Positions 1 to 64,000 of a DNA stretch of 64,000 nt are shown one piece after another; position 1 is the first letter of the stretch, and each line of letters starts with the position of its first letter. The stretch spans positions 2,557,889 through 2,621,888 of the forward strand of contig NZ_LT992558.1 in the NCBI RefSeq assembly GCF_900258435.1, given 5' to 3'. Below the pieces are notes generated by a model, which had not been told where the DNA came from, searched no databases, and saw only the letters and a list, made by a program, of their open reading frames with translations. The position numbers and the translations under genes were made by a program. This stretch comes from Carnobacterium divergens. Its GTDB lineage: Bacteria; Bacillota; Bacilli; Lactobacillales; Carnobacteriaceae.

Positions 1-97
1 CTGTTTCAATGGCTTGATTCGTTTTCTTTAACTGACGTAATTCACTTTCAGAGTCTAAATATGCTTCATTCAGCTGACGGCTACTTGGTTGATTCAT
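1..97 (-). CDS. Small hypothetical protein, N-terminal part only (DUF3958-like?)
   Basis: The reading frame begins with ATG at 97 and runs off the left edge after about 32 residues, which start MNQPSSRQLNEAYLDSESEL. It begins just 2 bases after the stop codon of the preceding WXG100-like gene, so the two are almost certainly co-transcribed and probably translationally coupled. The visible part is hydrophilic and helical in character. Small helical partner proteins (the DUF3958 kind) commonly follow such secretion substrates in LXG-toxin loci, and this fits by position. The family call is inference; only the start is visible. Confidence 0.5.
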   Translation of the reverse strand, partial: MNQPSSRQLNEAYLDSESELRQLKKTNQAIET

Positions 98-99
98 GG

Positions 100-360
100 T
101 TAGTTGAACCCCCATTCTTGATCGGTTTTCTTAATAGCTTCATGAATTTTTTTAAGATTTTTAACGTCAGTATCAACTCCTGTCTGAAACTCTTGAGTTG
201 CTTTTTTCATATCTGACAGACAAGATTTTAACGTTGTCACTGCTTGACTGTTTGAGTATGAAATGGATTTTTTTAATGAAAAGTTCACTTCTTGAGTCGC
301 TTGAACCATTTCTTTTGATAGACTGGAAACGACTGCTTCATTTGTGGCTATTTTTGTCAT
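100..360 (-). CDS. WXG100-like type VII secretion substrate (TIGR04197-like)
   Basis: An 86-residue, almost wholly helical protein with no signal peptide or membrane segment. It consists of two amphipathic helical stretches (about 5-40 and 45-80) separated near residue 40. Size and pattern match the small helical proteins of type VII (Esx/Yuk) secretion that pair with LXG toxins. The canonical WXG turn is not evident; the SYSNSQ segment occupies that place. The start codon ATG at 360 has the ribosome site AAGGAGC a few bases upstream. The next gene starts 2 bases after its stop. The toxin or carrier gene would lie left of the window. Function is inferred from size and context. Confidence 0.6.
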   Translation of the reverse strand: MTKIATNEAVVSSLSKEMVQATQEVNFSLKKSISYSNSQAVTTLKSCLSDMKKATQEFQTGVDTDVKNLKKIHEAIKKTDQEWGFN

Positions 361-463
361 ATGTAGCTCCTTATTTTATTGAATTATTCTAGATAATTAA
401 AATAACAATTTTAATTTAATTCTATTTTATCATAGTTAAGGAGTTATTTTACAATATTAAAAA

Positions 464-500
464 AAATCGTAAATCCTTAGTAACTAAGGATTTACGATTT
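464..500 (-). terminator. Strong terminator, probably the original guaA terminator
   Basis: A perfect 17-bp stem (AAATCGTAAATCCTTAG and its complement) with a 3-base loop is followed on the minus strand by eight T residues. It lies directly downstream of the left att core. Before the element integrated it would have stood just after the guaA stop codon. Confidence 0.85.
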
Positions 501-509
501 AATTTATTC

Positions 510-520
510 TACTCCCACTC
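510..520. repeat. attL core (11-bp direct repeat of the guaA 3' end)
   Basis: TACTCCCACTC is identical to 11226-11236. Read on the minus strand it gives ACT ATT GAG TGG GAG TAG, which resembles the guaA ending with stop TAG. This is the displaced half of the target site. Confidence 0.8.
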
Positions 521-613
521 AATAGTGAATAAGTTTTAATTGGATCAATAATACCCGCTTAACAGGATTATAGTCTATTTAAAATCTTATGAAATGAATG
601 AATTTACTTAGAT

Positions 614-632
614 TGTTATCAAAGTGTTATCA
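614..632. repeat. Left integrase arm-type repeat
   Basis: TGTTATCAAAGTGTTATCA occurs here and again, in the same orientation, at 11149-11167, near the other end of the element. Each copy contains GTTATCA twice. Tn916-like integrases bind such arm sites through their N-terminal domain; that role is inferred. Confidence 0.6.
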
Positions 633-695
633 AACTATAGTTAGGAGTTTTCCTAATATCGCTCTATGTTACTATATTCATACAAAGAAGAAATA

Positions 696-1850
696 TTAAA
701 TATTCAAATGTTTAATAATATCATTTATAACTTTTTCAATTTCATCAAAAGAAACTAAATACCATTCTTTAGGATTTTCAATTTTTCCATTAGCTGTTGG
801 TACAGAGATTTGTATTTGCTTATCTTCAAATCTCTGATGAATAACTGTTTCTAACTTTCGACCACTAAAATTCTGAATTTCCCATGTTGCAACTATCTTT
901 ACAGGAGCATATAAATAAGTAGCTTCATTTTCAGCATTTGCAATCCGTCTTTCAACGTTTCTACTAGCAAAGCCGATCTTATAAAGATTGTGGTATTTTG
1001 ATATTTCTGGATTCAAGCTAAGAGATCGGACTACATAAATATATCCAGTAGTGAAATATTCACTAGCTCTTTCTTCAACGGTTGTTCCCTCCATAACATC
1101 ATCAATTACTTCCGTTACCATTCGACCATGACGAGTTTTGTCAAAGAGATTTGATGCAAATGATCTCAATAAAATCCCTTTGTTTTCAGTTCCGTTTTCA
1201 TAGATAAGATGAAGCTTTGCGTTACGATGACCGTGTTTATCTTCATAAAAATTACTTACTGTTAGAACGTAAAGCAGGATTCCATTATCAATATAAAATT
1301 TTCCCGGTTTAATGTTGTTTTCAGTATCAACAGGAATTATTTTCCGAGTACCATTTGCAATTTCTTTTTGGATAATCTTAAACAGAGGTTCATATCGTTC
1401 GAAATGACTAGCTCGTTTTCGGACACTATATTTATCAGCCGCAATAATTGTTCTCTTATATCTTGACAAGTCAAGCATTGAATCAATTTTATCTTTTTTC
1501 TCGAAAAATGTGTCATCATTGAGAATATCATCAAGAGATTTGGGACTTTTTTTCGAATTTTCTAAAACCTTATTTTGGCTATCAAGCAAGTTAAGTTCAT
1601 CACTCTCAGAGAGCTTCTTTATCATTTCTGGCTTGTCACGATAGCCTTTAAGTCTGGAAAATAATTTTCTTTCTGTCATATCATGCGATCTTTCTGGTTC
1701 TTTTCCATCATGAATTCTTACCCATTCAACAATCTCTTGAAATTTTTCAAATTCTGGGTCAATTCGCTTAACTTGTTTCTTAGGCATTTCAGCTATTAGT
1801 TCGTCAAAAATTGGGTCTAAAAAAATATCATCAAGATTAAGCTTGTCCAT
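696..1850 (-). CDS. GIY-YIG (T5orf172-type) nuclease, third gene of defence operon
   Basis: A 384-residue soluble protein. The C-terminal ~115 residues form a GIY-YIG nuclease domain: GYIYV at 269-273, YKIG at 290-293, arginines at 297 and 301-302, and ETVIHQRF with the probable metal-binding Glu at 334 and His at 338. The N-terminal part carries a short module at about 39-72 (IVEW..IHDGKEPERS..MTERKLFSRL) that resembles the C-terminus of the upstream helicase. The start overlaps the helicase gene by 14 bases, so translation is coupled. The probable role is the DNA-cleaving subunit of a restriction-like system with the upstream helicase and methyltransferase. It resembles what I recall of the Bacillus subtilis yeeABC arrangement; the nuclease role is inferred. 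Confidence 0.78.
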   Translation of the reverse strand: MDKLNLDDIFLDPIFDELIAEMPKKQVKRIDPEFEKFQEIVEWVRIHDGKEPERSHDMTERKLFSRLKGYRDKPEMIKKLSESDELNLLDSQNKVLENSKKSPKSLDDILNDDTFFEKKDKIDSMLDLSRYKRTIIAADKYSVRKRASHFERYEPLFKIIQKEIANGTRKIIPVDTENNIKPGKFYIDNGILLYVLTVSNFYEDKHGHRNAKLHLIYENGTENKGILLRSFASNLFDKTRHGRMVTEVIDDVMEGTTVEERASEYFTTGYIYVVRSLSLNPEISKYHNLYKIGFASRNVERRIANAENEATYLYAPVKIVATWEIQNFSGRKLETVIHQRFEDKQIQISVPTANGKIENPKEWYLVSFDEIEKVINDIIKHLNI

Positions 1851-3768
1851 CTTGTCTCTCTCTCCTTAGTTGTTCCAAACGTAATAAAGCATAAGCTAAT
1901 CTTTGCTCGTATTGATCTGAACTAGACTTATCAGGAATTCTACCATTCTCATTTTTAAATTGAACAATTTGAGGATACAACATAACTAGTTCCTTTTCAG
2001 AAAAAGTGAATTTTATACCATCCATATAATCTTGGATAAAGCGTAAAGTTGGTGCATCAATTTCCTTTGAAATAACCTCATAAGCACGCTGAAAAGGATT
2101 CACTTCATCAATCAAATCAATGGCAATTTCATCAATATTTATAAACTTATTGGCCATTCTAAGAAATTGATTTCCGCTTGTCCCTTCCTCACGTTCAGCA
2201 GACTGAATGACAGCTTGTGAAACTAAATGCTGCCGGACCTCCTCAGTCTCGTTATTTGATAAATCAGGATAGGAACTCATTATCACACGCGGTATTAGTT
2301 GTTTATTAATAACTTTTGCATCGACACCCGCAGCAATAGCTTGCTGAATTTGACTATCTTGTAAAATAGTTGCTTTCAAATCATTCAAATCGTTTTGAAT
2401 AATTTTTTTTGACCGATCAGTACTTGGCTCTTTTAAGCCTTTGATAAATATATCTGTTCCTTTTGATTTTTGGTCATCACTATCTTTACGTTTAAAGTTA
2501 AAGTTTGGAGCTAATACAGATTCCATCAAAAGACTTGCAGTGATAGCCTTCATGACATTATTAACCGCAAACATGACCTCCCCATCTTGAGCATCTGGTT
2601 GAGCAATTAAATTAGTAAATTGTGTATGAGTTTTATTCGAACTATCACGAGTCACACGCCCAATGATTTGTACAACTTCAGTTAATGAATTACGATAGCC
2701 AATTGTTAAAGCATATTCTGCGAAAGGCCAGTCAAACCCCTCTTTTGCCATACCTAGCGCAATGATAATATCCAAGTCATCAAGTTCAGACATATTCCGG
2801 ATATATTCTTGAACTTTTTCACGACCTTCCTCATTGACTAAATCAGCAATTTTTAATACTCGTCCAGATTCTTCAGTTACTAGCCAAACTCCTGTATTTT
2901 CATCAAATTTCGCATCACCTAATTCTTCTAGAATACGGTCGACTTCATCGTATTTATCTTTGGTAGATTCACCGGAATTTACATTTGGAATATGAATAAT
3001 TGTCTTTTTCGTAGTATCTAAAACTTCCGAAAGTGCGTCGGTGTATCGACCTCGATAAAAACTGTAACCCATTGCAAAACTCTTTAAATAGCTATATCCT
3101 TCGAGCTGCTCATAATAAGTATAAGTTACCTTATCAAATTTTTGCTCGTCAACACTCTCCAGAATTGGCACTGAATCCCCTCTAAAGTAGGAGCCCGTCA
3201 TTGCAATAATATGTGCAGAAGAATTTTCCATAATATTACGCATGGTGTTCCCCAGAACAGAGTTATCATCTTGTGATACATGATGAAACTCATCAATGGC
3301 AAGTACTACATTATCAAAGTCTGAATCATTCAATTTATCGAATGCCAAACGTAAAGTTGCGTGGGTGCAAACCATAATATTGTCTTCTAAGTTTGTTGAA
3401 CGAATAAAATTAACAAATTGCGACACTTTACTTTCATTTGTTCCACGATCTGTGAGATTATTTTTTTGACTAATCACCCAATCAGAAAAGAATCCAAATT
3501 TTGCTAGTTTTGTGGTTTGAAAAGATTTTCCAATGGAACGTTCAGGAACTGCAATAATTGCTTTTTTTATGCCTTGATTCGTTAACTTATCCAAAGTCAC
3601 AAACATCAAAGCACGTGATTTCCCTGAGGCTGGGGGAGCTTTAATTAGTAGATATTGTGAAGCTCGCTTTTCATAGACTCGTGCCTGCATTTCACGCATT
3701 CCAAATGAATTTGTAGTTTGACTTTTTCCAGTACTATTATAATTAATTTCGAAAATATTTGATGTCAT
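1837..3768 (-). CDS. DEAD/DEAH-type SF2 helicase of defence operon
   Basis: A 643-residue superfamily 2 helicase. Visible motifs are Walker A APPASGKS (44-51), motif II DEFH (159-162), motif III TGS (191-193) and motif VI QIIGRVTRD (367-375). The region after about 430 is family-specific and helical. The last ~45 residues carry IVQFKNENGRIPDKS...EQRLAYALLRL, which is also seen at the N-terminus of the next gene product. The start codon overlaps the methyltransferase stop by 4 bases (ATGA) and the stop overlaps the GIY-YIG gene, giving a tightly coupled three-gene operon. It probably uses ATP to translocate on unmodified or invading DNA; the exact role is inferred. Confidence 0.85.
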   Translation of the reverse strand: MTSNIFEINYNSTGKSQTTNSFGMREMQARVYEKRASQYLLIKAPPASGKSRALMFVTLDKLTNQGIKKAIIAVPERSIGKSFQTTKLAKFGFFSDWVISQKNNLTDRGTNESKVSQFVNFIRSTNLEDNIMVCTHATLRLAFDKLNDSDFDNVVLAIDEFHHVSQDDNSVLGNTMRNIMENSSAHIIAMTGSYFRGDSVPILESVDEQKFDKVTYTYYEQLEGYSYLKSFAMGYSFYRGRYTDALSEVLDTTKKTIIHIPNVNSGESTKDKYDEVDRILEELGDAKFDENTGVWLVTEESGRVLKIADLVNEEGREKVQEYIRNMSELDDLDIIIALGMAKEGFDWPFAEYALTIGYRNSLTEVVQIIGRVTRDSSNKTHTQFTNLIAQPDAQDGEVMFAVNNVMKAITASLLMESVLAPNFNFKRKDSDDQKSKGTDIFIKGLKEPSTDRSKKIIQNDLNDLKATILQDSQIQQAIAAGVDAKVINKQLIPRVIMSSYPDLSNNETEEVRQHLVSQAVIQSAEREEGTSGNQFLRMANKFINIDEIAIDLIDEVNPFQRAYEVISKEIDAPTLRFIQDYMDGIKFTFSEKELVMLYPQIVQFKNENGRIPDKSSSDQYEQRLAYALLRLEQLRRERQDGQA

Positions 3769-6524
3769 TTTTTCTCCTCATTTATCATTTTTTGATAGAG
3801 CCTCAATAATACACTTAATCGTTCTTCATCCGATTTAAAAGGTTCTTGTTTATAGGCTCGTTCTACAATGCCGTCAATTTTTTTATGTGCTTTTCGTAAT
3901 TTTGTATTCATTGGTTTATTTGCACCACCGTAAAGCTCAGCAAGAGTCCCTCCTTCTTCCTCACGAACATCCAACATCTCTAAAACAGCTTCTTCAATAA
4001 CATTTTTGCGTTGCGTTGAAAGCTTAGGAATTGGGAAAGTATTGTAAACTATACCCGTTGAATAACGATACCTTGTTTCCAATTTTCCACCAACCGCTCT
4101 AAGCCAAGTCATGTGCATACGAGATTCTAAGATACCTAGAAGCCAGATTGGTGCGTCATATAGAACAAATGTTGCATAAGAGGGGATTACTTTCGAGTCA
4201 ATAATTGCAATAGGTAGGTATTCTCTAGCCTCTGAAGAAACTACAGGGATAATAAATCCTTGCCCTTTTTTATATCGAATCTCACCAAATGCATATGGAG
4301 TTTCAGCCTGTTGTTTTGTAACTTCTCTTTTACTACTTAATCTATACATTTTTACTTTTTCAATTCTGCTATTAATAAATGGAATTTTCTGTGCTGTGAA
4401 TAAATTTTCATCCGAAATCCACAAACAATATTTATATGTTCCATTAATTATGTCATCAGCACTGACATATTTTTTGAAGAAATTTTTTGTTTCCGGAATT
4501 TTGGAAACAATGTCTTCATATTCAGATATTGAAAATGTCAAAAAACCATTATCGTAGGCTCCATTTCCTTTTTGCATTTTAGGGAAGCCAGAAAATTGAA
4601 TTGTACTATTTTCAACAAGAACAATGTCACCATAACTTAAATATGGTGTAATATTTGCCACTTCAATACTCTCGCCTTCTGAAAGCAGATATTTACTGTT
4701 GTTTTCTCCTTTTGAAGCTATACCTATAATTGCTACTGTTACACCAGCGTTATTGCTAGCACTATTGCTCCACTTAAAAGAATTATATGCAAAATAAATT
4801 TCTATGTTGTAGGAAAGTAGCTTTTTCCATAAAATTGGAACTTGTTCCCCTTGAGTTATAGAGTTTGTTGTTACAAAAGCAAATTTACTTTTTGTATCTT
4901 CAATAAATTTAACACCAAGTAGAAACCACGCACTAATATAATCAAGTTTTTTAAATGATTTAACTCCATCAAAAATGATGCTCATTTCTTTTTTATTTTC
5001 TTCAGTCTGATTTCTAGATCCTATATAGGGTGGGTTTCCCATAATATAGATTTCATCATTTTTATCATATGCTACAACCTCATTCCAATCTATATGCAAG
5101 GCATTACCTTGCACAATATTTCCTGATTCTTGAAGAGGAAGTATTCTGGGTTGATAGTCAGCTAGTGATTCCATCATTTCTACATTCATTTGATGTTCAG
5201 CAATATAAAGAGACAGTCTTGCTACTTCATGCGCAAAATCGTCAAGCTCAATACCTGAGAATTGGTTTAGCCTTATCTTAGATCGTTTAAGTAAGTCCCC
5301 TTGATAGACATTCTTTTCATTTAAAACTTCATTAATTTCACGAATTTTAACAAGGATTTGAATTTCAAGTCTGCGAAGCTCTTTGTAGGTAATAATCAAG
5401 AAGTTACCCGAACCACAAGCAGGATCTAAGAACTTTATTTTACTCATTTGATCAAGCAAACCATATAGTTGGTTGATGATATCTCGTTGTTTTTCGCGTC
5501 GTTGTTTTTCACTAATATCGCGTTCTTTGTAATCACCTGCACGGTATGAAAGCCTTTTGTACTCTGCCTGAAGACTGTCCAAAAATAAAGGATTAATAAC
5601 TTTCATAATATTAGATACACTTGTGTAATGCATACCTGATACTTGACGTTCTTCTTTATTTGCAACAGTTTGAATCATGGCTCCTAAAATATCAGGATTA
5701 ATTTCATTCCAATTTAACAATTCTCCTGCTTCGATGAGTAGTTTTCGAGTAAAAGCACTAAAATTTAAATCATGGTGTGTTTCTCTAAAAAGGTTACCAT
5801 TAATGTATGGAAATTCTTTTAACCATTCAGGCGTGTCATGTCTTTGATTTTCTGGAATATCTAAAATTAAAAATAATTTTTTTATGACTGAATTTAAATT
5901 GCTTCCATCGCTTTTTGTTCTTGTTTTAAGAATATTAGTAAAAGAACCTTTAGTGATAATTTCTGTATCTTCAGAGAAGTACAAAAAAAGTGAACGAATT
6001 AGAAAAAGATTAAAGGATTTTCCATCAGCTTCTTCTTTTGCAAGTTCAGGGTTAATCTTTACCAACTCATCATAGAGTTTTGTGAAACGCTCAGCAGCTT
6101 TAATATCTGCTGGATTTTCTTTTTGAAAATCTGCTTTCTCGATCCCGTTCCATGCAAGAAAAAACTCGATGGATGTGGGTAAATCTTTAAAATTAATAGC
6201 AAGAGAATCATTCGTCTTTGTATCTTTTGCATAAAGCATTTTAAAATCAGTTGTGATAAGATAACGAGGTTTTTTATTTTGCAATACAATTTCCTTATCA
6301 ATTTCATCAATAGCACATAACGGATCATTTTCAACTTTTCGATAACGAACTTTATTACGTATAAAAAAATCACCTTCACTGGATTTTGCACGTGTGATAC
6401 TTAATTTAGGGATATCAAAAAGTCCTAAAAATTCTTCAATAAAAGTCTCTTTATTCAAATTTTCAATTATTTTTTTTGTAATATTTTCAACTTCAATGAT
6501 AGATAACAAATTTTTATTTAACAT
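3765..6524 (-). CDS. MmeI/YeeA-like DNA adenine methyltransferase
   Basis: A 919-residue N6-adenine methyltransferase of the MmeI-like class. The SAM-binding motif DPACGSGNF is at 367-375 and the catalytic motif NPPY at 497-500. The N-terminal ~200 residues fit the MmeI N-terminal domain fold (a PRYLITTDF strand near 86-94) but show no D...ExK nuclease motif. The region after ~600 corresponds in position to the target-recognition and C-terminal domains. Length suits the family (about 900). It is the first gene of the operon, so the cell is methylated before the helicase and nuclease appear. It should supply sequence recognition and self-marking, with cleavage supplied by the downstream genes. 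Recognition sequence unknown. Confidence 0.85.
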   Translation of the reverse strand: MLNKNLLSIIEVENITKKIIENLNKETFIEEFLGLFDIPKLSITRAKSSEGDFFIRNKVRYRKVENDPLCAIDEIDKEIVLQNKKPRYLITTDFKMLYAKDTKTNDSLAINFKDLPTSIEFFLAWNGIEKADFQKENPADIKAAERFTKLYDELVKINPELAKEEADGKSFNLFLIRSLFLYFSEDTEIITKGSFTNILKTRTKSDGSNLNSVIKKLFLILDIPENQRHDTPEWLKEFPYINGNLFRETHHDLNFSAFTRKLLIEAGELLNWNEINPDILGAMIQTVANKEERQVSGMHYTSVSNIMKVINPLFLDSLQAEYKRLSYRAGDYKERDISEKQRREKQRDIINQLYGLLDQMSKIKFLDPACGSGNFLIITYKELRRLEIQILVKIREINEVLNEKNVYQGDLLKRSKIRLNQFSGIELDDFAHEVARLSLYIAEHQMNVEMMESLADYQPRILPLQESGNIVQGNALHIDWNEVVAYDKNDEIYIMGNPPYIGSRNQTEENKKEMSIIFDGVKSFKKLDYISAWFLLGVKFIEDTKSKFAFVTTNSITQGEQVPILWKKLLSYNIEIYFAYNSFKWSNSASNNAGVTVAIIGIASKGENNSKYLLSEGESIEVANITPYLSYGDIVLVENSTIQFSGFPKMQKGNGAYDNGFLTFSISEYEDIVSKIPETKNFFKKYVSADDIINGTYKYCLWISDENLFTAQKIPFINSRIEKVKMYRLSSKREVTKQQAETPYAFGEIRYKKGQGFIIPVVSSEAREYLPIAIIDSKVIPSYATFVLYDAPIWLLGILESRMHMTWLRAVGGKLETRYRYSTGIVYNTFPIPKLSTQRKNVIEEAVLEMLDVREEEGGTLAELYGGANKPMNTKLRKAHKKIDGIVERAYKQEPFKSDEERLSVLLRLYQKMINEEKK

Positions 6525-6817
6525 TTGGCATGCAGTCCTTTAATTATTTAGTTTTAAAATTATTATAACAAAATTTGTAACAGGGTTATCGTATCAATAG
6601 GAGAAGAGATACTACCCATTTAAATATATTGACTTATTATAGATTACTATAAACATATTAAAAACCACGATATGATTCATATATGATTCATAAATGAGAT
6701 ATACATCTTTGCTTCTTATACTTGATCTAGATAGATACAGGGAGATATCTAAACAATTACAATATACTATTCTGTTGTCCATCTGGATCATTTAGCTACC
6801 TAATTGAGATAAATTAT
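6525..6817. promoter_or_regulatory. Methyltransferase operon promoter region with tandem repeat
   Basis: The minus strand has a -10-like ATTATA/TATAAT at 6562-6567, about 38 bases before the methyltransferase start. The half-operator GTATCAAT occurs again at 6591-6598 and matches the XRE operators at 7243-7315, so the repressor might also touch this operon. An exact 11-bp tandem repeat TATGATTCATA lies at 6671-6692. No gene is seen. Confidence 0.4.
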
Positions 6818-7222
6818 TTAATTTTTATCTTCAGGAATATTTAAGCTTTCTTTTAAAATTTTAGTCCATGCTCTCTTGATTTCTTCATCAGTCATATTGA
6901 ATCTTTCTTGACCAATCAATAAAATTTGAGAAATATTTTTCACTAACTCTCCTACTAACTCATTAGATTTATCAGATGACATTTTCTTTATATCTTCAAT
7001 ATTTAGATCCAATAAATTAACATCTATATTTCCGAGTAAATAATCTATAGTAGTGTTTAATTCAGTTGCAAGTTCAACAACTTTATCCAGTTCAGGTTCT
7101 CTCTTTCCATTTTCCCAGTTAGTATAAGTTACTCGATTAACACCTACTTTATCAGCTAATACTTGCTGAGTTAACTTTTTTTTTGTTCTCTGTTCCTTTA
7201 GACGCTCTGAAAGTTTTGACAT
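6818..7222 (-). CDS. XRE-family repressor of the mobile element
   Basis: A 134-residue protein with an N-terminal helix-turn-helix of the Cro/CI type at about 5-60 (LKEQRTKKKLTQQVLADKVG, VTYTNWENGKREP). A C-terminal helical part (70-134), probably for dimerisation, lacks the Ser-Lys of self-cleaving repressors. It reads divergently from the replication/integration genes. Three palindromic GTATC-N5-GATAC-like operators fill the gap between them, one inside the promoter spacer of the opposing operon. This is the classic arrangement of a repressor keeping an element quiet. The ribosome site AAAGGAG precedes ATG at 7222. Confidence 0.85.
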   Translation of the reverse strand: MSKLSERLKEQRTKKKLTQQVLADKVGVNRVTYTNWENGKREPELDKVVELATELNTTIDYLLGNIDVNLLDLNIEDIKKMSSDKSNELVGELVKNISQILLIGQERFNMTDEEIKRAWTKILKESLNIPEDKN

Positions 7223-7242
7223 GATAAACTCCTTTCAATTTT

Positions 7243-7315
7243 GTATCAATTTGAAACAAAAAACTCTTGACAATGTATCGATTTGATACTATTATTAATT
7301 GTATCAATGTGATAC
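7243..7315. promoter_or_regulatory. Three XRE operators between divergent genes
   Basis: Three 15-bp imperfect palindromes: GTATCAATTTGAAAC (7243-7257), GTATCGATTTGATAC (7275-7289) and GTATCAATGTGATAC (7301-7315). The centre-to-centre spacings are 32 and 26 bp. The middle one exactly fills most of the promoter spacer at 7267-7295, so repressor binding would block RNA polymerase. Confidence 0.75.
7267..7295 (+). promoter_or_regulatory. Promoter of the replication/integration operon
   Basis: A perfect -35 TTGACA (7267-7272), a 17-bp spacer and -10 TATTAT (7290-7295), about 80 bases before the ATG at 7374. The spacer holds the middle XRE operator. Confidence 0.75.
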
Positions 7316-7373
7316 ATTTATTATATCATGCTGGATGGATAATTAAAATAAGAAATAATATGGAGGTGAAAAA

Positions 7374-7850
7374 ATGTATGAAGCAGAACAAATTGTTTCT
7401 ATGATTGAGGAATTGAACAGTGTGTCCACTTTTCACCGATGGCGGAAGTTAGCAGAGGAATGTTGTGACATTTCTTTTCAGAAGAAAACAAAGCAAGTTG
7501 GTACAACGAGTTATACAAAATATTATTTGTTCTCTGATTCTGATATTGAAAATTTTAGAAAAGTCGCTATTCTTAGGAATAAAGGGCATCCAATCCGAGA
7601 GGCTGTTATTAAAACATTTGAAGTGGTAGCTGTTCCTGATCCATTACCTGAACAAAATAAACAGCTCATTGACAATTTAATACAAGCAGTAGCTGTCATG
7701 AATATTGAGGTGCAGAAATTATTGAAGCTATCAATGAATTATGAGCGTCAATCACACCTTTCTACTCAGAAAGTCTATCAATTAGAACAACAGATACAAG
7801 AACTCGAAGCAGGTAAGATGGATAAACCGTTCCAACGCAAAAAAGCCTGA
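7374..7850 (+). CDS. Putative DNA-binding accessory protein of the element
   Basis: A 158-residue protein with a strong ribosome site (GGAGGTG) before ATG 7374. The N-terminal ~85 residues look like a winged-helix/MerR-like fold (SVSTFHRWRKLAEE ... YYLFSDSDIENFRK ... GHPIREAV). The C-terminus is a coiled coil (about 100-150), suggesting oligomerisation. It is the first gene behind the XRE-controlled promoter and precedes the relaxase/initiator gene, with a hairpin between them. A role in replication, mobilisation or control is likely by position only. I do not recognise a named family with certainty. Confidence 0.6.
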   Translation: MYEAEQIVSMIEELNSVSTFHRWRKLAEECCDISFQKKTKQVGTTSYTKYYLFSDSDIENFRKVAILRNKGHPIREAVIKTFEVVAVPDPLPEQNKQLIDNLIQAVAVMNIEVQKLLKLSMNYERQSHLSTQKVYQLEQQIQELEAGKMDKPFQRKKA

Positions 7851-7937
7851 CAGATTTCCTTTTCAACCAAGGGCGAGCATCAGGCATAGCCCGACGGATT
7901 GAAAATAGGAAAAATGGCAGGAGGGAGCGAAGCGGAC

Positions 7938-7964
7938 ACACAGTGTTGTCTAATAGCACTGTGT
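7938..7964. other. Hairpin upstream of relaxase gene: possible nick site/origin
   Basis: An 8-bp perfect stem (ACACAGTG/CACTGTGT) with an 11-base loop TTGTCTAATAG lies in a non-coding, locally GC-richer stretch (7851-8019) directly before the Rep_trans gene. Rolling-circle origins and oriT sites commonly take this form and place. The function is inferred. Confidence 0.4.
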
Positions 7965-8019
7965 CAACCACCTTTTAAGTGTGATAAATCCTTACTAACA
8001 GAGTGTTTTCCGTCATTAA

Positions 8020-9147
8020 ATGCCTGCACGTTTTTTTAAATTGGAGGTGATAAAATCGAAAAGTAGAGAGTATATCACCGCAAAAATTGATTGGCTTCAA
8101 ATTGTATTCAACTGCTCTATTGAGGAAGTAGTAGAAGCAGTTTTGCGTATTGACCTATCTTGTTTCTTGGTTGAGAATGGGCGAGTTAAACACAAATCTT
8201 ATGATATTTGCTACACGTACGGATCAATCAAGATTTTCACAGAGGAAACACCTAAAACTGGAAATGTTGAATGCTATTTAGTTCTTAGCGGTGATGGCTG
8301 TACAATTTATGAACGCTTGCTACAAGCATTAGATATGAGATGGGCAGATTTTTTTCAACGTTTATTTCGTTTTTATGATGGTCTTTTCCAAGTAAAGCGA
8401 TTAGATATAGCTTTAGATGATAGAAATGAAAAGCCCTACTTTACAGTAAAGCAACTTATTACAAAATGTGAAAAGAAAATGTTCTATTCCAAAAACCGAA
8501 AGCATGATATCTATGAAAGTAGCTTTATAGGAACAATGAAAAGCCGTACTTTATATATAGGCAAACGAAAATCAGACTTAATGTTTCGTATCTATGATAA
8601 AGATATGGAAACTGCGAAACAGAAAAAAAAGGCAGTCGAAGAAATTGGTTCTTGGAAACGTTTAGAATTAGAGCTTAAGCGTGATATGGCACATGTTATG
8701 GCTCAAATGATTGCTTATGAAGGAACGTCATTGGAAGAGTTGGTACGAGGAATTGTAAAAGAAGAACTCACTTTTTATACAGATGATACTTGTAAAAATA
8801 TTTGGCGCCCTTGGGAAAGGTATTTAGGAAATATGGCTCCCATCCATATTCCAAGAACTTATGAAGTTACTGGTTTATTGAACACAGAACAATGGTTAAT
8901 TTTTGGTGGTGGAATGGCAGGTATCAAAGCTTTCCAATTTTTGGCACAAAATAATGCTTTAGGACACTTACAAAATTTGGGCGAAGTAGTAAGTGAAGTA
9001 GAATTTAGCCGACCTCTAGCAAAAAAAATGGCTGACCATTTAACAGATATTGGAAGAACTGACTTAATAGAGGAAGTTTATGAAATGACAAAAAAAGAGA
9101 ACTTAGAAAAGAAATCCAATGAGACTCCCTTGCTAAGCTCCACTTAA
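8020..9147 (+). CDS. Rep_trans-family relaxase/replication initiator
   Basis: A 375-residue protein like the Orf20 relaxase of Tn916 and plasmid rolling-circle initiators (Rep_trans family). It opens with a substrate-domain segment (AKIDWLQIVF). The typical motif pair RLDIALDDR near 126 and FRIYDKDMETA ... RLELELKRD near 190-225 is visible. It should nick the element at its origin to start mobilisation or replication of the excised circle. The start is uncertain: ATG at 8020 gives MPARFFK, but a perfect GGAGGTG lies inside the frame at 8043-8049 with no standard start codon at a good distance, so a rarer start is possible. It is followed by excisionase and integrase genes on the same strand. 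Confidence 0.8.
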   Translation: MPARFFKLEVIKSKSREYITAKIDWLQIVFNCSIEEVVEAVLRIDLSCFLVENGRVKHKSYDICYTYGSIKIFTEETPKTGNVECYLVLSGDGCTIYERLLQALDMRWADFFQRLFRFYDGLFQVKRLDIALDDRNEKPYFTVKQLITKCEKKMFYSKNRKHDIYESSFIGTMKSRTLYIGKRKSDLMFRIYDKDMETAKQKKKAVEEIGSWKRLELELKRDMAHVMAQMIAYEGTSLEELVRGIVKEELTFYTDDTCKNIWRPWERYLGNMAPIHIPRTYEVTGLLNTEQWLIFGGGMAGIKAFQFLAQNNALGHLQNLGEVVSEVEFSRPLAKKMADHLTDIGRTDLIEEVYEMTKKENLEKKSNETPLLSST

Positions 9148-9211
9148 AACTCGACACTTTAAGTATAGCATAGCGTGGGTAATCAATGGAAGTAAAACTG
9201 GAGGGATTTTA

Positions 9212-9430
9212 TTGATTACCGTTACAAAAGATGATTTGATTAATCTGGGTTTTGGAACAAGCCAGTCACAGACTATTATCCGATTAGCTAAGTACTACAT
9301 GGTTCAGGAAGGCTTTGATTATTACAATAGTCGAAGATTAGGACGGGTACCTGTTCATGCAGTAGAAAGCATTTTAGGGGTAGCTTTATATACACAAAAG
9401 GATGTGAACTTGCATGGCAAATGTGTATAA
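9212..9430 (+). CDS. DUF3173 excisionase-like protein
   Basis: A 72-residue small DNA-binding protein that starts with TTG at 9212 behind GGAGG (9201-9205). Its sequence (TKDDLINLGFGTSQSQTIIR ... YNSRRLGRVPVHAVESILG) fits the DUF3173 family, found just before tyrosine integrases in Gram-positive elements. It resembles a winged helix-turn-helix of the Xis kind. Its 3' end overlaps the integrase start by 17 bases, so the two are coupled. The expected role is to direct the integrase toward excision. Confidence 0.8.
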   Translation: MITVTKDDLINLGFGTSQSQTIIRLAKYYMVQEGFDYYNSRRLGRVPVHAVESILGVALYTQKDVNLHGKCV

Positions 9431-10598
9431 GGATAAGAAAAAAGGCACCTACTATTATGTAGCCAGCTTAGGTTTTGATGATGTCACAGGAAAGAGAATT
9501 CAAAAATTAAAACGTGGCTTTAGGACACGAAAAGAAGCGATACAAGCATACAATGAAATAATGAATGATTATGGTAAGCTTGCTTTTAAAACCAATAGTA
9601 GCATGAGTTACAAGGAATATTTTGAATCCATCTTTCTACCATGGTACAAAGGACGAGTTAAGGAACGAACCTATAACAATCGGTTATCTTCAATGAAACT
9701 TCACTTTCAGCCGTTCTATAGGAAAAAAGTTTCAGCGATTACACCAATTTCAATTCAAAAATGGCAAAATGATTTAACTGGTAAAGTTAGTAATGCTTAT
9801 ATCCGGAATATCTATGGTTTATTTTCTATGAGCCTAGAGCGAGCATATAAATTAGGTATGATTTCTAATAACCCAGCTAAAACAGTAGGAAATGTAAAAA
9901 AGGTTAGGAAAAATGTAGAGTTTTGGACAAAGGAAGAATTTGAACAAATCTTATCTACCCTTGACCTCACAGAATATTATGAACATTTCTCATTTATTGT
10001 TCTATGGCTCTTTTTTATGACAGGTATGCGATTTGGTGAAGGACAAGCCTTACAATGGGAAACAGATATAGATTTTGAAAAACAAACATTGAGAATAGAT
10101 AAATCTATGTTTTATCAAAATGCAACAGAATTTTTCATAACTGAACCTAAAACTCCTGCAAGTAAGCGAGTAATTGCGTTAGATGAAACAACAATCAATT
10201 ATTTAAAAGAGTGGCAGAACGTTCAGCAAGAAATGACTGGTGAATCTATTTATATACTGTCTTATAATGGTTTACCAACGAATAAGCACACAATCCGCCA
10301 TATTATCCAGAGACACTCAAAATTAGCGGAGGTTCACCCTATTAGGATTCATGGATTAAGACATTCCCATGCGTCCCTGCTTATCTCAATGGGTGAAAAT
10401 CCTTTAATTATCAAAGATCGTTTGGGTCATGAAGATATTAAAACAACCTTAGGGACATATGGACATCTATATCCTAACATGAACCGAGAAGTTGCAACAA
10501 AACTTACCCATGTTTTGCAATGGGAGCAAAACGAAACAGTTAAAGAAAAGAAAAAAGCCTTTCAAGGCAATCAATATATCAAGAAAGAAGGAATTTAA
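9414..10598 (+). CDS. int: Tyrosine site-specific integrase
   Basis: A 394-residue Tn916/lambda-type recombinase. The N-terminal arm-binding domain covers residues 1-60 (YKDKKKGTYYYVAS, then FRTRKEA), the SAM-like core-binding domain about 65-165, and the catalytic domain 175-375. Catalytic residues are seen as R in TGMRFGE, the H-x-x-R box in HGLRHSHAS, H in RLGHEDIKTT and the nucleophile Y in LGTYGHLYP. It is the last recombination gene before the right att site, as expected for an element inserted in guaA. The C-terminal tail beyond TKLTHVL is Lys-rich. Confidence 0.95.
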   Translation: MANVYKDKKKGTYYYVASLGFDDVTGKRIQKLKRGFRTRKEAIQAYNEIMNDYGKLAFKTNSSMSYKEYFESIFLPWYKGRVKERTYNNRLSSMKLHFQPFYRKKVSAITPISIQKWQNDLTGKVSNAYIRNIYGLFSMSLERAYKLGMISNNPAKTVGNVKKVRKNVEFWTKEEFEQILSTLDLTEYYEHFSFIVLWLFFMTGMRFGEGQALQWETDIDFEKQTLRIDKSMFYQNATEFFITEPKTPASKRVIALDETTINYLKEWQNVQQEMTGESIYILSYNGLPTNKHTIRHIIQRHSKLAEVHPIRIHGLRHSHASLLISMGENPLIIKDRLGHEDIKTTLGTYGHLYPNMNREVATKLTHVLQWEQNETVKEKKKAFQGNQYIKKEGI

Positions 10599-10599
10599 A

Positions 10600-10959
10600 A
10601 TGGCAGAATGGAAAATGAGAGATTTTGATTTAGTAGGACAATTAGGAACAGAATTATTATTGGTAGAAGTTTCACCAAAGCCAAAATATCAAAAAAATGA
10701 AGTTACAGGTAGAAATGAGCGAACAGGAGAAATTGATGGCTATATCTATGAAGTTCTAATGAAAGATAAAAAGTATAAGAGTATCAGAGTTTCGGTTCAA
10801 AGCGAATCCCCTATTATCACACAAGCTGAATTAGATAGACTTGGGGAAACTTTGGTAACTTTTGAGGGAGTGAGCTGTAACCCATATGTATCAAATAATT
10901 TTATTGCACTTTCATTCAAAGCAGAGAAAATAAATCTTAAGAAGAAACAACCCGCATAA
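10600..10959 (+). CDS. Small unknown protein at the right end of the element
   Basis: A 119-residue protein starting MAEWKMRDFDLVGQLG. ATG 10600 begins 1 base after the integrase stop and follows a ribosome site, AAGAAGG; a longer upstream frame exists but overlaps integrase. The composition is beta-rich (ELLLVEVSPKP, GYIYEVLMKDKKYKSIRVSV, LVTFEGVSCNPYVS), suggesting a small beta-barrel such as an OB-like fold, but no family is recognised. It has no signal peptide or membrane helix. Terminated by the hairpin at 10969-10999. Being coupled to int and next to attR, it may help recombination, single-strand handling or maintenance. Confidence 0.6.
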   Translation: MAEWKMRDFDLVGQLGTELLLVEVSPKPKYQKNEVTGRNERTGEIDGYIYEVLMKDKKYKSIRVSVQSESPIITQAELDRLGETLVTFEGVSCNPYVSNNFIALSFKAEKINLKKKQPA

Positions 10960-10968
10960 TAAGCAGCT

Positions 10969-10999
10969 AGAGGCATACCAAAATGGAATGCCTCTTTTT
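10969..10999 (+). terminator. Terminator of the integrase operon
   Basis: Stem AGAGGCAT/ATGCCTCT with an 11-base loop followed by TTTTT. Confidence 0.8.
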
Positions 11000-11033
11000 G
11001 AGTTTCTGCCTAAACAAAAACAACTCTACTTGG

Positions 11034-11072
11034 TTTTTCATAAAGAAATGGTCTTTATTTCTTTATGAAAAA
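11034..11072. repeat. Perfect 16-bp inverted repeat near attR
   Basis: TTTTTCATAAAGAAAT and its exact complement are separated by 7 bases. It lies between the operon terminator and the right arm repeat. It could be a second terminator, a protein-binding site or a single-strand origin. No gene is seen in 10960-11224. Confidence 0.6.
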
Positions 11073-11148
11073 TCGAGTTTACCAAACGATAGTGCGGTAG
11101 CTTCCCAAACGACTAAAGTAGTTTAAACAAAAATAATCAATAATGAAC

Positions 11149-11167
11149 TGTTATCAAAGTGTTATCA
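11149..11167. repeat. Right integrase arm-type repeat
   Basis: Exact second copy of the 19-bp sequence at 614-632, in the same orientation, 58 bases inside the right att core. Confidence 0.6.
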
Positions 11168-11180
11168 CAACAAAGGAAAA

Positions 11181-11216
11181 GCCTTGAAAATCCCATCAAA
11201 ACAGGATTTCCAAGGC
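11181..11216 (-). terminator. Element-supplied terminator now serving guaA
   Basis: Stem GCCTTGAAAATCC/GGATTTCCAAGGC with one mismatch and a 10-base loop, followed on the minus strand by TTTTCC. It stands 8 bases past the guaA stop, inside the element, and would replace the original terminator now at 464-500. Confidence 0.65.
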
Positions 11217-11224
11217 CTCTTTTC

Positions 11225-12781
11225 TTACTCCCACTCCACAGTTGCAGGTGGTTTACTCGTAATATCATACACAATACGATTTACATGACTTACTTCATTT
11301 ACAATACGAACAGAGATTTTTTGCAAAACATCCCAAGGGATACGTGCAAAGTCAGCTGTCATTCCATCGATTGAAGTTACCGCACGGATTCCAACAGTGT
11401 AGTCATACGTACGGCCATCTCCCATAACACCAACACTACGGATGCCAGGTAGAACGGTGAAATATTGCCAGATGTCGCGGTCAAGACCTGCATTAGCAAT
11501 CTCATCGCGTAAAATCATATCACTTTCGCGAACGATTTCTAATTTTTCTTCAGTAATTTCGCCAAGAACTCGAATTCCTAGACCTGGGCCAGGGAATGGT
11601 TGACGCCATACTAAACTTTCAGGCATGCCCAACTCGATTCCTAATTCACGAACTTCATCTTTAAATAGAGTATTTAAAGGTTCGATTAATTTAAATTGCA
11701 TATCTTCTGGAAGTCCACCAACGTTGTGGTGTGATTTGATTGTTTGGGCAGTATCGGTTCCACTTTCAACTACATCTGTATAAAGTGTTCCTTGTGCCAA
11801 GAAATCAATTCCGTCTAATTTAGTTGCTTCATCATCAAAAACATAAACAAATTCATTTCCAATAATTTTACGTTTTTGTTCTGGATCGCTTACGCCAGCA
11901 AGTTTTTCCATAAAGCGTTCTTTTGCATCAACGCGAATAATGTTCAAACCAAATTTACCTTCAAGGCTTCCCATTACTTGATCGCCTTCATTTTTACGTA
12001 ACAAACCGTGGTCAACAAAGATACATGTTAATTGATCCCCGATTGCTTTTTGTAAAAGAACACCAACAACACTTGAATCTACTCCGCCTGATAAACCAAG
12101 TAGAACTTTTTTGTCGCCAACTGTTTCGCGAATTTTTGCAATTTCAAGCTCGATAAAGTTTGAAATACTCCAATCTCCTGCACACCCACAAATATCAAAT
12201 GTAAAATGTTTTAAGATTTCGTTTCCGTTAACGGAGTGGCGTACTTCTGGATGGAATTGAACTGCATGGAAGTTGCGTTTGCTGTCATACATTGAAGCAA
12301 TTGGACAATGAGCACTTGTTGCTGAAATAGTAAAGCCTTCTGGGACTTTAGTTACTAAATCACCATGACTCATCCAAACCGTTTCTTCTTTTGCTAATCC
12401 TTTAAATAATGGAGCAGTGGCGTCTTCAATCACGATTTCAGCTTTTCCGTATTCACGGTTATTGGCCGCTTCAACTTTTCCACCTAATACATCCGTCATC
12501 AATTGCATTCCGTAACAAATTCCTAAAATTGGAATTCCTAAGTCAAAGATAGCTGGGTCAATTTTAAATGCACCCTCATCATAAACACTGTTTGGTCCTC
12601 CTGAGAAGATAATCCCTTTAACGTTCATCGTTTTGATTTCTTCCGCAGTGATTTTATGAGAAAGTAATTCAGAATAGACACCGAATTCACGGATGCGTCT
12701 AGTAATTAATTGGTTGTATTGACTTCCAAAGTCAAGCACAATAATTTTTTCAATCGTTGTCATATCAGTAGCTTTGGCCAC
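11225..12781 (-). CDS. guaA: GMP synthase (glutamine-hydrolysing)
   Basis: 518 residues, full length for the family. Converts XMP to GMP with glutamine and ATP, the last step of guanine nucleotide synthesis. The class I amidotransferase domain has Cys89 (GICYGMQ) with His177/Glu179 (FHPEV). The ATP-pyrophosphatase P-loop SGGVDSS is at 231-237, and the C-terminal dimerisation domain ends VEWE. The start is GTG at 12781 behind GGGGTGAG; an internal ATG six codons later is possible. The 3' end is the integration site of the mobile element, which leaves the protein intact but supplies the stop TAA and terminator. Confidence 0.97.
11226..11236. repeat. attR core inside the last codons of guaA
   Basis: TACTCCCACTC, identical to 510-520. 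It is the E-W-E-stop end of guaA on the minus strand. Confidence 0.8.
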
Positions 12782-12894
12782 TTGCGCTCACCCCATCTTA
12801 TTTTTTTGACTTGTCAAACAAGTCTTGGTTATTCGTATATTGTAGCGATTCTTTTGCCTTTGGTCAACATTTCTCACGCTTTTTGAAGCAATTT

Positions 12895-13818
12895 CTAATA
12901 TTTTCTTAAATACAGTTGGTCGATTTTGTGATTGGTGGTTTTATGAATAATCAAATCGGCTCGATTTCGCGTGGGCATAATGTATTCTTCTAGATTCGTT
13001 AAATTCACTCGTTTCCAGACGTCTCGTGCCATTGTAAAGGCTTCTTCCTGATTTCCTATGGCATAGGAGTAATAGTAGTTTGTCGGGTCTTTAAAGGCTG
13101 TTTTAAGCAACAAGCCAAACCGTTCTAAATACCACTGTTCAATTAAATCTGGCTCTGCATCCACAAAAATGGAAAAATCAAAAAAGTCGCTGACGTAAAT
13201 TTGTTGATTTTGAGGCAATTGTAACACGTTGATGCCTTCTACAATCAAAATATCGGGTTGGTCAATGTATTCAAATTCCTCTGGAATAATGTCGTAGATC
13301 TCATGTGAATAAAGTGGTGCCCCAACATGAGGAACGCCATTTTTCACGTCTCCTAAAAAGTTAATCAAGCGATTCATATCATAACTTTCAGGAAATCCCT
13401 TTTTATCCATAATGCCACGTTTTTCTAGCTCATGATTAGGGTATAAAAAGCCATCCGTGGTAATCAATTCAACACGCTTGGTTTTATAAACACGCGATAA
13501 AATCATCTGTAAGAGACGTGCTGTCGTGCTCTTTCCTACTGCTACGCTTCCTGCAATGCCAATAATAAACGGCTTTTTCTCTACATTTTTCTTTAAGAAA
13601 CGCAATTTATTTTCTTGTAGATCTTCATATTGCTTTAAATAAATATCAACTAAATGGGCGATAGGGATATACACTTCTTCAACATCCGTCAAAGATATCC
13701 GATCATTTAATCCTTTTAGCTGTTCTAATTCTATTTTCGTCAAAGGAGCGACACTATTTTGATAAAATTCTTGCCATTCATCCCGCTCAATTATATGATA
13801 TGTCGCTGATTCCTTCAT
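12895..13818 (-). CDS. coaA: Pantothenate kinase, type I
   Basis: 307 residues. Phosphorylates pantothenate, the first and controlling step of coenzyme A synthesis in the cytosol. The P-loop GSVAVGKS is at 90-97, and the family motifs TTDGFLYPN and GFPESYD are present. ATG 13818 has an ideal AGGAGG ribosome site. It lies 113 bases upstream of guaA on the same strand and may share transcripts, but the functions are separate. It diverges from the mevalonate operon. Confidence 0.95.
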   Translation of the reverse strand: MKESATYHIIERDEWQEFYQNSVAPLTKIELEQLKGLNDRISLTDVEEVYIPIAHLVDIYLKQYEDLQENKLRFLKKNVEKKPFIIGIAGSVAVGKSTTARLLQMILSRVYKTKRVELITTDGFLYPNHELEKRGIMDKKGFPESYDMNRLINFLGDVKNGVPHVGAPLYSHEIYDIIPEEFEYIDQPDILIVEGINVLQLPQNQQIYVSDFFDFSIFVDAEPDLIEQWYLERFGLLLKTAFKDPTNYYYSYAIGNQEEAFTMARDVWKRVNLTNLEEYIMPTRNRADLIIHKTTNHKIDQLYLRKY

Positions 13819-14197
13819 AACAATTGGATCCTCCTAGGGTTAACTTCTTGATTATTGTACCAAAAAAGCAGTCATTTATATAGTTTTCCCACAAGTTTTT
13901 TTGATTTCTTTTATTTCTTAAGTTTCACCTTGAGTTCCTGTTAAGTTTTTCTTAGTTTCACGAAGAATTTCTAAAATTTAAGTCATTCAATTTACTATTT
14001 GCCATTTATTCGATAAAATAGACTGGTTCACTAGATTTCTCTTAAGCATTAAAATTTCCTTAAATATTGAGATATAATAGTAAAATCAGTTATTCTATGT
14101 TAAAATTTTTGGCGGTATGCTTTTTAATACGTTTTGCCTGTTTCTACTATATTAATGTAGAAAATAAGATTGATTATATAGGATAGGAGTTCTTGCA
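13819..14197. promoter_or_regulatory. Divergent promoter region coaA / mevalonate operon
   Basis: 379 bases without a gene. A TATAAT at 14073-14078 on the plus strand is a plausible -10 for the mevalonate operon and would give a leader of about 110 bases. The leader contains a 6-bp hairpin TTCTAC/GTAGAA around 14142-14162. No known riboswitch is recognised. Confidence 0.4.
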
Positions 14198-15154
14198 ATG
14201 AATCAAGAGCCAAAAAAGGGATTCGGGACAGCTAATGGAAAAATTATCTTAATGGGAGAACACGCTGTCGTTTACGGAGAGCCAGCGATTGCAATTCCTT
14301 TTCCAGCAGTTTCCATCCAAACAACAATTGAACAAAAAATTGGACCTGCAACTCTTGACTGCACCTTTTATCGTGGCTTATTACAAGAGGCTCCATTACG
14401 ACTCAACAGTTTATTAACAGCCATTTCTGAAACACTTGCCGTTTTAAAGAAATCTGCTGTTGATTTTTCAATTACAATTACAAGTATGGTTCCACCGGAA
14501 CGTGGCATGGGGTCAAGTGCTGCCGTTGCCGTTGCGACAATCAGAGCTTTGTATGATTATTTCAATCAGCCTCTTGAAAGAGAACAATTGATGCATTTAA
14601 TTGATGTTGCTGAAACGATTGCTCATGGCAATCCCAGTGGCTTAGATGCTGCCATGACGAGCGGGACAACCCCTCTTTATTATGTGAAAAACCAAGCTTT
14701 TGAAGCCTTTGATTTAAATCTTAATGGCTGCTTGATTGTTGCAGATACTGGCATTACGGGACAAACAAAAAAAGCGATTCAACTAATTGAAGAGCAATTT
14801 ATCACCCATCAAGCAGCTACTCAACAAAAAATCACCCAACTAGGAACTCTTTCAAAACAAGCAAAACTAGCATTAAGCAGCAATGACAAAGAAACGCTTG
14901 GCGAAAGTATGAACCAAGCGCATCATTTCCTTCAACAGTTAGGTGTTAGCAATTCAACCTTAGATTTACTGGTGGATACGGCAATTGAAAGTGGCGCACT
15001 TGGTGCAAAATTAACCGGTGGTGGTTTAGGCGGTTGCATGATTGCCTTAGCAGAAACACAAACGGATGCTGACTGGATTGCACTAAAATTAAAGCAAAAC
15101 GGTGCTAAAAATACGTGGATTTATCAGATGGGAGCAAATCAAATTGAAAAATAG
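14198..15154 (+). CDS. mvk: Mevalonate kinase
   Basis: 318-residue GHMP kinase that phosphorylates mevalonate. N-terminal KIILMGEHAVVYGEPA (15-30), the ATP-binding GMGSSAA (103-109) and the C-terminal LTGGGLGGC loop are present. It is the first gene of the isoprenoid operon mvk-mvaD-pmk-fni. ATG 14198 follows GATAGGAG. Its 3' end overlaps the mvaD start by 11 bases. HMG-CoA synthase and reductase, the earlier pathway steps, are not in this window. Confidence 0.95.
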   Translation: MNQEPKKGFGTANGKIILMGEHAVVYGEPAIAIPFPAVSIQTTIEQKIGPATLDCTFYRGLLQEAPLRLNSLLTAISETLAVLKKSAVDFSITITSMVPPERGMGSSAAVAVATIRALYDYFNQPLEREQLMHLIDVAETIAHGNPSGLDAAMTSGTTPLYYVKNQAFEAFDLNLNGCLIVADTGITGQTKKAIQLIEEQFITHQAATQQKITQLGTLSKQAKLALSSNDKETLGESMNQAHHFLQQLGVSNSTLDLLVDTAIESGALGAKLTGGGLGGCMIALAETQTDADWIALKLKQNGAKNTWIYQMGANQIEK

Positions 15155-16115
15155 TGGTCGCGCGATCGCACATACCAATATTGCCTTAATTAAATATTGG
15201 GGAAAAAAAGACGATGCTCTAATTTTACCAATGAATAGCAGTCTTTCTTTAACGTTAGATGCCTTTTACACAGATACAAAAGTTACCTTTGATTCAACAC
15301 TTAAAAACGATCAATTTTACTTAAACGAACAGCTTCAAGATGAACTGGCAACTCAAAAAGTCAGCCGTTTTTTAGATTTAGTTCGTGAAAAAGCAGCCAT
15401 TTCAACGTCTGCAATCATCCATAGTACCAACCATGTTCCAACAGCAGCTGGTTTAGCTTCATCTGCTTCAGGTTTAGCCGCTTTAGCTGGCGCTAGCAGT
15501 CAAGCTTGTGGTTTAAACTTAACGCCAACTGAACTTTCTCGCTTAGCTAGAAGGGGTTCTGGTTCTGCTTCACGAAGTATTTTTGGCGGCTTTGTTGAAT
15601 GGCAAATGGGAAATAGTGATGAAACGTCCTATGCGGTTCCCGTTGATGATGCCAATTGGGATCTTGCTATGCTAATCGTTGTCGTCAACAAACATGAAAA
15701 AGCCGTATCTAGCCGTGTGGGTATGAAACGCACGGTTGAGACATCCCCTTTTTATCCAGGCTGGCTTGAAACAACGCCACTTGATTTAGCAGAAATGAAA
15801 CAAGCCATTCAAGACCATGATTTCCAAAAAGTCGGCGAAATTACAGAACGAAATGGTTTGAAAATGCACGGCACCATGCTTGGCGCTAACCCTCCCTTTT
15901 CTTATTGGGAATCAGATAGCATCAAAGCCATGCAACTCGTTCGTGAGCTACGTCATGCAGGACTTCAGTGTTATTTTACAATGGATGCTGGTCCAAATGT
16001 AAAAGTGCTATGTAAAAAATCTGAGCTATCATTAGTCAAAGCTCGTTTTAGTCAATTATTTAAAGAAGAACAATTAATTTCAGCAGGCGTTGGTCCTGGT
16101 ATTCGTTTACTCTAA
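15144..16115 (+). CDS. mvaD: Diphosphomevalonate decarboxylase
   Basis: 323 residues. Converts mevalonate diphosphate to isopentenyl diphosphate with ATP. The family start AIAHTNIALIKYWGK and the phosphate loop AAGLASSASG are visible. The start chosen is TTG 15144 (MKNSGRAIAH), because GGGAG lies 10 bases upstream and this gives the usual N-terminus. An upstream ATG at 15102 in the same frame would add 14 residues that overlap the mvk coding region. Overlap with mvk implies translational coupling. Confidence 0.93.
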   Translation: MKNSGRAIAHTNIALIKYWGKKDDALILPMNSSLSLTLDAFYTDTKVTFDSTLKNDQFYLNEQLQDELATQKVSRFLDLVREKAAISTSAIIHSTNHVPTAAGLASSASGLAALAGASSQACGLNLTPTELSRLARRGSGSASRSIFGGFVEWQMGNSDETSYAVPVDDANWDLAMLIVVVNKHEKAVSSRVGMKRTVETSPFYPGWLETTPLDLAEMKQAIQDHDFQKVGEITERNGLKMHGTMLGANPPFSYWESDSIKAMQLVRELRHAGLQCYFTMDAGPNVKVLCKKSELSLVKARFSQLFKEEQLISAGVGPGIRLL

Positions 16116-16153
16116 ATCTAGATTTTATTTAATTTGAAGGGAAGTTTAATTTT

Positions 16154-17242
16154 ATGATTGAAGCTTCAGCCCCCGGCAAGTTGTATATTGCTGGAGAATA
16201 CGCCGTCGTAGAAGCAGGACATCCTGCAATTATTGTCGCCGTTGACCAATTTATTACGGTTCGTTTAACTCACGCAGAAAACTATGGAAGCATTCGCTCT
16301 TTTCAATATGGCGAACTTCCTATTCTTTGGACAAGACAAAATGGCGAACTCGTATTAGACAAACGTGAGAATCCTTTTCATTATATTTTAGAAGCGATGA
16401 ATTTAACTGAACGCTTTGCAAAGGAGCAAGGCAAAGAGTTATCTTTTTATGAGCTGACTGTCACAAGTGAATTAGACAATTCAAATGGGAAGAAATACGG
16501 TTTAGGTTCAAGTGGTGCCGTAACCGTGGCAACTGTTAAAGCACTTTCGAAATATTATGAATTGAACTTATCAAAAGAACAAATATTTAAAATCGCTGCT
16601 TTAGCGCATTTATTTGTACAAGGGAACGGTTCTTGTGGGGATATTGCCGCAAGCGTCTACGGCGGTTGGATTGCCTTTAAAACCTTTGATCGCGATTGGG
16701 TCTTAACAAAAGAAAAAGAATTAAGTCTAAGCGAACTTTTAAAATTAGACTGGCCCTCTTTATCCATTTTGCCTTTAACGCCTCCACGTGACTTGCGTCT
16801 CATCATTGGCTGGACAGGTTCACCTGCGTCAACTTCAAATCTTGTTGATAAGGTGAATGATCAACGTAAACTTGATGTTACTGCCTACGAAACCTTTTTA
16901 AAAAACAGCACAAACTGCGTGAATGCTATTATCGAAGCATTTCAAAATGGCGATATCGAAACCATTCAAAAACAAATTCGGGTAAATCGTCAATTACTGC
17001 TTTCAATGAGTGCCAAAACGAACGTCATAATTGAAACACCCGCCTTGAAAAAACTTTGTGATCTAGCAGAAACCTTTAATGGCGCTGCAAAATCATCTGG
17101 TGCAGGTGGAGGAGATTGCGGAATTGTCGTTTTCCAACAAAAAGAAGGCTTGCTTCCATTAGTGACAGCTTGGGAAGAAGTAGGAATCACGACGCTCCCT
17201 CTCCATGTTTTTACAGAAAAAAATGGCACCTCAAAAAAATAA
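16154..17242 (+). CDS. mvaK2: Phosphomevalonate kinase
   Basis: 362-residue GHMP kinase that converts phosphomevalonate to the diphosphate. APGKLYIAGEYAVVE is at 6-20, the ATP loop YGLGSSGAVTVAT near 114-126, and AKSSGAGGGDCG near the C-terminus. The Gram-positive type of this enzyme typically sits with mvk and mvaD, as here. It begins 38 bases after mvaD with GAAGGGAAG upstream. The product feeds back into mvaD in the same operon. Confidence 0.95.
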   Translation: MIEASAPGKLYIAGEYAVVEAGHPAIIVAVDQFITVRLTHAENYGSIRSFQYGELPILWTRQNGELVLDKRENPFHYILEAMNLTERFAKEQGKELSFYELTVTSELDNSNGKKYGLGSSGAVTVATVKALSKYYELNLSKEQIFKIAALAHLFVQGNGSCGDIAASVYGGWIAFKTFDRDWVLTKEKELSLSELLKLDWPSLSILPLTPPRDLRLIIGWTGSPASTSNLVDKVNDQRKLDVTAYETFLKNSTNCVNAIIEAFQNGDIETIQKQIRVNRQLLLSMSAKTNVIIETPALKKLCDLAETFNGAAKSSGAGGGDCGIVVFQQKEGLLPLVTAWEEVGITTLPLHVFTEKNGTSKK

Positions 17243-17264
17243 ATTCAGCTAGGAGGAATGTACA

Positions 17265-18320
17265 GTGTCCCAATTAAATCGTAAAAATGAACATGTTGAA
17301 ATTGCTGAAAAATTTTTCAACAAACCAAAACAATCAGACTATGATGCACTAGCCTTTGTCCATCACTCTTTTCCTGAAATGGCTGTTAATGATGTGGATA
17401 TTCGTACTTCCTTTTTAGATTTTCATCTGTCCTCTCCTTTTTATATCAATGCAATGACTGGTGGAAGTGAAAAAACAGAAAAAATCAATGCTCAGCTTGC
17501 GCAAGTAGCGGCAGCTACTGGTGTTGCGATTGCTTCTGGTTCACAAAGCGCTGCTTTAAAAGACCCTAGCGTCACTAATTCCTTCAAGGTGTTGCGCCAA
17601 TACAATCCAACTGGTCTTATTTTTGCAAATCTTGGTGCAGATCATTCAGTTGAAAATGCACTTCGCGCCATTGACATGCTTCAAGCAAATGCGATTCAAT
17701 TACACGTAAATGCCCCTCAAGAGCTGATTATGCCTGAAGGCGATCGTGATTTTCATCATTGGCTAACCTCAATCGAAACCGTCGTGAAACAAGTGGATGT
17801 GCCTGTGATTGTCAAAGAAGTTGGCTTTGGAATGAGCCGCAATACCCTTTCGTTGTTAAATGAAATTGGGGTAGAAACAGTTGATTTAAGTGGACGAGGC
17901 GGTACTAATTTTGCTGCCATTGAAAATGTTCGTCGTGCTTCTCATTCTCTTGATTTCTTAGAGAATTGGGGACAATCAACGATTGTTTCTTTATTGGAAG
18001 CTCAACCTTTCTTAACGAAAATGAATCTCCTTGCTTCTGGTGGCGTACGAAATTCCTTCGACATTATTAAATCCCTTTCTTTAGGTGCCAAAGCAGTCGG
18101 TGCATCAGGCTTCTTCCTACATTCTATTTTAAACGATGGCGTTGATTCAACCATTCAAACAATTGAAAACTGGCAAGAAGAACTAAAACTCATGATGACG
18201 CTCCTTGGTAAAAAGACCCTTCCTGAATTGCAAGAAACCGATCTTATTATTAGTGGATCTGTTCGTGATTGGTGCCTAGCTAGAGAAATTGATTACCAGC
18301 AGTTTGCGAAGCGATCTTAA
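17265..18320 (+). CDS. fni: Isopentenyl-diphosphate isomerase, type 2 (FMN)
   Basis: 351 residues. Interconverts isopentenyl and dimethylallyl diphosphate using reduced FMN and NAD(P)H. The RKNEHVEIA start, INAMTGGS (about 57-64), VKEVGFGMS and the FMN-phosphate SGRGGTNF motif match the type 2 family. GTG 17265 follows a perfect AGGAGG. It is the last gene of the mevalonate operon, which therefore yields both C5 building blocks for undecaprenol and quinones. The terminator follows at 18381-18412. Confidence 0.96.
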   Translation: MSQLNRKNEHVEIAEKFFNKPKQSDYDALAFVHHSFPEMAVNDVDIRTSFLDFHLSSPFYINAMTGGSEKTEKINAQLAQVAAATGVAIASGSQSAALKDPSVTNSFKVLRQYNPTGLIFANLGADHSVENALRAIDMLQANAIQLHVNAPQELIMPEGDRDFHHWLTSIETVVKQVDVPVIVKEVGFGMSRNTLSLLNEIGVETVDLSGRGGTNFAAIENVRRASHSLDFLENWGQSTIVSLLEAQPFLTKMNLLASGGVRNSFDIIKSLSLGAKAVGASGFFLHSILNDGVDSTIQTIENWQEELKLMMTLLGKKTLPELQETDLIISGSVRDWCLAREIDYQQFAKRS

Positions 18321-18380
18321 AAAAGCACTTTCAAATATACCTATATCTCAAAATAAAGATAGATAACTCTATCAAATAAA

Positions 18381-18418
18381 AAAGTAAAACCTATAAAAAC
18401 AGGTTTTACTTTTTTATT
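18381..18418. terminator. Bidirectional terminator after fni
   Basis: Stem AAAGTAAAACCT/AGGTTTTACTTT with an 8-base loop and T-runs on both sides. It serves fni and the convergent small secreted gene. Confidence 0.85.
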
Positions 18419-18419
18419 T

Positions 18420-18746
18420 TCACCAAACACGATAGTTTTGAGAAAATCTATGTTCTAGTGTAATCCAGTTTGAACGACTAGTTGTTCCTAGATAAGTATA
18501 TCCATTTGGTGCATATCCATTACGAACACTAATAGAACCGTATTCGTAACGATGAAGATTAGGAGCCCAATTCCCCGTAGCTCTCGTTTGATACTGATGA
18601 AAATACCTTACAACCGAACCTATGTGGGCTCTAGATTGAATACTACTTTGAGTATTCTCAATTCCATTTGCACTAACTACTATACTAAAAAAATTAAATC
18701 CTATAAATGTGGCTAACGCACCAACAAAAATAATCTTTTTATTCAT
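18420..18746 (-). CDS. Small secreted protein of unknown function (bacteriocin-like context)
   Basis: A 108-residue protein with a typical signal peptide: MNKK, a hydrophobic core at 5-24, and probable cleavage after VSA near residue 26. The mature ~82 residues are rich in Tyr, Arg, Asn and Gly and end in NYRVW, with no cysteine. No family is recognised. ATG 18746 is preferred over TTG 18752 because AGGGG lies 7 bases upstream. It lies divergently next to a two-gene ABC exporter with about 145 bases between. Size, aromatic C-terminus and neighbours recall secreted lactococcin 972-type bacteriocins, but the GGxW-like hallmark is absent, so an antimicrobial role is only a suggestion. Confidence 0.6.
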   Translation of the reverse strand: MNKKIIFVGALATFIGFNFFSIVVSANGIENTQSSIQSRAHIGSVVRYFHQYQTRATGNWAPNLHRYEYGSISVRNGYAPNGYTYLGTTSRSNWITLEHRFSQNYRVW

Positions 18747-18890
18747 AACCAATCCCCTTTTTTATTTATTTTTATAACTTAAATAATAATAACGTAAAAC
18801 AAATTAGAAAAACACCCTTTTTTTAATTTTATTTTAATGTTATTATAATTTAACACACTTGCAATTCAACATATAAAGGAGGAGGGTATT

Positions 18891-19583
18891 TTGAAAGAAG
18901 GAACCATCATTACGAACTTATCTGTGGACATAAAAAAAGAAAATTTAATAAAAGGCCTCTCAATAGAACTAAATAAAGGAACAATTACTTGTATTGTTGC
19001 TCCAAACGGGACTGGAAAAACAACTTTATTTAAAGCTTTAGCTAATCTATTACCTATAAAGACTGGAAATATAACTATTAATTCAGAGTCTTTCACAAAT
19101 AAGAAACAATTTAATAAGAATTTTTTTTTTTTAGAAAATTCCCAACAATTAGTTCAAAATTTAACTGCACATGAAAATATGCGATTTATTTCAAAATTAT
19201 GGGAACATGACTGTGACATTAATAAAATTATTGATTTTGTAGGAATTAGAACGTATAAAGACAAAAAAATAAAATGTTTATCTTTAGGTATGAAACAAAA
19301 AGTTTTGGTAGCAGTTGCTATTGCAAGCGGGGCTAATTTTATTATATTTGATGAACCTTTGAATGGGCTGGATATCGAAAACATTGAAAACATAGCAACT
19401 ATTTTTTTATCATTAAAAAAGGAAGGAAAAACGCTATTATTGTCTTCTCATAATATTTTTGAAACAAGTAAAATATGCGATACTATCTATTTTTTAGTTA
19501 ACGGTTCTGTAAAGGAAGCTTCTTTAGATTACAAAACCTTAAAAGAACAATATAATAGCATTTTCACTATTAGGAGGGACTAA
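18891..19583 (+). CDS. ABC transporter ATP-binding protein
   Basis: 230-residue ATPase with Walker A APNGTGKTT near residue 43, signature LSLGMKQK, Walker B FIIFDEP and the switch His in SSHN. TTG 18891 follows AGGAGGAGGG. The gene contains a run of 12 T at 19121-19132, encoding part of NFFFL, which is prone to slippage and could switch the gene off. It ends directly before the permease gene, with which it forms an exporter or immunity pair. Both are strongly AT-rich compared with flanking core genes, suggesting acquisition. The substrate may be the divergent secreted protein; this is inferred. Confidence 0.88.
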   Translation: MKEGTIITNLSVDIKKENLIKGLSIELNKGTITCIVAPNGTGKTTLFKALANLLPIKTGNITINSESFTNKKQFNKNFFFLENSQQLVQNLTAHENMRFISKLWEHDCDINKIIDFVGIRTYKDKKIKCLSLGMKQKVLVAVAIASGANFIIFDEPLNGLDIENIENIATIFLSLKKEGKTLLLSSHNIFETSKICDTIYFLVNGSVKEASLDYKTLKEQYNSIFTIRRD

Positions 19584-20720
19584 ATGTTAAAATTTGAATT
19601 ATTAAAAATTTATAGAGAAAAAACGATTTATATTCTATCCGCACTGCTTGCTTTAGTCATTTTCACTCCATTTCTTTTAGGTCATTCTCAATTTGATTAT
19701 ATACAATACTACGAAAGTAACTTCAAAGAAAATAATAAAACTATCGAAAATATTAAAAATGACCCTACCGCTACAGAGACTGTAAGCGATTTAAAAGAAG
19801 TGAATGGTTATCTAGGAGAGCTGATTGCATCGATAAAAAATGAAAATAGTAAAAAAATGTTAGATAGTGAATTAAAGTATGAGCATAAAAATTTAGAAGA
19901 TATGGAAGCTGGAAAATTAAACGCGGGTTCTTTAATAGATCAGAAAACTAAAGTTGCGGTACTCCACTATTTGACTACTCACGGTATTGAAAAAATAAGT
20001 GAGAATTCCAAAGATTTGGGAAGTGTCAATTATCTGAGTCTACTAATATCAATGCCACAATTTGTTTTAGTCCTTTTAATTTTAATAAGTTTTCACATTG
20101 CCTACATTTTTAACCTTGATTATAGAAAAAATAACTTTATTATTTACAATAATTCTCCTAAAACCTATCTAAAACTCTTTTTTGTTAAATTTTTTGCTAA
20201 TATACTAGCCATTCTATTAAATATTATTGGTGTATTTGTTCTCGTACTTTCGATAGTAGGGATAAAAAATGGCTTAGGTAATACCAGATATCCTATTGCT
20301 ACCATCCAAAATAACAGTGAAGTAAGTATTATTTCTACTAGTAATTTTGTATTTAAAGTCCTTTTCTTTCTTTTTTTATTTTGTATTTTCCTCGGACTAA
20401 TAGGTTTATTTTTATCCATTTTATCTAGCAATTTACTCCTAAATATCTCCGTACTCATACTTCCTCTAGTATTGGGACAATATGACTTATTAAATACCTT
20501 TATAAATCATAATCTAAAGCCTTTTATTATTTTGAGTTACATTGATATCTCTCACATAATAGTTGGAGGAAGTGGATTTCAACCAATTACTAATCCTACT
20601 ATTACTTTTAATAATGGTCTTCTATTATTGCTTTTTAGTATAAGCATTTGTTTAATACTCCTATTGATTATTCTAATTAAATTTCCTAAAAGGCTTATTT
20701 ATAATAAATTTCCAAAATAA
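19584..20720 (+). CDS. ABC-2 type transporter permease
   Basis: 378-residue membrane protein. One N-terminal membrane helix (about 15-34) is followed by a ~120-residue hydrophilic domain rich in Lys, Glu and Asn, then five or so helices (about 155-180, 205-230, 255-290, 295-315, 340-370). This layout is typical of ABC-2 exporters used for peptide export, lantibiotic immunity or membrane-stress response. ATG 19584 follows directly on the ATPase stop with AGGAGG inside the end of that gene. No accessory gene follows. Confidence 0.82.
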   Translation: MLKFELLKIYREKTIYILSALLALVIFTPFLLGHSQFDYIQYYESNFKENNKTIENIKNDPTATETVSDLKEVNGYLGELIASIKNENSKKMLDSELKYEHKNLEDMEAGKLNAGSLIDQKTKVAVLHYLTTHGIEKISENSKDLGSVNYLSLLISMPQFVLVLLILISFHIAYIFNLDYRKNNFIIYNNSPKTYLKLFFVKFFANILAILLNIIGVFVLVLSIVGIKNGLGNTRYPIATIQNNSEVSIISTSNFVFKVLFFLFLFCIFLGLIGLFLSILSSNLLLNISVLILPLVLGQYDLLNTFINHNLKPFIILSYIDISHIIVGGSGFQPITNPTITFNNGLLLLLFSISICLILLLIILIKFPKRLIYNKFPK

Positions 20721-20757
20721 CGTTCTAGACGATTAAGTAGTTTCCAGGCAAATCTAT

Positions 20758-20784
20758 AAAAAAAGAACCTCCTATAAGAGGTTC
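20758..20784 (-). terminator. Terminator of the acetyltransferase gene
   Basis: Stem GAACCTC/GAGGTTC followed on the minus strand by a run of T. The plus-strand ABC operon may also end here. Confidence 0.65.
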
Positions 20785-20820
20785 GCTACATACATCATTT
20801 ATCAACTGAATTATCTTTTT

Positions 20821-21282
20821 TTAGTTGTTCTCAATCGTTTTTTCAAGAACAACCAAATCCAAACACCGAATACCATTTTCGTAAATGGGTTCTGCATAGT
20901 TGCTAAAAAAATTTGATTTAATTGCTACCATCCGAAATCCACATTTTTGATAAAATGCTAAATTGTCTAAGCTAGAGTTCCCTGTCCCTACTTCCATTTT
21001 TTGATAGCGTTCACGGTAATAAGCTATCGCTAACATTAATGCCTGTCCACCAAAACCTTTCTTTTGCCATTCAGGTAAAAGACCAAAGTTAATCAATTCA
21101 ATTGTTGTTTGATCAACTGGAATAAATAACATCACACCTATCGTAAACTGATCCATTAACACTAACAATAGCTCTCCCTTATCAAGGTACTTTTCAACTT
21201 CAGTAACCCCCTCATCTCCAATCAACAACAGGTCAAAATAAGGGTCTCGCTTCTTTTTTTCAATTGATTGAAAGTGTATCAT
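20821..21282 (-). CDS. GNAT-family N-acetyltransferase
   Basis: 153 residues with the acetyl-CoA binding motif LLPEWQKKGFGGQALM (about 87-102, the Q/R-x-x-G-x-G/A loop) and the C-terminal NLAFYQKCGFRMV motif. Cytosolic, no extra domains. The substrate cannot be told from sequence. ATG 21282 follows GGAAGAGATGG. It stands alone on the minus strand between two plus-strand units. Confidence 0.85.
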   Translation of the reverse strand: MIHFQSIEKKKRDPYFDLLLIGDEGVTEVEKYLDKGELLLVLMDQFTIGVMLFIPVDQTTIELINFGLLPEWQKKGFGGQALMLAIAYYRERYQKMEVGTGNSSLDNLAFYQKCGFRMVAIKSNFFSNYAEPIYENGIRCLDLVVLEKTIENN

Positions 21283-21372
21283 CCATCTCTTCCTTTCTTT
21301 TTATCCTCGCATTTTCTATCATTTCCCTTTATAGTAAAGAGAGTATAAACAATGATTAGGAGTGTGATACAG

Positions 21373-22368
21373 TTGACTAACTTTAAAGCTTTACTGGCAA
21401 AAAATGAATCGGAGACCATCCAAACAGCAATTGAAGAACTTACTTTAAGTGATTTACCTACAGGAGAATGCCTTATTAAAGTCCATTATTCTAGCGTAAA
21501 CTACAAAGACGCCTTAGCTACAAAAAAAGGCGGTGGGGTCGTTCGAAACTACCCGATGATACCTGGAATCGATTTAAGCGGTGAAATTGTTTCTTCTACA
21601 GATGCCAATTTTAACATTGGAGACAACGTATTGGTCACTGGCTATCAGCTAGGAACTGCTCATTTTGGTGGATTTAGCGAGTATGCCTGCGTCCCTAGTA
21701 AATGGATTGTTCCATTACCAACTGGCTTAACGTTAAAAGAAGCGATGATTATTGGAACAGCCGGCTTTACGGCTGCGTTATCCATTCACGCGCTGGAGCA
21801 AAATCCATTGGCAGTAACGGATTCAATTCTTGTGACTGGCGCTACAGGAGGCGTTGGAAGTATGGCTATTGCGATGCTAAACAAACTAGGCTATCAACAA
21901 ATCACTGCTGCCTCTCGAAAAGCTACTGCTTCGACAGACTATTTACACAACATTGGAGCAACAACCGTTACAACACCTGCTGAACTTCAATTGGAAAAAA
22001 TCAAACCGTTAGAAAAACAAATTTGGCAAGGAATCATCGATCCTGTTGGTGGTCACGGACTTACCCAATGGTTAGCCCAATTAAGCTACGGTGGGACACT
22101 CGCTTTAAGCGGTAATACTGGAGGCCTTCACTTTGATTCAACCGTTCTTCCATTTATTCTAAGAGGGATTCACTTAACAGGAATTGATTCCGTAAGTTGT
22201 CCTATGGCGTTAAGAAAAAGCCTTTGGAATCGCCTTGCAACTACTATGAAACCCGACCATTTAGAAATGATGATCGACAATGAAATTACCTTGAGCGAAT
22301 TGCCTACTGCCTTTAACAAGATTTTATCCGGTGAAATGACTGGTCGTACTTTAGTAAGAATCCATTAA
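21373..22368 (+). CDS. YhdH/YhfP-family quinone oxidoreductase (acryloyl-CoA reductase type)
   Basis: 331-residue medium-chain dehydrogenase without zinc ligands. N-terminal GroES-like fold (HYSSVNYKDALATK, IPGIDLSGEI), then Rossmann fold with VTGATGGVGSMA. The family reduces quinones or acrylyl-CoA with NADPH. The start chosen is TTG 21373 (MTNFKALLA), the usual N-terminus, 10 bases after AGGAG; the upstream ATG 21352 would contain that ribosome site. A monocistronic gene ending in a strong terminator. Confidence 0.9.
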   Translation: MTNFKALLAKNESETIQTAIEELTLSDLPTGECLIKVHYSSVNYKDALATKKGGGVVRNYPMIPGIDLSGEIVSSTDANFNIGDNVLVTGYQLGTAHFGGFSEYACVPSKWIVPLPTGLTLKEAMIIGTAGFTAALSIHALEQNPLAVTDSILVTGATGGVGSMAIAMLNKLGYQQITAASRKATASTDYLHNIGATTVTTPAELQLEKIKPLEKQIWQGIIDPVGGHGLTQWLAQLSYGGTLALSGNTGGLHFDSTVLPFILRGIHLTGIDSVSCPMALRKSLWNRLATTMKPDHLEMMIDNEITLSELPTAFNKILSGEMTGRTLVRIH

Positions 22369-22375
22369 GCTAAAG

Positions 22376-22413
22376 AGTCTCGCCTAACGTTTTCGTTAGA
22401 CGAGGCTTTTTTT
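22376..22413. terminator. Terminator after the YhdH-like gene
   Basis: Stem around CTCGCCTAACG/CGTTAGACGAG with TTTTTTTT after it on the plus strand. It overlaps the end of the convergent S51 peptidase gene. Confidence 0.8.
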
Positions 22414-23058
22414 TATTTGATGGTTTCGTTCGATATAAATCGTCCCAAAAAAGCGAGGACGATTGTTTTCAAAAACCAGATAGCTGTCATCATTGATGCC
22501 GTAGCCAATTGGTACCTTGGCTTTTTTTAGTCCTGCTCGTAACATTCGGTGTTCCCGCCATTTTGAATAATGTGCACTAATGACGCAATCCGTTACTAGT
22601 CCCAATCCTTTTTTCACACGGATTCCAAACAGATTATCCTTATAGGAAACCAACATTGTTTCTGGCATAATCAAGCTTCCCGCTGAAAATCCTACTAAAG
22701 GAACCCCTGAGTAATAGGCTTCAATTAACACTTTTTTTACTTCGCCTTTGCTGTAAATCCGGTGATATTTCAAGGTATTCCCAGAGCCAATCAAAATCAA
22801 CTCTGCTGACTGGATAGCTTTTATGAGAATCTCTTTTTCCACATCATCTCCACAAATCGTTTCAAAATGAGTAAAGCCGGCTTCATAAAATAGCTGACGG
22901 CATTGTTCTTGATATTTTACCGCTCCACCTACTCGAAGCGTTAAATATAAAATTCGCGCCCCTGAGGATAAACCTTCTGTCGCATAATCAATGATTTCCT
23001 TACTTGGTGGCGGTGTTCCACCACCTAAAATAATTTTTTTCACTTTTTTATCCACCAT
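22396..23058 (-). CDS. Peptidase S51 family protein (dipeptidase E/cyanophycinase-like)
   Basis: 220 residues with the nucleophile elbow GFSAGS near residue 124 and the N-terminal ILGGGTPPPS strand-loop. Dipeptidase E-like serine peptidases cleave Asp-X dipeptides or Asp-Arg bonds. The Ser-His pattern (VISAHYSKWREHRM) is compatible. Cytosolic. It starts 15 bases after the upstream GNAT gene, so the two are co-transcribed. The exact substrate is unknown. Confidence 0.85.
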   Translation of the reverse strand: MVDKKVKKIILGGGTPPPSKEIIDYATEGLSSGARILYLTLRVGGAVKYQEQCRQLFYEAGFTHFETICGDDVEKEILIKAIQSAELILIGSGNTLKYHRIYSKGEVKKVLIEAYYSGVPLVGFSAGSLIMPETMLVSYKDNLFGIRVKKGLGLVTDCVISAHYSKWREHRMLRAGLKKAKVPIGYGINDDSYLVFENNRPRFFGTIYIERNHQIKKSLV

Positions 23059-23073
23059 TGATGCGCCTACTCT

Positions 23074-23850
23074 CTACTTTTTATTCAACATCATCCATTG
23101 ATCTAAATCTTGAAATCCTAATCGTTTATAGATTTTCCCGGCTACTGGATTATGATAAAACAAACAAGCCGATTTTCCTTGCTCATGGCAATGGTTAACC
23201 AACTCTGACACCACCGCTGAGGCAAAACCATAACCACGCTCTTCAGGTAACGTCCCTACGCCAATAATCATTCCAGAAGTCTGGCTTTCAACCGAGACCT
23301 CTCCACCCGCTACAACTTTGCCAGCTTGATTTTTAACAATTTTAATCACTGCTTTACCTGAATTGATTTTATCCGCTACTTCTTCTTTCGCAACGTCCCA
23401 ACTATCAAAGCACGTGGCTAACAGTTGACAATAATCGGAAATACTTTCAACTTCTAAATCCTCCACTCTTGTCGTATCCACTTTTTCCGCTAACTTCTGA
23501 CATTCAGCAAAATAAGTACTTGTGGCAATCAATGATGGAAAAGCCTCTTGATAGTCCTTTAAAATCGCTTGTTTTCCTGATAAATAAGTAAAATCAAGGG
23601 TTCGAATCAAGGAAATAAATTCCTCGATTCCAGAAAAATCAATACTGTGGGTAGGGATGAGATTCTTTTTATACCGTAATAGAACGCCTTCAATTTCCAA
23701 CGCCTCATTTTCATAACACCAAACATCTTGACTCGACGAATCAAAGCCATACATCTCAATGTCCCCTATTGTAAACAAGTTTAACTCTGGTTCTTTTTCT
23801 AAATAGTCTAATAACCGCTTTTTATCTTTTTCTGTGCATTTTCTAAGCAA
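23074..23850 (-). CDS. GNAT-family N-acetyltransferase (two-domain)
   Basis: 258 residues. The C-terminal half carries the acetyl-CoA fold: GTLPEERGYGFASAVVSEL (about 197-215) and CLFYHNPVAGKIYKRLGF. The N-terminal half (MLRKCTEKDKKRLLDYLEKEPELNLFTIGDIE) is a degenerate GNAT-like domain, as in related Firmicute proteins. The substrate is not evident. It begins 21 bases after the thioesterase gene and runs into the S51 peptidase gene, forming a three-gene minus-strand run. Confidence 0.85.
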   Translation of the reverse strand: MLRKCTEKDKKRLLDYLEKEPELNLFTIGDIEMYGFDSSSQDVWCYENEALEIEGVLLRYKKNLIPTHSIDFSGIEEFISLIRTLDFTYLSGKQAILKDYQEAFPSLIATSTYFAECQKLAEKVDTTRVEDLEVESISDYCQLLATCFDSWDVAKEEVADKINSGKAVIKIVKNQAGKVVAGGEVSVESQTSGMIIGVGTLPEERGYGFASAVVSELVNHCHEQGKSACLFYHNPVAGKIYKRLGFQDLDQWMMLNKK

Positions 23851-23871
23851 AAAAGCCCCTCCCCTTTTTTA

Positions 23872-24411
23872 TCAAGTAGCTGACCATGGTGTGTTGGTTG
23901 TCATACTATCCGCAAACGCTTCATTAAATTGATGGTTTGCGATTCTTTTTTGACGACGCTCTTCATATCCACTACAGACCATTTTTTCTTCTTTTGTAGC
24001 AGCCTCAATCAGTGGCACAACAATCGTTGGATGCTCAGCTGTTGGAACAGCCACAAAAGTCATAAAGCTTGTTGCCGCTAAATAACGCTTTCCAGTTAAC
24101 AGCTCTTCTCCCATCACTTTTGCAAAAATCTCCATTGAGCGTTTGCCTACTCCTGTCACATAGGTTTCAACACAAACAGAATGATCCTCAAAAATAGGAT
24201 GTAAAAAATCAAGCGAATCGGTTGACGCTGTTACACAAACAGCTCTGCTATGACGCGTAGCCGAAATAGATGCTGTGTCATCAATCAGACTCATTAATTT
24301 TCCACCAAATAAGGTCTTATGTTGATTTAAATCATAGGGAAAAACACGATGAGTTTGAACAACTCTCGACTCTCCACAAGTTTTTGTTAAACGCTTTGTT
24401 TCTTGATTCAT
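23872..24411 (-). CDS. Acyl-CoA thioesterase (hotdog fold)
   Basis: 179-residue single hotdog domain with HKTLFGGKLMSLIDDTAS (about 31-48), typical of the YkhA/BACH-type acyl-CoA thioesterases in which the Asp near residue 45 is catalytic, and SLDFLHPIFEDHSV. It hydrolyses acyl-CoAs in the cytosol. The start ATG 24411 follows AGGAATTAGG. First gene of the minus-strand run and divergent from the SGNH hydrolase. Confidence 0.9.
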   Translation of the reverse strand: MNQETKRLTKTCGESRVVQTHRVFPYDLNQHKTLFGGKLMSLIDDTASISATRHSRAVCVTASTDSLDFLHPIFEDHSVCVETYVTGVGKRSMEIFAKVMGEELLTGKRYLAATSFMTFVAVPTAEHPTIVVPLIEAATKEEKMVCSGYEERRQKRIANHQFNEAFADSMTTNTPWSAT

Positions 24412-24553
24412 GATCCTAATTCCTCCAATAGTTGATTCCTTCTTACTTATTATATCATTATTTCCTTTTAAAATTCCCTTTAATTGCCTTCAAATAAACT
24501 AGCAGATTTTTTTAACTTCCTCTATAATAAAAATCAGAGAGAGGAGATCCTTT

Positions 24554-25108
24554 ATGCGTAAACTTATTTTATTTGGAGACAGTATTACAGCTGGCTATGC
24601 CAATGATTTTGTTTCTCCCATTTTAACTAAAAAATTAGCTACCTATTTTCCAGAAGAAACAATTCTAAATGTCGGAATCCCTGGAGACACGACAGTCGAT
24701 GGCATTGCTCGCTTAGAAAAACACGTTTTAAGCAAACAACCAGATTTCGTTACTGTATTCTTTGGTTCAAATGACGCATCCACTGGTCTACTGGTGCCAA
24801 TTGACGAGTATCGACTCCATCTAACTAAGATGATTGAAACCATTGGAGCGTCAAAAGTAATTTTAATCACACCTGCTTTAAGCAATCAGGCACTCCAACA
24901 AGCAGAACGCCCAAATAGTCGCTTAATCCATTATGGAAATATCGTCCGTGAATTGGCAACTCAATACCAAACAAAGCTAGCTGAATTGCAATTGGCTATG
25001 CTAGATCGACCTAATTATTTAGATTGCCTTCAAGAAGACGGTTTTCACTTTAGCGAAATCGGCTATGACGTTTTAGCCGAGGAGATTGCAAAAGCCATCA
25101 AAGCTTAA
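24554..25108 (+). CDS. SGNH/GDSL-family esterase
   Basis: 184 residues without signal peptide, hence intracellular. Block I GDSITAGY has nucleophile Ser10, block III is FFGSNDAS and block V DGFHFSEIG carries the catalytic Asp and His. It has the size of single-domain lipases/acylesterases like those acting on acetylated sugars. ATG 24554 follows AGAGAGGAGATCC. The terminator at 25115-25147 follows. Confidence 0.9.
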   Translation: MRKLILFGDSITAGYANDFVSPILTKKLATYFPEETILNVGIPGDTTVDGIARLEKHVLSKQPDFVTVFFGSNDASTGLLVPIDEYRLHLTKMIETIGASKVILITPALSNQALQQAERPNSRLIHYGNIVRELATQYQTKLAELQLAMLDRPNYLDCLQEDGFHFSEIGYDVLAEEIAKAIKA

Positions 25109-25114
25109 ACAAGA

Positions 25115-25147
25115 AGACAGCCCTCTCAAAAAAGAGCTGTCTTTTTA
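25115..25147. terminator. Terminator between SGNH gene and azlD
   Basis: Stem AGACAGC/GCTGTCT extended by CTCT/AGAG, with TTTTT on the plus strand. The convergent azlCD operon also ends here. Confidence 0.75.
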
Positions 25148-25151
25148 TTGA

Positions 25152-25475
25152 TTAAAAAAGAGAAACCATTAAAGAAATCCCTGCAACGCCAAAAAGAATC
25201 GACCACATAATATTTTTAGTCCAATAAGCGACAAACAAAATAAGTACGGCAGGTACTAATTTTAAATTCGTAACCGGATTTATCGAAAACGCTCCTTGCC
25301 AGAAAAAGATATCTGAACAAATTAGCGCAGAAAAAATAGAAACTGGAATAAAGGACATCCATTTCACAAACTTAGGTGGAATTTCCCGATTGCTTAATAG
25401 CAACATCGGCAACATTCTTGGTAAATAGGTTACTACTGCCATTCCCAAAATTAAATAAAGCTGTTCACGACTCAT
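25152..25475 (-). CDS. azlD: Branched-chain amino acid exporter small subunit AzlD
   Basis: 107 residues with three to four membrane helices (about 5-25, 40-60, 65-85, 88-106). It pairs with AzlC to form a branched-chain amino acid exporter. The conserved TYLPRMLPMLLLSNR segment after helix 1 is family-typical. The start overlaps the azlC end by 11 bases, implying coupled translation. No Lrp-like regulator lies next to it. Confidence 0.9.
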   Translation of the reverse strand: MSREQLYLILGMAVVTYLPRMLPMLLLSNREIPPKFVKWMSFIPVSIFSALICSDIFFWQGAFSINPVTNLKLVPAVLILFVAYWTKNIMWSILFGVAGISLMVSLF

Positions 25476-26190
25476 CAGACACCGCCCCTTTTTTGGAAGT
25501 CAAATACTGATCTATGAAAAATCCCACAAAAGAAGCTAGAATAGCCGCAATAACTAAGGCAATATTATGCTTCAATAAAATCATTAACACCACCGAAAAA
25601 AAGCCTGCAACAATCCCTACTACTAAAAATAATGGAGAAACAAACTGCATCACTAATAAGCAAATAAACATCGCAATCAGCACATAGTTCATAATCGTTG
25701 TATTAATGCTTAAATTACTGCCAATAATTCCTCCTATAAAAGTACTTATTCCCCAAACGACATACGGAATAATCCCTGTTTTCAAGGCCTTCGTCTCACT
25801 CCATTCATGATTATGAAATTGATTGTAATTCACTGCATAGCTCTCATCTGCTAAGGAGTGCGTGTACAAGAAAATCATTGGAATCGAACTGTTTTTAAAA
25901 TGCGTTGACATACTTGAACTCATTAGAACATGTCTTAAATTTAAAAAAAACGTCATCATAATCATTGCCGGCACTGTTGCCCCCATCACAAGCATCGAAG
26001 CCACCATAAATTGTGAAGCTCCTGCATATACAAGCAAGCTCATTAATAAAATACTTAACGGGCTGAATCCAGCATCATACAACACCATTCCACAAGCCAT
26101 TCCCAATGATACAAAACCAATTGTTACTGGATAAATGACCTTTAAAGCCTCTAACCATTCTTGCTTTCTCATATTTATGTATCCCCACAA
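25465..26190 (-). CDS. azlC: Branched-chain amino acid exporter large subunit AzlC
   Basis: 241 residues with about six to seven membrane helices. The family motifs FVSLGMACGMVLYDAGFSP and YAGASQFMVASMLVMG are visible. Together with AzlD it exports leucine-type amino acids or analogues. The listed start (MWGYINMRKQEW) is ATG 26190; an internal ATG gives MRKQEWLEALK, which is nearer the family's usual N-terminus, so the true start may be 18 bases later. Confidence 0.9.
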   Translation of the reverse strand: MWGYINMRKQEWLEALKVIYPVTIGFVSLGMACGMVLYDAGFSPLSILLMSLLVYAGASQFMVASMLVMGATVPAMIMMTFFLNLRHVLMSSSMSTHFKNSSIPMIFLYTHSLADESYAVNYNQFHNHEWSETKALKTGIIPYVVWGISTFIGGIIGSNLSINTTIMNYVLIAMFICLLVMQFVSPLFLVVGIVAGFFSVVLMILLKHNIALVIAAILASFVGFFIDQYLTSKKGAVSDES

Positions 26191-26359
26191 TTGTATCTGC
26201 CATTATAGCATAAAATCTCATCTTTTTTTCATTTATTTTTAATAAAAATCCAGTCTAAAAAATTTCTCTATTTATCTCTTCACAAAAATGGCAAGAAACG
26301 TTAAAATAAAAGACGTAATAAAATGAATCATACTATATTAGTAGAAAGGAAAATTTAAA

Positions 26360-26662
26360 TTGAATAAAATCAAAGTACACTATTTAGCTCTAAGTACATT
26401 TTTTTTACTAATGAGCTTTTCTTTACATAATCTATTTTTTATGTTTAAAGACTTTTTAACTATTCGAATTTTTATGTACATATTGGGATTAACCTGTATC
26501 TTTTTAAGCTCTATATGTGGAATTTACAATTTATTGAAATTTTCCCGTTATGAAAAAAGTTTTTATTTAACAGCATGGGTTATAATTTTTATCGATATAC
26601 TCTATTTAACAGTGCAAACTTTTCTTTTTTTCTTTCAATTAGGTTTACTGTTGCCTAATTAG
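26360..26662 (+). CDS. Small integral membrane protein, unknown
   Basis: 100 residues with three hydrophobic segments (about 8-28, 34-57, 68-95), ending LLLPN. TTG 26360 follows AGAAAGGAAAA. No family recognised and no motif. It stands alone between azlC and gpmA and is followed by a strong hairpin at 26723-26757. Probably real because of the ribosome site and terminator, but its role is unknown. Confidence 0.6.
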   Translation: MNKIKVHYLALSTFFLLMSFSLHNLFFMFKDFLTIRIFMYILGLTCIFLSSICGIYNLLKFSRYEKSFYLTAWVIIFIDILYLTVQTFLFFFQLGLLLPN

Positions 26663-26722
26663 ACAGCTCTCTTACGGATTAAAATAAAAGAAGATTACAT
26701 ATTCTAAAATAAGTTGTAAAAA

Positions 26723-26757
26723 AAAAGCATTCTTGTAGAGTTTACAAGAATGCTTTT
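26723..26757. terminator. Bidirectional terminator before gpmA
   Basis: A 15-bp perfect stem (AAAAGCATTCTTGTA and its complement) with a 5-base loop and T/A runs on both sides. Confidence 0.8.
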
Positions 26758-26813
26758 TGCAACTAATTTTAAGAACAGCAACGGAATAAGCAACAAAACA
26801 ATTGGTTCCTTTT

Positions 26814-27497
26814 TTATAAATAATATTTTTTACTAACCGATAAATCTTCATTTAATTCATAAACTAACGGTTGACCTGTTGGAATTTCCAATGCCATAAT
26901 ATCGTCATCTGAAATGCCCTCAATGTATTTTGCTAAGGCACGCAATGAATTGCCATGTGCTGCTACTAAAACAGTTTTGTGATCCAAGATAGCTGGAGCG
27001 ATTTGATCTTCCCAGAAAGGAATAACGCGTTCTAGCGTTACTTTCAAATTTTCACCCATTGGAATACGACTTTTTTGTAAGTTTGCATAGCGACGGTCAT
27101 TTGTTGCAGATCCTGGATCCGTTGGTGCCAATAATGGTGGCAAGGTATCATACGAACGACGCCATAATTGAACTTGGTCTGCACCATATTTTTCAGCTGT
27201 TTCTTTTTTATTTAAGCCCTGTAACGCTCCATAATGACGTTCATTTAAGCGCCAAGATTTTACTTCTGGAACCCATAATTGATCAGATTCTTCTAACACG
27301 ATGTGACAGGTTTTAATGGCCCTTTTTAAGACAGAAGTAAAGGCAACATCAAATTCAAGGCCTGCTTCTTTGATTTTACGACCTGCTTCCGTTGCTTCTG
27401 CTAATCCTGCTTCACTTAAATCAACATCCACCCAACCGGTAAATTGATTCAAGGCATTCCAATCACTCAGTCCGTGACGTACAAAAACTAATTTCAT
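26814..27497 (-). CDS. gpmA: 2,3-bisphosphoglycerate-dependent phosphoglycerate mutase
   Basis: 227 residues. Interconverts 3- and 2-phosphoglycerate in glycolysis. The RHG motif R7-H8-G9 carries the phospho-histidine; [12 protein letters not shown] and the second His in [10 protein letters not shown] are conserved. The start chosen is ATG 27497 (MKLVFVRHG), the usual N-terminus; the frame extends upstream to 27539 but that part is not family-like. AGGAAAG precedes it. Confidence 0.95.
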
Positions 27498-27659
27498 TAA
27501 AATCCCTACTTTCCTCTTGTTGATACAACTATTGTACACCTAAATACTAGAATATGCGAAAATTTTATTTGTAGAACGAAAAGAGATTTGCTATGATACG
27601 TAAAGAGTCCTTTTCCAACAAATACTCTATCATTTTGAATGAAGGGAACGATTCATTTT

Positions 27660-27866
27660 ATGTTAAAAAAAATCGTTTATAGCGCTTGGTTGATTAGTAT
27701 TATTTATTTTATTTGTTACTTAACAATGCCTTTTCTTGAAAATGCAGTAAAAAACGGTGGCTTGATGATCTACATTCATGTCATTATGGATTTAATTTTA
27801 ATTGGCGGCTTTTTCTTTGTATTTGTATCAATTATCCGTTTCTTTTTTGCAAATCCAGATAAATAA
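27660..27866 (+). CDS. Small two-helix membrane protein, unknown
   Basis: 68 residues with two membrane helices (about 5-25 and 36-60), ending FFFANPDK. ATG 27660 lies about 12 bases after GAAGGGA; ATG 27639 in the same frame would overlap that site, so the later start is preferred. No family recognised. The gene is followed by a strong bidirectional terminator shared with the formate channel gene. Confidence 0.6.
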   Translation: MLKKIVYSAWLISIIYFICYLTMPFLENAVKNGGLMIYIHVIMDLILIGGFFFVFVSIIRFFFANPDK

Positions 27867-27900
27867 AAAAAACGAATTCCACTAATGGAATTCGTTTTTT
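27867..27900. terminator. Bidirectional terminator
   Basis: A 14-bp perfect stem AAAAAACGAATTCC and complement with a 6-base loop. Serves the small membrane gene and the convergent formate/nitrite transporter. Confidence 0.85.
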
Positions 27901-27902
27901 TA

Positions 27903-28661
27903 TTAATGTTTTAAGGCTTTGTAGTATAACGCTGAGACAAATACAGCTCCACCAACAATATTGCCTAAATAAACTGGAACAAAATTTTGAATCAGTTGAC
28001 TCCAAGTTGCACCACCTTCAAAGATCGCAGCTGGAATCACGAACAAATTAGCCACACTATGTTGAAACCCAATCGCAACAAAGGTCATGACAGGAAACCA
28101 AATCCCTAACATCTTACCTGATGCATCTTTAGCACCGTAACATAACCATAAAGCTAATCCTACAAACCAATTACAGCCGATTCCTGAAATAAAGGCTTGC
28201 AGCGGACTAGCCGCAACTTTCCCTTGAGCTAAAGTGACTGTTTCATGTAAAAAAGCACCTGAACTTGTTAAGCCTACGATATGACCAAAAAAGTACGCTA
28301 CGAAAAGTGCGCCAACAATGTTAGCTACTGTAATCGTCAACCAATTGATAAGCAATTCTTTCATTGTTACCTTTTTATCCAACCAAGCAGCCGAAACAGC
28401 CATCATATTTCCTGTAATCAACTCGCCTCCACCTAAAAGAATCACAATCAAACCGATTGGGAAAACACAAGCGCCAATAAAGCTTGCAAAACTTCCCCAT
28501 TCTTCAATCATTGACGAGGCAACCCGAATATAAGCTAAATAGCCTAACGAAATCATCGCCCCTCCTACAAATCCAAGTAATAGCTTACTTGATAACGGTT
28601 TGGCAATTTTCTTTTTGCCCATTTGGATGGTAATGTCTAGAATTTCATCTGGTGTGTACAT
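27903..28661 (-). CDS. Formate/nitrite transporter (FNT) family channel
   Basis: 252 residues with six membrane helices. The family signature GGGELITGNMM (about 76-86) and the inverted-repeat counterpart GIGCNWFVGLALW (about 160-172) line the pore. It passes formate or nitrite. In a fermenting bacterium, formate from pyruvate formate-lyase is the likely substrate. ATG 28661 follows AGGAGTG. The neighbouring genes are general metabolism. Confidence 0.92.
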   Translation of the reverse strand: MYTPDEILDITIQMGKKKIAKPLSSKLLLGFVGGAMISLGYLAYIRVASSMIEEWGSFASFIGACVFPIGLIVILLGGGELITGNMMAVSAAWLDKKVTMKELLINWLTITVANIVGALFVAYFFGHIVGLTSSGAFLHETVTLAQGKVAASPLQAFISGIGCNWFVGLALWLCYGAKDASGKMLGIWFPVMTFVAIGFQHSVANLFVIPAAIFEGGATWSQLIQNFVPVYLGNIVGGAVFVSALYYKALKH

Positions 28662-28812
28662 CGTTTCATTTCACTCCTACTGATTAATTAATTAAATCGT
28701 ATTTTATCATTTATAAGTTCTAATACTTTCTTATTTTACTTGATTTTTTTGAAATTACAATCTTTTTTGTGTTTTTTTTCACAAGATTTAATAAAAAGTG
28801 GATTCAAAAAAA

Positions 28813-28854
28813 GAGATCGACAAAAACGATTCATTAGTCGTTTTTGTCAATCTC
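28813..28854 (-). terminator. Terminator of rpiA
   Basis: Long stem GAGAT-CGACAAAAACGA with its complement TCGTTTTTGTC-ATCTC (one bulge), followed on the minus strand by TCTTTTTTT. Confidence 0.8.
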
Positions 28855-28869
28855 CTTTAACTAGTTGAA

Positions 28870-29541
28870 TTAACGCACTTCTTTCACAACTGGACCATTC
28901 TCATAACCCACAATGACAGTATTCACACGATCTAAAAACAAGCCATGCTCTACCACGCCTGTTAAGCCATCTAACCACGTTGCTAAGGCATGTGGTTCCT
29001 TGATTTCTTTCATGTTTAAATCAATCAATAAGTGACCGCCATCTGTTACATATTTTTCACCAGCTTCATCTAAGCGAAATTCTGGTTGATAGCCTTTTGC
29101 CTCAAAAATTTTAAACAATTGAAGACTTCCGTAAGGCATGACTTCGATTGGCAATGGGAACGTGCCTAATTCATCAACCATTTTGCTTTCGTCTACAATC
29201 CAAATCACTTTTTTAGAATAATCTGCTACGATTTTTTCAAATAACAGTGCACCGCCGCCGCCTTTAATGCCTTGAAAGTCACGACTGATTTCATCTGCTC
29301 CGTCAATCGTAATGTCAATCACATCTACTTCGTCTACACTTTTAAGTGGAATGCCTAAGCCTTCAGCCTGTTCCTTCGTTCTTGTTGACGTCGTTACACC
29401 AATAATATTCAAACCTTCATTCACTCTACGTCCTAAAGCTTCCACCATGTAGTAAGCAGTAGACCCTGTTCCTAATCCAACTACCATACCCTCTTTGATG
29501 TATTCAGCTGCTTTTTCTCCAACCATCTGCTTTAAATTCAC
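28870..29541 (-). CDS. rpiA: Ribose-5-phosphate isomerase A
   Basis: 223 residues. Interconverts ribose 5-phosphate and ribulose 5-phosphate. [16 protein letters not shown] (about 22-37), DGADEI (about 80-85), [14 protein letters not shown] and [10 protein letters not shown] are the conserved blocks; Asp81/84 and Glu in the third block are catalytic. The AGGAGG-like site is clear before ATG 29541. It lies 32 bases after the ASCH-domain gene and may share its transcript. Confidence 0.95.
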
Positions 29542-29573
29542 GTCTCGTTCCTCCTAAAAGTTATCTATTTATT

Positions 29574-30044
29574 TTAAGCCGCATAAACCAATTCAAATTG
29601 TTCGCACACAATCTCCATTGAGGGGCTAAACTCCCAATCCATTTCAGCGAATTCACGCTTGAAAAACGCTTCATGTTCTTCACGCCAGTAGGCTAGGGTT
29701 CGATCGCCTTCCCCTTCTTCGTAAGCGATGGTTTCTGGAACTTCTTCAAAAGAGTAAATTGTTACTTTACGATTTTGAACAATCCCCATTGCTTCACCAT
29801 TTCCATCCAAAATAACTGAATAATCACCAGCTTTTGGAATCGGCTCGTTTTCTAATTTATAACCATGCAACGCACTACAAGTAGCTGTTTTCAACCCTGA
29901 AAGCACCAATGCTGAAAGTTCATCGGCCATTTCTTTTGAGTCGCCAAATGCCCAAACAGAGTACGTATCTGGTACGTTTGGATTTTGTAATTTAAAATTC
30001 TGCCAAAGCTGTTTTGCGGATTCATTTTCCATATCAAACACCAT
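29574..30044 (-). CDS. ASCH domain protein
   Basis: About 156 residues forming a single ASCH (PUA-like) beta-barrel: KTATCSALHGYK, PKAGDYSVILDGNGEAMGIVQNRKV and YWREEHEAFFK are family-typical. ASCH proteins bind nucleic acid, and some are nucleoside amidohydrolases (YqfB type), so either RNA binding or acetylcytidine hydrolysis is possible. The start is uncertain among ATG 30044 (MVFDMENES), ATG 30032 (MENES) and an upstream start at 30068; none has a strong ribosome site. Confidence 0.85.
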   Translation of the reverse strand: MVFDMENESAKQLWQNFKLQNPNVPDTYSVWAFGDSKEMADELSALVLSGLKTATCSALHGYKLENEPIPKAGDYSVILDGNGEAMGIVQNRKVTIYSFEEVPETIAYEEGEGDRTLAYWREEHEAFFKREFAEMDWEFSPSMEIVCEQFELVYAA

Positions 30045-30228
30045 TCTTTCTTTCGCAACTAATAACACATTGCGTCGTGAATCAATAAAATAAATCCTCT
30101 CAATTTACTAGGACGTGTTAGTTATTTTATTAAATTTTGTTTAAGACCAGTCTTATTGTACCATATTTTTTTCAAGGATAGGAGATAATCTCTGAGAATG
30201 AAGATGTCTCTTATACTGTACCCCAATA

Positions 30229-30263
30229 AAAAAGCTTCAAATCTTTTAGACTTGAAGCTTTTC
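30229..30263 (-). terminator. Terminator of the pyruvate:ferredoxin oxidoreductase gene
   Basis: Stem AAAGCTTCAA/TTGAAGCTTT with an 11-base loop, followed on the minus strand by TTTTTTATTG. Confidence 0.75.
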
Positions 30264-30267
30264 CTTC

Positions 30268-33200
30268 TTATTCTTTTTCGAGTTTTGATTTAATTTTTTC
30301 TTCTTGACCTGTCATTCTAGCATAATTATAAAAGCGTATTTTTGCGTCTTCCACCGTTTTTTCAAACAAATGATCTGCAACGCTAGGATTGGCTTTTGAA
30401 AGAGATGAGAAGCGCGTTTGGGTCATCATAAATTCTTTCATATCCGCAAATTGAGGCTTTTTGTAATCAAGAATCATTGGGATTTTCCCTTTTTCACTTA
30501 ACAACGGATTAAAGCGATACAATGACCAATAACCAGAATCAACTGCTTCCTTCGTTTCCTTCAAGGCGTTGCCCATACCGCCTACCAAACCATGAACAAT
30601 ACACGGTGTATACGCAATAATCAATGAGGGGCCTGGGAATTTTTCAGCTTCTTCAAAAGCTTTAATCGTTTGAGCTTGGTTGGCTCCTAAAGCGATTTGT
30701 GCCACGTATACATTTCCGTAACTCATTGCCATCATCCCTAAATCTTTTTTAGAAGCGTACTTTCCACTAGCTGCAAATTTTGCAATCGCAGAAGTTGGGG
30801 TTGCTTTTGATGTTTGGCCGCCTGTATTCGAGTAAACTTCGTTATCCATCACCAACATATTTACATCTTCGCCACTCGCTAAAACGTGATCGATTCCGCC
30901 AAAGCCGATATCATAAGCCCAGCCGTCGCCGCCAATCATCCATTGACTCGGTTTAATGAAAAGATTCCGCTCTTGATAAATCTCTTCCAAAATTGGCGCT
31001 TGTTCTTTTTCTTGAAGCAGAGCAAATAACAGCTCATTGGCACGTTCCTTAGTCCCTTCACCTTCAAGCATGCCATTCATCCAATTTTCAAAAGCTTCTT
31101 TTAACCCATCACTTGGAATACCCGCTTCAATGGCTTCAATCATTTTAAGGGCAATGCCTTCCCGTCTTGATTGATTTGCTAAATGCATTCCGTAACCATA
31201 TTCAGCATTGTCTTCTAATAAAGAGTTTGACCACGCAGGGCCACAACCTTCACTATTCGTTGTATAAGGAGTTGCAGGACTTGATCCTCCCCAAATAGAA
31301 GAACAGCCTGTTGCATTAGCAATCATCATTCGATCGCCAAATAATTGCGTCAACAATTTCACATAAGGGGTTTCACCACAACCAGAACAAGCGCCTGAAA
31401 ATTCCATTAACGGTTGTTCAAATTGTGATCCTCTAACTGTATTTTTCTTAAATGGGTTTGCTTTTGCTTTTAACGTCATTGAGAACGCCCAGTTAACAGC
31501 TTGCTCTTTTTGTTCTTCATATGGACGCATTTGAATGGCTTTTTCTTTAGCCGGACAAGCGGCCACACACAACCCACAACCTGTACAATCATCTACTGCC
31601 ACTTGGATACGGTAGTTCAATCCATCTGCTCCACGGATATCCCGTACAATATAACCAGCTGGTGCTTCTTCCATTTCTTCTTCATCTGCTAAAAACGGAC
31701 GAATCGCTGCATGAGGGCAAACAAAGGCACATTCATTACACATGGTACAATTTTCAGGAATCCATTCTGGGACTTCTAAAGCAACCCCACGTTTTTCATA
31801 AGCAGCCATACCAACTGGGATTTCGCCACTTGTCATCTTGTTATCGATTAAGTTTTTAACTGTTAAAGAATCTCCTTCTTGACGATTCATCGGTTCTAAA
31901 ATATTGAAAACAAATTTTGGCAAATGACTTGTGTCTCGCTCTTCTTCACTAACTTCTTCCGTTGCCCAACTTTCAGGAATCGTCACTTTATGAACTAATT
32001 CAACTGCTGCATCAATCGCTTTTTGGTTGGTCTCTGCAATTTTAATAGATTTTTTCCCATAAACCGCCATTGCATCAGCTTTCATCAAATCCACGACTTC
32101 CTCAAACGGCATAATTTCTGTTACCTTGAAAAAAGCAGTTTGCATAATTGTATTGATCCGTCGGCCTAATCCAACTTCATTCGCTAACTTAACCGCATTA
32201 ATGGTATAAAATTGGATATCATTTTCAACTAGGTATTTCTTTAATTTAGTTGGCAGCATTTTGCTAAGTTGTTCATCGTCCCAAGCTGTATTTAACAAGA
32301 AAATACCGCCTTTTTTCAAGCCTTTAACGAGATCGTATTGATTTAAATACGCCGCAGTATGGCAGGCAACAAAATCAGCTGTTTCAATTAAAAAGCTTGA
32401 TTTGATTGGCTCTTGACCAAAGCGTAAATGGGAAACGGTCAATCCGCCAGACTTTTTAGAATCATAGGAAAAATACCCTTGTGCATACAAATCAGTATGA
32501 TCCCCAATCAATTTAATGGCTGATTTATTCGCTCCCACCGTTCCATCACTACCAAAGCCCCAGAATTTTGCTTGATACGTTCCAGCTGGTGTTAAATCAA
32601 TTTTTTCCCCTTTAGGCAAGGATAAATACGTCACATCATCCACGATTCCAACTGTAAATCTCGGTTTCAATGACGTTTCATCTTGACTTAAATGGTCAAA
32701 AATCCCTAAAATATCGCTTGACGTCACGTCTTTTGATCCTAGACCATATCGTCCACCAATTACTTTTGGACGTATCGCTGAATCATAAAGGACACTTTGA
32801 ACATCTAATAAAAGTGGCTCTCCACCTGCTCCTGGTTCTTTTGTACGATCTAAAACAGCAATTCTTTCGACTGTTTTTGGCAACTGCTCAATAAAGCTTG
32901 CAACTGGAAATGGACGATACAAGCGAATATTCATCAAGCCCACTTGCTTGCCTTGACTATTTAAATAGTCCACAACTTCTTCAATAACCGGCGTCACAGA
33001 GCCCATTGCAACAAGAACTTCTGTTGCTTCAGCATGCCCATAATAATTCACCAAATCATAATTCGTTCCTCGCAACTGGTTGATTTCATCCATGTAGTGT
33101 TTCACGATCGTTGGAACAGTTTCATAATGACTATTAATCGTTTCTCTTTGTTGAAAATGAATATCAGGATTTTGGTTTGTTCCACTAACCGTTGGATGAT

Positions 33201-33828
33201 TTGGATTCATCCCATTATGACGAAAGACTGTCAGAGCGTCTTTGTTCATAAGACCTTTTAATTCATCGTATTCTAAGACATCGATTTTTTGAATCTCATG
33301 ACTTGTACGAAAGCCATCAAAAAAGTTTACAAAGGGTAATGAACTTTCTAGTGTCGCTAAATGTGCAACAGCAGATAAATCCATCACTTCTTGAACACTG
33401 CCTTCACAAAGCATGGCAAAACCTGTTTGACGAGCTGCCATTACGTCACTATGATCGCCAAAAATATTTAGCGCATTCGTTGTGACTGCGCGACTGGCAA
33501 CGTGAAAAACAGTTGGCAACAATTCGCCTGCGATTTTATACATATTGGGAATCATCAACAGCAAGCCTTGTGAAGCGGTGTAGGTCGAGGTTAACGTTCC
33601 GGTTTTTAGCGACCCGTGAACAACGCCTGCCGCGCCTGCTTCTGATTGCATTTCAACAACTTTCACTTCTTGCCCAAATAAATTTTTCTTGCCATCTGAT
33701 GACCATTGATCCACTAATTCGGCCATTGTTGAACTGGGGGTAATTGGATAAATCGCTGCAACTTCAGTGAACGCATATGAAATATAGGCCGCTGCCGTAT
33801 TGCCATCCATTGTTTTTTGCTTTCTCAT
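30268..33828 (-). CDS. nifJ: Pyruvate:ferredoxin (flavodoxin) oxidoreductase
   Basis: 1186 residues, the single-chain homodimeric PFOR. It oxidises pyruvate to acetyl-CoA and CO2 and reduces ferredoxin or flavodoxin; strictly oxygen-sensitive. Domains in order: pyrimidine-binding (YPITPSS near 35), the gamma-like domain, two 4Fe-4S ferredoxin motifs (CTMCNECAFVCP and CTGCGLCVAACP around 690-760), then the TPP domain with GDGWAYDIGFGG and DNEVYSNTGGQTS. ATG 33828 (MRKQKTMDGN) follows AGAGGAG; the frame extends 6 codons further. Monocistronic. With Pta in this window, acetyl-CoA could be turned into acetyl phosphate and ATP. Confidence 0.95.
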   Translation of the reverse strand: MRKQKTMDGNTAAAYISYAFTEVAAIYPITPSSTMAELVDQWSSDGKKNLFGQEVKVVEMQSEAGAAGVVHGSLKTGTLTSTYTASQGLLLMIPNMYKIAGELLPTVFHVASRAVTTNALNIFGDHSDVMAARQTGFAMLCEGSVQEVMDLSAVAHLATLESSLPFVNFFDGFRTSHEIQKIDVLEYDELKGLMNKDALTVFRHNGMNPNHPTVSGTNQNPDIHFQQRETINSHYETVPTIVKHYMDEINQLRGTNYDLVNYYGHAEATEVLVAMGSVTPVIEEVVDYLNSQGKQVGLMNIRLYRPFPVASFIEQLPKTVERIAVLDRTKEPGAGGEPLLLDVQSVLYDSAIRPKVIGGRYGLGSKDVTSSDILGIFDHLSQDETSLKPRFTVGIVDDVTYLSLPKGEKIDLTPAGTYQAKFWGFGSDGTVGANKSAIKLIGDHTDLYAQGYFSYDSKKSGGLTVSHLRFGQEPIKSSFLIETADFVACHTAAYLNQYDLVKGLKKGGIFLLNTAWDDEQLSKMLPTKLKKYLVENDIQFYTINAVKLANEVGLGRRINTIMQTAFFKVTEIMPFEEVVDLMKADAMAVYGKKSIKIAETNQKAIDAAVELVHKVTIPESWATEEVSEEERDTSHLPKFVFNILEPMNRQEGDSLTVKNLIDNKMTSGEIPVGMAAYEKRGVALEVPEWIPENCTMCNECAFVCPHAAIRPFLADEEEMEEAPAGYIVRDIRGADGLNYRIQVAVDDCTGCGLCVAACPAKEKAIQMRPYEEQKEQAVNWAFSMTLKAKANPFKKNTVRGSQFEQPLMEFSGACSGCGETPYVKLLTQLFGDRMMIANATGCSSIWGGSSPATPYTTNSEGCGPAWSNSLLEDNAEYGYGMHLANQSRREGIALKMIEAIEAGIPSDGLKEAFENWMNGMLEGEGTKERANELLFALLQEKEQAPILEEIYQERNLFIKPSQWMIGGDGWAYDIGFGGIDHVLASGEDVNMLVMDNEVYSNTGGQTSKATPTSAIAKFAASGKYASKKDLGMMAMSYGNVYVAQIALGANQAQTIKAFEEAEKFPGPSLIIAYTPCIVHGLVGGMGNALKETKEAVDSGYWSLYRFNPLLSEKGKIPMILDYKKPQFADMKEFMMTQTRFSSLSKANPSVADHLFEKTVEDAKIRFYNYARMTGQEEKIKSKLEKE

Positions 33829-34092
33829 GTCTTCTCCTCTTTTCAATTTGTTGTTTTAACTAAGTTTGTGCAAAAATAATTTTCTATTAACCCTTTTATT
33901 TTAATGTTCTTAGATCATAAATACAAGTCAATGAAGGTTTTTTCACGAAAACATCATGAATTATTGCTTCATATAAGGTTAAGAAATAATACAATTAGTG
34001 CTTTTTTGCTAATCGTCCTTACTTTTGTTAAAATAGGTAGGAATTTATCATATGTTTGATTTCTTTAATCATACTAAAATTGGAGGATATCT

Positions 34093-34833
34093 ATGAATAC
34101 CACTCATTTAAAAACCGTCACTTCCGATGATCTCGGTGAGCTTACTCTTTTAGTAGGAGACCCCGCTCGCGTGACACTCATCTCTCAGAATTGGGAACAG
34201 ACACGAGTCGTCTCCCAAAATCGAGAACTCACTTTAGTCAGTGGCTTATGGAAGGGCAAAAGAGTTTCTATTTGTTCAACTGGAATGGGCGTAGGATCAA
34301 CCGAAATTGCTGTAATCGAGCTGATTCAAAGTGGTGCTAAACAATTTGTTCGTTTAGGAGGATGTGGTGCTTGGAGTAACGACATTCAAGCAGGTGATTT
34401 AATGTTTAACCATGGAATGGTACGGGACAAAGGGATGCTAGCTAGTTATGTACCGGATACTTATCCTGCAACTGCTGATCCAGTTTTACTCGGAAAACTA
34501 ACTGCAAAAGCAAGAGAAGATGGCTTTACTAGTCATGTTGGATTAGGCATGACCACGCAATCTTATTACTTAGGTCAAGGCAGAGACCCTCAACTTTCTA
34601 ATGGACCCAAAGGAGATCCTGCTTTCATGTCTTTCTGGCAAGAGCGGCATGTGTTAAATTGTGATATGGAAACAGCTGTGCTTTATTTATTAGCCTCTCT
34701 CTATCAAATTCCTGCTGCTAATTGTTTAGTGGTACATCTTAGCCGTATGAATCAGGAAAAAATAGAAGATACAGACTATGAAATACTTCATCAAAATGCT
34801 GCTGAATTGGTGTTAACAGCTTGTTTAACATAA
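34093..34833 (+). CDS. Purine/uridine nucleoside phosphorylase family protein
   Basis: 246 residues of the PNP_UDP_1 fold: VGDPARVTLIS (about 22-32), CSTGMGVGSTEIAVIEL (about 62-78) and the C-terminal NCDMETAVLY with the ribose-binding Met-Glu. This resembles uridine phosphorylase, which splits nucleosides with phosphate. The usual D/N at the base-binding loop is not clear, so the exact base is uncertain. ATG 34093 follows TTGGAGGA. Monocistronic with terminator at 34850-34892. Confidence 0.88.
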   Translation: MNTTHLKTVTSDDLGELTLLVGDPARVTLISQNWEQTRVVSQNRELTLVSGLWKGKRVSICSTGMGVGSTEIAVIELIQSGAKQFVRLGGCGAWSNDIQAGDLMFNHGMVRDKGMLASYVPDTYPATADPVLLGKLTAKAREDGFTSHVGLGMTTQSYYLGQGRDPQLSNGPKGDPAFMSFWQERHVLNCDMETAVLYLLASLYQIPAANCLVVHLSRMNQEKIEDTDYEILHQNAAELVLTACLT

Positions 34834-34849
34834 ATGATTTCCCAGGAAA

Positions 34850-34892
34850 TAAACAAAAAGAGTACCTAAAATATTAGGCACTCTTTTTGTTT
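34850..34892. terminator. Bidirectional terminator after the phosphorylase gene
   Basis: Stem AAACAAAAAGAGT/ACTCTTTTTGTTT with inner CCTAA/TTAGG pairing. The convergent LPMO gene ends at its edge. Confidence 0.8.
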
Positions 34893-35479
34893 TATTTTAC
34901 TACATTCACATCAATTGCTTGATAGAAAGCTTTGTCAGTATCTCCGATATTCCATACTGCTAAAATAACATGATATCCCGTACGGTCTGATGGGATTGTT
35001 ACCATTTGTGTAGGGTCTACAACTGGCAATGCTCCATTGTCATTTTGTTCAGTTACCAATTCAAAATTTTTGATATCTAATGGTTGATTTGGGTCCCAAC
35101 CTTGTTTAGTCATGTAGTAGTCCCAAGATTTAGTTGAATGAACTGCCGTTAAATGCCAAGTAAATGGTTGTACACCTGTTTTAATATCTGTTTTATGCCA
35201 TCTTTCAGCTGTTTGTTCATCTAATAATGAAAAACGAGAAATTCCTGCACTTGCTAATTTACCAGTCATAAAAGTATTTTTGTAGTTTTCGACACTTTGT
35301 GGTTCATACGCGGCATCCCCAATATCTTTATTTAATGTTCCACCTAATTCAGTTCCTTTAAAAATGCGACTTGCAGGTGAAGAAACATAACCATGTGCTG
35401 AAGCTGTTGATGTGTATGCTGCAACTCCTCCTAATACCAATGTAACCGTTAAAACAAATTTCAATAGATTCTTTTTCAT
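34892..35479 (-). CDS. Secreted lytic polysaccharide monooxygenase (AA10), copy 1
   Basis: 195 residues. Signal peptide 1-28 is cleaved after TASA to expose His29 (HGYVSSPASR). His29 and His114 (TAVHSTKSW) form the copper histidine brace. A single catalytic domain with no extra chitin-binding module, ending DVNVVK. It cleaves crystalline chitin oxidatively outside the cell, as for CBP21-type enzymes. ATG 35479 is preferred over GTG 35485 because AGGAGAAG lies upstream. A near-identical-length paralogue lies 365 bases upstream. Ungapped alignment of the two shows the same histidines and tail. Confidence 0.93.
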   Translation of the reverse strand: MKKNLLKFVLTVTLVLGGVAAYTSTASAHGYVSSPASRIFKGTELGGTLNKDIGDAAYEPQSVENYKNTFMTGKLASAGISRFSLLDEQTAERWHKTDIKTGVQPFTWHLTAVHSTKSWDYYMTKQGWDPNQPLDIKNFELVTEQNDNGALPVVDPTQMVTIPSDRTGYHVILAVWNIGDTDKAFYQAIDVNVVK

Positions 35480-35844
35480 AATCACTTCTCCTCTTATTCT
35501 ATTTTGTTACTTTTTAAGAATAGCACACCTATATTTTTATAATTATAAAAATTAAATTATTTTTATTTTTTATTTAACACTTAATTTTTATTGTCATTAG
35601 ACCAATTTAACACTATAGTCTCGTTCTTTATTTTTTAAGGATTGTACATCATTTTTTTTAACGGATTTTATCATTTATCTAACTCTTTTTATGCCACTTC
35701 ATTCTTTTTTATTTCGAAATGAAAATACCAATTTTTATATAACATCGACATATAAATTAAATTATGATTAAAAACAGCAACTTTAGTTTATTATTTTTAT
35801 GTAAAAAAATGCCATCTCTACTTAAGAAATGGCATTATCGTAGT
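35480..35844. promoter_or_regulatory. AT-rich region between the two LPMO genes
   Basis: No gene. It contains the terminator of LPMO copy 2 at 35808-35836 (AATGCCAT/ATGGCATT, with T-run on the minus strand). The rest is a very AT-rich promoter region for copy 1. Separate terminators imply separate transcripts for the two copies. Confidence 0.55.
35808..35836 (-). terminator. Terminator of LPMO copy 2
   Basis: 8-bp stem AATGCCAT/ATGGCATT with a 13-base loop and TTTTTTT after it on the minus strand. Confidence 0.7.
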
Positions 35845-36432
35845 TTATTTTACAACATTTACATCAATCGCTTGGTAGAATGCATTTACCGTGTCATTGA
35901 TTGTCCATACTGCATAGATTACATGATAGCCTGTGCGATTTGCTGGAATGGTTACATTGTGGGTAGTTGGTGAAGTCGGAATCGCACCATTATCATTCAC
36001 TTGACCAATTAAATCAAAGTTTTTAATGTCTAATGGTTGATTTGGGTTCCAGCCTTCTTTTGTCATAAAGTATTTCCAATTAGTTGTGCTGTGTTTTGCT
36101 GTTAATGTCCACGTAATAGGTTGAACGCCTGTTTTAATGTCTGTTTTATGCCATCTTGTTGCGGTTTGTTCATCTAGCGGTGCAAATTGTGTTAAACCAG
36201 CACTTGCTAATTTACCAGAAATAAAAGTGTTTTTTAATGTTTCAATACTTTGTGGTTCCCATTGAGCTTGTCCAACATTTGCGTTTAAATTACCACCTAA
36301 GTTACTGCCTTTATAGGCACGACTGCCTGGTGATGATACATATCCATGTGCCGATGCTGAAGCTGTGAAAATACCTAATCCCCCAACAACTAATGCTGCC
36401 ACCAAAATAAATTTTATCAACCGATTCTTCAT
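35845..36432 (-). CDS. Secreted lytic polysaccharide monooxygenase (AA10), copy 2
   Basis: 195 residues. Signal peptide 1-28 (cleaved after ASASA) exposes His29. The second copper ligand is His114 (TAKHSTTNW). YFMTKEGWNPNQPL and the DVNVVK tail are shared with copy 1. A single AA10 domain, probably acting on chitin. It aligns with copy 1 without gaps, with differences scattered over the surface (for example GQAQWEP versus GDAAYEP), so the pair is a duplication that has since diverged. ATG 36432 follows AGGAGATG. It lies upstream of copy 1 with its own terminator. Confidence 0.93.
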   Translation of the reverse strand: MKNRLIKFILVAALVVGGLGIFTASASAHGYVSSPGSRAYKGSNLGGNLNANVGQAQWEPQSIETLKNTFISGKLASAGLTQFAPLDEQTATRWHKTDIKTGVQPITWTLTAKHSTTNWKYFMTKEGWNPNQPLDIKNFDLIGQVNDNGAIPTSPTTHNVTIPANRTGYHVIYAVWTINDTVNAFYQAIDVNVVK

Positions 36433-36603
36433 TAAAACATCTCCTCTTCCTATTTTTTGTTTCCGCTTACAAATTGAATATTAACATAATGTTATAATGT
36501 TGTCTAAAGATACCCTTTGATTTATTCATTCTTTTTAAGTAGTTAAAAGTATATTTATGTAATCACAATTATACCAATTATGATTAATTAGACAGGTATA
36601 AAA

Positions 36604-36639
36604 AAAGATATCCCTCTAAACCTGATAGGGAATATCTTT
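36604..36639 (-). terminator. Terminator of the HAD phosphatase gene
   Basis: Stem AAAGATAT-CCCT with complement (one bulge), followed on the minus strand by TTTTTTATA. Confidence 0.7.
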
Positions 36640-36644
36640 CACTG

Positions 36645-37487
36645 TTAGATTAATTGGTATTTTTTAAAACTTTGATAGATACCATCTCGATTGTGTGTTG
36701 CAGTCACATCATCTGCAATTCTTTTTAACTCCTCACTTGCATTTCCCATTGCTACTCCAACATTTACCAACTCAAACATTTCAATATCATTATGAGCATC
36801 GCCATAGGCCATGGTTCTTGAAACCTCTTCCTTAAGGTGTTCAAGCAATTGAGTAATCGCAACTCCTTTGTGAATTCCTTTCAAGACGATTTCGCCACTG
36901 TCTTTTCCAAAAACAGGAACCGTACTTCGCATCACATTAAATTCAGTCCCAAATTTTTCTTGAACCACTTCAAAAGGAACTTGATTGTTGATAAAGGAAA
37001 CTTTATTAATAGTAGAATAATCGATAGAATCATTTTTTTCAGTCAAATAACTACAAAAGACATCTAAGGTTGATCTTAAACTTTGATAATCCTCACTTGC
37101 TTGATTTATGTCCGAAAAGACAATTTCATTCATTGTTGTTACACAGTTTAAGCTAGAAAATAACCCATCATTTGACTCTAAATAATAAGCCACACCATTT
37201 TCATCTAAAAAATCAATTAAATCTAACATTGTCTCTTCTTTAAATTTCAAATGACTTAGAACTTCACCATTGCTTTCAACATATCCTCCGCCAGCTCCTA
37301 TTAAGCCATCAAAGCCAATCGACATGATTTCTTCATTAAGCTCTGATTTTGAACGTCCTGTACATAAATAGACCAAATGCCCTTTCTTTCTTGCTGCTTT
37401 AATCGCCGTTGTAGCTGACTCTGGTACACGTCCAGTATCGTCACAAAGCGTCCCATCTACATCTATAAAAATAATCTTATGACTCAT
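36645..37487 (-). CDS. Cof-type HAD phosphatase
   Basis: 280 residues. Motif I DVDGTLCDD (about 8-16), motif II CTGRS near 42, a cap domain in the middle, and motif III/IV GDAHNDIEMFE near 229. This is the Cof subfamily of cytosolic sugar-phosphate or flavin-phosphate phosphatases; the substrate is unknown. ATG 37487 follows TGGGGAGA. The upstream promoter (37531-37559) shares its layout with that of the GH4 gene at 57194. Confidence 0.9.
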   Translation of the reverse strand: MSHKIIFIDVDGTLCDDTGRVPESATTAIKAARKKGHLVYLCTGRSKSELNEEIMSIGFDGLIGAGGGYVESNGEVLSHLKFKEETMLDLIDFLDENGVAYYLESNDGLFSSLNCVTTMNEIVFSDINQASEDYQSLRSTLDVFCSYLTEKNDSIDYSTINKVSFINNQVPFEVVQEKFGTEFNVMRSTVPVFGKDSGEIVLKGIHKGVAITQLLEHLKEEVSRTMAYGDAHNDIEMFELVNVGVAMGNASEELKRIADDVTATHNRDGIYQSFKKYQLI

Positions 37488-37530
37488 TTTGTCTCCCCAT
37501 CTCTAAAGTTAATCGTCTCTTTGTTTCTAC

Positions 37531-37559
37531 TATAAAGTATGGGATGCATTTCATGTCAA
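37531..37559 (-). promoter_or_regulatory. Promoter of the HAD phosphatase gene
   Basis: On the minus strand: TTGACA (37554-37559), 17-bp spacer, TTTATA (37531-37536). The spacer holds ATGCAT at 37544-37549, seven bases from the -10. Confidence 0.6.
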
Positions 37560-37573
37560 GCATTCATTTGGTA

Positions 37574-38257
37574 TCAATGATACAGCAGGTCATGAATAAT
37601 CTCTTTTTTACTCATTTTACTTGGGAAGAACGTCGGCCAATTAGTCATTTCCGTCAACAACGCTTCGTGACTCTCATTTCCCATGTAGATATGAAAATGA
37701 CCACTCTTATGAGGTTCTATAAGGTGATCGCTAAATTGAACATACTTTGGAGCCTGTGTTTCTTCTGTCTTAGAAGTAAAAAGATAACGAACTCCTTTTT
37801 TTCCCGATTCATAGGTTAAAATTTGATAGCCTGCAGATTCATACTCTGCCTCTTGCCACTCACCATCAATAAAATAAGCAATTTTATTAGCGTAAATGTC
37901 AATGGAATCTACATTTGATTTGTATCCTGCTTCATAATATTTTTTGTATTCATCGACAGTTTTATCCCCCGTCTTAGCTTTTTCTTTAAATACTTCCTCT
38001 AGTGAACCATCCACTAAATAGGGATAAATCGATTTCCAAGAGCCTTGCCAATCTGAAATGGAACGTTCTTTGACTTCATTATCTTCAAAAATTCCCTCGC
38101 TTGCTTTTGTGGCGTGATGATGAGTGTGTGTTTCGGTTTCTTTTTTTTCTAATTGACTAGAAGACGTCTCAGTTTTGTTTGTTTTTTCATTTTTCATACA
38201 TCCCGCACTTACAATTGCAACTATCATTACTAAAACCAATGCCATCTTTTTTTTCAT
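37574..38257 (-). CDS. ZinT-like metal-binding lipoprotein
   Basis: 227 residues. An N-terminal signal sequence with a lipobox-like VSAGC (Cys20; Ser at -3 is atypical), a His-rich linker THTHHH near 43-48, then the ZinT/YodA domain (ISDWQGSWKSIYPYL ... KYYEAGYKSNVDSIDI ... HFHIYMG). It should capture zinc outside the membrane. It is the last gene of the Zur-controlled run rpsN, 45-aa protein, zinT-like. The gap to the small gene is 65 bases. The zinc importer itself is not adjacent. Confidence 0.88.
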   Translation of the reverse strand: MKKKMALVLVMIVAIVSAGCMKNEKTNKTETSSSQLEKKETETHTHHHATKASEGIFEDNEVKERSISDWQGSWKSIYPYLVDGSLEEVFKEKAKTGDKTVDEYKKYYEAGYKSNVDSIDIYANKIAYFIDGEWQEAEYESAGYQILTYESGKKGVRYLFTSKTEETQAPKYVQFSDHLIEPHKSGHFHIYMGNESHEALLTEMTNWPTFFPSKMSKKEIIHDLLYH

Positions 38258-38322
38258 AATGCTCCCCTTTTTAACTCTTGCTTGTTTTAGTGTCTTTGTT
38301 CGTTCAATTAATGCAACTAAAA

Positions 38323-38460
38323 TTATTTTGTCAGCTGTATCCCTTGTTTAGTTCTCTTTCTTTTATGTTCATGGATAAGTTTTAATGCTCTTTTTCGTGT
38401 TTTTCTATTTGTACTTTTAACTAAACGACGATAGGCGCTTGATAAATCTTGTTTTTCCAT
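38323..38460 (-). CDS. 45-aa basic protein in the zinc-starvation operon
   Basis: A short frame with ATG at 38460 and stop at 38323, encoding MEKQDLSSAYRRLVKSTNRK and a further 25 residues ending GIQLTK. It is 45 residues with about a third Lys or Arg, and a ribosome site GGAGAGACTC precedes it. It lies between rpsN (49 bases) and the ZinT-like gene (65 bases) on one strand behind a Zur box. The basic composition suggests RNA or ribosome association. I do not firmly recognise the family; I believe short proteins like it are sometimes labelled putative metal homeostasis proteins. Confidence 0.65.
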   Translation of the reverse strand: MEKQDLSSAYRRLVKSTNRKTRKRALKLIHEHKRKRTKQGIQLTK

Positions 38461-38509
38461 ATAGAGTCTCTCCTGTCATTTTATTATATTGTGACTACCT
38501 AAAAATAGT

Positions 38510-38779
38510 CTACCAGCTTGCTTTTTTCACACCTGGAATTTGACCCTTCAATGCCAATTCTCGAAAGTTAATTCTCGATAAGCCAAATTTGCGTAAATAT
38601 CCTCTGGGACGGCCATCTAGTTGATCTCGATTTCTTAAGCGATTCGGATTTGAATCTTTTGGTAATTTTGCTAAGGCTTGATAATTTTTTTGTTTTTTTA
38701 ATTCTTTACGAATTAAGGCATAGTCACGAACCAGTTGACGTTGTTTTTCTGCTTTTACTATTTTTGATTTTTTTGCCAT
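38510..38779 (-). CDS. rpsN: Zinc-independent 30S ribosomal protein S14 paralogue
   Basis: 89 residues, the longer C-minus form of S14: the CxxC zinc-binding pairs of the short form are absent and the RxxRCRxxGRPRG region reads [22 protein letters not shown]. Such paralogues replace the zinc-containing S14 when zinc is scarce, freeing zinc. A Zur box overlaps the start region of its promoter (38822-38842). ATG 38779 follows AAAGGAGAG. First gene of the operon. Confidence 0.95.
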
Positions 38780-38821
38780 TGTCTTCTCTCCTTTAATAAT
38801 TAAATTTCCTTTATTAGATTT

Positions 38822-38842
38822 AAATCGTAATCGTTACGCTTT
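38822..38842. promoter_or_regulatory. Zur box of the rpsN operon
   Basis: Half-sites AAATCGTAA and TTACGCTTT separated by TCG. The known Zur palindrome of Bacillus has AAATCGTAA and TTACGATTT about a 3-base centre, so this has one mismatch. It lies just downstream of the -10 of the rpsN promoter, where a bound repressor would block transcription. Confidence 0.85.
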
Positions 38843-38853
38843 ATGTTTTTATC

Positions 38854-38882
38854 ATACTATCATGTTGATTTTTAATTGTCAA
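38854..38882 (-). promoter_or_regulatory. rpsN: Promoter of the rpsN-zinT operon
   Basis: On the minus strand: TTGACA (38877-38882), 17-bp spacer, TAGTAT (38854-38859). The Zur box follows 11 bases downstream, overlapping the expected transcription start. Confidence 0.7.
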
Positions 38883-38918
38883 CTACTACCTTTCTCTTAT
38901 TGCTTAGAAATAAAACCT

Positions 38919-38953
38919 AAAAAAGCACAGTTTTTAAACAAACTGTGCTTCTT
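38919..38953 (-). terminator. Terminator of the 63-aa gene
   Basis: Stem AAGCACAGTTT and complement with a 6-base loop, T-run on the minus strand. Confidence 0.7.
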
Positions 38954-38960
38954 AATTAAA

Positions 38961-39152
38961 TTAATTTGCTGAATAAATATTGAAAAAGTCTGCTGCATTC
39001 CAACCGCCAATGTTTAGATACAAACGATCGCCTACATATTTTTCTCCTACAACTTTATACTTATCTTGATTATTGATTTTTCCAATTACGATAGCGTTTG
39101 GATTCGATGGATCATCATATAGTGGAAGTGGATTTTCAATTGAAAAATTCAT
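38961..39152 (-). CDS. Small 63-aa protein, SH3-like beta fold?
   Basis: 63 residues with no signal peptide. Sequence NPLPLYDDPSNPNAIVIGKI then DKYKVVGEKYVGDRLYLNIGG looks like a small beta-barrel of the bacterial SH3 type, as used in cell-wall binding modules, but it is too short for certainty. ATG 39152 follows AAAGGAATTGG, and a terminator follows. It could be a remnant of a larger wall protein, or a stand-alone peptide. Confidence 0.5.
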   Translation of the reverse strand: MNFSIENPLPLYDDPSNPNAIVIGKINNQDKYKVVGEKYVGDRLYLNIGGWNAADFFNIYSAN

Positions 39153-39353
39153 TTTATTCCAATTCCTTTCAATAACATTTTTTTCAGGGAATATTCTCTT
39201 TAACTATCTTTTATCCATAATAGTGATCAGTTATTATCTTAATACCTATTCTATCTTCCTTTCTTCAGTCACACCTCTCTAAATTCTTGTTATTCTCTTT
39301 CAAGATATCGTCACTTTTCTTTCAAAAGTCTTTTTGAGGTGTATTTTAATTCA

Positions 39354-39393
39354 AAAAACAGGCAATTGCAGTCTACTTAGACCGCAATTGCCT
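39354..39393 (-). terminator. Terminator of the pot operon
   Basis: Stem AGGCAATTGC/GCAATTGCCT with further inner pairing (TCTA/TAGA), followed on the minus strand by TGTTTTTTG. Confidence 0.75.
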
Positions 39394-39399
39394 ATTTTT

Positions 39400-40473
39400 T
39401 TATTTTCGGTACATCTTAAACTCTAAAAACAAATCATTGTAAATCGCTAAATAGTCCGCACCTAAATCTTGATACACTTCTAGATGGGACATCGTTTCAT
39501 CACTTGGATAAAACTGTTTATCATTTGCGATTTCTTTTGGTAGATACTTCATGGCATCCTTATTCGGCGTAGAATAGCCAATATATTCTGCATTTTGTGC
39601 TGCATTTTTAGGCTCTAGCATAAAATTAATGAAGGCGTAGGCTCCTTCTTTATTTTTAGCGGTTTTAGGAATAACAAAATTATCAAACCAAAGATTAGAG
39701 CCTTCACTTGGAATCACGTAATGCAGATGTTCATTGTTGTCTAACATTTCACTGGCTTCTCCAGAAAAAGTCACTGCAGCAGCACTTTCTTCTTGAATCA
39801 TATACATTTTAATTTCGTCGGCTACGATGGCTTTGACATTTGGGGTTAAGGTACTTAATTTTGCTGCAGCCTCGTCTAGCTCCGTTTGGTTTTTACTATT
39901 TAGAGAATAGCCTAAACTATTTAACGACAGCCCCATTACTTCTCTAGCACCATCAATCAACATTAAATTATTTTTTAGTTCTGGTCGCCATAAATCATTC
40001 CAATGTTGCATATCACTCGCTTTTATATATTTATCATTGTAAATAATTCCTAACGTTCCCCAAAAATAAGGAATCGAATAGGTATTTTTTTGATCGAAAG
40101 CTAAATCCATAAAACGCGGGTCGATATGGTTTAGACCTTTGATCTTTGATTTGTCTAGCGGAACTAACATCTTTTCTTTGATCATTTTTTGAATCATATA
40201 TTCGCTAGGAATTGTTAAATCATAGGCGGTTCCACCTTGTTTGATTTTTGTAAACATCGCTTCATTTGAATCAAATGTTTCATAGGAAATTTTATAGTTT
40301 GTTTCTTTTTCAAATTTCTTTATTAAAGAGGGGTCAATGTAATCTCCCCAGTTATAGAGGGTAATCGTATTGTTCCCTGAAAATCCTTGTGCTTTTTCTA
40401 AATGCTTTGCATAGGCGTAAAGTCCACCACATAGAATTAAAATGGCTGCGATTAAGGTTCCTAATTTTTTCAT
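39400..40473 (-). CDS. potD: Spermidine/putrescine-binding protein PotD
   Basis: 357 residues, the extracellular solute receptor of the polyamine ABC importer. TLYNWGDYIDPSLIKKFEKE near 38-57, the ligand-site segment YSIPYFWGTLGIIYN and FIEFMLEP-like FINFMLEPKNA are family-typical. The N-terminal hydrophobic segment LIAAILILCGGLYAYA lacks a proper lipobox (Leu at -1), so it may stay anchored by an uncleaved helix. Its start overlaps the potC stop by 4 bases. Last gene of the operon. Confidence 0.94.
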   Translation of the reverse strand: MKKLGTLIAAILILCGGLYAYAKHLEKAQGFSGNNTITLYNWGDYIDPSLIKKFEKETNYKISYETFDSNEAMFTKIKQGGTAYDLTIPSEYMIQKMIKEKMLVPLDKSKIKGLNHIDPRFMDLAFDQKNTYSIPYFWGTLGIIYNDKYIKASDMQHWNDLWRPELKNNLMLIDGAREVMGLSLNSLGYSLNSKNQTELDEAAAKLSTLTPNVKAIVADEIKMYMIQEESAAAVTFSGEASEMLDNNEHLHYVIPSEGSNLWFDNFVIPKTAKNKEGAYAFINFMLEPKNAAQNAEYIGYSTPNKDAMKYLPKEIANDKQFYPSDETMSHLEVYQDLGADYLAIYNDLFLEFKMYRK

Positions 40474-41303
40474 ATCATATCCACCGCCTCAGCATGCTGC
40501 TTATGTCTTAGCTTTTGTTTTTTGCTGTAGTTGTGTTGTTGAATAAAATAATAACCTGAAACTAATGCTAGTGAGAAAACAAACATCAAGGCACTTAATG
40601 CGTTGATTTCTAAACTAACCCCTTGTCTGGCCCGTGAATAAATTTCTACAGACAACGTACTAAATCCATTTCCTGTTACGAAAAAAGTCACTGCAAAGTC
40701 ATCAAGCGAATAGGTAAAAGCCATAAAAAAGCCTGCTAAAATACCTGGCGTGATACTTGGCAAAACAATACGACTTAGCACTTGAAGGCTATTTGCTCCT
40801 AAATCTCGCGCAGCCATAATCATCGAGTCATTCATTTCTTGCATTTTTGGCAAGACCATTAGCACAACAATTGGAATGCTAAAGGCAATGTGAGAAAGCA
40901 AAACTGAACCAAACCCTAGTCCTAAACCTAAAAAGGTAAAGAAAATCAAAAAGCTTGCCCCAATGATAACGTCAGGAGAAACCATCAAAATATTATTGAA
41001 GCTAAGCAACGTATTTCTTGTTTTTCTGTTTTTTGTATAATAAATGCCCATTGCCCCAAACGTTCCAATCATCGTTGCAATCAATGCTGACAGAAAGGCT
41101 ACCAATAAGGTATTCAAGACAATGGTAATCAACCGTTTGTCTTCAAAAACCGCTAAATAATGTTCCCAAGTAAAGCCTGAGAAGCCATTCATATCACCGC
41201 CTGCGTTAAAGGAATAAAAAATCAAATAAAAGATGGGCGCATACAATAAACTAAAAACAGCGATTAAATACAAATTTGAACCTTTTAACAAGCCTTTTTT
41301 CAT
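40470..41303 (-). CDS. potC: Polyamine ABC transporter permease PotC
   Basis: 277 residues with six membrane helices and the ABC permease EAA-type loop AARDLGANSLQVLSRIVLPSITPGI (about 157-181), which docks with PotA. Forms the channel with PotB. The start overlaps potB by 4 bases (ATGA), and the C-terminal tail is basic (KQKLRHKQ). Typical length for PotC (about 260-280). Confidence 0.94.
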   Translation of the reverse strand: MKKGLLKGSNLYLIAVFSLLYAPIFYLIFYSFNAGGDMNGFSGFTWEHYLAVFEDKRLITIVLNTLLVAFLSALIATMIGTFGAMGIYYTKNRKTRNTLLSFNNILMVSPDVIIGASFLIFFTFLGLGLGFGSVLLSHIAFSIPIVVLMVLPKMQEMNDSMIMAARDLGANSLQVLSRIVLPSITPGILAGFFMAFTYSLDDFAVTFFVTGNGFSTLSVEIYSRARQGVSLEINALSALMFVFSLALVSGYYFIQQHNYSKKQKLRHKQHAEAVDMI

Positions 41304-42115
41304 TTAAGTTTGCCCCCTTTTTTTTTCTTCTCCCCTGTTAAGAGCATAATGAAGACCATGGCAACAATTAAAACCACGCCAATCGTTGAACCCATCCCCC
41401 AGTTTTGTGTTACTAAGAAATGTTGCTCAATTGCCGTTCCAAGGGTAATCACTCGATTCCCCCCAATTAAACGCGTTAGCATAAATAAGGATAGTGAAGG
41501 AATAAAGACTGCTTGAACACCACTTTTCACACCGTTTAGTGTTAAAGGAAAAATAACTCGTCTAAAGGTTTCAAAATTATTCGCCCCTAGATCACGGCTA
41601 GCGCTAATATAAGAAGGGTTCAATTCTTCAATTGCATTAAAAATTGGCAAAATCATAAAAGGCAGTTCAATATAGGCTGCAACAAACATAAAGCTCACGT
41701 CTGTAAATAAAATTTGATGTCTGCCAATGCCAATAAATTCTAAAAAGTGATTGACGCTCCCATTCATGCTAAATATTCCAATAAAAGCATAAGCCTTCAA
41801 AAGCAAATTAATCCAAGTCGGCAAAATAATCAACATTAGCCACAATTGCTTGTGCTTCGTTTTATTTAAAAAATACGCCGTAGGATAGCTAATTAATAAC
41901 GTAAATAAGGTAATTAAAAAGGCATACCAAACGGAATTAAAGGTCATTTTTAAATACGTACCTGAAGTAAAATACGTTTGATAATTTTCCAGCGTAAACT
42001 GACCCTCTACATTGAAAAAAGATTGATATAAAATCAATAATAGCGGGGCAATTACAAATAGCACTAGCCAAAAAACATAGGGAATAAAATAAAACGTTTT
42101 TGTTTGCTTTGTCAT
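41300..42115 (-). CDS. potB: Polyamine ABC transporter permease PotB
   Basis: 271 residues with six membrane helices. The docking loop is SASRDLGANNFETFRRVIFP near residue 170. It pairs with PotC in the membrane. It begins 11 bases after the potA stop, with an AGGAGGGG ribosome site. A Lys-rich tail GEKKKKGGKLK ends the protein. Part of the operon regulator-potA-potB-potC-potD. Confidence 0.94.
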   Translation of the reverse strand: MTKQTKTFYFIPYVFWLVLFVIAPLLLILYQSFFNVEGQFTLENYQTYFTSGTYLKMTFNSVWYAFLITLFTLLISYPTAYFLNKTKHKQLWLMLIILPTWINLLLKAYAFIGIFSMNGSVNHFLEFIGIGRHQILFTDVSFMFVAAYIELPFMILPIFNAIEELNPSYISASRDLGANNFETFRRVIFPLTLNGVKSGVQAVFIPSLSLFMLTRLIGGNRVITLGTAIEQHFLVTQNWGMGSTIGVVLIVAMVFIMLLTGEKKKKGGKLK

Positions 42116-42126
42116 AACACCCCTCC

Positions 42127-43221
42127 TTAATCTTCCTCGTAACTTTCTAAACGTGCATCAAATTCTTCTTCTGTCTCATTAAATCGCATAACATGAATAT
42201 CCTCTGCTTCAAAAAACAAGCCTACTTTTGCTCCAATTGTTGCTTTTTTAGTCGAATGAACCACCCATTCATTGGCTTCGCTATCGTGACAAATAATTTC
42301 ATAGTGAACACCGCGGAACAATTGTGTATCAACGGTTGCAACTAGTTTGCCTTTTTCAACCGATGTAATGGCTAAATCTTCTGGACGAATCACGATCTCA
42401 ACGGCTTCATTATCTCTCATCCCTGCATCCACACATTCAAAGGTATGCCCGACAAATTTCACTTCATAATCAGCCACCATATGACCTTTTACAATATTGC
42501 TTTCGCCAATAAAATTCGCAACAAAGCGGTTAATCGGTTCGTCATAAATATCCACTGGCGTTCCACTTTGAATAATTTCCCCTTTGTTCATCACAAAAAT
42601 CTCATCACTCATCGCCAAGGCTTCTTCTTGATCATGGGTCACAAATACAAATGTAATTCCTAAACGACGTTGCAGTGCTCTTAATTCATATTGCATTTCT
42701 GTTCTCAACTTTAAATCTAACGCGGATAAAGGTTCATCTAATAAAAGCACTTCTGGTTCGTTTACTAACGCCCTCGCAATGGCTACTCGCTGACGTTGAC
42801 CACCTGACATTTCACTAATCCCACGATTTTCATAACCAGATAATTGAACCATTTTTAGTACATCTTTTACTTTCTCTTTAATCAAAGTCTTATCCATTTT
42901 TTTAATCGTTAGCCCAAAAGCGATATTTTCAAAGACATTCATATGAGGAAATAACGCGTAGTCTTGGAAAACCGTATTTACTTTTCGCTTGTTTGCTGGA
43001 ACATCGTTAACCTTTTTTCCATCTAACAAAATCGTTCCTTCTGAGGCTTCAATAAACCCTGCAATCAATTTTAAAATCGTTGTTTTTCCACAACCAGATG
43101 GTCCTAATAAGGTATAAAATTTGCCACGTTCAATTTCAAAATCAATTTGCTTTAAAACCGGCTCATCCTCGTCGTATTGTTTCACCACATGTTCAAATGC
43201 GATAATTGAATTTTTTGTCAT
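42127..43221 (-). CDS. potA: Polyamine ABC transporter ATPase PotA
   Basis: 364 residues. Walker [10 protein letters not shown] (about 37-45), signature MSGGQRQR, Walker [12 protein letters not shown] and the switch His in FVTHDQEEA. The C-terminal ~120 residues are the regulatory TOBE/OB domain of the MalK type. Powers polyamine uptake from the cytosolic face. ATG 43221 follows AAAGGAGTTA, 27 bases after the regulator gene. Confidence 0.95.
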
Positions 43222-43248
43222 TTTAAATAACTCCTTTAAGTAATTTCT

Positions 43249-43791
43249 TTATAAATAAGAGTTCGTTACCACAAGTAACAGCTGGCTTTCGCCATTAAAA
43301 TCATTTTTTATCTGATGTTCTTTCGTACCATGAAAATAAATGGATTCGCCTTTTTTCGCATAATAACGTTTCAAGCCTATTTCAATACAAATCGCGCCTT
43401 TCGTTACATAACCAAATGTTTCTGAAAGAGAGGGCGCAAATTCTTTAAACTCTCCTGATTCTTTAAACGTAAGCAACACAGGTTCCATTTCATTTTCATT
43501 TGATTCAGGAACGAGCCATTTCATTTGATAGCCTTTTTCTTCGTCCTCAAAATCCGTCATTTCCTCTGCTGAATAAACCACACGTTGCTCTTTTTGCCCT
43601 TCTTCAAAAAAGTCTTTAGGGCTGCACCCTAACACTTCTAAAATATCAAAAAAAGTCTCCATTGAGGGTGAGCTTAAATCCCGCTCTAATTGAGAAATAT
43701 ATCCTTTACTTAAATCCGTTCGTTCTCCCAGTTCTTCTTGCGTTAAATTTTTTTGAATTCGTAAATTTTTGATTCGCTTGCCAATTTCCAT
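43249..43791 (-). CDS. XRE-cupin regulator of the polyamine operon
   Basis: 180 residues. Helix-turn-helix at about 5-60 (IKNLRIQKNLTQEELGERTD, SKGYISQLERDLSSPS), then a cupin sensor domain at about 105-178 (ETFGYVTKGAICIEIG, KGESIYFHGTKEHQIKND). This PuuR-like layout is common in regulators that sit first in pot operons and probably sense polyamine or a related metabolite. Repeated palindromic sequences at 43842-43910 in front of it suggest self-control. Confidence 0.9.
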   Translation of the reverse strand: MEIGKRIKNLRIQKNLTQEELGERTDLSKGYISQLERDLSSPSMETFFDILEVLGCSPKDFFEEGQKEQRVVYSAEEMTDFEDEEKGYQMKWLVPESNENEMEPVLLTFKESGEFKEFAPSLSETFGYVTKGAICIEIGLKRYYAKKGESIYFHGTKEHQIKNDFNGESQLLLVVTNSYL

Positions 43792-43841
43792 TAAAATTCT
43801 CCTTTAGTTTCATTGGGTTTCTTGAATCTATTTTGATTGAA

Positions 43842-43910
43842 AGTTTACTTTTACTAAACTTCAAACGACAATTGTTTACTTTTACTAAGTATTAAGTTTA
43901 CTTAAACCTT
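43842..43910. promoter_or_regulatory. Repeated operators upstream of the pot operon
   Basis: GTTTACTTTTACTAA occurs twice, at 43843-43857 and 43874-43888, 31 bases apart. The first extends to a palindrome with arms AAGTTTA/TAAACTT and a 7-base centre. A third partial copy AGTTTACTTAAACCTT lies at 43895-43910. These are likely binding sites for the XRE-cupin regulator. Confidence 0.6.
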
Positions 43911-43941
43911 ATTTATTATAACGTTTTTTTTCAAAAAAACA

Positions 43942-43994
43942 AGAAAAGAACCCAAAAATAATTGAAAAAATCAATTATTTTTGGGTTCTTTTCT
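43942..43994 (-). terminator. Very strong terminator of the antiporter gene
   Basis: A 24-bp perfect stem (begins AGAAAAGAACCCAAAA) with a 5-base A loop. T-rich on the minus strand afterwards. Confidence 0.8.
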
Positions 43995-44021
43995 GAATCG
44001 TTTCATTTAATAAAATAACCG

Positions 44022-46139
44022 TTACTCTTCATTTCCAATATCCATGACTGAGCTTTCTGTATAGTTTACAAAACGACGCAATAAATTCGCTAATTCACGG
44101 CTAATTTCACCATTTTCAAACATTTTTTGGATGTCGGTTCTTTCCGAATTTAAAGCTTTTAAACGCAACTCTTGCAATTGTTTTTCATATTCTTCTGAAT
44201 AATCTTCACCAAAGCGTTTGATCCGTTCAATTTTATTACGGTATTCAACAATCAAATGGTACGCGATGGTTTTATCCACCTTCCCATCTTTTTTCAATTC
44301 TTTTTTCATGTACTCGGATAGTTTACGTATCGCACTTTTAGCTGCTTCTTTTTCTAAAGCAAGACGTTTACGATACTGCTCTTGATACGACGCGCCTTTT
44401 TTTAGTCTTAAAAGACCACGTAAACTTTTACGATAGGTTCGTTTCAATAAAATCCAACCGTGATTTAAACGTGAACCAATATCACTGTTTAACCCATTTT
44501 GACGTCTAGCAAGAACTTGTAAATATTGTTCAGCAGTTTCTTTATCCACTGACCCATTCTCTTTTAGTTCTTTCACTTTTTCAACTTCTGCTGCAATTGC
44601 AATTAACCGGATACTTACCTCGTCTTTTAAAAAGCGGGTAATCGTTTCTTGGCTGTTGTACTCCATTTGTAAGCGACGGATCATATGGTTGTACTCATGA
44701 ATTAAATCATAGGATGCCATTCGATTTTCTGGCCGACTTTCTTGTTCAATTGTACGAATCGCCACTTGCATAATATGAATTCTAGCTTGTGCTTCCTTCA
44801 AGTCATCGTCTGCGGAATTGTCAGATTCTTCTTCAGGATAGTCCGCTAGTTCATCTCCTGAAGTCACTAAACGGCGTTTCGATTTGGTTAAGAAAGGCAA
44901 TGCAACTGTTGCGGCAATCAAGGTTGCTACAATTACGCCAGATGCTAAAAATAGCATAATTGCTCTGCCAGGGAAAGCCTCACCAGAGTTTAATACGTAC
45001 GGGACAGATAAAATACCGGCCATTGTCACAGCACCACGAACTCCTGTCAATCCTGACATCAACGCGATTTTAAAACTTGGTTTCACTTCTTTTTTGTGTT
45101 TTCCAAATGAAAAATCAAACCACATGTAACTGTAGGTCCATAGAATTCTTAAAATCAAAATCACTAACCAGAGAACAATCACGTACTCTACTAATAAAAA
45201 GTTCCCCATCAATGGATTTTTCAAAGCTGAACGCATCGCAAATGGCAACTCGATTCCAAGGATTAAGAACACCAATCCATTTAACAAGTAGATAATCACG
45301 TCCCATGTCCGCTCCGTTACAATTCGAACTTCAGCCATTCGATTTTCTACTAACACTTGCTTGTTATTTGCCACAACACCTGCAGCTACTACTGCAATAA
45401 CGCCTGATGCGTGGAATAAATCTTCAACAATTAAGTAAATCATAAAGGGGGTTAAAATTTGAATCAAGGTATGCAAGACAACGTCCTTAATTCCTTGGCT
45501 GCTTAACCAATTTTTCAATGCATACAGCAAAAGCTCTAGAACAATCCCAAGAATCATTCCCACAATTGCCATATAGAAAAAATCAAGCGTAGCTGCTTTT
45601 AAAGAAAACGCACCTGTCACAGTTGCTGCAATTGCATATTTAAAGGCAATCAAGCCACTGGCATCATTAACTAAACTCTCTCCACGAACAAGTCGTAAAA
45701 TTCCAGTTGGAAGTTTTACTTGTTCTGCAATCCCGTTTACCGCTACTGGATCAGTTGGCGATAAAATAGCAGCTAAGGCAAACGCTGCTGCCAACGGAAT
45801 TTTATTATCAGTCATGGCAGTAATAATATACCCACCAACAATTGTCGTTAGAAAAACTAAAAGAATTGAATTCCCGAAAATTGGGATTCTTAATTTCCAT
45901 AAATCCCGTTTAGGATAGTGCCTTCCGTCATTATATAGAAGTGGGGCAACAAACAAGAGCATAAACCAACTTGTCTCCAGTTCTATTTGAATTCCAAAAA
46001 ATAATGCGGCCATCAAGCCTAATGCAACTTGAATTAGGGCTGTTGGAATTGAAACAATGTAGTGGCTGATGATATTAGACACCACAACTAGGACAAATAA
46101 AATAATGGCTCCTTCTAAAATTGGCAAAGGTCTATTCAC
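44022..46139 (-). CDS. Na+/H+ antiporter, CPA1 family
   Basis: 705 residues. The first ~420 form the membrane transporter with about 12 helices; ALAAILSPTDPVAVNGI (about 121-137) and LVNDASGLIAFKYA (about 156-169) hold the conserved Asp pairs of the ion site. The remaining ~280 residues are a cytosolic, charged helical domain (HIMQVAIRTIEQE ..., coiled-coil-like) longer than in many NhaP proteins and probably regulatory. Exchanges Na+ or K+ for H+ for pH and salt tolerance. Monocistronic. Confidence 0.92.
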   Translation of the reverse strand: MNRPLPILEGAIILFVLVVVSNIISHYIVSIPTALIQVALGLMAALFFGIQIELETSWFMLLFVAPLLYNDGRHYPKRDLWKLRIPIFGNSILLVFLTTIVGGYIITAMTDNKIPLAAAFALAAILSPTDPVAVNGIAEQVKLPTGILRLVRGESLVNDASGLIAFKYAIAATVTGAFSLKAATLDFFYMAIVGMILGIVLELLLYALKNWLSSQGIKDVVLHTLIQILTPFMIYLIVEDLFHASGVIAVVAAGVVANNKQVLVENRMAEVRIVTERTWDVIIYLLNGLVFLILGIELPFAMRSALKNPLMGNFLLVEYVIVLWLVILILRILWTYSYMWFDFSFGKHKKEVKPSFKIALMSGLTGVRGAVTMAGILSVPYVLNSGEAFPGRAIMLFLASGVIVATLIAATVALPFLTKSKRRLVTSGDELADYPEEESDNSADDDLKEAQARIHIMQVAIRTIEQESRPENRMASYDLIHEYNHMIRRLQMEYNSQETITRFLKDEVSIRLIAIAAEVEKVKELKENGSVDKETAEQYLQVLARRQNGLNSDIGSRLNHGWILLKRTYRKSLRGLLRLKKGASYQEQYRKRLALEKEAAKSAIRKLSEYMKKELKKDGKVDKTIAYHLIVEYRNKIERIKRFGEDYSEEYEKQLQELRLKALNSERTDIQKMFENGEISRELANLLRRFVNYTESSVMDIGNEE

Positions 46140-46348
46140 TTCCTTATAAGTTTTTTATTTTAATCACTAGTGTAAATTATAGCATAAAAATACAGGATTG
46201 TTTTTATAAAGTTCGAAAAAAATTGAATTTTAACTACTACTTTCCCTTCACACCAAGCTATTTTATTCTTTCTTTTTTTTTCGTTATAAATGGAACTTCA
46301 TTTTTTAATAGTATCTTTATGAAAATTCTTTTGATCAGCACCCATTAA

Positions 46349-46388
46349 AAAGAAAAAAATCGTGAAGACAAGCTTCACAATTTTTTTA
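46349..46388 (-). terminator. Terminator of the ECF operon
   Basis: Stem AAAAAATCGTGAAG.../CTTCACAATTTTTT with one mismatch and T-rich flanks. Ends the ecfT transcript. Confidence 0.7.
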
Positions 46389-47219
46389 TTGAAACGGATT
46401 ATAAAATCGACTGCCATTTATATAAAACAGGCTAAAACTTATCATTAAAATCGCAATTGCAACAATTACTGCAACATAATCCATCTTTTGATAAGGTCTT
46501 TCCGCATACCAGGTTCGTTTTTTATTTTTACCAAAACGCCTTAATTCCATCGCTGTACTAATAACCTCAATCCGATCAAGACTTGAAAAAATCAATGGCA
46601 AAATAATCCGTGCAATGCCTTTGATTCGAGAGAGCAAACGCCCTTTTTTAGACATTTCAAACCCTCTTGCTTGTTGCGCTTGAGAAATACTATAAAAATC
46701 TTCTTGGATATCTGGAATATAACGCATCGCTAACGCCACAGCATAGCTGATTTTATAACTAATTCCAATTCGATTCAAGCTTGAAGCAAATTCACTTGGA
46801 TTTGTAGTTAATAAAAAAATCAACGCTAACGGAATCGTACAGAAATATTTCAAAATCAAGTTAAATTCGTAAAATAATTGCTCACTCGTAATCGTATATC
46901 GCCCAATACCTTCAATCAGAACTGTTCTAGATCCGTATAAATCGACTCCATATTCCGGTGAAAATAGGTAGACTGCCACGATATTCAACAGTGAAAAAAA
47001 GAAAATAAACTTTAAAACAAACGAAATTTGACGCCATTTAATATGAGATACCTTAAATAAAGCCAACGAAAACAAACTCATAAAAATCAAAAAACGCGTA
47101 TCAAAGGTCGTCATACAGGCAACTGAAAATAAAATTAAACAAATTAATTTAGACGCACCATTTAAACGATGAATAGGCGTATTGTCTGGAATATACCCTA
47201 AAATTTGTTGGTCGCTCAT
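46386..47219 (-). CDS. ECF transporter T component
   Basis: 277 residues with about five membrane helices and the family coupling motif [20 protein letters not shown] (about 200-219), which contacts the ATPases. It joins the energising unit with the fused ATPase and the S component. The start overlaps the ATPase gene by 4 bases. No substrate specificity of its own. Confidence 0.92.
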
Positions 47220-48925
47220 TTTAGACGCACCTCACGATCATATGCTATAAATTTCTTCGTAAAACTAAAGGGATCCGCCATTCCAAGCACTTTAGCAAAA
47301 GTAAATAAGGTGGTTTCTTTTAACGATGCTTTTTCAATTAGTTCTTGATTTGTCAAAACATTGACGGACTCCGTATCGGCTAAAATTTCTCCATCTGCTA
47401 CAACCAGCGCACGATTGGTATACTCTAACATTAAATGCATATCATGAGTAATCATCACAACACTCACACCTAGCTGATTAAGTTTTTCCAAAAATGTCAT
47501 CATCTCTGTGTAATGTTTAAAGTCTTGCCCAGCCGTTGGTTCATCTAAAATAATCATTTCTGGATTTAGCACTAAAATCGCTGCAATCGTCACACGTTTT
47601 TTCTGGCCAAAACTCAATGCTGAAATAGGCCAATTCCGATAAGAATATAAGCCACAAACTTTTAAGACTTTTTCAACGCGTTCCTTAATTTCTTCTTCTG
47701 AAACGCCTCGCAATACTAAACCTAACGCTACTTCGTCAAAAATCATCGTCTTAGAAATCATTTGATTTGGATTCTGCATCACGTACCCAATATGATCTGC
47801 CCGCTCCTTAATAGACAATGTTGAAAAATCAGTTCCTTCCCAACGCATATCCGTAAAGCTTGGTTTAATAAAACCACAAATAGCCTTTGATAGCGTTGAT
47901 TTACCCGCACCATTTTTCCCAACAATACTTAACATCTCTCCCTTATTAAACGTCACTGAAACGTCATCTAACACAAAGGGTTTGTCTTTACGATAACGAT
48001 ACGAAAGGTCTTCTAACGTCAATAACGGCGTTTCATGCTTTGGAATACGAATTTCAGGGATTGCGTTCAACCACTGTTCCATTTCCTCTTTCAAATACGG
48101 ACTGTGTAATTTTTTTAAATTCGCTAAATCTGGCAATGCTTCTAAATCGACTCCCGCATATTTCATAGCGGTAATGTATAAAGGTTCACGAATTCCCGTT
48201 TCCGCTAAAATATCTGTGCGCAACAATTCATCCGGCCCACAATCTGAAATAATTCGTCCTTCTGAAAAAACCAAAATACGGTCAACATCACAATACAACA
48301 CATCTTCTAAACGATGCTCGATAATTAAAACAGTTGTCTTCGATTCTTGGTGAATTTGATCGATTAATTCAATTGCTTGCTTTCCCGCAGCTGGATCTAA
48401 ATTAGCTAGTGGCTCATCAAATAATAAAATTGGCACTTCGTCTACTAATACTCCTGCCATCGACACTCGCTGTTTTTGACCTCCTGATAAAGCTTGTGGT
48501 CGGTTGTCTAAATGGGATGAAATATCCACTACTTTTGACCATTTTTGAACAGCTTGCTTCATTGAACGTTGTGAGACTGCATCATTTTCCAAAGAAAAGG
48601 CAATATCTTCAGCCACCGTCAGCCCAATAAATTGACCATCTGGATCTTGCAAAACCGTTCCTACATCAAATGACAAATCTACAACGCTGCTTTCTTTTAA
48701 CTTCTTTCCATTTACCATTACGGAACCGGTTATCGTTCCTTCATATATATTTGGAATCAGACCATTCATACATTGAGCAAAAGTTGATTTCCCAGACCCA
48801 CTTGGCCCAACAATTAAGACTTTTTCCCCTTCGTAGATGGTTAAATCAAGATCATATAAAGTGGGCTCTGATTGACTATGGTATTGGAACGTAAAGTTTT
48901 CAAATGTAATTATTGGTTTCTTCAT
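47216..48925 (-). CDS. ECF transporter fused duplicate ATPase (A-A')
   Basis: 569 residues with two full ATP-binding cassettes in one chain. First: Walker [10 protein letters not shown] (about 36-44), [19 protein letters not shown]. Second: [28 protein letters not shown]. This fused layout matches YkoD-type energising ATPases of ECF importers. It is separated from the upstream S-component gene by a terminator-like hairpin at 48979-49007, so it may be expressed at a lower level. Confidence 0.93.
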
Positions 48926-48978
48926 TTTAATTCTCCACTTCCATTATTGATAAATTTAAGTACCTATTAATGTTAAAA

Positions 48979-49007
48979 AAGCTGAGGGCTTGTTTTCCAC
49001 TCAGCTT
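48979..49007 (-). terminator. Intercistronic terminator/attenuator in the ECF operon
   Basis: Stem AAGCTGAG/CTCAGCTT with a 13-base loop, followed on the minus strand by TTTTTTAAC. It lies between the S-component and ATPase genes. Confidence 0.65.
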
Positions 49008-49031
49008 CACAATTAGATTTTACCACTAATA

Positions 49032-49583
49032 CTAGTCTTTTTTCAAACTCCCTTTTTTCGTACGAGTAGCAGCATACACAACCATCATTAGCGTGCCTAA
49101 GATTCCTACTGAAATAATATTCAAAATACTCGCTAAAACGCCTTGTGCAAAGACTTTATTCGCCGGTTCACTGTATATTAAAATATCTAAAACAGGTGCA
49201 ATTCCTGCCCAAACAACAATATTTCCAATTACTTGATACACATTAAAGCGGAAAATTTCTTTCTTTCCAAATTCACCTGCTGCCAGTTTAATTTTACTGC
49301 CTGCAAGACCATAAATCACGCCAATAATTCCTGAACACACAATCCAACTCCACCAAGCTCCACCATACGTTGTGAAATCCTTAAGTGTATGACCAATCAA
49401 ACCAATCAAACCACCTGCAATCGGACCAAATAAAACTGCCATCAACGCTAAAAACGGATAGGCTGTTTCTAAGTTTGTATTTGGAATACCTGTTGGAATC
49501 ACTGCAAAACGACCTAAAATAACAAATAATGCCGAACCGATTCCAATTGCTACAATGGTTTTTACTGATAATTCTTTTTTCAT
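49032..49583 (-). CDS. ECF transporter S component (UPF0397-like)
   Basis: 183 residues with five to six membrane helices. [33 protein letters not shown] is the UPF0397-type pattern (residues about 26-58). The membrane protein binds the substrate and docks on the T component. The neighbouring SAM-hydrolase gene hints at a nucleoside, methionine or related ligand rather than a classic vitamin; this is inference. ATG 49583 follows TTGGAGGAAAAG. Confidence 0.85.
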
Positions 49584-49604
49584 TTCTTTTCCTCCAATTT
49601 CCTT

Positions 49605-50462
49605 TTAGTCAAAAATTACTTTTGGTGCCTTACGCAATTGAATCGTCCAAGAAGACCCGGTTCCAATGTGATACAAACGTGAAAATGAATCTTGATTAAC
49701 CGCTACACCCATATTGACTAATGAATTAACATAAACAAGCGGTTCCCCAATATGAACATCTGCAAATGATTTAGCAAACATCATAATATTTTGATACACT
49801 TGATTGCCTTCATGAAAAATAGACACTTGAATTGAATCGCCATGGACAATTCCAGCTTCTTTAAATAACGCTAATGGAATATTCGTCCATAAAGAACCAA
49901 ATCGGATATCCAATACATCGATGCTCCCTGTTAAAATCCCTTTTGCTTCATTTGCATCTACTAATTCTAACTGTTGCAACGTTTCTGGCTCCACTACTTC
50001 GCCTAAATCTTCAAAATTGATTTCACCACTCGCCAATCGCGCACCGTTATAGGCATAAATATCCCGACCGTGGAACGTATGACTTTCCTCAGAATGAGGC
50101 AAACGGCTGGTTAATTCATCAATTCGACGTACTTCTGCTAACCCTTGATAGTGCTTAATATGTGTTAATGAACCATTATCTGGCGTGATGATATAGTGAC
50201 CTGATTCCGTTTTACACACAATACTTCTACGATCACTGCCAACTCCAGGATCTACAACTGAAACAAAAACGGTTCCCTTTGGCCAATATTGTACGGTTTG
50301 ATACAATCGATAAGAAGCCACCCAAATATCATAAGGTGGAATATCATGGGTTAAATTCTCCACAACCACTTCATCACTTACCATATGCGCTACGCCATAC
50401 ATCGCACTAACGGCTCCATCGCCTAAACCAAAATCTGTTTGCAATACTAAATATTTCCCCAC
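49605..50462 (-). CDS. DUF62 SAM hydrolase (SAM hydroxide adenosyltransferase)
   Basis: 285 residues of the fluorinase-like family: LQTDFGLGDGAVSAMYG (about 7-23), SVVDPGVGSDRRS, TPDNGSLT and FHGRDIYAYNGARLASG. Members split S-adenosylmethionine with water into adenosine and methionine. GTG 50462 follows GGGGGACG. It lies 21 bases before the ECF S component and is surely co-transcribed, linking SAM turnover to uptake of a nucleoside or methionine-related compound. Confidence 0.92.
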   Translation of the reverse strand: MGKYLVLQTDFGLGDGAVSAMYGVAHMVSDEVVVENLTHDIPPYDIWVASYRLYQTVQYWPKGTVFVSVVDPGVGSDRRSIVCKTESGHYIITPDNGSLTHIKHYQGLAEVRRIDELTSRLPHSEESHTFHGRDIYAYNGARLASGEINFEDLGEVVEPETLQQLELVDANEAKGILTGSIDVLDIRFGSLWTNIPLALFKEAGIVHGDSIQVSIFHEGNQVYQNIMMFAKSFADVHIGEPLVYVNSLVNMGVAVNQDSFSRLYHIGTGSSWTIQLRKAPKVIFD

Positions 50463-50659
50463 TGTTGTCGTCCCCCATTTATACTTAATAACTCGTTTAA
50501 GTGTTTATGATTATTAGATTATTTTCATTTCTTTCTAATCTATTTCATTTTAAAGTTGTCGCTTTAAATAGTCAACTAATAGTCATTCAACTCTTCATTT
50601 TAATGGACTCAAAAAAAAGAAGGCCCCATCATCCAATAGTAGCACTTCTAATTCGGACA

Positions 50660-51568
50660 TTATACAATTGGATCTTCCCCGATAATTCGAACTTCGGTTT
50701 CCAATACAACACCAGTATTTTTTAAAATAACTTCTTGGATATGAGCAATCAATTCAATATAATCCGTAGCCGTTGCTTGATTAATATTCACAATAAAGCC
50801 TGCATGTTTTTCAGAAATTTGAGCGCCCCCCCAAATCTTCCCTTGTAACCCTGCTTCTTGAATCAATTTTCCAGTAAAATAGCCTGTTGGTCGTTTAAAA
50901 ACACTCCCGCAAGATGGGTATTCTAACGGTTGTTTCGATTCACGTAAAAACGTCAATTCTTCCATTCGTTTTTGAATCATTTCATGATCGCCTTTTTTCA
51001 AATCAAAAACGGCTTCTAAAATAATACTGCCATTTGTTTGTAGCACGCTGTGGCGATAGCTAAACTCTAATTCTTGATTCGATAATCGCTTTACTTCACC
51101 TTCAGAGGTTAAAACAAGCGTGCTTTCTAGCACTTCACTCACTTCACCTTCATAAGCTCCTGCATTCATAAATACCGCTCCACCAATACTACCTGGAATG
51201 CCACATGCAAATTCCAAACCCGTTAAACTTGCTTTTAAACCAGCATAGGAGGTATCGATTAACTTCGCACCACTTTGAGCAATGACTCGATTGCCCTCCA
51301 CAACAATAGCTTTCATATCCGTCAAAATCATCACGACTCCACGAATCCCACCGTCTTTTACAATCAAATTGCTAGCATTGCCAAGTACGGTTAAAGGCAA
51401 ATCAAATTCCTTGATCCACGTCACAAGCTCTACGACTTCTTTTTCAGTCTTTGGGAAAATAAGTAAATCAGCTGGTCCGCCGGTTTCAGTATACGTGTAG
51501 TTGGCTAAAGGTTCATTTTCTTTCATCGTCACATTGGGAAATTGTTTTTTTAATTGTTTAATAGACAT
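50660..51568 (-). CDS. murB: UDP-N-acetylenolpyruvoylglucosamine reductase
   Basis: 302 residues. FAD-linked reductase that makes UDP-MurNAc for peptidoglycan. YTETGGPADLLIFP near 26-39, FACGIPGSIGGAVFMNAGAY near 119-138 and PSCGSVFKRP near 217-226 match; the catalytic Ser lies in the last motif. ATG 51568 has AGAGAGGTAAATC upstream. It lies before the DUF62 gene with about 200 bases between and probably its own transcript. Confidence 0.96.
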   Translation of the reverse strand: MSIKQLKKQFPNVTMKENEPLANYTYTETGGPADLLIFPKTEKEVVELVTWIKEFDLPLTVLGNASNLIVKDGGIRGVVMILTDMKAIVVEGNRVIAQSGAKLIDTSYAGLKASLTGLEFACGIPGSIGGAVFMNAGAYEGEVSEVLESTLVLTSEGEVKRLSNQELEFSYRHSVLQTNGSIILEAVFDLKKGDHEMIQKRMEELTFLRESKQPLEYPSCGSVFKRPTGYFTGKLIQEAGLQGKIWGGAQISEKHAGFIVNINQATATDYIELIAHIQEVILKNTGVVLETEVRIIGEDPIV

Positions 51569-51757
51569 GATTTACCTCTCCACTCTTAGTTTCATCTATA
51601 TAATAGTACCATTTTGCTTCTAATTTGAAAAGAATCTCTCCCATTTCTTTGTAATTCTTTAAAAAAGGAACCTTTTAGTCTAAATTAAAATATCTTATGT
51701 TTTTCTTTAAATTTATTTGTTACACTATAGAGCAAAATAGATAAGAAGGTGAAGAGA

Positions 51758-52327
51758 ATGAAATGGATAAAAAAAATCTTTCTTTTTGGAATCTCTCTAT
51801 TATTAGTAGGTTTAATAATAATCGGAAGTTTAATTTTTTTAGGAACAAGAGAAACACCCGAGAAAAATGCAGATACTATGCTTATTTTAGGTGCACAAGT
51901 TCGAAAAAATCCAGCAGTACCAAGTAAAGTGTTACAAGAAAGATTAGATGCTAGTCTTCCCTATTTAAAAGAAAACCCCACTACTAAAGTTATTGTCAGT
52001 GGTGGACAAGGACCTGATGAATCAGATACCGAAGCAAACGTGATGAAGCAGTATTTAATTGCTCATGGCATTGACGAAAAACGGATTCAAAAAGAAGACC
52101 GCTCAACACGCACAGAAGAAAATATCGCTAATTCAAAAAAATGGCTCCATTCAAATCATGTTGTAATCGTAACAAGCGATTTCCACATGTACCGCGCGTT
52201 GATGTTGGCTAAGCGTGCAGATATCCAAGCCAGTGGGCTTCCTGCAAAATCAACGAGCTCTGCTACCTTTAAAAGCTATTGTCGTGAATTTTTAGCATTG
52301 CCTTATGGGATTTTGAAGGATTGGTAA
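51758..52327 (+). CDS. YdcF/SanA-like DUF218 membrane-anchored protein
   Basis: 189 residues. An N-terminal membrane helix at about 3-30, then the DUF218 domain outside: MLILGAQVRKNPAVPSKVLQERLD (about 42-65), VSGGQGPDESDTEA and EDRSTRTEENIANSK, VTSDFHMYRA. The family includes ElyC and SanA, linked to envelope integrity. The start chosen is ATG 51758 with AAGAAGGTGAAG just upstream; GTG 51749 lies within the ribosome site. Confidence 0.88.
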   Translation: MKWIKKIFLFGISLLLVGLIIIGSLIFLGTRETPEKNADTMLILGAQVRKNPAVPSKVLQERLDASLPYLKENPTTKVIVSGGQGPDESDTEANVMKQYLIAHGIDEKRIQKEDRSTRTEENIANSKKWLHSNHVVIVTSDFHMYRALMLAKRADIQASGLPAKSTSSATFKSYCREFLALPYGILKDW

Positions 52328-52374
52328 AAACCTCTATGATTTCTTTTTAGAGCGAAATCATAAAGGCTTTTACA
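52327..52374. terminator. Terminator between the DUF218 and oxidoreductase genes
   Basis: Imperfect stem CCTCTATGATTT/AAATCATAAAGG, T-rich on both sides. Confidence 0.65.
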
Positions 52375-52377
52375 GGT

Positions 52378-53295
52378 TTATAACGTATGTCTAATTTCTC
52401 CAGTCACAATTTTTTGACACAGTTGATGACTAGTTAACGCTGAATCCATTGACACAGCTGCTTCACCCGTTTCAACTCCTTCAATAAATTTACGAATAAT
52501 TGGAGCAAATCCTCTTTTTTCCAAAGTTGTTTCCCAATCGCCAAATTCAATTATCGTTTTTTCACCATTCTGATTGCCTTCATATTCCGTTAAATTAACC
52601 ACTCGATGGGTTCCACCAACAGTTGACATCACTTCAGCTGTTTCTGTATTCGCTCCCGACATGTAGTTCATAGAGGCGATGCAAATTGAATTTTCAGTAA
52701 TGATTTCCATTACACAATTTTTTAGATACTCTCCTTCTGTTTTCAAATAATACGATGTTTTTAAAATCGGTTCATCTAATAAATAAACAGCTGTATCTAA
52801 CACATGGATAAACATATCATAAATTCCTCGTTGTACTTTTGTTTGACTGTTCGTTTTGTTCTTTTGAATAAAGAGCATATTCTTATCTGGTACGGCTTTT
52901 AGTTTTTGAATCATTGGCGCAAAGCGACGATTAAAACCTGTTACTAATTGCACTTTTTTTTCAGAAGCTAATTCCATTAATTCTTTTACTTCTTCAAGGT
53001 TCTCACTAATCGGTTTATCCACATACACATGAATCTTATTTTCTAGTAATTGTTTGATTATTTGACCGTGGGTTTCGGTCGCCGTATGAACAAATGCCAT
53101 TGTAATACCACTTTCAATCAGCTGTTCAATGGTTGAATAAAGCTTCTCCACACGGTACTGTTTGCCAATTTGTGCTAATTTTTCTTGATTTCGTGTATAA
53201 AAATGCCAATCGACTTCGTCACTCATCGTCATCATTACTGGTAAATAAGCCTTCTGAGCAATTCCGCCTAATCCGATTACACCTATTTTTTTCAT
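52378..53295 (-). CDS. Gfo/Idh/MocA-family oxidoreductase
   Basis: 305 residues. Rossmann start GVIGLGGIAQKAYLP (about 4-18), the EKP-like motif reads VDKPISE (about 92-98), and a C-terminal alpha/beta substrate domain follows (CIASMNYMSG). NAD(P)-dependent, probably on a sugar or inositol-like substrate. ATG 53295 follows GGATGAAAAATG. It stands alone, convergent with the DUF218 gene. Confidence 0.9.
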   Translation of the reverse strand: MKKIGVIGLGGIAQKAYLPVMMTMSDEVDWHFYTRNQEKLAQIGKQYRVEKLYSTIEQLIESGITMAFVHTATETHGQIIKQLLENKIHVYVDKPISENLEEVKELMELASEKKVQLVTGFNRRFAPMIQKLKAVPDKNMLFIQKNKTNSQTKVQRGIYDMFIHVLDTAVYLLDEPILKTSYYLKTEGEYLKNCVMEIITENSICIASMNYMSGANTETAEVMSTVGGTHRVVNLTEYEGNQNGEKTIIEFGDWETTLEKRGFAPIIRKFIEGVETGEAAVSMDSALTSHQLCQKIVTGEIRHTL

Positions 53296-53484
53296 TTTTC
53301 ATCCTCATTTCTAACTTTACTACCGTTCTCTTTATTCTACCAAATTATTTAATGAAACAATAATAGAATTGATCCATTTGATCTTAATTTTTATTTAGTG
53401 AGGTTCAACTATTATTTTGCATTCTATTGTTTCTTTAAGTACAATAAACTTATTACTATATAAAAGAATAAAAGAGGTGCCAAA

Positions 53485-54240
53485 ATGAAATTGATTTCAT
53501 GGAACGTCAACGGGTTACGTGCTGTCGTCAAAAAAGGCTTTGTTGATATTTTTAATACACTTGATGCTGATTTTTTCTGCTTACAAGAAACAAAACTTCA
53601 AGAAGGACAAATTGATTTGGACTTACCAGGCTATTTCCAATATTGGAACTATGCGGTTAAAAAAGGCTATTCAGGAACTGCCATTTTCACCAAACGTGAA
53701 CCTTTAGAAGTTTTTTACGGCTTAGGAAAAGAAGAACATGATCAAGAGGGACGCGTTATCACACTGCGTTATTCTGACTATTATGTGGTAACTGTCTATA
53801 CGCCTAATTCACAAAACGAACTCAAACGCTTAGATTATCGCATGACGTGGGAAGAAGATTTTTTAGCATACTTATTAACCTTAGATCAAGACAAACCCGT
53901 TATTATGTGTGGCGATTTAAATGTAGCCCACGAAAACATTGATTTAAAAAATTGGAAAACCAATCGAAAAAATGCTGGATTTTCTGATGAAGAACGTCAA
54001 AAATTCACTGATTTTTTAAACGAAGGATTTATTGACACATTCCGTTATTTTTATCCAGATTTAGAGGGCGCTTATTCTTGGTGGAGCTATCGCTTCAATG
54101 CAAGGGCAAACAACGCCGGATGGCGCATCGATTATTTCTGTGTCTCTGAAAAGCTAAAATCACAATTAATTGCGGCAAAAATCCACCATGACATTCTGGG
54201 TAGCGACCATTGTCCTGTTGAATTGGAAATTGACTTATAA
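53485..54240 (+). CDS. exoA: Exodeoxyribonuclease III / AP endonuclease
   Basis: 251 residues of the Xth family. [10 protein letters not shown] (3-12), CLQETKLQ (about 33-40), [13 protein letters not shown] (about 145-157) and [11 protein letters not shown] at the C-terminus give the metal and catalytic residues (Asn7, Glu36, Asp147, Asn149, Asp242, His243). Cuts at abasic sites in DNA base-excision repair. ATG 53485 follows AAAGAGGTGCC. Monocistronic. Confidence 0.96.
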
Positions 54241-54277
54241 AAATAAGATTTGAGAAATCTCTCGAATCTTATTTTTA
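54241..54277 (+). terminator. Terminator of exoA
   Basis: Stem AAAATAAGATTTGAGA/TCTCGAATCTTATTTT with one mismatch, T-rich tail. The next ~240 bases up to the ATPase hold only its promoter region. Confidence 0.75.
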
Positions 54278-54519
54278 TAACTATCGTTTGCTTTTAATCC
54301 ATTAACCTATTTTTTATCTGTACACTATTCCTTACTAACTAAGGAATATAGCTTGTTTCTACTGCTTTTATATGATAGTATTTCTTATGCGGTAAAAATA
54401 ATACGATTGATAATTAGAAACTAATTGTTTGGATTATTTTTCGATTAACTCGATGATTTTACGTAAGCTTTTTATTTATCAGTACAAACCAAAATATTAT
54501 TTTTGAAAGGGTGTCCCAT

Positions 54520-57153
54520 TTGTCATTTTATCAACAAGATGAGGAAAAAATATTAAAAGATCTAACTAGTTCTATTGACGGACTACAAAATAGCGAGGTT
54601 AAAAAACGTCAAGAAAAAGATGGTTTCAATGAACTAAAAACTAAAACAACTGATTCTGCTTTAAAATTATTTCTAGGTACATTCAAGGATGCCATGGTCA
54701 TCGTCTTACTAATTGTAGCGGTCATTCAAATGGCACTTGGAGATGTAATGGAGTCTTTGATTATTTTTGCAGTACTGATGGTTAATTCAATTGTAAGTGT
54801 GATTCAAACAAAGAAAGCTGAAGGTTCACTAGATGCTTTAAAACAACTATCCGCTCCTCTTGCAAAAGTCGTACGTAATGGCGTTAAAGAAGTTATTCCT
54901 GCTAGAGAAATCGTAGTTGGTGATATTGTTCTTCTAGATGCTGGCGATTATGTACCTGCAGACGGTCGCTTGTTAGAATCCGGTTCTTTGCGTGTGGATG
55001 AAGGCATGCTGACAGGTGAATCTGTTCCCGTCGAAAAAGACACTAAAACAATTGAAGGTGAAGTGCCATTAGGCGACCGCTTTAATATGGTTTATAGTGG
55101 TTCAATGGTCGTTTATGGTCGTGGACTTTTCGTTGTAACCGGTACTGCTAATAATACCGAGATTGGTAAAGTTGCAAGTCTGCTTGATAGCGCTAGTAAT
55201 AAAGCTACTCCTCTACAAGTTAAATTAGATGCTTTTAGTAAAAAATTAGGGGTTGGCATTTTAGTTTTATGTGTTTTGATTTTTGCCATCCAAGCTGTTC
55301 GTATTTATCTTGGTGAGCCAAAAGATTTAACAACTGAAATCATCCATGCCTTTATGTTTGCTGTTGCCGTAGCTGTTGCAGCGATTCCTGAAGCATTGCA
55401 ATCGATTGTTACGATTGTTCTTTCAGTCGGTACTAATAAAATGGCCAAAAAACATGCGATTATTCGTAAGTTACCTGCTGTTGAAACATTAGGCTCAACT
55501 AGTGTCATTTGTACAGATAAAACAGGAACTCTAACTCAAAATAAAATGACTGTCGTAGATTATTATTTACCAAATGGTCAAACAGGTGATTTCAACGCTG
55601 ATCCTACTTCGTGGTCTATTTCAGAAAATCGTTTAATCGAAATTGCGGTTTTATGTAATGACTCTGGTATCAGTGAAGAAGGTCAAGAAATTGGAGACCC
55701 CACAGAGGTAGCCTTAATTGCATACAGCAATAAATTGAATTTACCTTACCAAAACTTACGTTCAAAATTCCCTCGTGAAGATGAATTGCCTTTTGATTCA
55801 GATCGTAAATTGATGTCCACTATTCATACGATTGACAACGAACGCGTTTTATTGACTAAAGGTGGACCTGACGTGGTCTTTAATCGTTGTACTAGTGTCT
55901 TATTAGACGGCGAAGTAGTGCCTTTGACAGATGAATTATTAACTCGTTTTTCAACACAAAATGAAGAATTTTCAAATCGTGCGTTGCGTGTCTTAGCTTA
56001 TGCTTACAAACCGTTCAGCAAAGACAATACTTTAGATGCAGATGCCGAACACGACTTAATCTTAGTTGGGATTACGGCAATGATTGATCCTCCTCGTGAA
56101 GCCGTTTATGCAGCGATTGACGAAGCGAATAAAGCCGGTATCCACACCGTTATGATTACAGGTGACCATAAAACGACTGCTAAAGCAATTGGACGTGAAA
56201 TTGGTTTAATGGCAGAGGATGATATCGCCTTAACAGGTCAAGAATTAGATGCTTTATCTGATGATGAATTGGATGCTAAATTAGAAAAAATTTCTGTCTA
56301 TGCCCGTGTTTCTCCTGAAAACAAAATCAGAATTGTTCGTGCTTGGCAGAAAAAAGGCAATATCACTGCAATGACTGGTGATGGCGTGAACGACGCTCCT
56401 GCTTTAAAACAAGCGGACATCGGAATTGCAATGGGTAGTGGAACAGACGTTGCTAAGGACGCTGCAGCAATGGTGTTAACAGATGATAACTTTGTTTCCA
56501 TTATCAGTGCTGTTGAAGTTGGACGTAATGTCTTTGATAACATCAAAAAAGCCATTGCCTATCTATTTGCAGGAAACTTAGGGGCTATTATTGCAATCAT
56601 TGCGGCTTTAGTAATGGATTGGGTGAACCCGTTTACTGCTCTTCAACTTCTATTTATTAACTTAGTAAATGATTCCTTACCTGCAATTGCACTAGGAATG
56701 GAAAAAGCTGAGCCTGACGTAATGGACCGTAAGCCAAGAGATGTAAATGAAGGCATCTTTGCTGGGGACACCTTAAAATCTGTCCTTTATCGTGGTATTT
56801 TGATTGGGATTGCCGTAATTATTTCACAATACATTGGACTAAGTTATTCCAATGAAATGAGTATCGCAATGGCCTTTACAACCTTGATTTTAGCAAGAAC
56901 GTTACAAACTTTTGCAGCACGTTCAAATACTCAAACAGCTTTTGGTGCTGGTTTCTTCAGTAACAAATATGTATTATTAGCAGTTGGTGTTTGTTCGGTA
57001 CTTTACGCCTTTACTGTCTTGCCAGGTGTTCGTGAAATCTTCTCTATTCCAGCGAACTTTGGTTGGGATCAATGGCTTGTTGCTGCTGGTCTTGCACTTG
57101 GAGCTGTCATTTTAATGGAAATTACAAAAATCATTACAAATAAACTTAAATAA
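54520..57153 (+). CDS. Calcium-transporting P-type ATPase (type II)
   Basis: 877 residues from TTG 54520 (GAAAGGG 9 bases upstream); GTG 54511 is an alternative in frame. The phosphorylation motif DKTGTLT is near 336-342, TGES of the actuator near 171, the ion-site helix M4 AAIPEALQSIV near 290, and TGDGVNDAP near 620. N-terminal autoregulatory segment and about 10 membrane helices, ending EITKIITNKLK. The PEAL motif fits prokaryotic Ca2+ pumps similar to LMCA1. Exports Ca2+ from the cell. Monocistronic. Confidence 0.93.
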   Translation: MSFYQQDEEKILKDLTSSIDGLQNSEVKKRQEKDGFNELKTKTTDSALKLFLGTFKDAMVIVLLIVAVIQMALGDVMESLIIFAVLMVNSIVSVIQTKKAEGSLDALKQLSAPLAKVVRNGVKEVIPAREIVVGDIVLLDAGDYVPADGRLLESGSLRVDEGMLTGESVPVEKDTKTIEGEVPLGDRFNMVYSGSMVVYGRGLFVVTGTANNTEIGKVASLLDSASNKATPLQVKLDAFSKKLGVGILVLCVLIFAIQAVRIYLGEPKDLTTEIIHAFMFAVAVAVAAIPEALQSIVTIVLSVGTNKMAKKHAIIRKLPAVETLGSTSVICTDKTGTLTQNKMTVVDYYLPNGQTGDFNADPTSWSISENRLIEIAVLCNDSGISEEGQEIGDPTEVALIAYSNKLNLPYQNLRSKFPREDELPFDSDRKLMSTIHTIDNERVLLTKGGPDVVFNRCTSVLLDGEVVPLTDELLTRFSTQNEEFSNRALRVLAYAYKPFSKDNTLDADAEHDLILVGITAMIDPPREAVYAAIDEANKAGIHTVMITGDHKTTAKAIGREIGLMAEDDIALTGQELDALSDDELDAKLEKISVYARVSPENKIRIVRAWQKKGNITAMTGDGVNDAPALKQADIGIAMGSGTDVAKDAAAMVLTDDNFVSIISAVEVGRNVFDNIKKAIAYLFAGNLGAIIAIIAALVMDWVNPFTALQLLFINLVNDSLPAIALGMEKAEPDVMDRKPRDVNEGIFAGDTLKSVLYRGILIGIAVIISQYIGLSYSNEMSIAMAFTTLILARTLQTFAARSNTQTAFGAGFFSNKYVLLAVGVCSVLYAFTVLPGVREIFSIPANFGWDQWLVAAGLALGAVILMEITKIITNKLK

Positions 57154-57192
57154 AAAAATCCTGTTCGTGAAATTTCACGAACAGGATTTTTT
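57152..57192. terminator. Bidirectional terminator
   Basis: Perfect ~20-bp stem based on AAAAAAATCCTGTTCGTGAA and its complement, T-runs on both strands. Shared by the ATPase and GH4 genes. Confidence 0.9.
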
Positions 57193-57193
57193 T

Positions 57194-58588
57194 TTAATTA
57201 CTTTCCATTAGATGAGAAACATACGCTACTGTTTCAGGTTGTGTTGCTTCAATTTCATTAATTTTTTCAGCAAATTGTGGCAAATGTTCCTTATGGGCAA
57301 CTAATAATTCATCCAATAATGTTTTAGCCATCGCTCCACCTGGTACTAAAGGATTCACTGTAAAGGCATGTAACGCTGCGCCATAATCGCCATCAATCGC
57401 GGCACGAATAACAGTTTCTTCCATCCCTTTCATCATCTGAATAATGCCTCTTGCCGCTGGTGGGAACGCGCCCCAGTTGTAAGGCTCTGGTCCGTGACTT
57501 GTAACGGGTCCCGATACTTCAACAATACAATCATATGGTAAATCTGTAATCGTTCCATTATTAGCTGTTGAAACAACCATATCTGTACGTTTGTCATTTT
57601 GAATCGAAGCAATCAGTTCACAAGCAGCATCACTATAGTGAGTCCCCCCACGTTCTTCTAATTCTTTCGGTTTATAATCTAAATTGGGATCTTTATAAAG
57701 TTCAAATAAACGAGCCTCTGTTGCTTTGACCACTTGTGCTCTTGTCTCACCCTTTTTAAATTCTTCAATTGAATGCGCTAACATTTCGTCTTCAATATAG
57801 TAATAACGATGATAGCCACATGGCAACATCCCTAAATCTTTAATTTGTTCATAATGGAATGGCACGTTGTGAATGTTTTTTAAATGACTTTCCGTTTCAC
57901 TTTGCGGTCCATAAATCAGATCAATCAATTCAGCTGTCCGTTCTTTTCCTGTTTTATCCCAAACACGATGCCAATGGAAATGATTAATTCCTGCAAATTT
58001 AAAGAACAACTCATCTTCTGGTAAATTTAATTTTTCAGCAGCTTGTTTACGATGTCCAATCGGAACATTACATAAGCCAGCTGTTTTTTTCCATCCACCA
58101 TGCTTAATTGCTGCTTCTGTCACCATTCCAGCTGGATTTGTAAAGTTTACCAACCATGCGTCTGGACATAATTCTTCCATATCTTTAATAATATCTAGAA
58201 TCACTGGAATCGTTCTAAAGGCTTTGAACATTCCACCCGCGCCATTGGTTTCTTGACCTAAAACACCATGAGATAAAGGAATTCGTTCATCTTTGATTCG
58301 AGCATTTAATAACCCCACACGGAATTGTGTTGAAACATAATCGGCATCTTTTAAAGCTTCACGACGGTTTAATGTTAAATGAACGGTCCAAGGAAGCCCC
58401 GCTGCTTTTACCATCCGTTTAGCCATCTCACCAACAATTGCAAGCTTTTCTTTGCCTTCTTCAATATCTACAAGCCAAATTTCTTTAATGGGTAATTCAT
58501 CTTTACGTTTAATATACCCTTCAATCAATTCTGGTGTATAACTTGAACCGCCACCAATAGTTACAATCTTCAATGCATCTCTTGTCAT
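57194..58588 (-). CDS. 6-phospho-glucosidase, glycoside hydrolase family 4
   Basis: 464 residues. The NAD-binding start KIVTIGGGSSYTPELIEG (7-24), NFTNPAGMVTEA (about 147-158), the metal-binding CNVPIGH near 170 and NHFHW near 200 match GH4, whose members use NAD+ and Mn2+. The closest pattern is 6-phospho-beta-glucosidase of the LicH/CelF type. No PTS genes lie next to it, so the sugar must come in by a distant transporter. ATG 58588 follows AGGAGGATT. The promoter has a palindrome in its spacer and a cre-like site after it. Confidence 0.93.
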   Translation of the reverse strand: MTRDALKIVTIGGGSSYTPELIEGYIKRKDELPIKEIWLVDIEEGKEKLAIVGEMAKRMVKAAGLPWTVHLTLNRREALKDADYVSTQFRVGLLNARIKDERIPLSHGVLGQETNGAGGMFKAFRTIPVILDIIKDMEELCPDAWLVNFTNPAGMVTEAAIKHGGWKKTAGLCNVPIGHRKQAAEKLNLPEDELFFKFAGINHFHWHRVWDKTGKERTAELIDLIYGPQSETESHLKNIHNVPFHYEQIKDLGMLPCGYHRYYYIEDEMLAHSIEEFKKGETRAQVVKATEARLFELYKDPNLDYKPKELEERGGTHYSDAACELIASIQNDKRTDMVVSTANNGTITDLPYDCIVEVSGPVTSHGPEPYNWGAFPPAARGIIQMMKGMEETVIRAAIDGDYGAALHAFTVNPLVPGGAMAKTLLDELLVAHKEHLPQFAEKINEIEATQPETVAYVSHLMESN

Positions 58589-58603
58589 AAAAATCCTCCT
58601 ATT

Positions 58604-58619
58604 ATTAAAGCGTTTTCTT
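58604..58619. promoter_or_regulatory. cre-like site in the GH4 leader
   Basis: ATTAAAGCGTTTTCTT matches the CcpA consensus WTGNAANCGNWNNCWW at all but one fixed position. It lies just downstream of the promoter at 58632-58660, a repressing position. Confidence 0.5.
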
Positions 58620-58631
58620 TCCTGTCTCTAC

Positions 58632-58660
58632 TATAATCTGTGTAATGCATTACATGTCAA
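58632..58660 (-). promoter_or_regulatory. GH4 promoter with internal palindromic operator
   Basis: Minus strand: TTGACA (58655-58660), 17-bp spacer, ATTATA (58632-58637). The spacer contains the perfect palindrome TGTAATGCATTACA at 58641-58654, likely a repressor site. Confidence 0.65.
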
Positions 58661-58760
58661 GGAACATTTCAAATAAAATTTTTTTAGGATTTCACTTTAC
58701 AAAAGGAACGTTTGTTCGTATAATGGTTTTAACTATTTTAACTCGTTAGGAGGAACTCAT

Positions 58761-59063
58761 ATGAAAACCTATCAAATCCACGGGAAAGTTATTTCGGATA
58801 TCAAAATTATCAGTACTTCAACTGGTACGCCTTTTGCTCGTTTTACTTTGGAGCATAAAGATAAACCTTATAATTGCTTGATTGCTGGACAAAAAGCCTT
58901 TAACTTTCTATATGAAGTGAAAAATGGAAGTTTTTTGCTACTAGAAGTTCTTCCTAACGAACGAAAACAATTAGTTGTTAAGCAGTATCAACTTAAACAA
59001 AAATTAACTACCTCATTTCAATATAAAGGTTTACACTATCCTCATAAGAAATTTAACCGCTAG
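58761..59063 (+). CDS. Short SSB-like OB-fold protein
   Basis: 100 residues. IHGKVISDIKIISTSTGTPFARFTLEH and NCLIAGQKAFNFLYEVKNGSFLLLE follow the strand order of single-stranded DNA-binding proteins (residues about 6-63) but with shortened loops and no acidic C-terminal tail; it ends basic (HYPHKKFNR). Probably a paralogue rather than the replication SSB. ATG 58761 follows AGGAGG. Next to an epsilon-like exonuclease gene on the same strand, which suggests DNA processing. Confidence 0.65.
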   Translation: MKTYQIHGKVISDIKIISTSTGTPFARFTLEHKDKPYNCLIAGQKAFNFLYEVKNGSFLLLEVLPNERKQLVVKQYQLKQKLTTSFQYKGLHYPHKKFNR

Positions 59064-59154
59064 ACGTGGTTCTTTTCTTTTTCATAACTAGTATTTTCTT
59101 AGTAAAAAGTTTATACTATTAGGTATGAAAGAAACTTGTTTTGAGGTGAAAAAA

Positions 59155-59688
59155 ATGAATTTTGTTGCACTGGATTTTGAAACAGCTAACCATGAACGAC
59201 ATAGTGCTTGTTCGGTAGCTTTAACAGTGGTTCGTAACAGTCAAATCGTTGACAACTATTACACACTGATTAAACCTGAGACTCCTTTTTTCTGGCGTAA
59301 TGTCCAAGTTCACGGCATCCACGAACGGGATGTGGCAAATGCGCCAAACTTTGCAAAAGTTTGGGACGATATGAAGCCCTGTTTCAAAGAAAACAAATTG
59401 ATTGTTGCTCATAATTTACCTTTTGATCAAGGAGTCTTGAATGGCTGTCTCGACTATTACGAAATTGAACGCCCGCATTTCCAAACACTATGTACCGTTC
59501 AATCAAGTCGTAGACTCTTAACGGAACTACCTAATCATAAGCTAAACACTGTCTGTGATCATTTTGGTATCAACTTAGAAAATCACCACCATGCATTAGA
59601 TGACAGCAATGCTTGTGCGACTATTTTATTGCATTTAGAAAATAATTTTGGCACAGAACCTTTAAAAAAATTAGTAAAACACGTATAA
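59155..59688 (+). CDS. DNA polymerase III epsilon-like 3'-5' exonuclease
   Basis: 177 residues with the DEDDh exonuclease motifs: ALDFETAN (DxE, about 4-11), AHNLPFDQG (about 84-92) and HHALDDSNA with the catalytic His near 150. Stand-alone proofreading-type exonuclease acting on single-stranded DNA. The start chosen is ATG 59155 with GAGGTGAAAAA upstream; an in-frame ATG at 59125 adds 10 unlikely residues. Followed by a strong terminator. Confidence 0.9.
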   Translation: MNFVALDFETANHERHSACSVALTVVRNSQIVDNYYTLIKPETPFFWRNVQVHGIHERDVANAPNFAKVWDDMKPCFKENKLIVAHNLPFDQGVLNGCLDYYEIERPHFQTLCTVQSSRRLLTELPNHKLNTVCDHFGINLENHHHALDDSNACATILLHLENNFGTEPLKKLVKHV

Positions 59689-59726
59689 AAAAAACGACCA
59701 AATCTCAAAGATTTGGTCGTTTTTTT
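59687..59726. terminator. Bidirectional terminator
   Basis: A 17-bp perfect stem AAAAAACGACCAAATCT and complement with CAA-type loop; T-runs both ways. Shared by the exonuclease and the convergent acetyltransferase. Confidence 0.85.
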
Positions 59727-60252
59727 AGGCATCAATCATTTTGCTCATTAGTTGAACATCTAAATATTCCCCATCATCATAGACACCACGTTTTAATAGC
59801 CCCTCTTGCTCAAAGCCCATTTTCTCATAGAGATGAATAGCTCGTTGATTTCGGTCTTGTACCGTCAATTCTAAGCGTCTGATGACCTTTGATTCTTCCG
59901 CCCAAATAATGAGTTCTTCCATCAGCATCGTGCCTAGCCCAAAGCCCCAAAAATCCTTAGAAATTGAGATGCCAATTTCTCCTATATGTTTCATTTTAGG
60001 TTTTGCTTCCGCTTTAACGCTTGCCGTTCCGATTATTTGCTCACCTAGTATGGCTACTAACAATAAATTGTTTTCAGAATTCAAAATGTTTTCAATAAAA
60101 TATTTTTCATCTTCTTCAGATATCGCTAACCCCTCTGCACCATAAGAAAGAAAGCCTGTTTCTGTCGCAACACCTTCTAAAAAGCGCAACACCTCTTTTG
60201 CATCATCTGGAATCGCTTCTCTGATTACAATATCGATTTTTTCTTTTTTCAT
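59725..60252 (-). CDS. GNAT-family N-acetyltransferase
   Basis: 175 residues. Full GNAT fold: REAIPDDAKEVLRFLEGV at the N-terminus, SISKDFWGFGLGTMLMEELI (about 96-115) as the acetyl-CoA loop, and NQRAIHLYEKMGFEQEG. Resembles the ribosomal/peptide-type acetyltransferases, substrate unknown. It begins 21 bases after tsaE and is likely co-transcribed with it, as acetyltransferases often are in the tsaE neighbourhood. Confidence 0.88.
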   Translation of the reverse strand: MKKEKIDIVIREAIPDDAKEVLRFLEGVATETGFLSYGAEGLAISEEDEKYFIENILNSENNLLLVAILGEQIIGTASVKAEAKPKMKHIGEIGISISKDFWGFGLGTMLMEELIIWAEESKVIRRLELTVQDRNQRAIHLYEKMGFEQEGLLKRGVYDDGEYLDVQLMSKMIDA

Positions 60253-60273
60253 CGTGTGTCGCTCCTTTTGGTA

Positions 60274-60741
60274 TCATTTATCTTCAAAATAATTCGCTAC
60301 TATTTGTTCGTACTGTGCTCCCACTGGTTCAAAAACAAGATCTCGTTCCGAAAAAGCTTCTCCCATCGGCACCAATTTAATTTTTAAAAATTCCTTTGGC
60401 AAATCTTCTGGGATAAAGGTCGCCCATTCAACAATCGACACGCCTTCTCCTTGAAAATATTCTTCCAATCCTAACTCATCTCCGCCCACTTCTTCTAAAC
60501 GGTAAACGTCCATATGATAAAGTGGCAATCGACCTGATTGGTATTCTCGAATCAAGGTATACGTTGGACTTTTAATGACTTCTTTAATACCTAAACCTTC
60601 TGCGATGCCTTTAGTAAACGTTGTTTTACCAGCACCAAGATTTCCTTCTAATAAAAGAACACTGCCTTCTTCTAAAAAATCCGCTAAGCTTTTAGCGATT
60701 TCCTTTGTTTCTGCTTCATTTTCCGCATGTTTTGTACGCAT
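60274..60741 (-). CDS. tsaE: tRNA threonylcarbamoyladenosine synthesis ATPase TsaE
   Basis: 155 residues. Walker A LEGNLGAGKTTFTKG (about 34-48), SPTYTLIREY and HMDVYRLE, then VEWATFIPEDLP, all family-typical. It helps TsaB and TsaD in making the t6A modification of tRNAs that read ANN codons. ATG 60741 follows AGGAGCGG. TsaB and TsaD are not in the window; the GNAT gene follows. Confidence 0.94.
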   Translation of the reverse strand: MRTKHAENEAETKEIAKSLADFLEEGSVLLLEGNLGAGKTTFTKGIAEGLGIKEVIKSPTYTLIREYQSGRLPLYHMDVYRLEEVGGDELGLEEYFQGEGVSIVEWATFIPEDLPKEFLKIKLVPMGEAFSERDLVFEPVGAQYEQIVANYFEDK

Positions 60742-60893
60742 TGGCTCCGCTCCTTTTCAAATGGAGAAACGTAACGTTCTCAATCCTTTAATAAGTAGTA
60801 TAACGAAAGTCTAAAGAAATTTCTATTAACTTCTTTACTATATAAGAAGTTTCTGCTAATAAAAAAGGCCTATTAGAAAATAGACCTTTTCTC

Positions 60894-61325
60894 TTAAAAC
60901 ATCATTTTTGTAATGCGTTCCACAGCTTTCATTAAAGCGCCCGTTGCTTGATCTTGCAGATTTTCTGCTTGATCAAAGGCTGCGATATTAACCTCATGCT
61001 TCGCTACATCGATACTGTCGGTCATTGCTTGACAGCCTTCAACAAATTCTTTGTAAGCTTTTAATAATTGACTATTTACACCCAATAATTTGATTGGTGC
61101 TTTTAAACCTTTTAATTTTGCTTCGATTGCAACGTATTTCTGGGTACCCTCTGCAAAATTTTCTTTGATTGTGTTTAATTCTTCTGTTGAAATAGCAGCT
61201 AAGTCCTTCTTATCTAAGGCTCCACGTAAAACTTCAAAGTATTCACTTAAACGTTCGCCATTATCTTCTGTATCTGTAACTGCTGTATTCACCGTTTGAA
61301 TGTAAAAATTTGGATTTGCTTTCAT
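60894..61325 (-). CDS. Helical hypothetical protein
   Basis: 143 residues, all-helical, no signal or membrane segment. Long amphipathic helices (about 20-50, 60-110, 115-140) with a coiled-coil look. No family recognised. ATG 61325 follows TGAGGGAATTTA, a good ribosome site. Monocistronic between tsaE and a secreted protein. Possibly a cytosolic stress or structural protein; unknown. Confidence 0.7.
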   Translation of the reverse strand: MKANPNFYIQTVNTAVTDTEDNGERLSEYFEVLRGALDKKDLAAISTEELNTIKENFAEGTQKYVAIEAKLKGLKAPIKLLGVNSQLLKAYKEFVEGCQAMTDSIDVAKHEVNIAAFDQAENLQDQATGALMKAVERITKMMF

Positions 61326-61629
61326 TAAATTCCCTCAACATTTCTTTAGTAGTTTTTTTAATCGCTAGATAACATTCATTATACCTTTTAACTGAAATGA
61401 GGTAAATAGAATTTTTTTAAGTTATCTCTAGCTACCTTTATTCATCGATTTCTCCATTTAAATGAACAACTTAAACCACATTTCATTTTTGACTATTTAT
61501 TTTACTTATAAATTACAAACGCGATGATTTTTATCACTATTGTGCTATTTAACTATTATATAAATTATATAAATGATAATATAAAACAGCTTTATGATAA
61601 TTAAATTTATATTAAAAGGAGAAGATATG

Positions 61630-62109
61630 ATGAAAAAAAGTATTTCAGTACTGTGTTTATCTATGATTATTTTAGGAAGTTCAACAATGATTGGTCAAAG
61701 TGTCGGTGCTTCAGAATTACAAGAAAATCAACAAGCAACTGTAAAAAATAATATCACAGAATTAAAGGTTGATTCTTATGTTGGAGAATGGGAACAGGAT
61801 TATTTAGATCCAAACCCTGTCAAAGCTTGGAAAAATAGGGATACAAATCAAGTGGAGATACATGGTAATAGTTTATATAGTGTAGCAGGTATCGTTTTTG
61901 AAAGCCATTTAGATGTAGTTGGAAAACAAACAGGAAAATCCTATTACAGCAAATCAGCAGGTATTTTGGAACAGATTCCTAGCGTAGATATTATTTTAGA
62001 CAACAAAGATATTATTGATGATGAATTAGAAGTTAGCCTCTATGCAGATTGGCAAGGTAACGGACCAATAGAAAGAAGTTATGCGTCTGCTACAATACAC
62101 ATGCAATAA
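61630..62109 (+). CDS. Secreted protein of unknown function
   Basis: 159 residues from ATG 61630 (AGGAG 8 bases upstream; ATG 61627 is equally placed). Signal peptide with core VLCLSMIILGSSTMIG and probable cleavage after SVGA near residue 26. The mature part is beta-rich, including VGEWEQDYLDPNPVKAW, IPSVDIILDNKDI and VSLYADWQGNGPI. It has no Cys and no wall-anchor motif, so it is released. No family recognised. A hairpin follows near 62130-62167. Confidence 0.65.
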   Translation: MKKSISVLCLSMIILGSSTMIGQSVGASELQENQQATVKNNITELKVDSYVGEWEQDYLDPNPVKAWKNRDTNQVEIHGNSLYSVAGIVFESHLDVVGKQTGKSYYSKSAGILEQIPSVDIILDNKDIIDDELEVSLYADWQGNGPIERSYASATIHMQ

Positions 62110-62421
62110 AAAAACTTCTTAGAACTAAAGAGCAATCCTAAAAAATTAATAGTTTAGGTTTTTTTAAAATTTTGATATCCTTAACTATTTTAATTGAGCT
62201 TGGTCAATGATGTGGAATTTGCATCATTTGATTAGCTCTTTTTTCTCGTTCTATCCTTTCTTATTGATCATAAAAAAACGTTTAATACTAACCTCATACA
62301 TAAAGAATTCAGCTAGTGTATAGAAAATAAAATAAAAAAAATAGAGCGAAAGATTCGCTCTATAGAAATTCTACAAGTTTAAGTTTCGTGCATTTAATTA
62401 GCACTATGGGAATACGCTCTT
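62110..62421. other. Gene-free stretch with two terminators
   Basis: 312 bases. A plus-strand hairpin (CCTAAA/TTTAGG near 62136-62160) with T-run for the secreted gene, then A/T-rich DNA with no frame, then a minus-strand terminator for pta at 62338-62363. Nothing else seen. Confidence 0.6.
62338..62363 (-). terminator. pta: Terminator of pta
   Basis: Stem ATAGAGCGA/TCGCTCTAT with a 5-base loop, followed by a long T-rich tract on the minus strand. Confidence 0.75.
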
Positions 62422-63402
62422 TTAGTTCATCAAGCTTTGTGCAGCTGTAATGATTGATAATTTGTATACATCTTCTTCGTTACATCCACGAGACAGATCT
62501 GAAACTGGTTTGTTTAAACCTTGCAAGATTGGACCAATGGCTTCGAAGTTTCCAAAACGTTGTGCAATTTTGTAGCCAATGTTTCCTGATTGTAATTCTG
62601 GGAAAACAAAGACAGTTGCTTGACCTGCTACTTTTGAATCAGGTGCTTTTTGTTGTCCTACAGAAGCGATATAAGCTGCATCAAATTGTAATTCTCCATC
62701 AATTAAAACATCTGGAGCCAATTCTTGAGCAATTTTTGTTGCTTCTTCTACTTTTTTAGCTTCAGGAGCATTTGCTGATCCTTTTGTTGAGAAGCTTAGC
62801 ATTGCTACCTTTGGATCGATATCGAATAAAGCGGCTGTTTTTGCACTTTCAACAGCGATTTCAGCTAATTCTTGAGCATTTGGGTTCACATTGATTGCGC
62901 AATCTGAGAATAAATATTTTTCGTTATCGCGGCCACGTAACATGATGAATGCACCACTTGTACGAGAAACGCCTGGTTTTGTTTTAATAATTTGCAATGC
63001 TGGACGAACTGTATCTCCTGTTGAATGAACCGCACCACTTACTAAACCATCTGTTAAGCCCATGTAAGTCAACATTGTTCCAAAGTAATTTTCGTCTTTT
63101 AATAATTCTCTAGCTTGTTCTTCTGATACTTTTCCTTTACGACGTTCAACTAATGAGGCTACCATAGCGTCAATTTCTGCATAATTTGCAGGATCGATGA
63201 TTTCGATATTGTCAACGTTAAAGCCACGTTTTTTAGCCGCTTCAGAAACTGCTTCAACACTCCCAATCAACACAGGAGAAACCAATTCTTCAGATGCTAA
63301 ACGAACAGCAGCACCAATAATACGAGGCTCAGTTCCTTCAGGAAATACAACACGAATTTTTTTTCTTACAATTTTAAACTTTAGACTATCAAATAACTCC
63401 AC
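62422..63402 (-). CDS. pta: Phosphate acetyltransferase
   Basis: 326 residues, the short Gram-positive form. Converts acetyl-CoA and phosphate to acetyl phosphate, the first step to ATP by acetate kinase. RVVFPEGTEPRIIGAA, GLVSGAVHSTGDTVRPALQI (about 122-141), MLSFSTKGSANAP and DGELQFDAA are family-typical. The start is GTG 63402 (MELFDSLKF) with GGAGGTAAG upstream; a TTG further up is unlikely. It links the PFOR product in this window to energy. Confidence 0.95.
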   Translation of the reverse strand: MELFDSLKFKIVRKKIRVVFPEGTEPRIIGAAVRLASEELVSPVLIGSVEAVSEAAKKRGFNVDNIEIIDPANYAEIDAMVASLVERRKGKVSEEQARELLKDENYFGTMLTYMGLTDGLVSGAVHSTGDTVRPALQIIKTKPGVSRTSGAFIMLRGRDNEKYLFSDCAINVNPNAQELAEIAVESAKTAALFDIDPKVAMLSFSTKGSANAPEAKKVEEATKIAQELAPDVLIDGELQFDAAYIASVGQQKAPDSKVAGQATVFVFPELQSGNIGYKIAQRFGNFEAIGPILQGLNKPVSDLSRGCNEEDVYKLSIITAAQSLMN

Positions 63403-63468
63403 AATACTTACCTCCAGCAAATTATCATATTTTCTTCTATTCTACCATATCTTATTCAAAAAAAAAAT

Positions 63469-63487
63469 AACAGTTTTTTCAGCTGTT
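63469..63487 (-). terminator. Probable terminator after ung
   Basis: Small stem AACAG/CTGTT followed on the minus strand by a run of about nine T. It lies upstream of pta and might instead affect pta transcription. Confidence 0.45.
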
Positions 63488-63566
63488 TTCTATAAGAAAT
63501 CCCTAAAGAACAAATATTCTTAAATTAAAACTAATACAGTTTCTATATAATATCACCCAAAAAGTG

Positions 63567-64000
63567 TTACACAGTTTCTGGTAGCTGCCAATTGATTGGG
63601 GTTTCGCCAAATTTTATTAATGCTTCGTTCGTTTTTGAGAAAGGTTTTGAACCAAAAAATCCTCTGTAAGCCGATAATGGACTTGGATGTGGCGCTGTTA
63701 TGACTGCGTGCCTTGTTGTATCGATTAATTTTAGTTTAGAAATAGATGGTTTTCCCCATAAAATAAACACAATCGGCGTTGCTCGGTCATTTAATTTTTT
63801 AATCACAGCATCTGTCAATGTTTCCCACCCTTGACCACGATGAGAATTTGCTTGTCCATTTCGAACTGTTAGAACTGTATTTAATAACAAGACGCCTTGA
63901 TCAGCCCATGATTTTAAATACCCGTGATTCACAGGAGGAATCCCTAGATCCGATTGCAACTCTTTGTATATATTTACCAAAGAAGGGGGCGTTTTGATTG
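63567..64000 (-). CDS. ung: Uracil-DNA glycosylase, C-terminal part (cut by window edge)
   Basis: The reading frame comes in from the right edge without a start; the 144 visible residues begin [13 protein letters not shown]. Motifs: [14 protein letters not shown] (the uracil-recognition region), [13 protein letters not shown], the base-flip [18 protein letters not shown] with the catalytic His. Removes uracil from DNA in the cytosol. Roughly the last two thirds of a usual ~220-residue enzyme. It is upstream of pta on the same strand, with a hairpin between. Confidence 0.93.

What the first reader, a model, noticed from the sequence alone, without database searches (positions are those of the whole stretch)
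696..6524. Three-gene methyltransferase-helicase-GIY-YIG system as cargo of a mobilizable element
Seen: an MmeI/YeeA-type methyltransferase, an SF2 helicase and a GIY-YIG (T5orf172-like) nuclease in one overlapping operon (4-base and 14-base overlaps) inside an integrated element. Known: MmeI-type enzymes usually hold nuclease and methylase in one chain without a helicase. Inferred: here cleavage and translocation have moved to separate subunits, giving a restriction system of mixed type. This is the best candidate in the window for an under-described defence system.
Basis: partly seen in the sequence, partly recalled or inferred. Interest (0 to 1): 0.72.

Follow-up and report, generated by a model that had tools for sequence, protein, structure and literature searches.

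The report
Mobile DnmA–YeeB–YeeC restriction-type operon
A small mobile DNA element carries a three-gene set (a DNA-marking enzyme, a DNA motor and a DNA cutter) that is already known from Bacillus subtilis and occurs in hundreds of species; comparison of relatives suggests it is a working, specificity-swapping defence against foreign DNA rather than the dead relic it has been called.

Summary
Three genes on the minus strand overlap by 4 and 14 bases: an MmeI-family methyltransferase, an SF2 helicase and a GIY-YIG (T5orf172/MUG113) nuclease. They lie in a 10.5-kb element with a 19-bp direct repeat at each end, a tyrosine integrase and a MobT/Rep_trans relaxase-like gene, next to guaA. The element is absent from that site in a sister species.

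The system is not new in kind. It is the DnmA(YeeA)–YeeB–YeeC cluster of B. subtilis. Published work had already noted its missing nuclease motif and suggested a "Type I-like" system. A Vibrio homologue is reported as anti-phage; the B. subtilis copy showed no effect and was called a relic.

New here: (1) none of 68 linked methyltransferases matches a strict MmeI-type nuclease motif. (2) YeeC follows YeeB in all 79 readable loci. (3) In near-identical operons the target-recognition domain (TRD) alone is replaced (window versus Filibacter: YeeB 93%, methyltransferase core 85%, TRD 34%). (4) Catalytic residues are invariant and dN/dS is low. This favours an active restriction system whose specificity resides in the methyltransferase; predicted site NNNRAC, A methylated. 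No activity was measured. Interest is moderate.

The parts
3765..6524 (-). MmeI/DnmA(YeeA)-family gamma-class N6-adenine methyltransferase with target-recognition domain; PD-(D/E)XK nuclease motif absent
   Evidence: Pfam MmeI_N/hel/Mtase/TRD/C; PDB 5hr4 MmeI E 6e-158 from residue 81 on; motifs DPACGSGNF and NPPY intact; no PD-ExK
1837..3768 (-). YeeB-like SF2 helicase/translocase with helical C-terminal region
   Evidence: Pfam ResIII/DEAD; Walker A PPASGKS, DEFH box and motif VI QIIGR-TRD invariant or nearly so in relatives; SF2 fold matches
696..1850 (-). YeeC-like GIY-YIG (T5orf172/MUG113) nuclease, catalytic domain about residues 269-378, conserved N-terminal region
   Evidence: Pfam MUG113, T5orf172; G269, Y272, K291, G293, R302, E334 fully conserved in 75 sequences
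614..632 (.). left end repeat (att) of the element, exact 19-bp direct repeat
11149..11167 (.). right end repeat (att) of the element, 57 bp downstream of the guaA stop
6818..7222 (-). Cro/CI-type HTH regulator (RstR-like); probably regulator of the element
   Evidence: HTH_3 1.7e-16; RstR model below its cut-off
7374..7850 (+). small element protein with no informative match
8020..9147 (+). Rep_trans / MobT-like rolling-circle relaxase
   Evidence: Rep_trans 2.9e-33; MobT 3.4e-24, below the NCBIfam cut-off
9414..10598 (+). tyrosine integrase
   Evidence: Phage_integrase 2.3e-23 plus arm-binding and SAM-like domains

Best explanation
The operon is a mobile copy of the DnmA-YeeB-YeeC system and works as a three-subunit, ATP-dependent restriction-modification system. 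The methyltransferase recognises a short asymmetric site through its TRD and marks an adenine in host DNA. At unmethylated sites the same subunit acts as the specificity module for the SF2 helicase YeeB, which moves along or remodels the DNA and brings the GIY-YIG nuclease YeeC to cut it. Shown here: gene content and overlaps, loss of the methyltransferase's own nuclease motif, intact active-site residues, near-obligate YeeB-YeeC pairing, and TRD replacement in otherwise near-identical operons. Inferred: complex formation, translocation, cleavage, and an anti-phage or anti-plasmid effect. Predicted from published MmeI contact rules: an NNNRAC-type site, methylated on the A.
For: (1) A strict PD-ExK pattern is matched in 0 of 68 YeeB-associated methyltransferases, while all 5 stand-alone comparators carry E-x-K in that region, so a cutting function must come from elsewhere. 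(2) YeeC follows YeeB in 79/79 loci with readable downstream sequence; the methyltransferase is directly upstream in 46, and most others have intervening ORFs. (3) TRD exchange: in 24 pairs with YeeB identity >=85%, the methyltransferase core averages 86%, YeeC 80% and TRD 43%, against TRD means of 33-38% in the less similar bins; the correlation with YeeB identity is 0.81 for the core and 0.40 for the TRD. Example: L021 (Lapidilactobacillus) versus L022 (Lacticaseibacillus), YeeB 99%, YeeC 95%, core 93%, TRD 37%. The same helicase and nuclease are thus found with different recognition domains. (4) Contact residues switch between the E-R and K-D pairs that specify C or G at position 6 in MmeI (PMC4833311), even between L013 and L015, whose TRDs are otherwise 93% identical. 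(5) dN/dS is 0.07-0.11 for YeeB and 0.15-0.17 for YeeC. (6) A V. crassostreae homologue affects phage sensitivity (reported in PMC9973331).
Against: The B. subtilis cluster showed no effect on transformation (PMC7261158) and none against three phages (PMC9973331), and its site is not depleted in phage genomes. No cleavage by any YeeC has been shown in the papers read. The structure models gave only moderate confidence and no Type I-like architecture. No subunit contacts were tested. TRD exchange could also be driven by selection on methylation pattern alone.
Confidence: 0.62

Rival explanations
1. Orphan regulatory methyltransferase with a non-functional relic of an R-M system: the methyltransferase is kept for gene regulation, the helicase and nuclease are decaying passengers.
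For: This is the published conclusion for B. subtilis DnmA (PMC9973331): no phage or transformation phenotype, while m6A affects gene expression (PMC7261158).
Against: In the window and relatives YeeB and YeeC are intact, under purifying selection and catalytically invariant, and YeeC stays next to YeeB in 79/79 readable loci. TRD replacement would destroy a conserved regulatory methylation pattern.
Confidence: 0.12
2. BREX- or DISARM-like exclusion: methylation marks self, and YeeB/YeeC block or degrade replicating phage DNA without site-directed cleavage.
For: Methyltransferase plus helicase logic is shared; weaker profile similarity to DrmMI and PglX.
Against: None of the core BREX/DISARM genes is in the element; a dedicated nuclease with an intact active site is present.
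Confidence: 0.15
3. Selfish stabilisation or competition module of mobile elements: the operon mainly protects or retains its element (post-segregational killing or exclusion of rival elements).
For: It is cargo of an integrated element here; 263 plasmid records carry a YeeB relative, 153 of them over at least 80% of its length; 45 loci come from IMG/VR contigs.
Against: Deletion of dnmA in B. subtilis causes no growth defect (PMC7261158), arguing against a potent addiction effect there. Not exclusive with R-M.
Confidence: 0.1

Closest known systems
DnmA(YeeA)-YeeB-YeeC cluster of Bacillus subtilis (PMC7261158, PMC9973331)
   Same: MmeI-family methyltransferase without PD-ExK, followed by an SF2 helicase and a T5orf172/GIY-YIG protein in one operon, within a horizontally acquired region.
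   Different: Here it lies in an apparently complete integrase/relaxase element. The contact pair E-R predicts C at position 6, whereas the DnmA site is GACGAG (G at 6).
Homologous cluster of Vibrio crassostreae (Piel et al., as cited in PMC9973331)
   Same: Same three genes.
MmeI, Type IIL/IIG restriction-modification enzymes (PMC4833311)
   Same: Methyltransferase, spacer, TRD and C-terminal domains; specificity code for positions 3, 4 and 6.
   Different: MmeI carries its own nuclease (D70, E80, K82) in the same chain; here that motif is missing and a helicase and a separate nuclease are encoded instead.
Type I and Type ISP restriction systems (PMC3874165)
   Same: Working logic: a gamma-methyltransferase/TRD recognises the site and an ATP-driven SF2 motor leads to cleavage.
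   Different: No HsdS, no PD-ExK/HsdR fusion and not a single chain; the nuclease is a separate GIY-YIG protein.
ARMADA, DISARM, BREX
   Same: Combine a methyltransferase with helicase-type ATPases for anti-phage defence.
   Different: Their other core genes are absent here; profile matches to DrmMI and PglX are weak compared with the Type IIG model.

Membership tests
DnmA-YeeB-YeeC cluster | MmeI-family methyltransferase lacking the N-terminal PD-ExK motif | tested here: met
DnmA-YeeB-YeeC cluster | SF2 helicase as first downstream gene and T5orf172/GIY-YIG protein as second | tested here: met
   same order in relatives
DnmA-YeeB-YeeC cluster | Direct sequence homology to the B. subtilis proteins themselves | not tested
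   B. subtilis sequences were not retrieved; the B. subtilis control genome has hits to PF20473 and PF10544, which is consistent only
DnmA-YeeB-YeeC cluster | m6A methylation at a non-palindromic site | not testable with these tools
   Needs methylome data; motif I and NPPY intact
Type IIL/IIG (MmeI) | PD-(D/E)XK nuclease in the same chain | tested here: not met
   Strict motif absent in the window protein and in all 68 YeeB-associated sequences counted; all 5 comparators keep E-x-K
Type I R-M | HsdR (nuclease fused to motor), HsdM and HsdS subunits | tested here: not met
   No HsdS; TRD is inside the methyltransferase; nuclease is a separate GIY-YIG protein
Type I R-M | ATP-dependent translocation and cleavage away from the site | not testable with these tools
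   Biochemical property
Type ISP | Nuclease, translocase, methyltransferase and TRD in one polypeptide | tested here: not met
   Three separate ORFs
BREX / DISARM | Core partner genes beside the methyltransferase (PglZ, BrxC; DrmA, DrmB) | tested here: not met
   The ORFs of at least 80 aa in the element and the Pfam/NCBIfam matches of the main ones include none of them
Integrative mobilizable element | Integrase, relaxase, flanking att repeats, empty site in relatives | tested here: met
   the MobT match is below its curated cut-off, and transfer itself was not tested

The most novel reading that the evidence does not exclude
DnmA-YeeB-YeeC systems form a distinct, widespread and active class of restriction system. 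A nuclease-less MmeI-type methyltransferase with an exchangeable TRD serves as both modification and specificity subunit for a separate SF2 motor and a separate GIY-YIG nuclease. The B. subtilis 'relic' verdict would then be an exception rather than the rule.
Probability: 0.5. Interest if true: 0.58.

Novelty: new member of a known kind. Interest (0 to 1): 0.38.

Why it matters
The best-studied copy of this gene set was judged an inactive relic, and homologues on plasmids are annotated simply as 'DNA methyltransferase', 'DEAD/DEAH box helicase' and 'GIY-YIG nuclease' or as a single Type IIL/IIG enzyme. Recognition domains swapped inside otherwise near-identical operons are what an active restriction system under phage pressure would leave behind, and they give a concrete test. 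If active, it would be an R-M architecture with recognition, motor and GIY-YIG cutter on three chains, spread on plasmids and small integrative elements.

Tried and rejected
Single-chain Type IIG reading (PADLOC's best label): rejected because the nuclease motif is absent. DISARM/BREX membership: weak methyltransferase similarity only, no partner genes. Structure searches: the YeeC model (pLDDT 77, pTM 0.37) had no PDB match with E <= 0.001; its partial matches to EF-P/eIF5A-type barrels are not used as evidence. The YeeB model matched SF2 cores generally, with nothing specific to restriction motors among the 50 matches shown. PDB sequence searches of YeeB and YeeC gave nothing useful. The published idea that missing C-terminal stretches inactivate the B. 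subtilis type could not be tested without those sequences; C-terminal indels do separate long and short YeeB forms among relatives, so a short C-terminus alone need not mean decay. The promoter scan was at chance level. Position 3 of the recognition site could not be predicted (residues V761/Y783 fit neither published pair). Morgan et al. 2009 and Piel et al. were not held in the library; their content is cited second-hand.

Full report
Observation. Pfam assigns an MmeI-family methyltransferase (five MmeI domain models), an SF2 helicase (ResIII/DEAD) and a GIY-YIG nuclease of the T5orf172/MUG113 type. The best PDB match of the methyltransferase is MmeI itself, 5hr4, E 6e-158, over residues 81-914.

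Mobile element. An exact 19-bp direct repeat lies at 614-632 and 11149-11167. With up to one mismatch it occurs nowhere else in the genome and not in 17 relatives of the family. Between the repeats lie the operon, an HTH regulator, a Rep_trans/MobT-like relaxase and a tyrosine integrase. In a sister species guaA and its downstream side (98.5% over the compared flank) is directly followed by the left flank (94.7%), without the element. The operon is therefore cargo of an element of about 10.5 kb inserted downstream of guaA. Transfer was not tested.

The missing nuclease. In MmeI the catalytic residues are D70, E80 and K82 (PMC4833311). I aligned 73 methyltransferases: the window protein, 67 others from loci or plasmids that carry the helicase, and five stand-alone comparators. 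The comparators keep the E-x-K stretch (for example IDGF...VLIEQKG). A strict PD-ExK pattern is matched in 0 of 68 helicase-associated sequences and 3 of 5 comparators. A looser E-x-K pattern is matched in 5 of 68 and 5 of 5. The methyltransferase motifs DPACGSGNF and NPPY are intact.

Distribution and operon structure. The best 80 loci span Firmicutes, Actinobacteria, Bacteroidota, Proteobacteria, other phyla and an archaeal MAG. In all 79 loci with readable downstream sequence the GIY-YIG gene follows the helicase, and in 46 the methyltransferase is directly upstream. In most of the others one or more ORFs stand between methyltransferase and helicase, or the contig ends; those identified are AlbA_2/RecG-like, Fic, RhuM and ORF6N proteins. 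From memory, such genes also occur inside Type I R-M operons; this was not tested here. YeeB relatives occur in 263 plasmid records and 45 IMG/VR loci.

Specificity exchange. Compared with Filibacter tadaridae (L013), the window helicase is 93% identical, the nuclease 83%, methyltransferase residues 1-480 85% and the C-terminal part 86%, but the TRD is 34% identical. Sliding identity falls sharply around residues 601-780. Across 60 complete systems TRD identity hardly follows the rest (correlation with helicase identity 0.40, against 0.81 for the methyltransferase core). In the 24 pairs with helicase identity of at least 85% the mean TRD identity is 43%, near the 33-38% found in less similar pairs. 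These pairs are not independent of each other. The simplest reading is replacement of the recognition domain with helicase and nuclease kept. That is expected if the methyltransferase is the specificity subunit for cleavage, and not expected of a methyltransferase retained for a fixed regulatory pattern.

Predicted site. MmeI-family rules link residues 806/808 to position 6 (E-R gives C, K-D gives G) and 774/810 to position 4 (A with R gives R) (PMC4833311). The window protein has E816/R818 and A784/R820, hence NNNRAC with the adenine methylated. Positions 1 to 3 are not predicted. In the family both 806/808 classes are common (ER 27, KD or RD 37 of 68). L013 and L015 have TRDs 93% identical but carry K-D and E-R respectively.

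Selection and active sites. dN/dS against close relatives is 0.07-0.11 for the helicase and 0.15-0.17 for the nuclease. The nuclease residues G269, Y272, K291, G293, R302 and E334, and the helicase residues of Walker A, the DEFH box and motif VI, are invariant or nearly so. Nothing in this copy suggests decay.

What is known. B. subtilis DnmA (YeeA) methylates GACGAG, lacks the MmeI nuclease motif and is followed by YeeB and YeeC. Morgan et al. 2009, as cited in PMC7261158, suggested a Type I-like system. Transformation and three-phage tests in B. subtilis were negative and the authors concluded that the cluster is a relic, while noting a V. crassostreae homologue with a phage phenotype (PMC9973331). 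They also reported the conserved neighbourhood. The finding is therefore a new, apparently intact and mobile member of a known kind. The TRD-exchange pattern is the part I did not find in the papers read (two of the key papers were not available). It bears on whether the family is active.

Limits. No protein activity, methylation or phage effect was measured. The B. subtilis and V. crassostreae sequences were not aligned directly, so the assignment to their cluster rests on domain content, the missing motif and gene order.

Noticed in passing
window 100-360 (-): Small DUF3130 / TIGR04197 (type VII secretion-type) protein just outside the left end of the element; its neighbourhood beyond the window was not examined.
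   Followed up: no
   Followed up: no
L014:6243-9004 (Ornithinibacillus californiensis): Methyltransferase broken into two ORFs (518 and 392 aa) while helicase and nuclease stay intact; sequencing error or real mutation not resolved.
   Followed up: no
Between methyltransferase and YeeB in L028, L031, L043, L050, L091, L092 and others: Recurrent accessory ORFs (AlbA_2/RecG-like, Fic, RhuM, ORF6N) inserted at the same place in the operon in distant phyla; they may be functional fourth components.
   Followed up: partly
L013 and L015 methyltransferases: TRDs 93% identical but the position-6 contact pair is K-D in one and E-R in the other, a natural candidate for a single-base specificity switch.
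   Followed up: partly
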